This document shows positions 1 to 37,028 of a stretch of DNA of 37,028 nt, in pieces (the stretch's first letter is position 1; each line of letters opens with the position of its first letter). Location: IMG/VR virus record IMGVR_UViG_3300046542_000087, positions 1-37,028 of that record; one strand, written 5' to 3'. The translations under genes were made by a program, and so were the position numbers. The notes under the pieces are model-generated. The model saw only the letters and a list, made by a program, of their open reading frames with translations. It ran no database searches and was not told where the DNA came from. Origin of the DNA: a virus.

Positions 1-127
1 CCCGCGCAGCATCAGGCGCAGCAGCCCACGCAGCAGCCCGCGCAGCATCCCGCGCAGCATCGTCGCAAAGGCCATTGGCGAATTGCTCGGCCACATCCAG
101 CGCATTGAGGCTGCGCGGATCGGTAAT
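1..127. repeat. Terminal overlap, identical to 36902-37028
   Basis: The first 127 bases equal the last 127 bases of the window. About 58 of them are repeat units of the Ala-rich gene and the remaining 69 are single-copy sequence. The overlap joins the two ends in frame inside one gene. A length of exactly 127 is typical of a k-mer overlap left by an assembler on a circular contig, so this is more likely a closure artefact than a biological terminal repeat. Confidence 0.9.
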
Positions 128-364
128 CAAATGCTGAACTTGGCGAGCCGCCCACACTCCGAACAAGCGGAAGTCTCGATCATGTCCTTTGAATGCGCGG
201 GCGCACCATAAGGCGTCATCAAGGCCGTTGCTGTTGAGGATAGTCAGCAGCGACAAGGGCTCTTCATCGGCCTTGGTTTTACCAAGGGTATTGAGCAGTT
301 TTCTCCAGCCATCAGAGCAAGGCGAGCAAGCGCGGATATCGTTGAGCGTGGTCATGAATGGCAT
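1..364 (-). CDS. Ala-rich tetrapeptide-repeat phage protein, N-terminal part (continues at 37028)
   Basis: This is the first part of a 198-residue protein that crosses the circular junction and ends at 36669. The ATG at 364 has AAGGA eight bases upstream; a second in-frame ATG lies at 355. The N-terminal ~100 residues form an ordinary globular region (DIRACSPCSDGW, then GLDDALWCARAF and FRLFGVWAARQVQHL) of a type I recall from phage and bacterial hypothetical proteins carrying Ala/Trp/Arg repeats. It is followed by Ala-Ala-X-X repeats. It is the second gene of the operon led by the RHH protein. Function unknown; similar repeats occur in putative immunity-like proteins, but I would not transfer that role. 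Confidence 0.85.
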   Translation of the reverse strand, partial: MPFMTTLNDIRACSPCSDGWRKLLNTLGKTKADEEPLSLLTILNSNGLDDALWCARAFKGHDRDFRLFGVWAARQVQHLITDPRSLNALDVAEQFANGLCDDAARDAARAAAWAAAPDAAR

Positions 365-389
365 TGGTCTATTCCTTCGGTCGTTGTGG

Positions 390-536
390 TTATTTGTCGG
401 TCTTGCGGGCGGCGCGCTTGGTGGCTTTGGCGATCTGTTCGCGCAGCCATCGGATACCCAGTTCTTCTTTGAAGGTTTCCCACTCATCGTCAGTGAGCCG
501 GATGTTTCGGTTGGCGCCTACGGTTGGCTTTCGCAT
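390..536 (-). CDS. Small ribbon-helix-helix (Arc/CopG-like) DNA-binding protein
   Basis: This 48-residue basic protein has a short N-terminal strand (NRNIRLT), a first helix starting DDEWETFKEEL and a second helix IRWLREQIAKATKR, which is the ribbon-helix-helix layout. The start has a very strong ribosome site (AAAGGAGGAAAT before ATG). It is the first gene behind a near-consensus promoter that carries two 10-bp direct repeats, so it probably binds them as a dimer or tetramer and represses its own operon. The fold comes from sequence pattern only; autoregulation is inferred from position. Confidence 0.75.
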   Translation of the reverse strand: MRKPTVGANRNIRLTDDEWETFKEELGIRWLREQIAKATKRAARKTDK

Positions 537-549
537 ATTTCCTCCTTTC

Positions 550-582
550 CTGTAGTGGCGAGTATATCTATTCTGTAGTGGC
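550..582 (-). promoter_or_regulatory. Paired direct-repeat operator overlapping the RHH promoter
   Basis: Two exact copies of GCCACTACAG (minus strand) lie at 573-582 and 550-559, 23 bp apart, about two helical turns. The upstream copy sits between -35 and -10 and the downstream copy directly follows the -10. A repressor bound there would block RNA polymerase. The best candidate is the RHH protein encoded 14 bases downstream. Confidence 0.6.
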
Positions 583-588
583 AGTCAA
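561..588 (-). promoter_or_regulatory. Near-consensus sigma70 promoter for the RHH operon
   Basis: On the minus strand TTGACT (588-583) and TATACT (566-561) are separated by 16 bases, each matching the sigma70 consensus in five of six positions. It starts immediately after the T-run of the terminator of the preceding operon and leaves a short leader ending in a strong ribosome site. Confidence 0.75.
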
Positions 589-590
589 GA

Positions 591-619
591 CAATAAAAAG
601 CCCGGCACAATGGCCGGGC
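591..619 (-). terminator. Rho-independent terminator of the leftward early operon
   Basis: On the minus strand GCCCGGC and GCCGGGC form a perfect 7-bp stem with a 6-base loop, followed by TTTTTATT. It lies 18 bases after the stop of the FtsK-gamma-like gene and insulates it from the RHH promoter. Confidence 0.85.
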
Positions 620-636
620 TCCGGTGTCGCTGGTCG

Positions 637-1599
637 TTACGCTTGCGGTAGGGTCAACACGTCGCGCAGGCCTTCAGGGCTTGGCTTGGAGACAATGCCG
701 TCTTCCTCCATGCGCATCAGCGCTTGCTCGATCAGGTTGTCATCATCGCCGTAGATCGGGCGCAACACCGAATCAGCGGTCGACACGGCCTTGATCACGT
801 CGCGGCAGGCAGTCGAATACATCACTTCCAGGGTGGCGGCATCGAAGACTGGTAATTCAGCCGCGCCAGACGGCTTGCTGCGTACCAGCTCGTATTGGCC
901 TTTCTCGTTGGTGCCTACCCATACAACCAGGCCTTCTTTCTCCAATACCTGCAGAATCGCGTTGGCGCGCTCATAACCGCACTTAAGCAGGTTCTGTAGG
1001 CCGGCGATTGAACTGTTTTGCTGGATGGTCACAAAGTCGCGGGCATCGTTCAGCTGTTTTGCTGGGATCTCGATGTCCTTCTTGGAGGCCTTGGCTTTCG
1101 GCTCCTTGACGGTGGCGGCCTTGGCTGGCTTGGCTGGCTCTTCGTCCAGTGGCAGCGACTTCTGATCCTTGTCCGCCTGGTGGGCGCTCATGCCTTCGGA
1201 GTAGCTGTTCGGATAGAGCACGATCAGGATCGACGACTTGTCATGCGCCTTATCCGTCAAGACGTGACGGTTCGGCTCGTCGCCATCAATAATCATGGTG
1301 GCAGTCAGCTTACCGTCGATCTTCAGCGCCTTGAGCGTTGCACCAACCGTCTCGACGCCATTGGCATTGATCACCCTGCAAGCGGTGGCCGTGATCTTCT
1401 TCAGCTCGGAGCCTAGCTCGGAAATCACCGAGTCCTGCTCCTGCTCGCTGAGCTTGTTAAAGGCCACTTCGCGCTTACGCATAAAGCCAAGAACCACCTC
1501 GGTGATGTCGTGGTTCATCAGCTCCGACGCGACTTCCATCGGGCTCAGGCCGTCTTTTTTGGCGGCGGACACAATGGCTTTTTGTGCGGAGTTCATCAT
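637..1599 (-). CDS. Phage protein with two C-terminal FtsK-gamma-like winged-helix domains
   Basis: The protein has 320 residues. Residues ~186-242 (RDFVTIQQNSSIAGLQ ... CGYERANAILQVLEKEGLV) match the layout of the FtsK gamma domain, the winged helix that reads KOPS sequences. Residues ~256-317 look like a second copy, keeping the ending EEDGIVSKP followed by GLRDVL, as in FtsK. A Lys/Ala/Pro-rich linker (~152-180) separates them from an N-terminal domain I cannot name. There is no FtsK motor, so it is not a translocase. AAGGA precedes the first of two adjacent ATGs. It is the last gene of the leftward operon, ahead of a terminator. KOPS-type DNA binding is inferred. Confidence 0.75.
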   Translation of the reverse strand: MMNSAQKAIVSAAKKDGLSPMEVASELMNHDITEVVLGFMRKREVAFNKLSEQEQDSVISELGSELKKITATACRVINANGVETVGATLKALKIDGKLTATMIIDGDEPNRHVLTDKAHDKSSILIVLYPNSYSEGMSAHQADKDQKSLPLDEEPAKPAKAATVKEPKAKASKKDIEIPAKQLNDARDFVTIQQNSSIAGLQNLLKCGYERANAILQVLEKEGLVVWVGTNEKGQYELVRSKPSGAAELPVFDAATLEVMYSTACRDVIKAVSTADSVLRPIYGDDDNLIEQALMRMEEDGIVSKPSPEGLRDVLTLPQA

Positions 1600-1617
1600 T
1601 GGTCATTCCTTGTGGTG

Positions 1618-1902
1618 TTAGATCAGGGTTTTGGTAAGTTCAAGCAACTCGGCTTCAGTGCCGAATGCTTCGATGAAATCGGTTTTCGATCCGTGGATGC
1701 TTGGCACTGAGAGCCCGGCAGTGCCTCGGTGATGCGCAGGGCACAGTCCTATCGCATCGTAATGGCTGGCGCGTCGTCCAAGGCCAGTGCCGGCCCGAGG
1801 GTGGTGGATCTCGCACGGAGTACCCGGTGTATCCTGTTTGTAGCAAGCGATGCAGCCCAGGGCGGCCACTTTGTTCAGGTGCTGGCGTTCGGTCTTGGTC
1901 AT
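1618..1902 (-). CDS. Ref-like (RecA-dependent) HNH-type nuclease
   Basis: This 94-residue protein has the conserved pattern of the catalytic domain of phage P1 Ref: HLNKVAALGCIACYKQ near the N-terminus, then EIHHPRAG, GRRASHYDAIGLCPAHH, and a C-terminal helix FGTEAELLELT. The paired Cys and His residues fit a zinc-supported HNH fold. Ref of P1 cleaves DNA at RecA-made displacement loops; the same activity is inferred here. It lacks the long disordered N-terminus of P1 Ref. The start overlaps the stop of the DUF1367 gene by four bases, so the two are co-translated within a recombination gene cluster. Confidence 0.8.
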   Translation of the reverse strand: MTKTERQHLNKVAALGCIACYKQDTPGTPCEIHHPRAGTGLGRRASHYDAIGLCPAHHRGTAGLSVPSIHGSKTDFIEAFGTEAELLELTKTLI

Positions 1903-2486
1903 GCGAATGTTCCCAGTTGTGCAGCGGCGTCCATGGCTTCAGCCTCAGTCGTAAAGTGCGATTGCAGGACCAGGCGCCAGCAGGTCGCGAACACGTCCTT
2001 GTACAGCGCCTCAAACTCCACATCGTCCATGCGCGACCAGCTGACCGACTTAGCGCGCTTCTCGATGCCGGCTGGGGTGTTGACCAGCTTGAAATGCCCG
2101 GCCTCGATGATGATGTATTCGCGAAACGCCTCGCGGCTTTTGTCGACCGCCGGAAAGCGTTCGGATCGGTCATGCTCGAGCTTTTCGATGTAGGCCTGCA
2201 CCGCATTGGCAAGCTGTCCTGGCTTGCCGTTCAGTTCCTCGAAATACTTGGCCAGTCCATGGATGCCGCGCAGTTCCTGCCGCGGGATAAGTCCGCCTTT
2301 TGGCTCCCAATACTCATATGCCAAGGCCAACAAGGCGAAGAACTTGCGGTGAAACCGATCGTTGCGCATCTTCTTGAAGTCGCCGTGAACCGTGGTGCCG
2401 TACTTCAGTTTTGAAATCAGTTCACGGTCGGCATCGGTGGCGCCGACCAAACCATTTGCACTTCTGACCAGCGCCAAATCCGCCAT
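1899..2486 (-). CDS. DUF1367 family phage protein
   Basis: The 195-residue product shows the DUF1367 hallmark HGDFKKMRNDRFHRKFFALL followed by AYEYWEP, a family found in early/recombination regions of temperate and lytic phages with no proven activity. It sits between the Gp157-family gene and the Ref-like nuclease, a setting that suggests a role in DNA recombination or replication. ATG with ACTCAACTCACTTG-complement spacing leaves only eight bases to the upstream stop. Family assignment is fairly secure; function is unknown. Confidence 0.8.
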   Translation of the reverse strand: MADLALVRSANGLVGATDADRELISKLKYGTTVHGDFKKMRNDRFHRKFFALLALAYEYWEPKGGLIPRQELRGIHGLAKYFEELNGKPGQLANAVQAYIEKLEHDRSERFPAVDKSREAFREYIIIEAGHFKLVNTPAGIEKRAKSVSWSRMDDVEFEALYKDVFATCWRLVLQSHFTTEAEAMDAAAQLGTFA

Positions 2487-2494
2487 AACTCAAC

Positions 2495-2992
2495 TCACTT
2501 GATGCTGATGGATGACTTGCCGGTTTCGCTGTGCGCGCCCGGTACTTCTTTGCCTTCCTTGATCGCCTTGGCAATCTCTGCCTTTGCCGGGGTGCTGGTG
2601 ACCTTGGTGTTCATGTACTCATCCGGAATCTTCGACTCCTCATCGATCACCACGGTGGGCTTGCCTTTGCCCAGGGTGATGGTGAACAGCGGGTGGGTGA
2701 TTTTGCTGATGCCAGAGGCTTCCATGTTGGTGCGCAGGTATTCCTTCAAGGACTCCTTGCGATTGACCATCACGCGCTTGCGCTCGGACAAGCGATCGAT
2801 CTGCGCCTGGATGGCGTCGATGTCGCCGTCCATGTTCAGCGTGACCATGGCCAGGGCCTTGCCCTTCTCCTGGAATTCGCCTTCGATGGCCTGCATGGTG
2901 TCGCTGACCGCCACGGCCAAGTCTTCATCGCCCGCTTCGGCCAGCGCGGCCAGTTCCTGATACTGCTTGCTGATTTCGTAGAGAGCGGTCAT
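2495..2992 (-). CDS. Siphovirus Gp157-family protein
   Basis: The protein has 165 residues. The N-terminal ~90 residues are helical, and the middle contains the family signature ESLKEYLRTNMEASGISKI, then PLFTITLGKGKPTVVIDEE and IPDEYM, as in Gp157-like proteins of Streptococcus thermophilus phages, which were linked to phage resistance when expressed in the host. It is usually found beside single-strand annealing or replication genes, as here: its start overlaps the stop of the Rad52-like gene by four bases. Exact activity is unknown. Confidence 0.8.
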   Translation of the reverse strand: MTALYEISKQYQELAALAEAGDEDLAVAVSDTMQAIEGEFQEKGKALAMVTLNMDGDIDAIQAQIDRLSERKRVMVNRKESLKEYLRTNMEASGISKITHPLFTITLGKGKPTVVIDEESKIPDEYMNTKVTSTPAKAEIAKAIKEGKEVPGAHSETGKSSISIK

Positions 2993-3738
2993 TGCGCGGC
3001 CTCATTGGTCGATTGTGGGGCTTCGTCAAAGCGAGCCTGCTGCTCGGTGTATTCGCGGGTGATGCGGGTCACCGCCTTGGTGTCTTTGCGGGCTGCTAGC
3101 TTGCGTACTGCGACATCATGGAAGGCCTTAAGCTCGTTCTTGGTCTTGGCGGTCTTCAGTGACTCAATCACAGACTGGAGGAATTCCAGGCGCTCTTGCT
3201 TCTGGCGTTCTTCTTCGGCGATCTTGTCTTCGGCCTGTTCGATGGCCAGTTCATCGTTGAGTTGCTCAAGATAATTAGCATCGTCGTGCAACCCCAGGAA
3301 CACGTCGGCGCTGAAGCCAAGTGCGCTTAAGGCCTTCTTGATCGCGTCTGTAAGTGACTTTTTCGGAGCCTCACCATCACCGCTGATGCCATAAGACGAC
3401 TTGTACAGAGCGCTCGTGCAGCCGTAGGATTCGATCTCGCCTCGCTGGCCTTCATGCATATACCAAAACAGAATGCGCACCGTGTGGTTTTGGGTAAATC
3501 CGAGACTTATGCGCTTATCACCTTCGCCGGAAAAGATTTCCTGGCCAAGATCGAATCGCTCTTCCTGTACTTTCCAGCCGAACCCGATGCCTGCTGGCCC
3601 GAATATTTCGGTAGCCTTCATAATCATCGCCGTACCGCTAAGGCTGGTGATGTTCTGGCCGTTTACCTTGGCTTTCTTGGTGAACCGAGTATCGGTTTTG
3701 TCAACCTGACTCCAGATCTGCATGTTCTTGTCGGTCAT
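2989..3738 (-). CDS. Probable Rad52-type single-strand annealing protein
   Basis: The 249-residue protein has a globular N-terminal two-thirds with the segment KKSLTDAIKKALSALGFS at ~125-142, which resembles the core helix of Rad52/ERF-type phage annealing proteins, and a charged helical C-terminus (EDKIAEEERQKQERLEFL). Neighbours (Gp157, DUF1367, Ref-like) are typical companions of phage recombinases. It would anneal single strands during recombination-dependent replication. No exonuclease partner is recognised nearby. Family placement is by pattern and context; a structure comparison would settle Rad52 versus ERF. Confidence 0.6.
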   Translation of the reverse strand: MTDKNMQIWSQVDKTDTRFTKKAKVNGQNITSLSGTAMIMKATEIFGPAGIGFGWKVQEERFDLGQEIFSGEGDKRISLGFTQNHTVRILFWYMHEGQRGEIESYGCTSALYKSSYGISGDGEAPKKSLTDAIKKALSALGFSADVFLGLHDDANYLEQLNDELAIEQAEDKIAEEERQKQERLEFLQSVIESLKTAKTKNELKAFHDVAVRKLAARKDTKAVTRITREYTEQQARFDEAPQSTNEAAQ

Positions 3739-4022
3739 AGCGGAACTCCATCATCATCAGTTTCGCGGACAACTGGCGTCAGCGCGTATTCATGGTAGCG
3801 CTCGCCGTATTCGTTCCAGCTACGCGCCTCAATGTCGACAATGCCATTGGTCCATACGGTGACGATGGGGCCAAACATCGGCTCGCTTTGTGTCCGCGAT
3901 ATGGTGAATTCTTTTCGCGGGCTATTTGCCAGGCTGCCGGCCATGGTATGAACCAGCACCAGCAAGCGGTATACGTCGCCACCGTCTCTGCTGTTGGCTC
4001 TGATTGGCTTAATGTCGCTCAT
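3735..4022 (-). CDS. Hypothetical early protein
   Basis: This 95-residue protein has no recognised family. It contains an N-terminal helix (GDVYRLLVLVHTMAGSLA) and a strand-rich C-terminus (GPIVTVWTNGIVDIEAR). GAGGAAAG precedes the ATG. It is the first gene after the structured terminator at 4041-4145, so its expression, and that of the recombination genes behind it, depends on read-through. Its stop overlaps the next ATG by four bases. Confidence 0.6.
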   Translation of the reverse strand: MSDIKPIRANSRDGGDVYRLLVLVHTMAGSLANSPRKEFTISRTQSEPMFGPIVTVWTNGIVDIEARSWNEYGERYHEYALTPVVRETDDDGVPL

Positions 4023-4040
4023 TTGTCTTTCCTCAAGGCA

Positions 4041-4145
4041 ATAAAAAACCCATCAAGTCCTGCAACCGGTGGAACTCTCCTTTCTGATCGACCAGTGCCG
4101 GGGAGGCTTGATCATCAGGAGAACGGTTGCAGGCTTCATGGGTTT
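4041..4145 (-). ncRNA. Long imperfect hairpin ending in a U-run: intra-operon terminator or small RNA
   Basis: Read on the minus strand, AAACCCAT (4145-4138) pairs with ATGGGTTT (4053-4046) and CCTGCAACCG (4133-4124) with CGGTTGCAGG (4068-4059). Nested inside are TCTCCT/AGGAGA, TGATC/GATCA and an apical GCC/GGC, about 32 pairs in all. The outer arm runs straight into TTTTTTATT. This is far longer than an ordinary terminator. It lies between two genes of the early operon, 19 bases before the next start codon. A conserved RNA, an attenuator, or a hairpin hiding a short ORF are all possible. Confidence 0.6.
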
Positions 4146-4157
4146 CATCCCCGGCAT
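4053..4157 (-). CDS. Possible 28-34 residue peptide encoded inside the hairpin
   Basis: An open frame with three in-frame ATGs (4157, 4148, 4139) ends with TGA at 4055-4053. Its coding part spans the hairpin almost exactly from arm to arm. The peptide contains IKPPRHWSIRKE. No convincing ribosome site is seen (only GGGG near 4151). It may be a real small protein or leader peptide, or a chance frame in a structured RNA. Confidence 0.25.
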   Translation of the reverse strand: MPGMKPMKPATVLLMIKPPRHWSIRKESSTGCRT

Positions 4158-4207
4158 CTGGTCTAACTTTGTCTCAGCGTTCCACGGCCTTAACGATGTG
4201 CATCTTG

Positions 4208-4534
4208 CTACATATCTGCCACTACAGCAACTTCTTTTTGCGATCCATCAGGAAGATAAGTCGCCAGCATCTGAATCGAGAAATCGTCATTCTTTTTGCG
4301 CCTCAGATTGGCCAAGAATCGCTTACCTTGGAGCAGTGCGTGCAGCTCTCCAGGTCGACAAAAGCCAACAGGGACCGGGAGCATGGATTGAACCTTGATC
4401 AGCTCCTCGGCGCGCACCAGCAGCGATACCAGTTCATCCACATGGATGGTCACCATTTTACGCCCGGACTGATGCGCCATGGACGCCTCAGCCTTCAGCG
4501 CGTTGAAATCGATCTTGCTCGATCCTCGGCTCAT
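4208..4534 (-). CDS. Hypothetical early protein
   Basis: This 108-residue protein is unrecognised. It has an N-terminal helical region (DFNALKAEASMAHQSGRKMVTIHVDELVSLLVRAEELI) and a compact C-terminal part with ALLQGKRFLANLRRKK and IQMLATYLP. The start overlaps the stop of the upstream HTH-like gene by four bases. It is the last gene before the structured terminator. A third copy of the operator-like GCCACTACAG falls in its 3' end on the opposite strand. Confidence 0.6.
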   Translation of the reverse strand: MSRGSSKIDFNALKAEASMAHQSGRKMVTIHVDELVSLLVRAEELIKVQSMLPVPVGFCRPGELHALLQGKRFLANLRRKKNDDFSIQMLATYLPDGSQKEVAVVADM

Positions 4535-4710
4535 TGTCCTTGCTCCTCTTTCTGCAGGCGCTTCAGCAAAGCCCGCTGGCGTTGTACGGCGCGAATACCA
4601 CGGCCGAATCGCTCCGCCAGTACCGCATTAGGCAGATTTCCCGCCAGGATCAGTTTGTTCTGCTCCTCGGTGAATCGCACTGCTTGCATTACTTCTGCGT
4701 AAAAGCTCAT
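4531..4710 (-). CDS. Small helix-turn-helix-like protein
   Basis: The 59-residue product has a run resembling a helix-turn-helix (LPNAVLAERFGRGIRAVQRQR) flanked by helical sequence and a basic C-terminus. The ATG at 4710 is preceded by AAGGAGCTGAATTA and overlaps the stop of the upstream gene by one base; a longer frame upstream lacks such a site. DNA binding is likely from pattern, but no target is known. Confidence 0.65.
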   Translation of the reverse strand: MSFYAEVMQAVRFTEEQNKLILAGNLPNAVLAERFGRGIRAVQRQRALLKRLQKEEQGQ

Positions 4711-5375
4711 TAATTCAGCTCCTTGACCTTTTCGAGGCAGACTGGCGCGGCATTGAGAATGTTGTTGTATGCGTTGACGTTGCCGACCTTGTTCCACTCC
4801 ATCAGAGCGTCGAGCATATCCATAGTTGGGTGGAGTGGAACCAATCTCCAGCCGTCTGGCGCTACCGAGGTCGGAACGGGTTTGTTTTTAAGCGCAATAC
4901 CGGCGGGGCAAGAGCAATAGCCGCGCCAATCGCCAATAGCGTCTATGTACTCGCCAGAACCGTCGCAAGAAGTACACGCCACCGGCTCACCCTGCCCACC
5001 CTTCAGCCGCTCATTATCCTTGAGCAATGATTCAAGGTTATCGCAGCAGTCATTCAGAAGATCGTTTGCAACCTCAATTGCCGGGCCCTTACCAGAAACG
5101 CCGTATCGGCATTCAGCAATCAATGCTTGCAGCTTCTCTTTGTCGTATGGCGCATCGATAAATTCGCAGGCTTCGGCCAATCTCTGCTGAATGTCGGCGT
5201 TCTCCGCCGTCAGCCGATCTATGGTGGCCTGCAGTTCGGCGAGTTCGGGCGGGGCTTCAAGACAAGTCTTGGTATCGAACAACTTGTGCGATGACAGCTC
5301 GACAAACCGCGACTGATCACAAGTAGCCCATTCGGAATTGCCTTTTCGGCGATACAGATAAATTTTACTGCTCAT
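4710..5375 (-). CDS. Hypothetical phage protein with coiled coil and Cys-rich knuckle
   Basis: From the ATG at 5375 the protein has 221 residues. A coiled-coil segment (~45-75, PPELAELQATIDRLTAENA) is followed by a Cys-rich patch CTSCDGSG ... YCSCPAG at ~140-163, similar to zinc knuckles, and by APDGWRLVPLHPTMDMLDAL, a module widely shared among phage early proteins. ATGA overlap with the upstream gene favours this start over one at 5519. Function unknown. Confidence 0.65.
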   Translation of the reverse strand: MSSKIYLYRRKGNSEWATCDQSRFVELSSHKLFDTKTCLEAPPELAELQATIDRLTAENADIQQRLAEACEFIDAPYDKEKLQALIAECRYGVSGKGPAIEVANDLLNDCCDNLESLLKDNERLKGGQGEPVACTSCDGSGEYIDAIGDWRGYCSCPAGIALKNKPVPTSVAPDGWRLVPLHPTMDMLDALMEWNKVGNVNAYNNILNAAPVCLEKVKELN

Positions 5376-5560
5376 TCGCTTGCTCCAATCATGTCGTGTG
5401 CAAGGCCGATTAGGCGCTGGTTTTCTAAATGCATTTGGTGCATCTGTGATTTGATTTGGTCTCGCTCTTTTTCTGCCTTGTTTGCACGGTGCCAGTAATG
5501 CGCTGCAAGCTGCCTGCATTCAGCGTCGGTCTTTTCCTTGAGGAACGCGGTCTTGCTCAT
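5372..5560 (-). CDS. Small helical hypothetical protein
   Basis: The 62-residue protein is almost entirely helical with heptad-like charge pattern (RANKAEKERDQIKSQMHQ). It is coupled by four-base overlaps to both neighbours. Its C-terminus (GASE) matches the end of the next upstream product, and the DNA at the two junctions is nearly the same (TCATTCGCTTGCTCC), a sign of duplicated gene boundaries. No function recognised. Confidence 0.6.
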   Translation of the reverse strand: MSKTAFLKEKTDAECRQLAAHYWHRANKAEKERDQIKSQMHQMHLENQRLIGLAHDMIGASE

Positions 5561-5922
5561 TCGCTTGCTCCCGATTCGGTGGGTTGTGCCAAGGCTGCGC
5601 GAAGGCTCACGCCTACATCTGGAAAGTGATCCCAGCCACTTTCGGCGTATTCCATGAACTCAGTTGCTGCCTTAACGAGAATCGCATTCCGCTGCTCGGC
5701 GGCTGTCAGGCTTGATTCAATCTTGATGACATGATGGCGTGAGTCTTCATGCGCTATGGCGAAAAGACGGTTTGTTTCTCGCAGGTTGGCCAGCTCTTCC
5801 CGCAGCGCAGCCAGCTCAGACTGGGCGGCGTCGTAATCGGCGCAACGAACGAACTGCGCGTCGTCGAATTCTGTTTCTACAACGTGCCGATGGTCAGCAC
5901 GAAAACGTTTCACATCGCTCAT
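5557..5922 (-). CDS. Hypothetical early protein with coiled coil
   Basis: This 121-residue protein carries a coiled-coil segment (~32-52, AAQSELAALREELANLRETN) and a C-terminal motif AATEFMEYAESGWDHF seen in various phage early proteins. It overlaps both neighbours by four bases (ATGA). Such modular coiled-coil proteins are common in phage early regions, and no activity can be assigned. Confidence 0.6.
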   Translation of the reverse strand: MSDVKRFRADHRHVVETEFDDAQFVRCADYDAAQSELAALREELANLRETNRLFAIAHEDSRHHVIKIESSLTAAEQRNAILVKAATEFMEYAESGWDHFPDVGVSLRAALAQPTESGASE

Positions 5923-6644
5923 ACAAATTCCTCAGTAGGTTGCGGCGGTTTGTGGTTTGCCTGGAATGCAGCAATTACCCAGCCCCTTGGCGTGGCGCTG
6001 CGAATGTTCTTTGTGCGTGTCGACTTTCCGCCGCACTTCTTCCAGCCTGGGTTGTCCTTGTGAAGCGCCGGGATCGGTTTGCGCTCCGGCTCTACGAAGC
6101 CCGGGCCCTTCCAGATGCAGGTGTTCTTGTTGTAGGCGTCACGTGGCGGATATACCTCTGGATACAGTGGGTGGCAGTCGTCATAAGGCAGATAGTCGCC
6201 GTATTCGCATGGGTGGAACTTGAAATCAGGCTTTCTCCAAAGCGTCGACAGCTTGCCGACTGGGTTCTCAGCGCCCCAGCAGTCACAGTTGCACGCTTTG
6301 CCCACGGCGGGAGCCAGCTTTGCCAGTGCAACTGCCTCTTCTAGGAAGTTCGGATTCTCTAGGCGTTTCTTGGCCCAGTGCTTCGAGCCTGCATTGGTCA
6401 TGTCCGTGCATTCCGGGAAGCTGAAAATGAAATCAGCCCGACCCCCGACCATTCGTGCGATATCCGCTGCATGCTTATCGATCTGGTCGTGATGGAACCA
6501 CATGCCGACCTTGAACAAGTCGCCTTCCCGCGTGATGCCTTCCTGGTGCTGACCGTCAAACAGCCAGCATTCGTAACCGGCATCGAGCCACGGCTTAGCC
6601 ATGAGCCCGGTGTAGTCGTATAGAAAAATTGCGATCCTTTTCAC
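5919..6644 (-). CDS. Compact cytosine-C5-methyltransferase-like protein
   Basis: The 241-residue protein opens with FLYDYTG (motif I position), then WLDAGYECWLFDGQH (motif II), SFPECTDMTNAG (motif IV with the candidate catalytic Cys), AENPVGKLS (motif VI-like ENP) and a C-terminal NIRSATPRGWVIAAF (motif X-like). This is the order of C5 methylases, but the protein is much shorter than usual (over 300 residues), so the target-recognition region is reduced. A GTG start at 6644 has GGAG seven bases before it and lies one base after the upstream stop; an ATG at 6683 lies inside the upstream gene. Host-restriction evasion is likely; activity is uncertain. Confidence 0.65.
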   Translation of the reverse strand: MKRIAIFLYDYTGLMAKPWLDAGYECWLFDGQHQEGITREGDLFKVGMWFHHDQIDKHAADIARMVGGRADFIFSFPECTDMTNAGSKHWAKKRLENPNFLEEAVALAKLAPAVGKACNCDCWGAENPVGKLSTLWRKPDFKFHPCEYGDYLPYDDCHPLYPEVYPPRDAYNKNTCIWKGPGFVEPERKPIPALHKDNPGWKKCGGKSTRTKNIRSATPRGWVIAAFQANHKPPQPTEEFV

Positions 6645-6645
6645 A

Positions 6646-6792
6646 TCACTCTCCAAAATCGTTATCTGGCGGATCAAAGTCATCGAACGCTTTCTGTCTG
6701 CGCTCGGCGTCGGTCAGGCCGTCTTCGGGTTCGTCGTCATCGGGCGGCTCCAGGTTGTGGTCACCGAGGTACACACTATTCGTCGGTTTCAT
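6646..6792 (-). CDS. Small acidic hypothetical protein
   Basis: A 48-residue, very acidic protein (EPPDDDEPEDG, FDDFDPPDNDFGE) with ATG preceded by CAGGAGCAATACCAA. It overlaps the upstream gene by 17 bases in another frame and is followed after one base by the GTG of the methylase-like gene. Strong acidity could fit a DNA mimic, but acidic tails are common in small phage proteins and nothing more can be said. Confidence 0.6.
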   Translation of the reverse strand: MKPTNSVYLGDHNLEPPDDDEPEDGLTDAERRQKAFDDFDPPDNDFGE

Positions 6793-7006
6793 TTGGTATT
6801 GCTCCTGATGCTTTCAGCCGATCAATCCACTGCTTACGCTGGTCTTCGGATAGCGCCATGGTGTCGATGATGATCGGCTCTGGCGGCTCCATCGATTTGA
6901 TGTCTGTTAGGATCTTGATCAGAGGTTCAAGCTCGCGCTGGTGGCGCTCCTGCATTTCGCGGATCTGACGCCAGACCGCTGCCTTGGTGTCTTCGAAGTA
7001 GCTCAT
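6776..7006 (-). CDS. Small helical hypothetical protein
   Basis: The 76-residue product has a long amphipathic helix (VWRQIREMQERHQRELEPLI) and a C-terminal LSEDQRKQWIDRLKASGAI. The start overlaps the stop of the membrane-protein gene by four bases. No family recognised. Confidence 0.6.
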   Translation of the reverse strand: MSYFEDTKAAVWRQIREMQERHQRELEPLIKILTDIKSMEPPEPIIIDTMALSEDQRKQWIDRLKASGAIPNETDE

Positions 7007-7230
7007 TTCATCAATCCCGCGCCATACGCCAGCCAGGTGCAGCCCATGGTCACGGCTGACAGGGCGATCAGTGCGCAGCTCAGGACGTACAAAACCGGCC
7101 GGCGCTTCTCGAAAGGCTTGATGTCCTCAACCAAGGGAATCGGCTCGCCGGCCTTGATCATCACGCCACGGGAGCGCCAGTAGTTCAGCGCGTGGACTTC
7201 GAGGATGGTGCAGCGGGTGGCTTTGCTCAT
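7003..7230 (-). CDS. Small membrane protein, one C-terminal transmembrane segment
   Basis: From the ATG at 7230 the protein has 75 residues: a soluble N-terminus (YWRSRGVMIKAGEPIPL) and one hydrophobic stretch (VLYVLSCALIALSAVTM) near the C-terminus. GGAAG lies seven bases before this ATG; an in-frame ATG at 7236 overlaps the upstream stop but is too close to it. Likely anchored in the inner membrane; function unknown. Confidence 0.6.
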   Translation of the reverse strand: MSKATRCTILEVHALNYWRSRGVMIKAGEPIPLVEDIKPFEKRRPVLYVLSCALIALSAVTMGCTWLAYGAGLMK

Positions 7231-7232
7231 GG

Positions 7233-7457
7233 TCATTCTTCCGATGGTGGTGATAGGTGATGCTGCCAATGCGTGACTCGATGCTCAAAGCGCGAGCCGT
7301 CTGGATAGCGCCAGTCAATGCCGTTCCAGTACAGAAAGCGCGCACCGTTCGCAAATCGCTGCGCGTCCTTCGCTGGCGTGTAGGCAATGACGTGGTTCTT
7401 TCCACCGCACTTCGGAAGGTCCGGCAGCTTGTCGCTGCACTTGATCCATTCACTCAT
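7233..7457 (-). CDS. DUF551 domain protein
   Basis: The 74-residue protein shows the DUF551 pattern: WIKCSDKLPDLPKCG at the N-terminus, a central YWNGIDWRYPDG and HRVTHWQHHLSPP at the C-terminus. The family is common in phage early operons and has no known function. ATG at 7457 has GGAG seven bases upstream and overlaps the upstream stop by one base; a GTG at 7460 is less likely. Confidence 0.8.
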   Translation of the reverse strand: MSEWIKCSDKLPDLPKCGGKNHVIAYTPAKDAQRFANGARFLYWNGIDWRYPDGSRFEHRVTHWQHHLSPPSEE

Positions 7458-7675
7458 CACACCTCTCCTTTCCGGTTCTTCCGCTGTGCGCGGATCAGGT
7501 CGATCGTTACCAGTTCAGTCGCATGGTGGGCCGGCAGCAAGTCGCCACGGGCCAGTGCGTAGTTCAGCATCCCTTGAGCCCGATCCAAGTTTGCCTTGGC
7601 CAGATCGTCGTAAGGCATCGTCCGCGCCATTTCCAGCGTGGTGTCGAGTAAGTCGCGGCAGGGCTTGGGGATCAT
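7457..7675 (-). CDS. Small hypothetical protein
   Basis: A 72-residue, mostly helical protein (LDTTLEMARTMPYDDLAKAN) with a basic tail (RAQRKNRKG). It is coupled to the upstream gene by a four-base overlap. No family recognised. Confidence 0.55.
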   Translation of the reverse strand: MIPKPCRDLLDTTLEMARTMPYDDLAKANLDRAQGMLNYALARGDLLPAHHATELVTIDLIRAQRKNRKGEV

Positions 7676-7932
7676 TGGTCTTGCTCCGGTCGTTGGTACT
7701 GGAAAGGCCTCAGTGAATGGGCTTGAGGTGGGCCGGGTTGCTCGAAGACAGCTTCAAGCGGGTCAAATCGTCCTTCTTTCGCTTCTTGGATTGCCGCCAT
7801 GATTCGTCGGGTATCGGCGCCTTTTTCTCGCAAATGCTCAAGAATGAAGATCTCCAGTCGCGCCGCGCTATTTCCTGTTCTGCAAGCGGAAGCAACAAGG
7901 GCTTTCCGCTGCGCCTTTTCGGAGTCGCTCAT
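7672..7932 (-). CDS. Small hypothetical protein
   Basis: This 86-residue protein has a helical N-terminus (SEKAQRKALVASACRTGNSAARLEIF) and a Pro/Gln-rich C-terminus. It is the second gene of the leftward operon and overlaps both neighbours by four bases. No function recognised. Confidence 0.55.
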   Translation of the reverse strand: MSDSEKAQRKALVASACRTGNSAARLEIFILEHLREKGADTRRIMAAIQEAKEGRFDPLEAVFEQPGPPQAHSLRPFQYQRPEQDQ

Positions 7933-8138
7933 CGCAGGTCACCAGTCACGAAGTTGTCCACGTCAGCAGAAAGGTATGAGCCGCCGATATTGCCGCGAGC
8001 GTAGCAACGGCCAGCATATTCAGCTTCCAACTCAGTGCGAAAGCGATGACAGCCACCTGTTGCCATCTGGCAGAGGATCTGACCATCAACTAGCACACTG
8101 AAACTGTCGCTGTTCTTGATCGCTTCTACGTTGTTCAT
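7929..8138 (-). CDS. First gene of the leftward early operon, hypothetical
   Basis: From the ATG at 8138, preceded by GGAGCAAGACGAG, the product has 69 residues with a strand-rich core (FSVLVDGQILCQMATGG, HRFRTELEAEYAGRCYARG). It has no helix-turn-helix, so it does not look like a CI-type repressor although it occupies the position where one often sits. Leader-gene position implies early, high expression. A longer frame to 8210 would run through the promoter and is rejected. Confidence 0.6.
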   Translation of the reverse strand: MNNVEAIKNSDSFSVLVDGQILCQMATGGCHRFRTELEAEYAGRCYARGNIGGSYLSADVDNFVTGDLR

Positions 8139-8183
8139 CTCGTCTTGCTCCGTGTTCGGCTGGTCTGCCTTGGTGAGATGAAC

Positions 8184-8210
8184 TGTATAGGCGAGAACCG
8201 CACAGGTCAA
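8184..8210 (-). promoter_or_regulatory. Leftward early promoter
   Basis: Minus strand TTGACC (8210-8205), 15-base spacer, TATACA (8189-8184). It faces away from a matching rightward promoter whose -35 is identical. The leader runs about 40 bases to the first leftward gene. Confidence 0.55.
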
Positions 8211-8233
8211 TGGGCAATTTAAAACTTATTCGG

Positions 8234-8260
8234 TTGACCATGCGCACGGTAACGTATATT
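8234..8260 (+). promoter_or_regulatory. Rightward early promoter
   Basis: TTGACC (8234-8239), 15-base spacer, TATATT (8255-8260), 38 bases before the HTH gene. It shares -35, spacer length and the start of its spacer (TGCG) with the leftward promoter. A GGGCAA / TTGCCC pair (8212-8217, 8272-8277) brackets it and may be part of an operator. Confidence 0.55.
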
Positions 8261-8298
8261 GTTCGTCTCAGTTGCCCACCACTCATAAGGAACGACAG

Positions 8299-8499
8299 AT
8301 GAACGTTGGAAGAAGCCTAAAGATGGCCCTGGCTAAGCGGGATATGAACCAGACCCAGCTGGCAGAAAAGATGAAGTGCACCCAGGTATGGATCAACCGG
8401 TTAGCCAACAGCGAAAGCGCTTCCATGGGTACCGTCACGCAATTGGCCGAAGCGCTTGACATGAAGGTCAGCGAATTCATTGAGCTGGGGGAGGATTGA
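8299..8499 (+). CDS. Cro-like Xre-family HTH regulator
   Basis: The 66-residue protein is a bare HTH_3 domain: MNQTQLAEKMKCTQVWINRL covers the helix-turn-helix, followed by MGTVTQLAEALDMKVSEFI. Its size and position as the first rightward gene resemble Cro. AAGGA lies seven bases before the ATG. It probably binds the divergent promoter region. No CI-like partner with a cleavage or dimer domain is present in the window. Its stop lies within the ribosome site of the replication gene. Confidence 0.85.
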   Translation: MNVGRSLKMALAKRDMNQTQLAEKMKCTQVWINRLANSESASMGTVTQLAEALDMKVSEFIELGED

Positions 8500-8501
8500 T
8501 C

Positions 8502-9224
8502 ATGAGGTTTACGCATCTTCTGAGAGGGCTTGGCGGCCCGGTCGCGTATTACCCAGCGCTGGCAAAACATGCTGGCGGGGTTAAGCCTGCAATCATGCTG
8601 TGCCAGCTTATCTACTGGTCAGATAAGACTGATTGCGAGCTTGGTGTTTACAAGAGTGTCGAGGAATGGGAGGTAGAAACAGGGCTTTCATATCGCGAGC
8701 AGATGACAGCTCGAAAGGAGCTTGCTGAGCGGGGATTGGTCATTGAAACAGTGAAACGATTGGAGCATCGAATCTATTTCCTGCTGGACGAGGAAAGACT
8801 GGATGAAGTCCTTGAGCATATAGCCGAAAGCAGTAAGCGAATTTCCCCAAATGCGGAAAGCGCAGTTCGGGGCATGCGGAAAGCGCATTTCGTTCATACA
8901 GAGAATACTGCAGAGACTACTACAGAGAATAAAAGCACTTGTGATCAGCAAGCCGATCACATCCCGTACGAGGAGATTTTCAACACCTACGAGCGAGTGC
9001 TACCCAGCAAGCCAAAGGTAAAGATTCGCGACGACGCAAGGCGCAAATTAATCCGCTCACTCTGGCGCAGCAACCCTAAATTCCAGAGCGTTGAATTCTG
9101 GGAGCGTTACTACGCTGTAGTGAAGGCGAGCAAGTTTCTGATGGACTCGAAATCGCTGGCGTTCGACTGGCTGCACAAACCGGCCAACTTCAAGAAGGTC
9201 GCAGAGGGGAATTATTCTGAATGA
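8502..9224 (+). CDS. Replication initiator (lambda O-type/helicase loader-like)
   Basis: The 240-residue protein starts with a winged-helix region (~25-95, AIMLCQLIYW, SYREQMTARKELAERGLVI, HRIYFLLDEE) and ends with a domain shared by many phage initiators (YEEIFNTYERVLP, WERYYAVVKASKFL, FDWLHKPANFKKVAEGNY). The middle (~110-150) is low-complexity and its DNA contains iteron-like repeats, as in lambda O. ATG at 8502 has GGGGGAGGA before it. It overlaps the dnaB-like gene by four bases. It would bind the origin and recruit the helicase. Confidence 0.85.
   Translation: MRFTHLLRGLGGPVAYYPALAKHAGGVKPAIMLCQLIYWSDKTDCELGVYKSVEEWEVETGLSYREQMTARKELAERGLVIETVKRLEHRIYFLLDEERLDEVLEHIAESSKRISPNAESAVRGMRKAHFVHTENTAETTTENKSTCDQQADHIPYEEIFNTYERVLPSKPKVKIRDDARRKLIRSLWRSNPKFQSVEFWERYYAVVKASKFLMDSKSLAFDWLHKPANFKKVAEGNYSE
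8851..8960. repeat. Iteron-like repeats and inverted repeat: candidate replication origin
   Basis: Inside the initiator gene, ATGCGGAAAGCGCA occurs at 8851-8864 and again at 8874-8887 (23-bp period). CAGAGA then recurs three times at exact 12-bp spacing (8899, 8911, 8923) in a region poorer in GC than the rest, and GTGATC/GATCAC forms an inverted repeat at 8941-8960. The arrangement resembles the lambda origin within gene O. Function is inferred. Confidence 0.55.
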
Positions 9225-10585
9225 ACATCAAGGAACCATACAGCCAGGAGGCTGAACAAGCAGTATTGGGGGCAATGCTGATCAAGCCGGAGCTGATCGA
9301 CATTTTGGCTGCTGACCTGAAGGAGTCGGATTTTTTCTTTGGTGACAACCGGGCGGTGTTCAAGGGGATCATGCAGTTGCGTGCGGCGAATATGCCGGTG
9401 GACTTTCTGACCGCTGGCGAGCAGATCGGCTTGCTGGATGATGGAACGCCGGCCTTTGCCTACACCGCTGAGCTGCACAAGAACACGCCAAGCGCTGCCA
9501 ATGCCAAGTCGTATGCGCAGACCGTGATCGCTCGCAGCATTGATCGCTCGCTTGTGACGGCCTGCTACAACATCAACGAGATTGCGATTGGCGAGGGGAG
9601 CGCCGAGGACAAGATCGCCCAGGCCGTGGCTGAGATTGGGTCGATCAACACGGGCTCGGGGGAAGCCGAGACGGTCAAGGCTGGCGCCGTGCTGCGCCTG
9701 CACCTGGAAGAATTGGAGCGCCGCGAAGCGCTGGGTGGCGCGATCGATGGCCTAAGTACCGGTATCGACTCGCTGGACAAAAAGATCAAGGGCCTGAAGA
9801 AAGGCGGCCTGTACATCATCGCCGGGCGGCCGAAGATGGGCAAAACCACCCTGGCCATGAACATCGCCGATCACAACGCCGTGCGCTGTGGCAAGCAGGT
9901 GCTGGTGTTCAGCCTGGAAATGACCCACCAGCAACTGATCGACAAGGCCCTGGCCTCCTTGGGCGGGATCCCACTGAATGCGCTGCAGGATGGCTCGGCA
10001 CTCAAGACCCATTCCAAGGAGCTGCTGGACACCGGTGCACTGATCGATTCGTCGGGGTTGACCCTGTACGACCGCAAAGGGGCCACGATCAACCGCATAA
10101 GATCCGTTTCCAGGCGCCACAAGATGCGCTACGGGCTCGATGCGATCCTGGTTGACCACATAGGGTTGGCAGACGTCGAAGACGCCCGTGCGAGCGCTGT
10201 ACAGCGTATCAGCGAGATTACCCGCCAGCTCAAGCTGTTGGCCAAAGAGCTGGACGTTCCGGTGATCGCCCTGTCGCAGCTCAACCGCGAACTGGAGAAG
10301 CGCCCGAACAAGCGGCCTATCCCGTCTGACCTGCGTGACTCGGGCTCGATTGAGCAAGACGCCGACATGATCATTTTCGTGTACCGCGATGAGGTCTATG
10401 AGCCGAACACCGAATACCGCGGCGTGGCCGAGATCATCATCGGCGTGGCTCGGGACGTTGAGCCGTGCACGCAGAAGGTGCGCTACCAGGGCAAGTACAG
10501 CCTGTTCAGCGACATGCGCGACGACTACGAAGAACCGGTGCTGCGCCAAACAAAGTCGTACGCCAGCACATCGCTACTGGATTGA
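9221..10585 (+). CDS. dnaB: Replicative DNA helicase, DnaB family
   Basis: The protein has 454 residues, the usual size for DnaB. The N-terminal domain begins SQEAEQAVLGAML, typical of DnaB. The RecA-like motor has Walker A GRPKMGKT (202-209), the H2-type VFSLEM, Walker B ILVDHIGL, the SQLNRELEKRPNKRP switch segment and DLRDSGSIEQDADMIIFVYRD. It unwinds DNA at the fork as a hexamer. It overlaps the initiator gene by four bases, so loader and helicase are made together. Confidence 0.95.
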   Translation: MNIKEPYSQEAEQAVLGAMLIKPELIDILAADLKESDFFFGDNRAVFKGIMQLRAANMPVDFLTAGEQIGLLDDGTPAFAYTAELHKNTPSAANAKSYAQTVIARSIDRSLVTACYNINEIAIGEGSAEDKIAQAVAEIGSINTGSGEAETVKAGAVLRLHLEELERREALGGAIDGLSTGIDSLDKKIKGLKKGGLYIIAGRPKMGKTTLAMNIADHNAVRCGKQVLVFSLEMTHQQLIDKALASLGGIPLNALQDGSALKTHSKELLDTGALIDSSGLTLYDRKGATINRIRSVSRRHKMRYGLDAILVDHIGLADVEDARASAVQRISEITRQLKLLAKELDVPVIALSQLNRELEKRPNKRPIPSDLRDSGSIEQDADMIIFVYRDEVYEPNTEYRGVAEIIIGVARDVEPCTQKVRYQGKYSLFSDMRDDYEEPVLRQTKSYASTSLLD

Positions 10586-10592
10586 GGTGAGC

Positions 10593-10730
10593 ATGCGCAA
10601 GTCCACGTTCAAGACGGCAGCGCAGTTGGCGGCCGAATACATCGATCGCCAAATCGCCCAGGCCAAAGACCCGGCGACCAAGGCAAAGTTCGAAGAACTG
10701 AAAACCAAGACCGAAGGGAAACGACCATGA
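10593..10730 (+). CDS. Small hypothetical protein
   Basis: A 45-residue lysine/alanine-rich helical protein (FKTAAQLAAEYIDRQIAQAK, KAKFEELKTKTEG). AGGTGAGC directly precedes the ATG, seven bases after the dnaB stop, and the stop overlaps the next ATG. A longer frame from 10389 lies inside dnaB and is rejected. Function unknown. Confidence 0.6.
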   Translation: MRKSTFKTAAQLAAEYIDRQIAQAKDPATKAKFEELKTKTEGKRP

Positions 10731-11350
10731 CCAACGCAATCGAAACGACCCGCCGCAGCCTTTACCAATGGCTGAAATTGATCCGAGGCAGCCTGCTCAA
10801 TAACTCCTGGTCGGACGGCGACCGCAAGAGCGAGCAATTCCAAGAGATCTTGGAGGCGCACCTTGAGGTCCTGCGCTTGGAACGCTGCGCCTTGGCCCAA
10901 GAGCGAGACGACCTGCGCAACCGGCTTCAGGCCATGACGCATAACCGCGATGAGCTGGCCAGATCTAACTTGGTGGCTGGCGATGAAATGCGGCGACTGC
11001 AGACGCTGCTGAAGGCGAAGATCGAGATAGCCTGTACATCGCCTCAAGTTTCGCCAGTAAACGTCGACAGCGACGCACAGAAGGCCAATGCGCTGATGAT
11101 TATCCTGGGTGCGCTGATCGATTCGCAGCGAATCATCACTGACTGGATAATTCCGGACGGCATCAAGCCGAAAAAGGCCATGCCGAAACTGCTCGCGGTG
11201 CTGGACAACGAAACCTTGGTGGCGGCGCAGAAGGTGTTCGAAAAGACCGAAGACCAAAAGGTTAGTCCATGCGTATATTGCGATGGGCTTGGGTATGTCC
11301 ACTGCAACGGCGGCCGCCCAACAGCGCCATGTCCGAACGGATGCGAATGA
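10727..11350 (+). CDS. Hypothetical protein with coiled coil and C-terminal Cys knuckle
   Basis: The 207-residue protein has a coiled coil at ~45-105 (LRLERCALAQERDDLRNRLQ) and a Cys-rich end, SPCVYCDGLGYVHCNGG and APCPNGC, like the DnaJ-type CxxCxGxG zinc knuckle found in many phage proteins. Overlaps link it with both neighbours. Role unknown. Confidence 0.65.
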   Translation: MTNAIETTRRSLYQWLKLIRGSLLNNSWSDGDRKSEQFQEILEAHLEVLRLERCALAQERDDLRNRLQAMTHNRDELARSNLVAGDEMRRLQTLLKAKIEIACTSPQVSPVNVDSDAQKANALMIILGALIDSQRIITDWIIPDGIKPKKAMPKLLAVLDNETLVAAQKVFEKTEDQKVSPCVYCDGLGYVHCNGGRPTAPCPNGCE

Positions 11351-11481
11351 AAAAGCGCACATGGGCCGTGCATGTCGAGGGCTATGCTCCATTCCAGATG
11401 GTGGTCCTCGACGGTGAAATCGATCAGGCCCAGGCACTCGCGGCGGCGCGGGTGATCTGGCCGAAGGCAACGGTGGCGTGA
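11347..11481 (+). CDS. Small hypothetical protein
   Basis: A 44-residue protein (RTWAVHVEGYAPFQMVVLDG, then EIDQAQALAAARVIWP) that looks like a short beta-beta-alpha unit of a kind often seen in phage genomes. The ATG overlaps the upstream stop (ATGA). An alternative ATG lies at 11329. No function recognised. Confidence 0.6.
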   Translation: MKKRTWAVHVEGYAPFQMVVLDGEIDQAQALAAARVIWPKATVA

Positions 11482-11588
11482 TGCAGAACAACAGACGAAC
11501 GAAAATCCTGATCCATGGCGCCTGGTTCATCGTCGGCTGCTTCGCCGGAAACTACGCGACCTCGCTGATCTGGATGTTGAACACATGA
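11481..11588 (+). CDS. Very small membrane protein
   Basis: A 35-residue protein with basic N-terminus (MQNNRRTK) followed by one hydrophobic segment (ILIHGAWFIVGCFAGNYATS). Its ATG shares a base with the upstream TGA and its TGA overlaps the following ATG. Coupling supports a real gene; function unknown. Confidence 0.55.
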   Translation: MQNNRRTKILIHGAWFIVGCFAGNYATSLIWMLNT

Positions 11589-11611
11589 CCGAAACGACCG
11601 AGGGAAGGCCA

Positions 11612-11887
11612 ATGAGCGACAAAATGCGGGAAGAATTTGAGGCGTGGGTGATGTCGAACTGGACAAGCCAATCTCTGGAGCGATTCAACCCGCTCCACGG
11701 TGTGACGGATGGTGAATACACAGGCTTTACCGTCCAGCACTGCTGGGATGCTTGGAAAGCCTCCCGCGAATCGCTGGTGATTGATCTGCCTCGCGACGTT
11801 ACAAATGTCACAAATAAGGATTTTGAAGAGGGTAGAGACGCCGTTATCGATGCCATCGAAGCCGCAGGCCTGAAGGTGAAGCCATGA
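11612..11887 (+). CDS. Hypothetical phage early protein
   Basis: From the ATG at 11612 the protein has 91 residues: MREEFEAWV at the start and HCWDAWKASRESLVIDLP in the middle, a pattern shared by many phage early proteins of unknown role. GAGGGAAGGCCA before this ATG is a much better ribosome site than anything before the in-frame ATG at 11585, which overlaps the upstream stop. It overlaps the next gene by four bases. Confidence 0.65.
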   Translation: MSDKMREEFEAWVMSNWTSQSLERFNPLHGVTDGEYTGFTVQHCWDAWKASRESLVIDLPRDVTNVTNKDFEEGRDAVIDAIEAAGLKVKP

Positions 11888-12513
11888 GCGATTACAGCGA
11901 ACTGAAGCGGCTGGCTGAGGCATTTCCATCTGATCTGGATTGGGATAGCAACACCGAGCCATTCTTCAACGGACCATCTGGCGAGTCGCTTGGTGGCGGA
12001 TCAACAGGGTTTTACAGCGTCTACGGCAAGCCGCTCCGCATTGAGGGCGAGGATTATGATTACGACGGACCTACCTATGTCGAAGCCTGCAATGCAGACT
12101 TTGCGAAATTCATGGTGGTGGCACGCGATGGCGTGCTGGCCCTGATCGCCGAGAACGATCGGCTGCGAGGAGATGCTGAGACAGTTACATCAGCCCGCGG
12201 CGACAAGCTGTTCACGTTCATGAGCAAAGACCCCTGCCGGTACACCCTCTGCGAAGTTACATATACGAAGCCGGTGCGAGCGCTTATTGTGGAGCGCGAC
12301 CAGCTCAAGGCCGAGAACGAGGCGCTGCGCAAGGATCTTGCGAAGTGGCAGAAGGCTGCAATTGATCGGGAGCACATTCTGTTGCAAGTCGATGAAAACT
12401 ACCTGACAGCTTTGGAGCAATCGCTACCCCACCTGAGTGATGGGCCGCTGAAGGAGCAGGTCAAATCGGCTATTGCCGCAATGAAATACCGGAAAGTCGA
12501 GGCGGCGCCATGA
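11884..12513 (+). CDS. Ead/Ea22-like phage protein
   Basis: This 209-residue protein starts YSELKRLAEAFP, has a Gly-rich acidic region, then FAKFMVVARDGVLALIAENDRL followed by coiled coil (RDQLKAENEALRKDLAKWQK). The VLALIAENDRL element is typical of Ead/Ea22-type proteins, which are modular and of unknown function. It overlaps both neighbours by four bases. Confidence 0.65.
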   Translation: MSDYSELKRLAEAFPSDLDWDSNTEPFFNGPSGESLGGGSTGFYSVYGKPLRIEGEDYDYDGPTYVEACNADFAKFMVVARDGVLALIAENDRLRGDAETVTSARGDKLFTFMSKDPCRYTLCEVTYTKPVRALIVERDQLKAENEALRKDLAKWQKAAIDREHILLQVDENYLTALEQSLPHLSDGPLKEQVKSAIAAMKYRKVEAAP

Positions 12514-12599
12514 TCCGTTTCCTCGCCCGCGCCATGGGCTATTGGCTGCTGGTCTCGATGGTGATGTTTCTCGCCTACTTTTTCGCGGTGACGACGTAA
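12510..12599 (+). CDS. Very small membrane protein
   Basis: A 29-residue peptide, nearly all hydrophobic after MIRFLARAM (YWLLVSMVMFLAYFFAV), forming one transmembrane helix. Its ATG overlaps the upstream stop and GAGG lies just before it. It is the second mini membrane gene in this stretch. Function unknown. Confidence 0.5.
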   Translation: MIRFLARAMGYWLLVSMVMFLAYFFAVTT

Positions 12600-12609
12600 G
12601 GGAATGCGC

Positions 12610-13044
12610 ATGAGTGAAGTGTTTATTTTGATCCCGGGTCTTCCGGTTGGTAAAGGCAGGCCGAGAATCGGCAAGCGAGGCCCGCACACCATCATGTTTG
12701 CGCCGAAGGAAACCGTGGCCTACGAGCAGAAATGCGCAGAGGAGGCGCGGTTATCGATGGGAAATCGTGAACTGATGGCCGGGGCGGTCGAGCTGAAGCT
12801 GCAGATCTTCATGCCGATTCCGATCAGCTATTCGAAGAAGAAGGCCCAGGCTGCGCGTGAGCAACGCCTGGTTCCGACCAAGAAGCCCGACGGGGATAAC
12901 ATCATCAAGGCCATTTGTGACGCGTTCAACGGCTGCGTGTGGGTCGATGACACCCAGGTCGTCGACTACCACGTCACAAAGCGTTTCGCCGATGCTCCCT
13001 GCGTGATTGCCATCGTCACGCCTCTTGATCTTGAATCTTGCTGA
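12610..13044 (+). CDS. rusA: RusA-family Holliday junction resolvase
   Basis: The 144-residue protein has the RusA pattern: FILIPGLPVGKGRPRI at the N-terminus and the acidic catalytic stretch KKPDGDNIIKAICDAFNG followed by VWVDDTQVV, giving the conserved Asp residues. RusA dimers cut four-way junctions and would resolve branched replication DNA before packaging. AAGGGA precedes the ATG at 12610 at good spacing; the ATG at 12604 overlaps that site. It is the last gene before a terminator. Confidence 0.92.
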   Translation: MSEVFILIPGLPVGKGRPRIGKRGPHTIMFAPKETVAYEQKCAEEARLSMGNRELMAGAVELKLQIFMPIPISYSKKKAQAAREQRLVPTKKPDGDNIIKAICDAFNGCVWVDDTQVVDYHVTKRFADAPCVIAIVTPLDLESC

Positions 13045-13165
13045 GCTGTACCATCGACCCCGCAGGCGGCGCCTTGGTCTGCGCTGGGTCCTCGGCCACC
13101 TGAACCTGCCGGATCGCCCACGATACGGGCCATGATTCAACTAACGCCTCACCTGCTCCGCCCCG

Positions 13166-13196
13166 GCCCGGTCATTCCCCAGTGATCGGGCTTTTT
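13166..13196 (+). terminator. Rho-independent terminator after rusA
   Basis: GCCCGGTCA and TGATCGGGC pair across an 8-base loop (one G-U), followed by TTTTT. A 17-codon open frame (13131-13184) ends inside the stem; no good ribosome site precedes it. The rest of 13045-13225 shows no gene. Confidence 0.75.
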
Positions 13197-13225
13197 CATG
13201 CCTGAAACACTCACATCAAGCCCGG

Positions 13226-13234
13226 TGCTATGAT
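13226..13234 (+). promoter_or_regulatory. Extended -10 promoter for the holin operon
   Basis: TGCTATGAT is an extended -10 element 36 bases before the first holin-like gene and 30 bases after a terminator. No good -35 is seen, which extended -10 promoters tolerate or which may mean an activator is needed. Confidence 0.5.
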
Positions 13235-13269
13235 TGCGCCATGACAAAACGATCTTGGAGCTGGCGCCT

Positions 13270-13653
13270 ATGAGTGCTGAAGTAATCGCAGGGACCGCAG
13301 CAGGGGTTACGGCAGCAGGCGTGGCATTGGTGCTTGATCAGAACATCGCGATGGCCTCGATAGGCGGGGTTTTCATGTTTTTGGCCGTCTCGGTGGCCAT
13401 TCCCTTGCAGACCCGGGCCTTTTTCAGCATTGGCTCATTCATCCTGGGCTATCTGGTTGGGCTGTTCATGATGACCTATGGCGGCCTGGAGATTTACGCC
13501 GCCATCTCGGCCCTGATCGCCTCGGGGCTGGGCTCATCGATCTTCGCCAGCCTGTACCAGTGGTTCGATGGCGGTAAGATGCCTTTCTGGGTCGCATTCC
13601 TGACCAAATTCCTGCCAGCCGGCATGAAAAAGAACGGAGGCTCCAATGAGTGA
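13270..13653 (+). CDS. Holin-like membrane protein
   Basis: The 127-residue protein has about four hydrophobic segments (VIAGTAAGVTAAGVALV, IGGVFMFLAVSVAI, IGSFILGYLVGLFMM, AISALIASGLGSSIFA) and a lysine-containing C-terminus (PAGMKKNGG). It is the first gene behind a promoter and overlaps a second holin-like gene. GGAG lies nine bases before the ATG. A holin or antiholin role is inferred from topology and pairing. Confidence 0.65.
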   Translation: MSAEVIAGTAAGVTAAGVALVLDQNIAMASIGGVFMFLAVSVAIPLQTRAFFSIGSFILGYLVGLFMMTYGGLEIYAAISALIASGLGSSIFASLYQWFDGGKMPFWVAFLTKFLPAGMKKNGGSNE

Positions 13654-13963
13654 GAGCACCTACCTTGCCATGGCGCTGCTCGCAATGCGCGGCGCTTGCC
13701 ACTTCCTCATTGCGCTGAGGATCTTCAGCTACAAGCCGACGAACCAGCGCGAACACCGTCAGGTCGTCGGCCTGATCGCCGCCATCTTCGGTGGGGCCAA
13801 TCTCGCTGAATTCTTGCGCATTCTGAACAACTTCACGCAATTCGCGGTAAGTGTTGAACCCTATCTGCCAATTGTTATGCTGTTCGTGCTGATCTTCGTC
13901 ACATGGTCAGGCGGCAACATCGCCCGGCTGCTCCCACAAAAACTCCTACAGAGACTTCCCTGA
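13646..13963 (+). CDS. Putative 3-TM holin (Phage_holin_3-like)
   Basis: The 105-residue protein shows three hydrophobic segments and the pattern of the 3TM holin family: a first helix ending in LIALRIFSY, REHRQVVGLIAAIFGGANLAEFLRIL, and VMLFVLIFVTWSGGNIARLL (the GN(I/V)ARLL ending is typical). It would open the inner membrane for the endolysin encoded about 20 kb further on. The start overlaps the preceding holin-like gene by eight bases. Confidence 0.75.
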   Translation: MSESTYLAMALLAMRGACHFLIALRIFSYKPTNQREHRQVVGLIAAIFGGANLAEFLRILNNFTQFAVSVEPYLPIVMLFVLIFVTWSGGNIARLLPQKLLQRLP

Positions 13964-14082
13964 TGCGAAAACAAGTCACCAACACCAAAAAGCCCGATAG
14001 CAACATGTATGCCGGCACTGGCAAGCCAAGCAAGCCGGCCCGCCCCGCCGCTCCAGCGCCAAGCAAAAAGAAACCGGCATGA
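13963..14082 (+). CDS. Small Lys/Pro/Ala-rich protein
   Basis: A 39-residue, strongly basic protein (VTNTKKPDSNMYAGTGKPSK, then PAAPAPSKKKPA) with no hydrophobic segment. One-base overlap with the preceding stop and four-base overlap with the following ATG support translation. Likely disordered; function unknown. Confidence 0.55.
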   Translation: MRKQVTNTKKPDSNMYAGTGKPSKPARPAAPAPSKKKPA

Positions 14083-14423
14083 TTGCGCTGCTGATTCATT
14101 TCCTTGGGTTCCTGCTGATCAACTCAGCGGTGCCCTCGTACATCGAATCAGCAGGCTCCTATTTCCTCGCGGGGTGGTACGCCGCCTTCGCTGCGGTCGA
14201 CATGATCGCTCTCTGCTTCGCCGCCCCTCGCCTGCGCATCCTACTGGCCCTGTCCTTCGCCTGGTCGGCTGCGCTGGCCTTTGAGTGCCTGATGCTGCAA
14301 GACACGCTGCAGCGCAATGACTGGATAGCCCAGGCCGCAATCGATTCAATTCTTTTCGCCTACCTGATCCTGCTACTCTTCAGGCTCAAAACCAAACCAC
14401 AGACCGAGAGACAACGACCATGA
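14079..14423 (+). CDS. Multi-spanning membrane protein
   Basis: The 114-residue protein has four hydrophobic stretches (IALLIHFLGFLLI, SYFLAGWYAAFAAVDMIALC, RILLALSFAWSAALAFECL, ILFAYLILLLF) and a basic tail. In a holin cassette it could be a further lysis protein or a membrane exclusion protein. It overlaps both neighbours by four bases. No family recognised. Confidence 0.6.
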   Translation: MIALLIHFLGFLLINSAVPSYIESAGSYFLAGWYAAFAAVDMIALCFAAPRLRILLALSFAWSAALAFECLMLQDTLQRNDWIAQAAIDSILFAYLILLLFRLKTKPQTERQRP

Positions 14424-14917
14424 CCCAGCGCTTTATCGGAACCAAGATCATTCTGGCCCTCACCATGTCGCGACTGGCCTACAACGAGTACAGAGGCTGG
14501 CAATTGCCCGCCGACGAGAACGGCGCCGACGATGGCTACCTCGTTGAGTACACCGATGGCGGCACGCCAAACCATCCAGGCCATGCAGGGTACATCAGCT
14601 GGTCTCCAAAGGCGCAATTCGATAACGCCTATCGCCCGACCGAGGGCCTGACCTTTGGCTTGGCCATTGAAGCGCTGAAGCTTGGTCAGCGCGTGGCGCG
14701 TGCCGGCTGGAATGGCAAAGGCATGTGGCTCGTTCTCGACCCTGGCTCTGTTGTCAGCGAAGTCAGAGATGGTAGTGCGTATCACAAGGCTGGCGTAACT
14801 GGCTCGTTCACGATCAATCCTCACATCGACATGAGGACGGCAACCGGTGAAATGCAGCCAGGCTGGCTCGCATCGCAGACCGACATGCTCGCCGATGACT
14901 GGCTAATAATCGAGTAA
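14420..14917 (+). CDS. Tad2-like (DUF2829) protein, candidate anti-Thoeris sponge
   Basis: Residues ~78-164 match the DUF2829/Tad2 domain: FGLAIEALKLGQRVARAGWN, GKGMWLVLDPG, and the ending IDMRTATG ... GWLASQTDMLADDWLII. Tad2 proteins bind the cyclic ADP-ribose signal made by Thoeris ThsB and so block host defence. An extra N-terminal domain (~1-70; TMSRLAYNEYRGW, GYLVEYTDGG, GYISWSPKAQFDNAYRP) precedes it. It is last in the holin operon, followed by a terminator, a typical accessory position. The family is clear; anti-Thoeris activity is inferred, since some DUF2829 proteins may bind other ligands. Confidence 0.8.
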   Translation: MTQRFIGTKIILALTMSRLAYNEYRGWQLPADENGADDGYLVEYTDGGTPNHPGHAGYISWSPKAQFDNAYRPTEGLTFGLAIEALKLGQRVARAGWNGKGMWLVLDPGSVVSEVRDGSAYHKAGVTGSFTINPHIDMRTATGEMQPGWLASQTDMLADDWLIIE

Positions 14918-14936
14918 ACAGCAGGAATCACCAAAT

Positions 14937-14962
14937 AAACCCGGCCAAGCGCCGGGTTTTTT
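14937..14962 (+). terminator. Rho-independent terminator after the Tad2-like gene
   Basis: AAACCCGGC and GCCGGGTTT form a perfect 9-bp stem with loop CAAGC and a T6 tract overlapping its end. It separates the holin/Tad2 operon from the packaging genes. Confidence 0.9.
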
Positions 14963-14990
14963 GTATCCGCTCGGAGCGAAGCGCTATTAT
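14961..14990 (+). promoter_or_regulatory. Possible promoter for the packaging/head operon
   Basis: TTGTAT (14961-14966), 18 bases, TATTAT (14985-14990), 32 bases before the first gene. The -35 is weak and overlaps the terminator T-run, so this is tentative. Confidence 0.4.
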
Positions 14991-15022
14991 CTTGCTCAAA
15001 TCAACCAAAACGAGACATAACC

Positions 15023-15289
15023 ATGATCAAGGTCTTCAAAGAGAAAGCGCCGACGCTCCAAGCCGTGGAAGTCACCGACGTGCTGAATCAGCTTCCAGAG
15101 GTGGCAAACCTGATTGGTGCCACGCAAGCCGGTGTGTCGATCACCAGTGAAGGGCGCGTGGGTAACTTCAAGCTGGATGGCCAAGATGATTCCTACCAAG
15201 TGAAGGAAGGCCAGGTCATCGCTCTGTCGAATGGCGAGATCACCGTGTTGGATGCGGCAGAGTTCTACTCCAAGTACGAGGCGATCTGA
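15023..15289 (+). CDS. Hypothetical protein before the terminase genes
   Basis: The 88-residue protein ends with a strand-rich unit SYQVKEGQVIALSNGEITVL followed by DAAEFYSKYE, reminiscent of PGDYG-type domains found beside phage head genes. It leads the packaging operon, and terS follows after one base. Function unknown. Confidence 0.65.
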   Translation: MIKVFKEKAPTLQAVEVTDVLNQLPEVANLIGATQAGVSITSEGRVGNFKLDGQDDSYQVKEGQVIALSNGEITVLDAAEFYSKYEAI

Positions 15290-15290
15290 C

Positions 15291-15722
15291 ATGGCAGGCG
15301 GTCGCCCTACGAAGTACAAGCCGGATCATTGCAAGGTTGCCAAGGCGATGGCAAAGCTCGGGGCGACCGATGCAGAAATGGCCGCAGCCTTCGGTGTCGC
15401 TGTGCAGACACTCAACTTGTGGAAGGTGACCTACCCGGAGTTTTCTGCCTCCGTAAAGCTCGACAAGGCAGTTGCAGACGGGAAAGTGGTCGAATCACTG
15501 TACAAGCGGGCCATGGGCTACAGCGTCACGGAGGAGGATATCCGGGTCATTGACGGCAAGATCGTCCGCAGCGAAGTTACCAGGCATTACCCGCCAGACC
15601 CGACCGCAATGATCTTTTGGCTGAAGAACCGGGATAAGGCCAACTGGCGCGATAAGCACGAATTCGAACACTCGGGCGGAATTTCCGTGGTCAAGATCGA
15701 CGGCACCGACGAGGCCCTGTGA
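15291..15722 (+). CDS. terS: Terminase small subunit
   Basis: The 143-residue protein begins AGGRPTKYKPD and contains a helix-turn-helix (LGATDAEMAAAFGVAVQTLN) followed by FSASVKLDKAVADGKVVESL and a C-terminal PPDPTAMIFWLKNRDKANWR, typical of phage TerS proteins that recognise the packaging site. The ATG at 15291 follows GAGG; a longer frame into the upstream gene is rejected. It overlaps terL by one base. Confidence 0.88.
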   Translation: MAGGRPTKYKPDHCKVAKAMAKLGATDAEMAAAFGVAVQTLNLWKVTYPEFSASVKLDKAVADGKVVESLYKRAMGYSVTEEDIRVIDGKIVRSEVTRHYPPDPTAMIFWLKNRDKANWRDKHEFEHSGGISVVKIDGTDEAL

Positions 15723-17062
15723 TGAAACTCACGCTCAAGCAGCTTGAAGCCCAGGTGATCCTGGCCAGCTCGGCCATGTACCTGATGCTGTTTGGCGGGT
15801 CACGCTCAGGCAAAACCTTCCTGCTGGTGCGCAACATCATCATGCGGGCCCTGAAGGCGCCAAAGAGCCGGCACATCATCGTGCGCCTTCGCTTCAACAG
15901 CGTGAAGAACTCGATTGTCCTCGACACCTTCCCCAAGGTCATGGACCTGTGCTTTCCAGGGGTGGCCTACAACATCAGCAAGTCAGACTGGTACGCCAAG
16001 TTCCCCAACGGTTCCGAGGTCTGGTTTGCCGGCATCGACGACAAGGAGCGCACCGAGAAGATCCTCGGCATGGAGTTCGTGACGGTCTACTTCAATGAGT
16101 CGAGTCAGATCCCGTGGGGTTCGGTGGGCATCGTGATCACCCGCCTGGCGCAGAAGTGCATGCAGATCGTCAACGGCGTCGAGGCGCCCATGAAGCCGCG
16201 AGCCTACTTCGACTGCAACCCGCCGAACAAAGCGCACTGGTCCTATCGCCTGTTCATTGAGAAACGCGACCCGGAGACCAAGAAGCCGGTGGCCGACCCT
16301 GGCAACTACGCCGCCTTCCAGATCAACCCTGACGCCAACGCCGAGAACCTGACGCCTGAGTACATCGAGAGCCTGAAGTCGCTCAGCGTGCGATTGCAGA
16401 AGCGCTTCCTCAAAGGCGAATTCACCGACGCCAACCCGAGCCAGCTGTTCAGCGAGGAAAACATCGAGAGCAACCGCGTACTGGACGGCAGTAACTTGCC
16501 CGACATGGTGCGCGTGGTGGTGGCGGTCGACCCCTCTGGCGCGGGCGATGAGGCTGGCGCGGATAACGATGCGATCGGCATCATCGTCGCGGGCCTGGGT
16601 ACGGACGGCAATGCCTACCTGCTGGAAGACTGCACCGTGAAGGCAGGCCCTGCGACCTGGGGCAACGTGGCCACCTCGGCCTTCGACCGGCATGAGGCTG
16701 ACTGCGTGGTGGGCGAGGGCAACTACGGCGGCGCCATGGTCAAGCACGTCATCATGACCTCGAGGCCTCGGACACCATACAAGCAAGTCACCGCCAGCCG
16801 TGGCAAGCACGTCAGGGCTGAGCCGTTCTCCGCACTGTACGAGCAAGGCAAGGTGCGCCACGTCGGGCACTACCGCGAACTGGAAGATGAGCTGGTCGCC
16901 TTCACCACCTTCGGTTACGTCGGGGAATCCTCGCCGAACCGCGCCGACGCCCTGATATGGGCCTTGGCTGAACTGTTCCCAGGCATGGTCAAGGCCAAGA
17001 AGGAACCCGTCAAAGAATCGAAGCCGCGCCCTCGCGTTGGCAATCACAACTGGATGAGCTGA
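15722..17062 (+). CDS. terL: Terminase large subunit
   Basis: The 446-residue protein has Walker A GGSRSGKT (25-32), Walker B-like VTVYFNESS at ~120 and a C-terminal nuclease with VAVDPSG at ~260, CVVGEGNYGG and the acidic SPNRADALIWALAELF. It pumps DNA into procapsids and cuts it, in P22-like phages headful-wise. The ATG at 15722 has GAGG seven bases before it. Confidence 0.95.
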   Translation: MKLTLKQLEAQVILASSAMYLMLFGGSRSGKTFLLVRNIIMRALKAPKSRHIIVRLRFNSVKNSIVLDTFPKVMDLCFPGVAYNISKSDWYAKFPNGSEVWFAGIDDKERTEKILGMEFVTVYFNESSQIPWGSVGIVITRLAQKCMQIVNGVEAPMKPRAYFDCNPPNKAHWSYRLFIEKRDPETKKPVADPGNYAAFQINPDANAENLTPEYIESLKSLSVRLQKRFLKGEFTDANPSQLFSEENIESNRVLDGSNLPDMVRVVVAVDPSGAGDEAGADNDAIGIIVAGLGTDGNAYLLEDCTVKAGPATWGNVATSAFDRHEADCVVGEGNYGGAMVKHVIMTSRPRTPYKQVTASRGKHVRAEPFSALYEQGKVRHVGHYRELEDELVAFTTFGYVGESSPNRADALIWALAELFPGMVKAKKEPVKESKPRPRVGNHNWMS

Positions 17063-17064
17063 AC

Positions 17065-19224
17065 ATGAGCGAAGCAACAGACGACGAAAAACTGGTCATC
17101 GAGGCCCATGCCAGGTTCGACCAATGCGAGGACTTCGAAGGCGACTTTCGTAAGCTGTTCACGGACGACCTGAAATTCGTCAGTGCCGACAGCGACAACG
17201 GCTACCAATGGCCAGATGCGATGCGCTTGCAACGGCAGAGCAACGCCAAGCCCTGCCTGACCATCAACAAGACCCGTCAGCACGCACTGATGGTGATCAA
17301 CGAGGCCAAGGAGAACCGCCCGAGCGTCAAGGTCAATGCTGTGGGTGGTGACGCCTCCTACGAGAGCGCCCAGGTCTACGAGGGGGTTATCCGCCACATC
17401 GAGTACCAGTCCAACGCCACTGACGCCTACGACACCGCGCTGGACTTCCAAGTAAAGACCGGCATCGGCTACTGGCGGGTAGTCACCGAATACGCCGGCG
17501 ACGATTCTTTCGACCAAGAACTGTTCATCCGCCGCATCCGCAACCCGCTGAGCGTGTACCTGGATCCTGACATCAAGGAAATGGACGGCAGCGACGCCAA
17601 GTTCGGGTTCATCTTCGACGATATGCGCCGCGAGGACTTCGATCGTAAGTACCCGACCTTCAAGGACCAGGTGGCAACCAGCGTGTTTGGCCAGTCCAGC
17701 AACTGGTGCACCAAGGACACCGTGCGCGTGGCCGAGTATTACTACGTCGACTACGAGAAGGACACCCTGATCGCCCTGCCGATGCCGCAGCAGAACCCCG
17801 ACGGCACGGTGGGCGAGGTGCTTGAAATGATCGCCTTGTCGGCGCTACGTGAGTCGATGCCGGACCTGGCTAAGGTGGCCATGAAGGACAAGACCATCCA
17901 GAAACGCCCGATCCAGCGGCAGAAGGTGCTGTGGTGCCTGATCGCGGGTGACCAGATCATTGATCGCAGTGAGTGGGTTGGCTCAACCATCCCCATCGTC
18001 CGCGTGGTCGGCGAGGAGTGCATGATCGACGGCAAGCTCGACCGCAAGGGCCATGTGCGCAACCTCAAGGACCCGCAGCGCATGTACAACTACTGGTCAT
18101 CATCGGCCACTGAACACGTCGCGCTGCAGACCAAGACGCCGTATGTGGCCGGGGCCAGGTCCATCGAAGGGTTCGAGCCATACTGGGAGAACGCCAACAC
18201 CGAGAACAGTGCCTACCTGCCGTACAACGACGTTGACGACCAGGGCAACCCGCTATTGCCACCGCAGCGAGCCGAAGCCCCGGTGATGAGCCAGGCCTAC
18301 ATGAGCGGTATGCAGGTCGCTGCCGAAGAAATGAAGATGGTCAGTGGGCAGAACGACGCGCTGATGGGCGCCCCGTCCAACGAGATCAGCGGCATCGCCA
18401 TCGGCAAGCGCTCCAAGCAGGGCGTGCAGTCGACCATGCAGTACCGCGACAACCAGGCCAAGGCCATTCGCTACACCGGAAAGATCCTCATCGAAGCCAT
18501 CCCCCGCGTCTACGACACGCCGCGCACGATCCGCATCCTGGCCGAGGACGGCAGCGATGACACTGTGCAGATCGACCCAACGCAAGAGCAGCCAATGGTC
18601 GAAAGCAAGAAGCAGGACGGTACCGATGGCGTAAACCGTGCGTTCAACCCGGCCATGGGCAAGTACGAGGTGATCGCCGACACCGGGCCGAACTACTCGA
18701 GCAAGCGCGAGGAGGCGTTCGACGCCATGACCAGCATCGCGATGGCCGATCCCACCTTCCTGCAGAAAGCCGGCGACCTGTACTTCAAAGCCGGTGACTT
18801 TGCCATGGCTGACGAGCTGTCGGAGCGCTACAAGAACTCGATCCCGGCCGAGATTCGCGGGGAGGCGCCACCACCCGAGCAACAGATGCTGCAGGAACAG
18901 CTCGATCAGGCCGGCCAGCAGATCCAGCAGCTGCAAGCCCAGCTCGCCGCCGCCATGCAGACTGCCGCCGACTTCGACAAGAAGGCCGAGAACAAGGACA
19001 AGGAGACCGAGATCAATGCGTTCAAGGCCACCACTGACCGTCTCAAGGCGCTGATCGACAAGATGGACCCAGCCCAGGCCGCACTGCTCGCCGCTCAAGC
19101 CGTGTCGCAATCGCTGGCCGACCCGATGCCGGTGGATCAGCAGGCGCTGCCAGAAATGCAGCAGATTCCACCAATGCAAGACGAATTCATGCAACAGCCA
19201 TCGGGCATTCCGCCCCTTCAGTAA
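17065..19224 (+). CDS. Portal protein, P22 gp1-like
   Basis: With 719 residues it is close to P22 gp1 (725). Typical portal segments are NKTRQHALMVINEAKENRP, FQVKTGIGYWRVVTEY and NPLSVYLDPDIKEMDGSDAK. The C-terminus (~600-719) is a Gln/Ala-rich coiled coil (EQQMLQEQLDQAGQQIQQLQ), like the barrel of P22. Twelve copies form the DNA gate at one capsid vertex. It follows terL after two bases. Confidence 0.93.
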   Translation: MSEATDDEKLVIEAHARFDQCEDFEGDFRKLFTDDLKFVSADSDNGYQWPDAMRLQRQSNAKPCLTINKTRQHALMVINEAKENRPSVKVNAVGGDASYESAQVYEGVIRHIEYQSNATDAYDTALDFQVKTGIGYWRVVTEYAGDDSFDQELFIRRIRNPLSVYLDPDIKEMDGSDAKFGFIFDDMRREDFDRKYPTFKDQVATSVFGQSSNWCTKDTVRVAEYYYVDYEKDTLIALPMPQQNPDGTVGEVLEMIALSALRESMPDLAKVAMKDKTIQKRPIQRQKVLWCLIAGDQIIDRSEWVGSTIPIVRVVGEECMIDGKLDRKGHVRNLKDPQRMYNYWSSSATEHVALQTKTPYVAGARSIEGFEPYWENANTENSAYLPYNDVDDQGNPLLPPQRAEAPVMSQAYMSGMQVAAEEMKMVSGQNDALMGAPSNEISGIAIGKRSKQGVQSTMQYRDNQAKAIRYTGKILIEAIPRVYDTPRTIRILAEDGSDDTVQIDPTQEQPMVESKKQDGTDGVNRAFNPAMGKYEVIADTGPNYSSKREEAFDAMTSIAMADPTFLQKAGDLYFKAGDFAMADELSERYKNSIPAEIRGEAPPPEQQMLQEQLDQAGQQIQQLQAQLAAAMQTAADFDKKAENKDKETEINAFKATTDRLKALIDKMDPAQAALLAAQAVSQSLADPMPVDQQALPEMQQIPPMQDEFMQQPSGIPPLQ

Positions 19225-19236
19225 GGAGTAACACCC

Positions 19237-19578
19237 ATGACCAAGTATCTCGGCGTCGCCACTGATGAGCCCCGCGTAACATCGCTCAAGGTCGGCAGCA
19301 ATGGCGCGTCCAGCGTCTTCACCGCAATGGGCCGCATCAGCCAGTCGCTGACCCCGGTATCGGTGGCGACCATCACCTGCGCCGAACAGGCGTTCACCGT
19401 GCCCGGCCTGGCCGTAGGTGACGTGGTGACGGTCAGCCCGCCAGGCATTACCGCAGGTGTGGCCCCGGTCTGTGCACGCGTATCGGCCGCCAATACCCTG
19501 CAGATCACCTTCTGCAACCCGACAGCAGGGCCTTTGGTGCCAGCAGCCGGGGTTTATCAGATCTTTATTGCTCGATAA
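19237..19578 (+). CDS. Hypothetical head-region protein
   Basis: The 113-residue protein is rich in strands (PVSVATITCAEQAFTVPGL, VGDVVTVSPPG, CARVSAANTLQITFCNPT). A beta-sandwich fold is likely and a virion decoration or minor head role is plausible from its place between portal and scaffold. AAGGAG precedes the ATG. Its homologues, as far as I recall, are phage proteins of unknown role. Confidence 0.7.
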   Translation: MTKYLGVATDEPRVTSLKVGSNGASSVFTAMGRISQSLTPVSVATITCAEQAFTVPGLAVGDVVTVSPPGITAGVAPVCARVSAANTLQITFCNPTAGPLVPAAGVYQIFIAR

Positions 19579-19595
19579 GCCGGTAAAGTGACAAA

Positions 19596-19648
19596 TTCTG
19601 CTGCGTAGTCCAGAATTGCCAGCAGAAACCGACTTCGGGCGGCACCCG
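19596..19648 (+). promoter_or_regulatory. Structured leader before the scaffold gene
   Basis: Two hairpins lie in the 96-base gap: TTCTGCTG/CAGCAGAA (19596-19603, 19620-19627) with a 16-base loop, and CGGG/CCCG (19636-19639, 19645-19648). They sit 26-80 bases before the scaffold ATG. P22 scaffolding protein limits its own synthesis after transcription, so this leader could be a site for such control; that is inference. Confidence 0.4.
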
Positions 19649-19674
19649 ATGCTGATTACTTGGAACCCAAGGCC

Positions 19675-20436
19675 ATGAGTGAAGAGACCGTAATCGAGGC
19701 GAGTACAGCCAGCCAGGAAGGCGAATCGACGCAGCCGGACGTTACTGAGGTGCTGGACCAGTCCACCAGCGAAGGCGGCGAGAACACCGACGCAGCAGCG
19801 CAAGGCGAACAAGAGGAAGGGAAGGATCCCAACGCCTGGGCACTGAAACGCATTGGTGCGCTTACCGCGAAGTCGCACGAAGCAGCGCGCGATGCTCAGG
19901 CCGCCCGAGCGGAGGCCGAGCGTTATCGCTTGCTGGTAGAGCAGATGCAGCGCGGGGAAGAACCTGTCGTCACCCCACCCGGCCAGCAGCCGAACATTGA
20001 CGAACTGGTGACCAAGCGCGCTGCCGAGATCGCGCAACAGCAGCAAATGGCCGAGCGGGGCCAGTCGGTGTCGAAGGTTGGCGCCGAGGCTTACCCGGAC
20101 TTCATGAACGCCGTGACCACCCTGGACGCATTGGGTATTTCTGGCGAGCAAGTCCAGTCCCTGCTGGGCATGGATGACGCGCACAAGGTGATTTATGCCT
20201 TGGGCAAGAACCCCGAGGACGCGTTGCGCATTCTCGCTCTTCCACCGCTACAGCAAGGCCGAGAACTGGAGCGCATGGCTCTGAAAGCCGGCCAACCAGT
20301 CCCAAAGGCTGTGTCAAAGGCGCCCGCCCCGATCACCCCGGTCGATGGCTCTACCACGGTAGAGAAAGACCCTTCCAAGATGTCGATGGATGAATGGGCG
20401 AAGTGGCGAGCGAAAACTGCAAACACTCGATTTTAA
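19675..20436 (+). CDS. Scaffolding protein
   Basis: The 253-residue protein has an acidic, disordered N-terminus (STASQEGESTQPDVTEVLDQ), a central coiled coil (SHEAARDAQAARAEAERYRL), an AAEIAQQQQMAERGQ helix and a C-terminal helix (SMDEWAKWRAKTANTR) similar to coat-binding ends of P22-type scaffolds. Placed between portal and coat, as in P22. It guides coat assembly and then leaves the procapsid. The ATG at 19675 is chosen over an in-frame TTG at 19660. Confidence 0.88.
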   Translation: MSEETVIEASTASQEGESTQPDVTEVLDQSTSEGGENTDAAAQGEQEEGKDPNAWALKRIGALTAKSHEAARDAQAARAEAERYRLLVEQMQRGEEPVVTPPGQQPNIDELVTKRAAEIAQQQQMAERGQSVSKVGAEAYPDFMNAVTTLDALGISGEQVQSLLGMDDAHKVIYALGKNPEDALRILALPPLQQGRELERMALKAGQPVPKAVSKAPAPITPVDGSTTVEKDPSKMSMDEWAKWRAKTANTRF

Positions 20437-20447
20437 GGAAATAACTC

Positions 20448-21674
20448 ATGGCTACTAACGCCCTGCTCACGCCGAGCATGATCACCCGCGAAGCGCTGCG
20501 CATCTTCAAGAACACCAACCTGTTCCTGCGCACCGTTGACACCCAGTACGACGACAGCTTCGCCCGTGCTGGCGCCAAGATCGGCGACACCCTGCGCATC
20601 CGCCTGCCGAACGACTACACCGTGCGTACCGGCAAGGTGGCGACCCCGCAGAACACCAACGAGCGCAGCGTTCCCCTGACCGTTTCCAGCCAGAAGGGCG
20701 TCGACGTAGCCTTCAGCTCGGCAGAACGCGCCCTGTCCCTCGATGACTACTCCAACCGCATCCTGCTGCCTGCGATGAACGCCCTGGCCGGTGGCATCGC
20801 CATCGACCTGATGACCTCGGTTGAGCAGTTCTCCAACCTGACGTTCAAAGGCCGCAATACTGCCGACAGCTCGGGCACCATCGTGACCCCGGACTCGGCG
20901 GCTTGGCTCGACGCTGGCGCCCTGCTCGACCTGACCAGCACCCCGCGCGCCAACTCAAAAGGCATGCGCAAGGCGATCCTCGACCCCCGCACCCAAGCCC
21001 GCACCGTTGACTCAATGTCTGGGCTGTTCAACAACGTGCAGAAGATCGGCGATCAGTTCAAATCCGGCGAGCTGGGCGTGAATACCCTGGGCATGGACTG
21101 GGGCATGGATCAGACCGTGCTGAAGCACACCAACGGCACCTACACCGCAGGCGCGGTATCGGGCGGCAGCCAAACCGGCTCGACCCTGACCGTGACCGCC
21201 ATCACCGGCACCTTCAACAAGGGCGACATCATCGTGATCGCCGGCGTGTTCGGTGTGAACCCAGTGACCAAGCAATCGACCGGCGAGCTGCGTCAATTCG
21301 CCGTGACTGCCAACGTCTCCGCGGGTGCCACGCAGATCCCGATCTACCCAGCAATCACCCCAGGCAACGTGGCATACGGCACCGTGACCGCCTCGCCGGC
21401 TGGTGGCGCGCTGATCACCCTGGTCGGTGGTGCTGGTGTGACCTTCCGCAAAAACTTCGTCATGGACCCGATGGCGATCACCATGGCCACCGCTGACCTG
21501 GAGCTGCCACGCGGCGTTCACGAAGCCTACCGCGAGACCTACGACGGTGTTTCGTTGCGCTTCATCACAGGTTACGACGTGACCAACGATGACTTCATCA
21601 GCCGCTTCGATGTGCTGTACGGCTACCAGAACATCCGCCCTGAGTGGGGCGTCGCTGTGGCGGATGTGCTTTGA
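20448..21674 (+). CDS. Major capsid protein, P22 gp5-like
   Basis: The 408-residue protein compares with 430 for P22 coat. The start TPSMITREALRIFKNTNLF, then YDDSFARAGAKIGDTLRIRL and a C-terminus PRGVHEAYRETYDGVSLRF ... DDFISRFDVLYGYQNIRPEW are typical of the P22 coat family. The middle (~225-300, GSTLTVTAITGTFNKGDIIV) corresponds to an inserted domain. Hundreds of copies build the icosahedral shell. A terminator 54 bases later may raise its mRNA level. Confidence 0.95.
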   Translation: MATNALLTPSMITREALRIFKNTNLFLRTVDTQYDDSFARAGAKIGDTLRIRLPNDYTVRTGKVATPQNTNERSVPLTVSSQKGVDVAFSSAERALSLDDYSNRILLPAMNALAGGIAIDLMTSVEQFSNLTFKGRNTADSSGTIVTPDSAAWLDAGALLDLTSTPRANSKGMRKAILDPRTQARTVDSMSGLFNNVQKIGDQFKSGELGVNTLGMDWGMDQTVLKHTNGTYTAGAVSGGSQTGSTLTVTAITGTFNKGDIIVIAGVFGVNPVTKQSTGELRQFAVTANVSAGATQIPIYPAITPGNVAYGTVTASPAGGALITLVGGAGVTFRKNFVMDPMAITMATADLELPRGVHEAYRETYDGVSLRFITGYDVTNDDFISRFDVLYGYQNIRPEWGVAVADVL

Positions 21675-21727
21675 CAGTGGAGGTACGTCCGCATCGTGTA
21701 ATTAGCGGATAGCCCTAACCGGCAAAC

Positions 21728-21752
21728 AAAGGGGCCATCGCGGCCCCTTTTC
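21728..21752 (+). terminator. Terminator between coat and tail genes
   Basis: AAAGGGGCC and GGCCCCTTT form a 9-bp stem with loop ATCGC, followed by TTCTC. No promoter is evident before the next gene, so read-through is needed. It would lower tail-gene expression relative to coat. A smaller TCCGC/GCGGA hairpin lies just upstream. Confidence 0.75.
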
Positions 21753-21773
21753 TCTATCTCAGGAGTGAATGCA

Positions 21774-22046
21774 ATGACCGAATTTCCGAAATGGAAGTAC
21801 CACGCGAGCGAAAAAGCCCTGATCGTTGACGACCAAGCTGCCGAAGAGGCCTTGGGCCTTGGTTGGTTCGACACCCCGGCCGAAGCGCTGGATGCTGCCG
21901 CTGCCGTCGACACCGACGATTCTGCCGAACAGGCCGAGATCTACCGCAAGGAACTGCTGGCCAAGGCCAAAGAGCTGGGCATCAACATCCACCACATGAG
22001 CGGTGTTGAGAAGATCCAAGCGGCCATCGACGACCACAACACCTAA
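21774..22046 (+). CDS. Hypothetical head-tail region protein with SAP-like C-terminus
   Basis: The 90-residue protein starts FPKWKYHASEKALIVDD and GLGWFDTPAEA, a unit common in proteins next to phage coat genes, and ends LLAKAKELGINIHHMSGVEK, a short helix-extended-helix (SAP/HeH-like) motif. CAGGAG precedes the ATG at 21774. Function unknown. Confidence 0.7.
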   Translation: MTEFPKWKYHASEKALIVDDQAAEEALGLGWFDTPAEALDAAAAVDTDDSAEQAEIYRKELLAKAKELGINIHHMSGVEKIQAAIDDHNT

Positions 22047-22060
22047 TCTGGAGCTACCCC

Positions 22061-22762
22061 ATGACGACGCCGGTCGAACTGATCAATCTGGCACTGAAAC
22101 AAGTGGGCGTGCTGGGGGTCGGCCAGACCGCCGCCGCCGAGGACATTGCCGACGCCTTCAAGATGTTGAACATGATGCTGGCGCAGTGGTCGGTGAAGCG
22201 CAACGTGGTGCACCAGATCCTTGACGTGGGCTTTCCCACGGACGGGCGCCAGACTTACACCGTCGGCGCCGGTGGCGACTTCAACGTATTCCGCCCATCC
22301 CGACTGCAAGGCGCCTACTGCCGGCAGCTGGCCGCCACCCCGATCGATTACCCGCTGCAAGTCCTGAAGTCGCAAATTGACTACGGGCGCATCAGCACCA
22401 AGACCCTGGGCTCTATGCCCAGCGCCGTCTACTACGACCCTCAGTTCCCGCTGGGGGTTTTGCACGTCTGGCCGGTGGCGATTGCCGGCTACGAGATCCA
22501 CCTGCAGATTCTGTCGCCGCTATCGCAGTTCGCCGACCCTTATCAGGACATCAACCTGCCTCCCGAGTACGAAGAGGCGCTGATGTACAACCTGGCCGGG
22601 CGTCTCTACCCCATGTACGGCATGCAGGCTGACTCCGTAGTGATCCAGCTCGCGGCGGCCAGTCTGGCGACCGTGCGCATGGCTAACACGCAGATCGCCC
22701 TGCTGTACATGCCTGACGGCCTGGTTCGCAACGGCGCCTACAACTTCTACTCGGACCGCTGA
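22061..22762 (+). CDS. Tail accessory factor, P22 gp4-like
   Basis: The 233-residue protein begins PVELINLALKQVGVLGVG and has MLNMMLAQWSVKRNVVHQ, then the conserved SMPSAVYYDPQFPLGVLHVW and INLPPEYEEALMYNLAGRLY, matching P22_Tail-4/gp4 proteins. It binds below the portal and closes the channel. It is longer than P22 gp4 (166 residues) but close to other podophage homologues. Next to the gp10-like gene, as in P22. Confidence 0.85.
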   Translation: MTTPVELINLALKQVGVLGVGQTAAAEDIADAFKMLNMMLAQWSVKRNVVHQILDVGFPTDGRQTYTVGAGGDFNVFRPSRLQGAYCRQLAATPIDYPLQVLKSQIDYGRISTKTLGSMPSAVYYDPQFPLGVLHVWPVAIAGYEIHLQILSPLSQFADPYQDINLPPEYEEALMYNLAGRLYPMYGMQADSVVIQLAAASLATVRMANTQIALLYMPDGLVRNGAYNFYSDR

Positions 22763-22764
22763 TT

Positions 22765-24186
22765 ATGAAAGTGCCCCTGATCAATGGTGCCTACCAAGCG
22801 CGCAGCCTGATCGCCGCGGCCCAGCGCTGCGTCAACCTGTACCCCGAGATCAATCCAGAGGGAGAAAGCTTCCCCACCACGCACTACCCGACGCCAGGCT
22901 CTACCGTGCTGCTGACCGCGCCCGACCGCATCTGGCGCTGCCTGTACACCTCCAGCGACAACCGCCTGTTTGGCGTGTGCGGCTCATCGGTGTATCTGAT
23001 CAAGGACGACCTTACCCTGCAGAAGCTCGGCAGCGTGGTGTCCACGGTGACCCCTTGCTGCATGGTCGACAACGGCGTGCAGATCCTGCTGGTGGATGGC
23101 ACGCCAGATGGGTACACCATCGACTTGAGCGGCCTGATTTACACCAAGGTCACCAATCCGGCGTTCTACGGCTCTACCAGGGTCTTTGTGGTGGACGGCT
23201 ACCTCTTGCTCAACCGCCCTGGCACCAATCAGTGGTACATCACCCTGTTTCGCGACGTCGATTTTGATGCTCTGGACTTCGCCTCGAAAATTGGCGCGCC
23301 CGACCTACTGGTGGCTGTCGGTGTGACCCGGCGCAACGTGTTCCTGTTCGGCGAGCAGACCACCGAGGTGTGGGCCAACACTGGCGGGACTGACTTTACC
23401 TTCTCGCGCATCCCTGGTGCATTTATTCAGTTCGGCTGCAAGGCCCCGTATAGCCTCTGTGAGGCTGACGGGTCGCTGTACTGGGTCAGTCAGTCGCCGC
23501 AGGGCGAATGCATGGTCCTGCGCACCGAGAACTACGACAGGGCGCGCATCAGTACGCACGCCATCGAGAGCGAGCTGCAGAAGTACGCCAGGGTCGATGA
23601 CGCAATTGGCTATGTGCACCAGATGGATGGCCATTATTGGTACGTACTGAGCTTCCCGACCGCCAGCAAGACCTGGGTCTTTGACCTGGCCACCCAGCAG
23701 TGGCATGAGCGCGCCTACCTTGAAGAAGACGGCACCCTCGACCGGCACCGCGGCAACTGCTTCGCCTTCTGGCAGGGCCGGCACGTCGTCGGCGATTTCG
23801 AAGACGGCCGCCTGTACGAACTGAGCCTCGACGTGTACACCGATGCGGGCAATGAGATCCGCCGCATTCGCTCCTTTCCGCACATGGTCGACGACGGCAA
23901 TCGAGTGGTGTACCGGGTGTTCCAGGCCGACATGGAAGCGGGCCAGCCATCGAGCCAAGAGCCTGGGTTCGCCCCGGAGATCCGCCTGCGCTACAGCGAC
24001 TCCAAGGGCTACGACTGGTCGACCTCACTGTCGACCTCACTCGGCCTGCGCGGTGACTACAAGGCCATTGCCCGCTGGTTCCGCCTTGGTCAGTCGCGCG
24101 ACCGAGTGTTTGAGCTGTCTTGGTCCGCCGACATGAAAACCGCGCTTAACGGTGCGTATGTCAATCCGGCGCCGGGGGTCAACTGA
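22765..24186 (+). CDS. Packaged-DNA stabilisation protein, P22 gp10-like
   Basis: The 473-residue length is almost the same as P22 gp10 (472). The start VPLINGAYQARSLIAAAQRC with VNLYPEINPEG, and repeated blade-like units (RNVFLFGEQTTEVWANTG, YWYVLSFPTASKTWVFDL) suggest the beta-propeller/tail hub architecture of gp10. It joins the tail stack between gp4-like factor and needle. It ends one base into the next gene. Confidence 0.9.
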   Translation: MKVPLINGAYQARSLIAAAQRCVNLYPEINPEGESFPTTHYPTPGSTVLLTAPDRIWRCLYTSSDNRLFGVCGSSVYLIKDDLTLQKLGSVVSTVTPCCMVDNGVQILLVDGTPDGYTIDLSGLIYTKVTNPAFYGSTRVFVVDGYLLLNRPGTNQWYITLFRDVDFDALDFASKIGAPDLLVAVGVTRRNVFLFGEQTTEVWANTGGTDFTFSRIPGAFIQFGCKAPYSLCEADGSLYWVSQSPQGECMVLRTENYDRARISTHAIESELQKYARVDDAIGYVHQMDGHYWYVLSFPTASKTWVFDLATQQWHERAYLEEDGTLDRHRGNCFAFWQGRHVVGDFEDGRLYELSLDVYTDAGNEIRRIRSFPHMVDDGNRVVYRVFQADMEAGQPSSQEPGFAPEIRLRYSDSKGYDWSTSLSTSLGLRGDYKAIARWFRLGQSRDRVFELSWSADMKTALNGAYVNPAPGVN

Positions 24187-25685
24187 TGGTCGATATTGCG
24201 ATTGACCTGCCGATCTACAACACGCCGATCATCGACGCGCGCGGAAACATCAGCGAGGTCTGGTGGCGCTTCTTTGCCACCCTGCTGACGCGCACCGGTG
24301 GGACGCCAGGCGTCGACATCGACAACCTGGTGCTCATCATTCAAGGAGTAATCCGCGACCTTGAGGACTTGTCCATCACAGTCGGCACGGTGGATGGCAA
24401 GGCTGGCCAGGCCAACGATGCGATCAGCTATCTGTCGCAGATCATCGACCTGCTGGCCGCGGCGCCTACTCCTGACCTGTCGCGCTTTGATGCGTTGGAG
24501 TCGTCAGTCCGCAGTCTTGATGAGCTATCCGGCACGGTTGGGGCTAAGGCCAATCAGGTCGCCGATTCGCTGCAGTCCGCCGTCCGTACCCTGGAGCCAG
24601 AAGGCGGCACGGCTATCGCGGCGGCGAACCGTGTGGCGGATTCATTGCAGGCGCTGGCCAGGTCGATTGAGCTGGCCACCAGCAGCCCGCAATTTCAGTT
24701 TCCGCGCACTTTCTCGATCGATTATCTGGACTGGGATCAGACGCCTTCATATGTCGCGCAGACCGCGCGCATGGCCTGGAATACCGCTGACGATACGCTG
24801 AACCTGCATCACAGCGATGGCGTGACCCAGCAGATGGGCCAGGAGCTGTACGGGCGCATCACCAACAATACCGGCGTGACCATCCCTAACGGCGCGTGCC
24901 TGGGGATCAACCCGGCCACCAATACCTATGTACTGTTTATCGCTAACGGCACGTTGTCGCCGATCACCATCGTCGGCGTGACCACGCAATCCATCGCCAA
25001 TGGCGCGCAGGGTCGAATCACGGTATGGGGGCGCGTGCGCGACATCGACACGACCGGTACGCCATTCGGCGAGGTGTGGGCCGCCGGGCAGGTCCTTTAC
25101 GTCTCCACGACGATTGCCGGCGGTTTCACCAACGTCAAGCCCACCGCGCCAAACCTAAGCCTGCCGATTGCCCAAGTAATCACCGTGAACGCCACCACCG
25201 GCCAGATCGCCGTGCGCCCGACGGTTGAGCAGCAGTTGTTCTATGGTCAGTTCGTCAAGACCGCCGACCAGACGCCATCGGCCGCCAACACGGCGCAGGC
25301 CTTGACATGGAGCAGCGCCCTGATTGCAAACGGCGTGAGTATCGGCGCGCCGACATCGAGAATCGTCGTGGCCAATGCCGGGCTCTACAAGTTCAGCGTT
25401 TCGCTGCAGCTGACATCCAGCAGCGCTAGCGTGAAGAACGTGTACTTGTGGTTCAGGAAGAACGGCGTGGACGTTGCCAATAGCACGCTGGTTTCGTCTC
25501 TGGACAGCGGCACTGCCATCCGCGCGCCATCGCGCAGCTTGTTCTTTTCCCTCGCCGCAGGGGATTACATCGAGATCATGTTCGCCTGCGACAGCACCGC
25601 CATGACCGTCGACAACATCGCCGCCACCGCATTCTCCCCGGCCGCGCCAGCAGCCACCCTATCCGTGAACCAGGAGCAACAATAA
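24186..25685 (+). CDS. Putative tail needle/fibre with C1q-like C-terminal knob
   Basis: The 499-residue protein occupies the place of P22 needle gp26. Its N-terminus (NTPIIDARGNISEVWWRFFA) is shared with podophage tail proteins; ~45-165 is a helical, coiled-coil-like stalk; ~215-350 is strand-rich (GRITNNTGVTIPNGACLG); ~365-499 resembles a TNF/C1q-type trimeric knob (AGLYKFSVSLQLTSSS, VYLWFRKNGVDV, DYIEIMFACDS). A needle with knob or a second receptor-binding fibre are both possible. Its stop shares a base with the next ATG. Confidence 0.7.
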   Translation: MVDIAIDLPIYNTPIIDARGNISEVWWRFFATLLTRTGGTPGVDIDNLVLIIQGVIRDLEDLSITVGTVDGKAGQANDAISYLSQIIDLLAAAPTPDLSRFDALESSVRSLDELSGTVGAKANQVADSLQSAVRTLEPEGGTAIAAANRVADSLQALARSIELATSSPQFQFPRTFSIDYLDWDQTPSYVAQTARMAWNTADDTLNLHHSDGVTQQMGQELYGRITNNTGVTIPNGACLGINPATNTYVLFIANGTLSPITIVGVTTQSIANGAQGRITVWGRVRDIDTTGTPFGEVWAAGQVLYVSTTIAGGFTNVKPTAPNLSLPIAQVITVNATTGQIAVRPTVEQQLFYGQFVKTADQTPSAANTAQALTWSSALIANGVSIGAPTSRIVVANAGLYKFSVSLQLTSSSASVKNVYLWFRKNGVDVANSTLVSSLDSGTAIRAPSRSLFFSLAAGDYIEIMFACDSTAMTVDNIAATAFSPAAPAATLSVNQEQQ

Positions 25686-26020
25686 TGGCCGTTCAAGCAG
25701 TTACGCTCGTCGCCTCCAAGCAGGCCGAAAACGCCCAAACCACGCAGTACACCTCGACTAACTGCACCACGATCATCGACAAGGCGACGATCACCAACAC
25801 CACTACCGGGATCGTCACCTTCGCCGCCAACCTGGTCACCGCAGCAGGGGCGGCAGGCGCGGCCAACCTGATCGTCAGCCGCTCGATTGCGCCCAAGGAG
25901 ACCTACGCCCTGCCGGAACTGGTCGGCCAAGTGCTGCAGCCGAGTGATTTTCTGTCGACGATTGCCGGCGCCGCCACCTCGTTGACCCTGCGCGTATCCG
26001 GGCGGCAGATCACCAACTAA
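25685..26020 (+). CDS. Small strand-rich virion protein, hypothetical
   Basis: The 111-residue protein is Thr/Ala-rich with alternating strands (CTTIIDKATITNTTTGIVTF, LTLRVSGRQIT) and no charged core, suggesting a beta-sandwich such as a fibre-associated or adhesin-like unit. It is coupled to the needle/fibre gene by one base. Function unknown. Confidence 0.65.
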   Translation: MAVQAVTLVASKQAENAQTTQYTSTNCTTIIDKATITNTTTGIVTFAANLVTAAGAAGAANLIVSRSIAPKETYALPELVGQVLQPSDFLSTIAGAATSLTLRVSGRQITN

Positions 26021-26067
26021 TCTATGGCGTAGAATGTGCCGGTGATAACCAATTTCTTAGGTGGAAA

Positions 26068-26637
26068 ATGCGCAATTTCCTGAAAATCGGGCAAGGAACG
26101 GATGTAATGCCGCTACTTGCAGCAATAACTCGGCAGCCGGATCTGTGGAAGGCCGACACCTACCTGCGTGACTATCCACAGGGTCCGTTCGGGGACATCG
26201 ACTCGATCATCCTGCGCTTCCCAAAAAAGATCATTGCCGCGACCGCCGAAGAAGCCGAGCAACACTTGGCGAGCACCGATCAGCACGAAAGCCACGACAC
26301 GCCATCGTATGCGCTGCTGCCCGAGGCTCGTCCGCTGGTGATGGCGCTGATGGCGTATGTCGGCGGCACGCGCCTGGGTCGGGTCATCATCAACCGCATC
26401 CGCCCGGGCGGGCAGATCACGCCGCACTGCGACACGCCTGACCATGCCGCCTACTACGAGCGCCATCATATCGTTCTGCAAAGCTCGCCGGGAGTAGCCT
26501 TTCGCTGCGAAGACGAGCAGGTCTACATGGCAGCCGGAGAGACCTGGTGGTTCAACAACGCGGCCGAGCACAGCGTCGTGAACAATAGCGCCACCGACCG
26601 CATCCACCTGATCGTAGATATCCGGAGCGACCGATGA
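26068..26637 (+). CDS. Aspartyl/asparaginyl beta-hydroxylase-like 2OG-Fe(II) oxygenase
   Basis: The 189-residue protein has the iron-binding HxD at H120/D122 (QITPHCDTP), the distal His H168 in WWFNNAAEHSVVN and R178 in DRIHLIVDI for 2-oxoglutarate, the pattern of AspH-type hydroxylases. All predicted active-site residues are present. Its position between a tail protein and the ejection proteins, coupled to an acetyltransferase gene, is unexpected and may mean it modifies a virion or host protein. Substrate unknown. Confidence 0.8.
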   Translation: MRNFLKIGQGTDVMPLLAAITRQPDLWKADTYLRDYPQGPFGDIDSIILRFPKKIIAATAEEAEQHLASTDQHESHDTPSYALLPEARPLVMALMAYVGGTRLGRVIINRIRPGGQITPHCDTPDHAAYYERHHIVLQSSPGVAFRCEDEQVYMAAGETWWFNNAAEHSVVNNSATDRIHLIVDIRSDR

Positions 26638-27089
26638 TCACTGCACACGTTGAATCCTTTGTCGCCAACATCGACGAGCTGAAGCGGGTCATCCCGCTGC
26701 ACTACGAAGAACTGGCGATGAACAAGGACAAGGTGCCGTTGGCACCACGCTGGGACCGCTACGCGCATGCAGAAGCCATCGGCGAACTGTTTTTTGTTGC
26801 TCTGCGCGATGCCGGCGAGCTGGTCGGCTACTTCATCGGGCTGGTGGCCCCAGGTCTGCACTACGAAACCTGCCTGACCTGCATTCAGGACATTTTCTAC
26901 GTCAAGCCTGACGAGCGCGGCGCTGCTGCTGGCGACCTATTGTTCGACTTCGTGGAGAAAGAACTGAGGCGGCGCGGCGTACAGCGCATCGTCGGCAACT
27001 CGAAAAACCATTTCCCTTGCGCGTGGCTGTTCCAGCGTCGCGGCTGGGAACCAATCGAAACCATCCATAGCCTTTGGCTGGGGGACTGA
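26634..27089 (+). CDS. GNAT-family acetyltransferase
   Basis: The 151-residue protein has GNAT motifs: GELFFVALRDAGELVGYFIG (strand pair), CIQDIFYVKPDERGAAAG (motif A, with an RGxAxG-like acetyl-CoA loop), LFDFVEKELRRRGVQRIVG and WLFQRRGWEP at the end. It is translationally coupled to the hydroxylase-like gene (ATGA). GNAT genes sit among structural genes of several podophages. Substrate unknown. Confidence 0.8.
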   Translation: MITAHVESFVANIDELKRVIPLHYEELAMNKDKVPLAPRWDRYAHAEAIGELFFVALRDAGELVGYFIGLVAPGLHYETCLTCIQDIFYVKPDERGAAAGDLLFDFVEKELRRRGVQRIVGNSKNHFPCAWLFQRRGWEPIETIHSLWLGD

Positions 27090-27092
27090 ATC

Positions 27093-27794
27093 ATGGGCGT
27101 AGGAGCAGCAATTGCAGGGTCGGCCGTCGTCGGTGCCGTCGCTTCGAATTCAGCATCGAATAAGCAAGCCAAGGCCGCGGAGAACGCCGCCGAGCTGTCG
27201 TCAGACGCCTCGGCGCAGATGCGGGCCGATCTCAGCCCCTACGCGGAGCTAGGCACGCAGGCCATCAACCCGCTGTGGGCGGCCATGGGCTACAACATCG
27301 ACAAGGACGGCAAGCCTGTCCTTAACCCTAGTGCGGCACTGCAGCAGAAGTTCGCGTTCAACCCGACCGACCTGGCCAAGACGCCCGGCTACCAGTTCGC
27401 CCTGAGCCAGGGGCTGAAAGGTACGAACAACGCACTTGCCTCGCAGGGGCTTGGTCTATCTGGCGCCCAGGCCAAGGGCCTGTCGACCTTCGCCACGGGC
27501 CTCGCCGATCAGACCTATGGCGACGCCTACAACCGCGCGCTGTCGACCTACAACACCAACTACCAGGTGGCGGCGAACAACGTGAACAACCTGCAGGGTC
27601 TGCTCAACACCGGGCAGAACTCGGCGGCGCAGACTGGCCAGGCAGGCTTGCAGGGTGCCAACAACGCCGGGAACTACCTGACCCAGGCCGGCAACGCGCA
27701 GGCTGCTGGCATCGCCGGCATCGGCCAGGCGGCCAACAACGCGACCAACAACTACATGCTCTACAACGCACTCTACAAAAAACCGGGGGCTTGA
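27093..27794 (+). CDS. Ejection/DNA transfer protein, P22 gp7-like
   Basis: The 233-residue protein (P22 gp7 is 229) has a hydrophobic Gly/Ala N-terminus (AAIAGSAVVGAVASNSAS), then AAENAAELSSDASAQMRADL, PGYQFALSQGLKGTNNALAS and a long Ala/Asn/Gln-rich C-terminus. These are typical of podophage DNA transfer proteins that leave the virion and help DNA cross the envelope. First of three ejection genes. Confidence 0.85.
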   Translation: MGVGAAIAGSAVVGAVASNSASNKQAKAAENAAELSSDASAQMRADLSPYAELGTQAINPLWAAMGYNIDKDGKPVLNPSAALQQKFAFNPTDLAKTPGYQFALSQGLKGTNNALASQGLGLSGAQAKGLSTFATGLADQTYGDAYNRALSTYNTNYQVAANNVNNLQGLLNTGQNSAAQTGQAGLQGANNAGNYLTQAGNAQAAGIAGIGQAANNATNNYMLYNALYKKPGA

Positions 27795-27795
27795 C

Positions 27796-29271
27796 ATGGC
27801 TATCGATCCATCCATCGCGCTCTCGGCTAATGCTGGCGGCGGCAATCTTCTGCAAACTCTGCAGGGCGCTACCCAGCTGCGCGGCCTTCAGCAGCAACAG
27901 CAGGCTAACGTGGCTGCCTCACAGGCCTATCGCGACGCGACCAACCCGCAGACCGGGCAGATCGATTACAACCGCCTAACCGCGCTGCTGTCGCAGGGCG
28001 ATGCGGCCTACAACCTGCCGCAGTACCAGCAGCAGATCAACGAGGCGCGCAATTCGACGCTGCAGTTCGACAAAGGCCAACTGGAGCTGGCGCAGAAGAA
28101 GTCCGACGCGCTGGCCAATGGTTTTGGCGGCCTTCTGTCAACTCAGGACTTCACACCGGCCGGCGTGTACAAGGTGGCGGCCCGCGCGGTGTCGCAGGGC
28201 CTGATCACGCCAGAGGAGGTGGTCAAGTTCACCGCCGACATGCCAACCGACGCGGCACAACTGCCGGCATGGGTGCAGCAGCGCTACCTCGGCTTTGCCA
28301 ACAACGTGGAAAAGCTCAAGGCCCTGGCGCCGCAGATCCAGACCGTCAACACCGGTGCGCAGCAAGTGATCACGCCGATCAATCCGCTGACCGGGCAGGT
28401 CTCTGGCGGGCAGACCATCTTCAACAATCAGCTATCGCCCGAGGCGGCCAGCCAGCCGACGCAGATCTACGACCCGGCCACGCAGAGCATGCGCACCATT
28501 ACCCGCGAGCAGTTCTCGACGATGGCGCAGCCTGGTGCAGCTGGCGGCGGTCTGCCGGCAATTGGCGGCGGCGCACTGGGAAGCGGGCGGATCAATGCCG
28601 CTCCAGCCGGCCCAGGCCTTCAAGCGGCGCCATCGCTCGGCACTCAGGCGGCAGCCGAGGTGGTCGGCAAAGGCGCCGCCGAGTCGTCGCTCGCCCTGCA
28701 ATCGCAGGCCGACGCAGCCCCGCAATCCATCTACCAGTTCCAGAACATGCGCGAGAAGCTGGCCGACATCAACACCGGCCCTGGCACCGACTGGCGAACC
28801 ACCACGCAGGCGTTCATCACCGGACTGAGCCCTGACATCGCCGCCAAGATCGGCATCGACCCGCAGAAGATCGCTAGCGCCGAGGAGTTCAAGAAGTACG
28901 CCACACAGGCCACGCAGGCCACGCTGGCAGGTCTTGGCGAAGGCACCGACTCCAAACTTGCCTCGGCGGCCGCAGCTAACCCGGGTACGCAGCTGTCGAA
29001 GCTGGGCAACCAACAGCTGATCGACGTGCTGATCGCCGGTCAACGCGCCATTCTCGCCAAGAACCAGGCGTGGCAAGCGTCCGGCCTGCCGCCCGAGCAG
29101 TACAACAAGTTCAGCACGCAATGGAGCCGCGAGATTGACCCGCGGGTATTCGTCGCCCAGGACATGGACCCGGCCGCCCGTTACAAGATGCTCGACAGCC
29201 TGCCGAAGAAGGATCAGGAGACGTTCAAGCGCTCGTACATCAACGCCCGTAACCTGGGGTACGTGCAATGA
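27796..29271 (+). CDS. Ejection protein, P22 gp20-like
   Basis: The 491-residue protein (P22 gp20: 471) is Gln/Ala-rich and helical, with LQTLQGATQLRGLQQQQQAN at the start, a Gly/Ala-rich middle and a helical C-terminal half (SIYQFQNMREKLADINTGPG). Its order between gp7-like and gp16-like genes supports the assignment. It overlaps the transglycosylase-containing gene by four bases. Confidence 0.8.
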   Translation: MAIDPSIALSANAGGGNLLQTLQGATQLRGLQQQQQANVAASQAYRDATNPQTGQIDYNRLTALLSQGDAAYNLPQYQQQINEARNSTLQFDKGQLELAQKKSDALANGFGGLLSTQDFTPAGVYKVAARAVSQGLITPEEVVKFTADMPTDAAQLPAWVQQRYLGFANNVEKLKALAPQIQTVNTGAQQVITPINPLTGQVSGGQTIFNNQLSPEAASQPTQIYDPATQSMRTITREQFSTMAQPGAAGGGLPAIGGGALGSGRINAAPAGPGLQAAPSLGTQAAAEVVGKGAAESSLALQSQADAAPQSIYQFQNMREKLADINTGPGTDWRTTTQAFITGLSPDIAAKIGIDPQKIASAEEFKKYATQATQATLAGLGEGTDSKLASAAAANPGTQLSKLGNQQLIDVLIAGQRAILAKNQAWQASGLPPEQYNKFSTQWSREIDPRVFVAQDMDPAARYKMLDSLPKKDQETFKRSYINARNLGYVQ

Positions 29272-31808
29272 AACAATGGGATTCGCTGATCCAGTCGGCC
29301 GGCCAAAAGTACAACGTCGACCCCAAGCTGATCGCCGCGCTGGTTCGTACCGAAAGCGGCGGTGACCCTAACGCCTACAACGCCGAGTTTGGCGCCACCG
29401 GTCTTGGCCAGCAGATCCCGGCCACGGCCAAGGCGCTGGGGATCGACCCAAAAGACCCGGCGCAATCGATCGAAGGTGTGGCCAAGCTGCTGAACGAGAA
29501 CCTGAACCGCTATGGCTCCCCGGAGCAGGCGGTTTTGGCCTATCACGGCGGCACCGACCAGGCCAATTGGGGGCCGAAGACGCAGGACTACCTGCGCAAG
29601 GTTTCCGCCAACTATGGAGCGCCGCAAGTGGCCAGACCCTCCGCAATCCCTGATGACGAATTTGAAGCGGCGTTCGGCGCGCGGCCGGCTCCTGTTGGCA
29701 AGGCCGCTGCACCGGCAGCCGATGAGTTCGAAGCTGCTTTTGGTCCACGCCCAACAGCTGCGCCTACCGTTGCTACGGCACCTGTGCCTGCCGCCACGCA
29801 GGCACCATCGACCGCAAACAACAGCATTCCCGGCCTAGCCATGCAGGGCCTGGAAAAGCTCGGCGAGATCGGCATCGGCAACGTGCAGGCCGCTGGCCGA
29901 GGCATCAGTGACGTGCTCGACGCGCCTAGTGAATGGCTGGCTGTCGGCGCTGAAAAGTCTGGACTGACCGGCTTGCTCGGTCGTGCCGGGATCAACATGC
30001 CAACTGCTGAGCAACAGGTGCAGATCAATGCGCAGAGCCGAGCCGATTACGACGCGCGCAATCCCGATGCCGGTATCCAGCAGGGTGCCAGCCGTATCGT
30101 CGGAAACCTGGCAGGCGTTCTCGCTCCAACAATCGGCGCCGAAGCAGCCTTGGTCCAAGGCGGTCGCGCCCTGAGCAATGCCGTTGGCAACCCGCAGCTG
30201 CTTACCAAAGCCGGCGAGTTCCTACGCGGCCAGGGCGGCCTGGCATCGCGCATGACCTACAACGCCGGGCAAGGGGCAGCTGGCGGTGCGCTGCTATCCG
30301 GTGGCCAGCCTGACGCCTCGCTGGCAGACTCTGCTGGGCTTGGCGCGATCCTCGGCGGCGCGGTGCCAGTTGCCGGATCGATCCTAAAATACGGCGCCAA
30401 CACGGGCAAAGCGCTGGTCGCCCCATTCACCGAATCAGGACGCGCCGGGATTGCCCAGCGCGCGATCCAGGGCGAAGCGGCAAAAGACCCGCTGAACCAG
30501 GCGCAGAACATCCTGGCAGCCAAGCCCGGATCGTCACTGCCAGCGCCTGCCGCACAAGCTGTTGAGCGCATCAGCGCGGACGATGCCGTGAATCGCGCCG
30601 CCGCCGCCGGGCGCATCGACGCAAACTTCGACGAGATCGTTCCTGGCTCGGTGCCTACCTTGGCCCAGGCCACCGGCAACGCCGGACTGGCAGCTCTGGA
30701 ACGCGCCGCCATTGGCCGCGCGCCGAACGCCTTTGCCGAGCGTAACCTGTCGAACTATGCGGCGCGCAACGCCTACATGACCGAGATCAAGGGCACCCCG
30801 GAAACCCTCTCGTCGGCAGTCGCCAAGCGCGATGAGGAGGCTCTGCCGTTCCTGCGTTCTGCGCTGGATAACGCGCGTCCAGCCAACGCCAACCCAGTGA
30901 TGGACGAGATCGACACCATCCTCAAGGGGCGCGCCGGCCAGCGCGACGAAGTGGTCAAGGCGCTTGGCCGCGTCAAGGACAAGCTCGACCTCGGCGAAGG
31001 TCAGGGCCTGCAATCCAGTGTCGAGCAGTTGTATGGCATCCGCCAGAGCATCAACGACCAGCTGGCCACCGTTGCCGGACGGGATAACTCGGCTTCGCAG
31101 CTGGCATCCAAGGAGCTGATCCAGGTTCGCGACAAGCTCGATGATTCGATCCAGGCCGCCGCCCCGGGCTTCAAGGAGTTCCTCAAGACCTACAGCGAAC
31201 TGTCGCGCCCAGTCGATGCCCAGCGCTACCTGCAGGGCCTTGACCTGACCGACCAGACCAGCCAGCGCATTACCCTGAACAAGGTCAAATCGGCGATCAA
31301 CCGAATCGAGAAACTGCGCAGCGGCAAAGGCGCCAATGAAGCCAAGTCGATCAGCGATGAGCAGCTGGCGATGCTGCGCAATCTGCAGACTGACCTGCAA
31401 CGAGAAGCGAACTCGTCGCGCGGTATGGCCATTGGCTCAAACACCTTCCAGAACTTCGCCACCAATCAACTGATCGACACGATGATGCCGGGCAAGCTTG
31501 GGGCTGTTGCGCCGGTGACGCCTGGGGCGATTGGCGGGGCGCTTGGTTATGCGTTGGGCGGGAATGTGGGCGCGGGGATTGGCGCGATTGCCGGGCAGCA
31601 GGCGGCCGGAGTTGCGGGTAGAGCCATGGCGGCGCAGGGGCCAGAGATTGAGGCGAGGCTGATCGACTATCTGCTCAACCCGCGAGGGGCTGAAGTGTTG
31701 CGAGCTGGAAGGGCCTCACAAACGCCGGCCATGGATGCGCTGCTGCGCCGGGCCTCGCCTACTGCGCCAGCCAGCATCGCCACGCCGGGCAGCCAAAACA
31801 ACCGCTAA
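29268..31808 (+). CDS. Ejection protein with N-terminal lytic transglycosylase domain, gp16-like
   Basis: The 846-residue protein starts with an SLT domain: catalytic Glu29 in LVRTESGGDPNAYN, GATGLGQQIPATAKALG and YGSPEQAVLAYHGG. Two DEFEAAFG motifs follow at ~130 and ~152 in Pro/Ala-rich linkers. The rest is mostly helical, with Gly/Ala stretches near the C-terminus (GGALGYALGGNVGAG) suited to membrane insertion. It would cut peptidoglycan during DNA entry; P22 gp16 (609 residues) is shorter and lacks this enzyme domain. Confidence 0.88.
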   Translation: MKQWDSLIQSAGQKYNVDPKLIAALVRTESGGDPNAYNAEFGATGLGQQIPATAKALGIDPKDPAQSIEGVAKLLNENLNRYGSPEQAVLAYHGGTDQANWGPKTQDYLRKVSANYGAPQVARPSAIPDDEFEAAFGARPAPVGKAAAPAADEFEAAFGPRPTAAPTVATAPVPAATQAPSTANNSIPGLAMQGLEKLGEIGIGNVQAAGRGISDVLDAPSEWLAVGAEKSGLTGLLGRAGINMPTAEQQVQINAQSRADYDARNPDAGIQQGASRIVGNLAGVLAPTIGAEAALVQGGRALSNAVGNPQLLTKAGEFLRGQGGLASRMTYNAGQGAAGGALLSGGQPDASLADSAGLGAILGGAVPVAGSILKYGANTGKALVAPFTESGRAGIAQRAIQGEAAKDPLNQAQNILAAKPGSSLPAPAAQAVERISADDAVNRAAAAGRIDANFDEIVPGSVPTLAQATGNAGLAALERAAIGRAPNAFAERNLSNYAARNAYMTEIKGTPETLSSAVAKRDEEALPFLRSALDNARPANANPVMDEIDTILKGRAGQRDEVVKALGRVKDKLDLGEGQGLQSSVEQLYGIRQSINDQLATVAGRDNSASQLASKELIQVRDKLDDSIQAAAPGFKEFLKTYSELSRPVDAQRYLQGLDLTDQTSQRITLNKVKSAINRIEKLRSGKGANEAKSISDEQLAMLRNLQTDLQREANSSRGMAIGSNTFQNFATNQLIDTMMPGKLGAVAPVTPGAIGGALGYALGGNVGAGIGAIAGQQAAGVAGRAMAAQGPEIEARLIDYLLNPRGAEVLRAGRASQTPAMDALLRRASPTAPASIATPGSQNNR

Positions 31809-31901
31809 CCACCAGAGCCAGAAACCGGGCTTGCTGTAGTCGGTCACCACGGAAAACGCAGCATTGAAGACGGTCAATAAATATTCCAAAGGAAGCCTCA
31901 C

Positions 31902-33938
31902 ATGACTCAATTGATCCCCAACGGGAAACAGCAGTTCGAAGACCAGAACGGTCACCCGCTGGTGGGGGGCAAAGTCTATTTCTATGCGCCCGGGACCACC
32001 ACGCCAAAGGATACCTACCAGGACGTCGACCAGACCATTCTGAACACTAACCCGGTCATTCTCAATGCCCGCGGTCAGGCATCTATCTACGGCACTGGGC
32101 GCTACCGGCAGATCCTGCGTGATGCCTTCGGCTCTACGATTTGGGATCAGGTCACCACCGACCAGGCTGGCGAGCTGCAGTCCGGACTGGCAGATCCGAA
32201 CGACATTGCCAAGGGTGATGCGCTGGTCGCTGTGCGCAGTACCGTGTCTGGCGGCGTGGCGCGGACCCAGCACGAAAAAAACGAAGACAGCCTGACGGTC
32301 AAGGATGTTGGGGCTAAGGGCGACGGCGTTACCAATGACACCGCGGCCATTCAATCGATGGGCGCATCTGCTGGTTTTGCGGTATTGCCACGCGGCGGAT
32401 ACGTCGTGTCGACCGCCACCTTCGACTTCCCGGTGGTGTTCGAACAGGGCGCCTACATGCTGGCCGCTCTCGGCTCAACTATCACCTTCACCGGCACCAT
32501 TGAAGCGCCACGGCAGTACATTTTCCAGGGCGCCGGCACCTACCTGCTGCGCAATGACCTGGACAGCGGCGAGAATAGCCAGCAAGTGCATGTGTCGTGG
32601 TTTGGCGCCTTCCCGACCGTGAGAACCGAGGTCGACCAGTCCCCATATATCGCCAAGTGCTTCGCCGCCTTGGACAATACCCGCGAGGCCGAGGTCTATT
32701 TCGACAAAGGCCGCTATCACATCGGCGCCGCGCTGACAGTCCCACGGGCCACGGCGGTGATCGGCGAAGGCAGTCGGCGCACCGTGTTCGACATCATGTC
32801 GGACGGCTTCGACGTGTTCACCACGCAGGCCAACGGATGCCGGTTCCAGGGCTTCCAGTTTGAGGTGTCGCTTAACTTGGTGGGCGGATACCGTACCTCG
32901 GGCGCCTACATCCGCATCAGCCAGCAGCTGTGCGACGTGTACGACGTATGGCTGGGGCAGGCCACGCAGAGCATCGTGGTGACAGCCGGCCAGTGTCGCC
33001 TGTTCAACATCGCCTCGACCTATTCGCAAGCCGTCGGTGCCGGCTCCAGTCTGGTGTCGATCCAGGCCTCCGACGTGAACATCGAGCAGGTGTTGGCGTC
33101 CAGCTCAGCGTTCGGCCCTGACGCTATCATTGAAATCGGTGGCGCCAGCGCATCGAACATCACTGGGGTGACGGTTGAAAACGTTAACTGGGGCTCGCCA
33201 TCGGCTGGCGTGCTGGTTAGCACGTCGGCGCGCATCCTGACCAACATCAGTATCCTTGATCTGCGCTTCCGCGGCTTGGCAGGCACGCCTGCGACCGAGC
33301 TGGTGAAGATCGTCACCACTGGCACCGGCTCACTGTCCGACGTGATCATCGACGGGGTGTCCGGTAACGCCAACTCGACGAACTGCATCACCATTGCGCA
33401 GGGCAGCAGCATTTCCACTACGCGCCTGTCGATTGCCAACGTCAAGTCGGCCGGCACTGTGGGTTATGGCGTGTCCCTGGTGCGCACCGCTGGCACCCTG
33501 TCACGGGTGGTGGTGTCGGAAACGGTCAGCGTGCAGCTGTATGCGAATCCTATCGTGCAGACCGGCACCATGAGTGAGGTGACGATCTCGCCACTGGCCA
33601 ACCCTGGTCACAACATCCCCGACCTGAGCATAGAAAGCATGCTGGACGACACGGCGGTGTCGATCGATCTGCGCCGCGCGGTGTTCTCTGGCATTTTCGC
33701 CGTGTCCATTGGTTCGACCCAGTTCGGCATGTTCGTCGTTCGCTCATCCCCTGGCGAGGTCATCACCCCGATGTTCCCGCCGTCCGCCAACGTCAACTCG
33801 CAAACTGGCGTGCTGAACGGTACCACCGGGGCAGACGGAAAATTCACTGTCAGCGTGTCCAACAACGTCCTGTATTTTGAAAACCGCCTGGGCGCCACGC
33901 AGTCGGTAAACATTGTCCAGCTGTTTGGCACTCGATAA
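31902..33938 (+). CDS. Tailspike with beta-helix receptor-binding domain
   Basis: The 678-residue protein has a virion-attachment N-terminus (~1-100: NGHPLVGGKVYFYAPGTTTP, NPVILNARGQASIYGTGRYR) and the pectate-lyase-type entry motif VKDVGAKGDGVTNDTAAIQ at ~132-150, followed by ~400 residues of short repeating strands, the right-handed beta-helix. The last ~80 residues form a strand-rich end. It probably binds and may cleave surface polysaccharide. Active-site residues cannot be named. AAAGGAAG precedes the ATG. Confidence 0.88.
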   Translation: MTQLIPNGKQQFEDQNGHPLVGGKVYFYAPGTTTPKDTYQDVDQTILNTNPVILNARGQASIYGTGRYRQILRDAFGSTIWDQVTTDQAGELQSGLADPNDIAKGDALVAVRSTVSGGVARTQHEKNEDSLTVKDVGAKGDGVTNDTAAIQSMGASAGFAVLPRGGYVVSTATFDFPVVFEQGAYMLAALGSTITFTGTIEAPRQYIFQGAGTYLLRNDLDSGENSQQVHVSWFGAFPTVRTEVDQSPYIAKCFAALDNTREAEVYFDKGRYHIGAALTVPRATAVIGEGSRRTVFDIMSDGFDVFTTQANGCRFQGFQFEVSLNLVGGYRTSGAYIRISQQLCDVYDVWLGQATQSIVVTAGQCRLFNIASTYSQAVGAGSSLVSIQASDVNIEQVLASSSAFGPDAIIEIGGASASNITGVTVENVNWGSPSAGVLVSTSARILTNISILDLRFRGLAGTPATELVKIVTTGTGSLSDVIIDGVSGNANSTNCITIAQGSSISTTRLSIANVKSAGTVGYGVSLVRTAGTLSRVVVSETVSVQLYANPIVQTGTMSEVTISPLANPGHNIPDLSIESMLDDTAVSIDLRRAVFSGIFAVSIGSTQFGMFVVRSSPGEVITPMFPPSANVNSQTGVLNGTTGADGKFTVSVSNNVLYFENRLGATQSVNIVQLFGTR

Positions 33939-33949
33939 GGAGATATCAA

Positions 33950-34432
33950 ATGACCCTCGATCAAGCCATCCGAACCGGTCTGTCGCTGCTGCCCTCCAAT
34001 ATGGACTCGCGCTCGGCCAGACTGATGCTACATGCCATCAACCGCCAGGAGAACCCTAAGCGCCTGGAGCAGCAGGTTGGCGGGCCGGCTCGCGGCGATT
34101 ACCAGTTCGAGCGCGGTGGCGGCGTCAAAGGCGTACTCACGCATAAGGCCTCGTCCGCACGCGCCAGCGAGGTATGTCGCGTGCTGGGCATCAACCCTGA
34201 CACTGAGTCCATATACCAGGCCATCGGCACCAATCCTGTGCTGGCGGCGGCCATGGCCCGCCTGCTGCTGTGGACTGATCCGAAGTCATTGCCGCAGGCG
34301 GGTGACGAGCAAGGCGCGTGGGATCTGTACCTGCGCGTGTGGCGGCCAGGGGCCTATGCGAGAGATCCGGACGGCCTGCGCGAGAAGTGGTCGCGCAATT
34401 ACCGGGAAGCCTACGCCGTGGTGGTCGCATGA
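33950..34432 (+). CDS. Putative endolysin (phage lysozyme-like)
   Basis: The 160-residue protein has HAINRQENPKRLEQQVGGPA followed by GDYQFERGGGVKGVLTH, then AAAMARLLLWTDPKSLPQ and YLRVWRPGA near the end. I recall this pattern from short lysins of Pseudomonas and Burkholderia podophages; the conserved Glu in RQE is the likely catalytic acid. AAGGAGATATCAA gives a strong ribosome site. Overlap with the spanin gene makes a lysis cassette. No signal peptide, so it needs a holin. Confidence 0.7.
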   Translation: MTLDQAIRTGLSLLPSNMDSRSARLMLHAINRQENPKRLEQQVGGPARGDYQFERGGGVKGVLTHKASSARASEVCRVLGINPDTESIYQAIGTNPVLAAAMARLLLWTDPKSLPQAGDEQGAWDLYLRVWRPGAYARDPDGLREKWSRNYREAYAVVVA

Positions 34433-34674
34433 GCCTTCTGACGATCATTGGACTGGTCGTCGCGGCTATCATCGGCATGCTCGCCGGCCACCCACTGAGC
34501 AAGTCGTCCGGGCGCAAGGAAGGCGCCAAGGAGGCGACCAAAAACCAGCAGGTGGCCCAGGCCGAAGCCATTACCCAATCCGTTCAGGAGCGAAACGATG
34601 TTGAAACTCAGGTTGCTACTACTCCCCGCGCTGATCTTGACCGCGAGTTGTCAGAGTTCAGTCGCCCGGATTGA
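34429..34674 (+). CDS. Inner-membrane spanin (Rz-like)
   Basis: The 81-residue protein has one N-terminal transmembrane helix (LLTIIGLVVAAIIGMLAG) followed by a charged, helical periplasmic part (KEGAKEATKNQQVAQAEAIT). ATG at 34429 overlaps the endolysin stop by four bases. The outer-membrane partner is encoded in the next frame within its 3' end, the classic Rz/Rz1 layout. Together they fuse the membranes at the end of lysis. Confidence 0.82.
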   Translation: MSLLTIIGLVVAAIIGMLAGHPLSKSSGRKEGAKEATKNQQVAQAEAITQSVQERNDVETQVATTPRADLDRELSEFSRPD

Positions 34675-34798
34675 CACAGCCTGCGCTTGGGTTAAGCCGA
34701 TTTACACCAATGCGGCGGATCGTGAGGTGATGGCAGATGCGCTAGCCAAGCAACTGGTCGCCCACAACAGGTTGTGGAAATCCCACTGCCAGAAATGA
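34598..34798 (+). CDS. Outer-membrane spanin lipoprotein (Rz1-like)
   Basis: The 66-residue protein starts with a basic, hydrophobic signal (MLKLRLLLLPALILTAS) and a lipobox-like LTAS-Cys18, then a short periplasmic chain with further Cys residues (DTACAW, KSHC). It overlaps the Rz-like gene by 77 bases in the +1 frame. CAGGAG precedes the ATG. Lipid-anchored to the outer membrane, it pairs with the Rz-like protein. Confidence 0.82.
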   Translation: MLKLRLLLLPALILTASCQSSVARIDTACAWVKPIYTNAADREVMADALAKQLVAHNRLWKSHCQK

Positions 34799-34800
34799 GA

Positions 34801-34827
34801 AAGGCCGGCATTGCGCCGGCCTTTTTT
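34801..34827. terminator. Terminator between convergent operons
   Basis: AAGGCCGGC and GCCGGCCTT form a 9-bp stem with loop ATTGC. The plus strand continues with T6, so it ends the late operon efficiently; the minus strand gives only TTTCTC. The T-run overlaps the stop codon of the leftward gene that ends at 34826. Confidence 0.88.
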
Positions 34828-35416
34828 ATAGAGCTATCCATCCATTCTTGGGTGACGTGTCATATTCAACATCTCTAACGAAGTTAATATTTCTGAACGT
34901 GAAATAAACCTTCCTGTATGTTCCGTTATTCATCCTTCGTCCATTATTCGATACAAAGAAGGCGCATCCATCTGTACCGGGCAACAGGGTAACGGTTCGT
35001 CCATTTATCTTAACGTCGCTGCCGAAGGTTACGGCGTGACGCGCCTTTTCGTCTGAGGCTGACACCATTCGTAATCGCTTCGGGATAACTTGACCCTTTT
35101 TGAAATACAGCGTTACTGAATTTTCCTCTGGCTTTTCTGACGGCTCAATGACTCGTTCATGGCCAGATCGTAGGTCTTTTACATCTTCAGCCGTAAGGCC
35201 GTGACCGATACAGTCCTCAAGCTCTGCATTGAATATCGTGATCCATTCAGGAAGATCGGCTGGTATGTTCTCGCAGTTGAAAAACCACCATGAGTCATAA
35301 AGGCTCTGCGGAACGGCTATTTGGTACGTAATCCCGAGAGACTCCATAACCTCTTGGGCGTGCCGTTGATCTCCCGCATATGCGGAACCCATCAGCGAGT
35401 AGCATAAATTTATCAT
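34826..35416 (-). CDS. Hypothetical protein, last gene of the RHH operon
   Basis: The 196-residue protein is unrecognised. It has an N-terminal helical part (YAGDQRHAQEVMESLGITYQ) and a strand-rich C-terminal half (ENSVTLYFKKGQVIPKRL, RTVTLLPGTDGCAFFVSNNG). ATG at 35416 overlaps the stop of an 18-codon frame. Its DNA is clearly less GC-rich than the structural genes, a hint of recent acquisition. The C-terminal half looks like a compact beta domain; function unknown. Confidence 0.65.
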   Translation of the reverse strand: MINLCYSLMGSAYAGDQRHAQEVMESLGITYQIAVPQSLYDSWWFFNCENIPADLPEWITIFNAELEDCIGHGLTAEDVKDLRSGHERVIEPSEKPEENSVTLYFKKGQVIPKRLRMVSASDEKARHAVTFGSDVKINGRTVTLLPGTDGCAFFVSNNGRRMNNGTYRKVYFTFRNINFVRDVEYDTSPKNGWIAL

Positions 35417-35469
35417 TTCCAAGGCCCCCGATAGATGTGCTGGCGCATGAACAGCGTGGCGAGGATCAT
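35413..35469 (-). CDS. 18-residue peptide, possible coupling leader
   Basis: An 18-codon frame with ATG preceded by AAGGAAGGTGACGCC. Its ATG overlaps the upstream stop and its TGA overlaps the next ATG, bridging two genes that otherwise would be 50 bases apart. The peptide contains FMRQHIYRGPWK. It may serve to carry ribosomes to the last gene, or be a real micropeptide. Confidence 0.45.
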   Translation of the reverse strand: MILATLFMRQHIYRGPWK

Positions 35470-35873
35470 GGCGTCACCTTCCTTTTATTTTCGAGATCTG
35501 CACGCAGCTTCCATGCGCGCCATCCATCGCAAAACTCGTCTTGATATGAAGAGAAGCTCTCAGCATATTCAGTTTTCGTTATCAGATAGGCAGCGAAACC
35601 TGTGCTTTCATCACCTCGCTCAAGGCACTTAGGAAGCCCACCGAATGCCTCTTCGAATGCAGACTGCTCATCAATTTCTGATTCTTCAAGGTAAATCTGT
35701 CCTCGGCGAGGTAGCGGTAGCCATTCCTCAGCATCATCAATCGGCGGCTCGTCGTATCCAAACCGGAAGAATCCGTCGCGGCCATAAACCGCCTCGGCGA
35801 ATTCATCCTCACCTACCTGAAGAATCAGAACGTGTTCGAATTCATTTCCAGGCTTAATTGTTGGCGTGTTCAT
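35466..35873 (-). CDS. Hypothetical acidic phage protein
   Basis: The 135-residue protein is acidic with strand-like segments (HVLILQVGEDEFAEAVYG, EEWLPLPRRGQIYLEE) and a C-terminal YQDEFCDGWRAWKLRADLE. AAGG precedes the ATG at 35873, which overlaps the upstream stop by four bases; the longer frame to 35915 is rejected. No family recognised. Confidence 0.6.
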   Translation of the reverse strand: MNTPTIKPGNEFEHVLILQVGEDEFAEAVYGRDGFFRFGYDEPPIDDAEEWLPLPRRGQIYLEESEIDEQSAFEEAFGGLPKCLERGDESTGFAAYLITKTEYAESFSSYQDEFCDGWRAWKLRADLENKRKVTP

Positions 35874-36412
35874 TTCGTCACCTTCTGCCATCCGGCGTCG
35901 ATTGCAGCAATCCAAGGTTCATGGTCGCACTTGTGCCATTTTGAGTCCGGATTGATTAGCTGGAAAAGCTCTTTGGCCTGTGCCTCACGCGCTTCATCAG
36001 CGATCTGCTCTGGCGTTAGGATGGGGCGGAAGCGTGCATATTTCTTGATCGGGCAAAACTCGTCTGGCTCATCCCGACCAACCGTCTCGCAATAGATCCG
36101 GTAGTCGGTGATAGCCACAACAAAAACCTTTGCCCATGCGTCTCGGATTGTCAGAATCTCACACACAGTCCCAACTGGCGGCAGGCCTTCGCCGGTCCAA
36201 CGCGTAGGCCTCTGAGTCTCGAATGCAAACTGGTATCGACGCGGATTGTGGTAGCTCATGGCTCCAACTGTCCCGCCGTACGGGAAAGACTTCCCATGGT
36301 CGAATTGCTGGTACTTATCCTCTCCGACCCAAACCTCTTTAACGCCCATCGCCGTTGCATGAAATGCATGCGCAATTGCCCAATCTGGCGCGCTGCCCCA
36401 ATCGATATTCAT
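35870..36412 (-). CDS. Conserved phage early protein, unknown function
   Basis: The 180-residue protein starts NIDWGSAPDWAIAHAF, followed by the segment TGEGLPPVGTVCEIL and a C-terminal RPILTPEQIADEAREAQAKE. The TGEGLPPVGTVCE unit recurs in many phage early proteins, where it looks like a small SH3-like barrel; no role is known. Four-base overlaps join it to both neighbours. Confidence 0.7.
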   Translation of the reverse strand: MNIDWGSAPDWAIAHAFHATAMGVKEVWVGEDKYQQFDHGKSFPYGGTVGAMSYHNPRRYQFAFETQRPTRWTGEGLPPVGTVCEILTIRDAWAKVFVVAITDYRIYCETVGRDEPDEFCPIKKYARFRPILTPEQIADEAREAQAKELFQLINPDSKWHKCDHEPWIAAIDAGWQKVTK

Positions 36413-36672
36413 ACCGCCACCCCTTCATTCGATTTCATGCTCAGCGCCGCCAGCAGATCGGCAAACACCGGATCCGCATGCGCCACCACCGGCACTTCGC
36501 GCAGCTTGCGAATCACGATCATGATCCCCACGCGCTGCGCCAGTGGCTTGTTCACCAAAGACCGCTGCAAGTTCTCGATGATCGTCTGTGCGCTGATGTT
36601 CGCCGGCGACGATTCGATCAGCTCGCGGGCGTAGGCCATGCCAAGGAGGATGTTGTAGTTGTCGAGTTTCAT
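36409..36672 (-). CDS. Hypothetical helical protein
   Basis: The 87-residue protein is mostly helical (NILLGMAYARELIESSPANI, TIIENLQRSLVNKPLAQRVG). GAGG lies seven bases before the ATG, which overlaps the stop of the Ala-rich gene. No family recognised. Confidence 0.6.
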   Translation of the reverse strand: MKLDNYNILLGMAYARELIESSPANISAQTIIENLQRSLVNKPLAQRVGIMIVIRKLREVPVVAHADPVFADLLAALSMKSNEGVAV

Positions 36673-37028
36673 TCCGACACCTCTTCTTCAATCTTGGTTG
36701 TAGAACCGATCCATTCGCCATCGGCGATCATCTGACGTAGGCGTTTTTCCTGGGCATCCCGCGCAGCATCCCACGCAGCATCCGGCGCAGCAGCCCACGC
36801 AGCAGCCCACGCAGCAGCCCGCGCAGCATCCCACGCAGCATCCCGCGCAGCAGCCCACGCAGCAGCCCGCGCAGCATCCCACGCAGCATCCCGCGCAGCA
36901 GCCCGCGCAGCATCAGGCGCAGCAGCCCACGCAGCAGCCCGCGCAGCATCCCGCGCAGCATCGTCGCAAAGGCCATTGGCGAATTGCTCGGCCACATCCA
37001 GCGCATTGAGGCTGCGCGGATCGGTAAT
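36669..37028 (-). CDS. Ala-rich tetrapeptide-repeat phage protein, C-terminal part (starts at 364)
   Basis: This is the end of the 198-residue protein begun at 364. The visible part holds ALDVAEQFANGLCDD, then 17 tandem tetrapeptides of the form Ala-Ala-(Arg/Trp/Pro)-(Asp/Ala), and a charged tail (EKRLRQMIADGEWIG). The repeat should form one long helix with Trp and Arg on one face. Frame and sequence continue exactly across the 127-bp overlap. Function unknown; copy number may vary or be mis-assembled. Confidence 0.85.
   Translation of the reverse strand: MTDPRSLNALDVAEQFANGLCDDAARDAARAAAWAAAPDAARAAARDAAWDAARAAAWAAARDAAWDAARAAAWAAAWAAAPDAAWDAARDAQEKRLRQMIADGEWIGSTTKIEEEVSE
36756..36959 (-). 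repeat. 12-bp tandem repeats, 17 units
   Basis: Seventeen in-frame 12-bp units of the type GCTGCGYGGGMT (minus strand) encode the Ala-Ala-X-X tract. Units differ only at the third and fourth codons, so near-identical DNA is kept as well as protein, which points to recent expansion by slippage or recombination. Confidence 0.9.
36902..37028. repeat. Terminal overlap, identical to 1-127
   Basis: Second copy of the 127-bp end repeat described at position 1. Removing it gives a 36,901-bp circle in which the Ala-rich gene is intact. Confidence 0.9.

What the first reader, a model, noticed from the sequence alone, without database searches (positions are those of the whole stretch)
14420..14917. 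Tad2-like DUF2829 protein: candidate anti-Thoeris sponge with an added N-terminal domain
Residues ~78-164 carry the full DUF2829 pattern (RVARAGWN, GKGMW, ASQTDMLADDW). Tad2 proteins sequester the Thoeris signalling nucleotide. Here a separate ~70-residue domain is fused in front, and the gene sits behind holins at an operon end, not in the early region where anti-defence genes are expected. A late-timed defence inhibitor, or a different ligand, would be new.
Basis: partly seen in the sequence, partly recalled or inferred. Interest (0 to 1): 0.75.

Follow-up and report, generated by a model that had tools for sequence, protein, structure and literature searches.

The report
Swappable Tad2-like phage counter-defence gene
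This phage gene very probably makes a protein that soaks up a bacterial alarm molecule; its extra front domain is not unique but is the constant half of a protein family whose back half is traded for other domains, so the family looks like a set of interchangeable counter-defence tools.

Summary
In detail: window 14420-14917 encodes a 165-aa protein whose residues 78-164 are a Tad2-like domain (Pfam PF11195, E 1.2e-24). A confident model (pLDDT 93.6) matches the solved Tad2 sponges SptTad2, ModTad2, HgmTad2 and SPO1 Tad2, and both signature motifs are intact. The claim that the added N-terminal domain is special does not hold. The whole protein matches phrog_872, which includes phage N4 gp49, and hundreds of viral contigs encode the same architecture.

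The larger result is modularity at three levels. (1) The 72-aa N-domain, with no match among solved structures, is joined to Tad2, crAss001_48, Phage_gp49_66, Acb2/Tad1-hairpin-like and other domains. In otherwise collinear prophages, DNA identity runs through the N-domain, collapses over the C-domain (Tad2 versus crAss001_48) and resumes after the stop. (2) Inside Tad2, the segment between the two signatures is swapped. (3) In the window's own slot, the closest relative has a Phage_gp49_66 gene instead, exchanged from start codon to stop codon.

Best reading: a cargo gene for a signal sponge with a constant N-domain and exchangeable ligand-binding part. Ligand and target system are unproven. 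The late position is ordinary for this family.

The parts
14420..14917 (+). Whole gene: N-domain plus Tad2-like domain, 165 aa (P0001)
   Evidence: ORF; phrog_872 full length 2-165, 195.8 bits; model pLDDT 93.6
14420..14635 (+). N-terminal domain, residues 1-72 ('RGW...SWSPK' domain); constant module of unknown function, no match among solved structures
   Evidence: Model pLDDT 96.9; no PDB match, best E 3.6; BFVD hits only in its own family plus a few small proteins; partners
14651..14911 (+). Tad2-like (DUF2829) domain, residues 78-164
   Evidence: PF11195 87 bits; Foldseek 8wjd E 2.5e-9, 9eib, 8kbj, 8smf
14699..14728 (+). Signature 1, RAGWNGKGMW (residues 94-103), beta1-beta2 loop, pocket element by the published description of Tad2
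   Evidence: Near-invariant in 60 relatives; identical core in four solved Tad2 proteins
14729..14857 (+). Variable segment between the signatures (residues 104-146), exchanged as a cassette among relatives
   Evidence: Insert (residues 104-132) mean pairwise identity 0.19 against 0.64 for the N-domain; L004 versus phiAH14a differ mainly here
14861..14902 (+). Signature 2, GWLASQTDMLADDW (residues 148-161), loop plus helix alpha3, pocket element
13270..13653 (+). Holin 1 (ORF opens at 13234; ATG at 13270)
   Evidence: phrog_198 holin E 1.2e-9; Pfam Phage_holin_8 below cut-off
13646..13963 (+). Holin 2
   Evidence: phrog_217 holin E 3.7e-10
14079..14423 (+). 114-aa ORF, apparently membrane-bound, whose stop codon overlaps the ATG of the sponge gene
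   Evidence: conserved in L413 (76%) and L412 (39%)
14937..14959 (+). Terminator-like stem-loop after the gene; retained in relative L413, where the gene itself is replaced
   Evidence: L413 sequence
14911..17099 (+). Downstream flank (ORF 88, TerS, TerL) collinear with L413 at 82% DNA identity from the stop codon onward; marks the right edge of the cargo slot
13188..14423 (+). Upstream flank collinear with L413 at 71.6% DNA identity, ending at the start codon of the sponge gene; marks the left edge of the cargo slot

Best explanation
The gene is a phage cargo (moron-type) gene for a Tad2-type sponge. SHOWN by sequence and models: the C-terminal half has the Tad2 fold and both signature motifs; the N-terminal 72 residues are a separate confidently predicted domain; in relatives the C-terminal domain is exchanged behind this constant N-domain, the segment between the signatures is exchanged within Tad2, and the whole gene is exchanged from start to stop codon in the window's own slot between the holin genes and the terminase genes. 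INFERRED: the Tad2 half forms a multimer like the solved Tad2 tetramers and sequesters a nucleotide immune signal (a gcADPR-type or His-ADPR-type Thoeris signal, possibly cyclic dinucleotides), so that the effector is not switched on; exchange of the variable segment tunes which ligand is bound; expression with the lysis and packaging genes is timely because some sensors respond to late proteins such as the major head protein. The N-domain's role is the least certain: the most likely is a scaffold or oligomerisation module that works with several ligand-binding domains. Sponge function about 0.65; modular exchange about 0.95; N-domain as scaffold about 0.4.
For: PF11195 87 bits. Sequence matches to SptTad2 (E 6e-18), AcrIIA7/HgmTad2, ModTad2 and SPO1 Tad2. 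Model pLDDT 93.6 with Foldseek E 2.5e-9 to SptTad2 and target TM 0.84 to ModTad2, which was solved with hisADPR. Motifs GWNGK.M and W..S..D..A.DW kept in the window and in all four solved Tad2 proteins, corresponding to the pocket elements described in PMC12043709. Domain swap: L326 (Tad2) versus L347 (crAss001_48): upstream 87%, N-domain 83%, C-part 34%, downstream 89% DNA identity; L007/L183, L007/L347 and L326/L183 likewise. Insert swap: L004 versus phiAH14a; insert identity 0.19 against N-domain 0.64. Whole-gene swap at the window's slot: L413 has Phage_gp49_66, L412 has no gene there, L467 has N-domain plus crAss001_48. N-domain also fused to an Acb2/Tad1-hairpin domain (L202 27.7 bits, cut-off 27). 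Thoeris genes occur in Pseudomonas, the likely host genus: 29 of 149 genomes with ThsB_TIR; one with a macro-domain ThsA.
Against: No activity, ligand or tetramer was tested. Solved Tad2 chains match only residues 75-165; how the N-domain fits on a tetramer is unknown. Several exchange partners (crAss001_48, Phage_gp49_66, phrog_1761) are of unknown function and not detectably related to Acb2, so the exchange pool may simply be small phage genes rather than counter-defence genes. Co-occurrence of Tad2 and ThsB_TIR in Pseudomonas has no power (3 genomes with Tad2, 1 with both).
Confidence: 0.65

Rival explanations
1. The Tad2 fold has been put to another use: the protein binds a nucleotide or nucleotide-like ligand for a purpose other than counter-defence, for example regulation or a structural role in the late operon.
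For: Function of phrog_872 is recorded as unknown. The gene often lies among head, portal or terminase genes (phiAH14a, CSP3, Skulduggery, Vibrio 1.205). The N-domain is annotated 'decoration protein' in Aeromonas JELG-KS1 and by a similarity note in DT01.
Against: The position is not conserved: in N4 it lies beside vRNAP and gp48, in Vibrio phages between ssb and endolysin, in Louie after the spanin gene. The gene is replaceable or absent in close relatives, unlike a structural gene. The signature motifs are kept while the segment between them diversifies, as expected for an arms-race binder.
Confidence: 0.2
2. The N-domain is a virion-loading tag: the protein is made late, packaged in the capsid and injected with the DNA, so that the sponge acts at the start of the next infection, as T4 internal proteins and P1 Dar proteins are said to do (from memory).
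For: Constant N-domain with exchangeable C-terminal domains; frequent location in head and packaging operons.
Against: In N4 and in Vibrio podophages the gene is not in the head cluster. No virion proteome was available here. The domain is about 72 aa and folded, unlike a short capsid-targeting peptide.
Confidence: 0.08
3. It is an anti-CRISPR: homologues are annotated 'anti-CRISPR protein' because AcrIIA7 is a DUF2829 protein.
For: AcrIIA7 (8kbi, 9kzr) is among the best solved matches. Phages Louie, Huey, Mimir124 and phi1_146050 carry that annotation.
Against: PDB titles describe the AcrIIA7/HgmTad2 protein bound to 1',2'-cADPR and cGG, that is, as a nucleotide sponge. The label spreads by homology to one family member.
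Confidence: 0.05

Closest known systems
Tad2 sponges (PF11195): SptTad2, HgmTad2/AcrIIA7, ModTad2, SPO1 Tad2 (gp34.65)
   Same: Fold, both signature motifs, about 32-42% identity over residues 75-165
   Different: The solved chains match only the Tad2 half; here a 72-aa domain precedes it. The span between the signature Met and Trp is 47 residues, between SPO1/ModTad2 (43) and SptTad2 (55)/HgmTad2 (61)
phrog_872 and Escherichia phage N4 gp49
   Same: Identical two-domain architecture over the full length
   Different: Only sequence divergence and genome position. The family is listed as unknown function; the N-domain has no Pfam model that scores
Acb2/Tad1 hairpin proteins (PF24729; T4 Vs.4 used as control)
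   Same: Another sponge-type domain found behind the same N-domain in some phages (L202 27.7 bits, cut-off 27)
   Different: Unrelated fold to Tad2; the match is borderline and covers only the second part of the profile
Polymorphic toxins (analogy only, from general knowledge)
   Same: Constant N-terminal part with exchangeable C-terminal effector domains
   Different: Here the exchanged domains are proposed sponges of phages, not toxins, and there is no secretion or immunity gene

Membership tests
Tad2-like family (PF11195) | Score above Pfam's curated cut-off | tested here: met
   87.1 bits against 25, profile positions 2-73 of 73
Tad2-like family (PF11195) | Same fold as solved Tad2 proteins | tested here: met
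   Foldseek E 2.5e-9 to 2e-4 for 24 Tad2 chains, target TM 0.66-0.87
Tad2-like family (PF11195) | Signature pocket motifs (RxGWNGKxM and WxxSxxDxxAxDW) kept | tested here: met
   Alignment with four solved Tad2 proteins; near-invariant in 60 relatives. Individual ligand contacts were not mapped on coordinates
Tad2 sponge (functional) | Homotetramer | not tested
   Only a monomer was modelled
Tad2 sponge (functional) | Binds gcADPR, His-ADPR or cyclic dinucleotides without degrading them | not testable with these tools
   Needs a binding assay
Tad2 sponge (functional) | Protects phage from Thoeris (or CBASS) | not testable with these tools
   Needs plaque assays
phrog_872 | Full-length match over both domains | tested here: met
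   Residues 2-165 to positions 13-172 of 172, 195.8 bits
PADLOC defence models | Hit to any model | tested here: not met
   No hit for P0001 at E <= 0.001; this library holds defence systems, so a sponge is not expected in it

The most novel reading that the evidence does not exclude
The RGW/SWSPK N-domain is the constant platform of a polymorphic counter-defence system: phages keep the N-domain and trade the C-terminal domain (Tad2, Acb2/Tad1 hairpin, crAss001_48, Phage_gp49_66, phrog_1761 hairpin), so the domains of unknown function in this pool are uncharacterised signal sponges or other immune inhibitors.
Probability: 0.3. Interest if true: 0.8.

Novelty: new variant of a known kind. Interest (0 to 1): 0.55.

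Why it matters
If the exchange pool really is a set of counter-defence domains, a single conserved N-domain becomes a handle for finding new immune-signal inhibitors. crAss001_48 and Phage_gp49_66, widespread phage families without a function, become directly testable candidates. The natural swap of the segment between the Tad2 signatures gives ready-made pairs (L004 versus phiAH14a, L007 versus L326) for asking how a sponge changes its ligand.

Tried and rejected
The idea that the N-domain fusion is unique to this phage was rejected. Relatedness of crAss001_48 and phrog_1761 hairpins to Acb2/Tad1 was tested by profile-profile comparison and not found. The N-domain was searched for in solved structures: nothing. 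The neighbouring 88-aa ORF was tested as a relative of the N-domain: no match. The HMM scan of window ORFs returned nothing because of a parsing fault and was repeated correctly. STALD (PF18185) as a marker of type I Thoeris gave 0 of 7, but no control rang, so nothing follows. Co-occurrence of Tad2 and ThsB_TIR in Pseudomonas has no power. No paper in the held library was found that describes the two-domain family or the exchange, but subscription papers, including the original Tad2 structure papers, are not held. Conserved synteny was sought with the window's neighbouring genes and not found for most relatives.

Full report
OBSERVATION. The ORF at 14420-14917 (+) encodes 165 aa. Pfam finds one domain, PF11195 Tad2-like, at residues 78-164 with 87.1 bits against a cut-off of 25 (E 1.2e-24). 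By sequence the same half matches solved SptTad2 (8wjd), AcrIIA7/HgmTad2 (8kbi, 9kzr), ModTad2 (9eib) and SPO1 Tad2 (8sme). The ATG overlaps the stop of an upstream 114-aa ORF that looks membrane-bound. The window is a lambdoid-like phage record of exactly 37,028 bases with a recombination module on the minus strand (NinB, Gam-like, exonuclease). On the plus strand follow O-like and DnaB replication genes, RusA, holins, this gene, TerS and TerL.

STRUCTURE. A model built on 60 sequences has mean pLDDT 93.6 and pTM 0.75. Foldseek against the PDB returns 24 Tad2 chains at E < 0.001, best SptTad2 (E 2.5e-9, 42% identity); ModTad2 in complex with hisADPR aligns with target TM 0.84. The N-domain modelled alone on 90 sequences has pLDDT 96.9, no solved relative (best E 3.6), and in the viral library only members of its own family plus a few small proteins. 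The two conserved signatures, R94-x-GWNGK-x-M and W149-x-x-S-x-x-D155-x-x-A-x-D-W161, are shared by the window and all four solved Tad2 proteins. A review describes the gcADPR pocket as built from the beta1-beta2 loop, the beta4-alpha3 loop and alpha3, among others (PMC12043709), which is where these motifs fall in the model. Individual contacts were not mapped, and ligand class cannot be told: the distance between the signature Met and Trp is 47 residues here, 43 in SPO1 Tad2 and ModTad2, 55 in SptTad2 and 61 in HgmTad2.

THE N-DOMAIN IS NOT SPECIAL TO THIS PROTEIN. phrog_872 (172 positions, unknown function) matches the window protein over its whole length at 195.8 bits. Among phage records 353 match and 89 cover at least 80% of the query. 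In viral contigs at least 593 relatives were found, and the 68 of the best 80 loci read out in full carry an N-domain, one of them (L026) shortened. E. coli phage N4 gp49 has the same architecture.

THE N-DOMAIN IS A CONSTANT MODULE WITH EXCHANGEABLE PARTNERS. The loci gathered gave 230 distinct N-domain proteins, 171 with Tad2. The 52 non-redundant others comprise 28 with a crAss001_48 hairpin (PF21825; three of them also with Phage_gp49_66), one flagged by both the crAss001_48 and phrog_1761 models, 5 with Phage_gp49_66 (PF13876) alone, 5 with an Acb2/Tad1-hairpin-like domain, 2 phrog_1761-type hairpins, 2 with another helical domain, 1 weak Tad2, 4 short or alone, and 4 unassigned. L202 passes the Acb2_Tad1_hairpin cut-off (27.7 against 27) and its sisters fall just below it; T4 Vs.4 as a control scores 71.4. 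Profile comparison did not link crAss001_48 or phrog_1761 to Acb2. N-domains joined to different partners can be 95% identical (L124 with crAss001_48, L304 with Tad2). On an N-domain DNA tree of 39 near relatives the Tad2 label changes at least 8 times (bootstrap 8-10), although most branches are weakly supported; on a tree of 250 proteins 43 changes of partner are needed.

DIRECT EVIDENCE OF SWAPS. Level 1, domain swap: Pseudomonas prophages L326 (N-domain plus Tad2) and L347 (N-domain plus crAss001_48) are collinear for 2.5 kb upstream and through base +197 of the gene, differ over the C-domain, and are collinear again right after the stop. Identities upstream/N/C/downstream are 0.87/0.83/0.34/0.89; L326-L183, L007-L347 and L007-L183 show the same. 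In phiAH14a, a related backbone, the slot lies between the head morphogenesis gene and the major capsid gene. Level 2, loop swap: L004 and phiAH14a (L082) are 85%, 84% and 88% identical in upstream flank, N-domain and downstream flank, but drop to 30-50% from about codon 101 to 150 and return to 97% at the end of the gene. Across the 60-row alignment mean pairwise identity is 0.64 for the N-domain, 0.75 for the signature 1 region and 0.19 for the insert. Level 3, whole-gene swap in the window's own slot: the closest backbone relative L413 (TerL 93% aa) is collinear with window 13188-14423, ending at the ATG, then carries a Phage_gp49_66 gene, then is collinear from the stop codon (14911) for 2.2 kb at 82%. 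L412 (TerL 79%) has no gene there, and L467 has N-domain plus crAss001_48 immediately upstream of TerS. The gene also moves between backbones: window and L001 share the gene (81% and 87%) but not the flanks (37% and 40%).

HOW IT LIKELY WORKS. Shown: fold, motifs, modular exchange. Inferred: multimerisation and sequestration of a nucleotide immune signal, as for the characterised Tad2 proteins (PMC12043709; SPO1 Tad2 does not bind 3'3'-cGAMP in PMC11722364; SptTad2 weakly triggers Panoptes in PMC12657218). The late position is ordinary for the family and is compatible with counter-defence, because ThsB is reported to recognise the major head protein. Thoeris is available as a target in the likely host genus: ThsB_TIR in 29 of 149 Pseudomonas genomes. 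One of these has a macro-domain ThsA next to ThsB (L406). The strain carrying the 85%-identical prophage gene L326 has a TIR-caspase-TIR cluster (L492). That is plausibility, not proof; Tad2 was found in only 3 of the 149 genomes, one of them with ThsB_TIR.

COMPARISON AND NOVELTY. By membership the protein is a Tad2-like family member (all testable features met) and a phrog_872 member. By function it probably works like Tad2. What goes beyond the known kind is the exchange system around it: a constant N-domain without solved relatives, exchangeable C-terminal domains that include Tad2 and, at borderline score, the Acb2/Tad1 hairpin, and exchangeable ligand-facing segments. No paper in the held library was found that describes this, but that library lacks most subscription papers. 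I therefore rate it a new variant of a known kind, interest 0.55.

Noticed in passing
L492:4989-6843 (Pseudomonas sp. TH31): TIR gene, caspase-like gene (PADLOC caspase, 54.6 bits) and a second TIR/ThsB-like gene in a row: a candidate Thoeris-like operon with a caspase effector, in the strain whose prophage carries L326.
   Followed up: partly
L406:419-1860: Macro-domain ThsA (406 bits) beside ThsB: a type II Thoeris system in a Pseudomonas genome.
   Followed up: no
L094:1935-2447 (Vibrio phage 1.205.O): A protein with what looks like a crAss001_48-type hairpin (by eye) directly in front of a DUF2829/Tad2 domain, next to a gene for N-domain plus phrog_1761 hairpin: two members of the exchange pool side by side.
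   Followed up: partly
L083:5603-6456 (phage N4 gp48-gp49): In phage N4 a protein resembling Phage_gp49_66 (gp48, by eye) is encoded directly beside the N-domain plus Tad2 protein (gp49), the same two families that replace each other in the window's slot.
   Followed up: partly
L026:6001-6414: Tad2 part 95% identical to the window's over the variable segment, but with a shortened N-domain lacking the RGW stretch (37% identity to the window's N-domain).
   Followed up: partly
L344:8001-8600: A form with a Cys-rich stretch (RRYVCGATCTRGGDTCNGYCN) inserted between the N-domain and the Tad2 domain.
   Followed up: no
L084:5001-5471 (phage Louie); also hits H72, H95, H107 (Huey, Mimir124, phi1_146050): Public records label this family 'anti-CRISPR protein', probably by transfer from AcrIIA7, which solved structures show binding cyclic ADP-ribose and cGG.
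   Followed up: no
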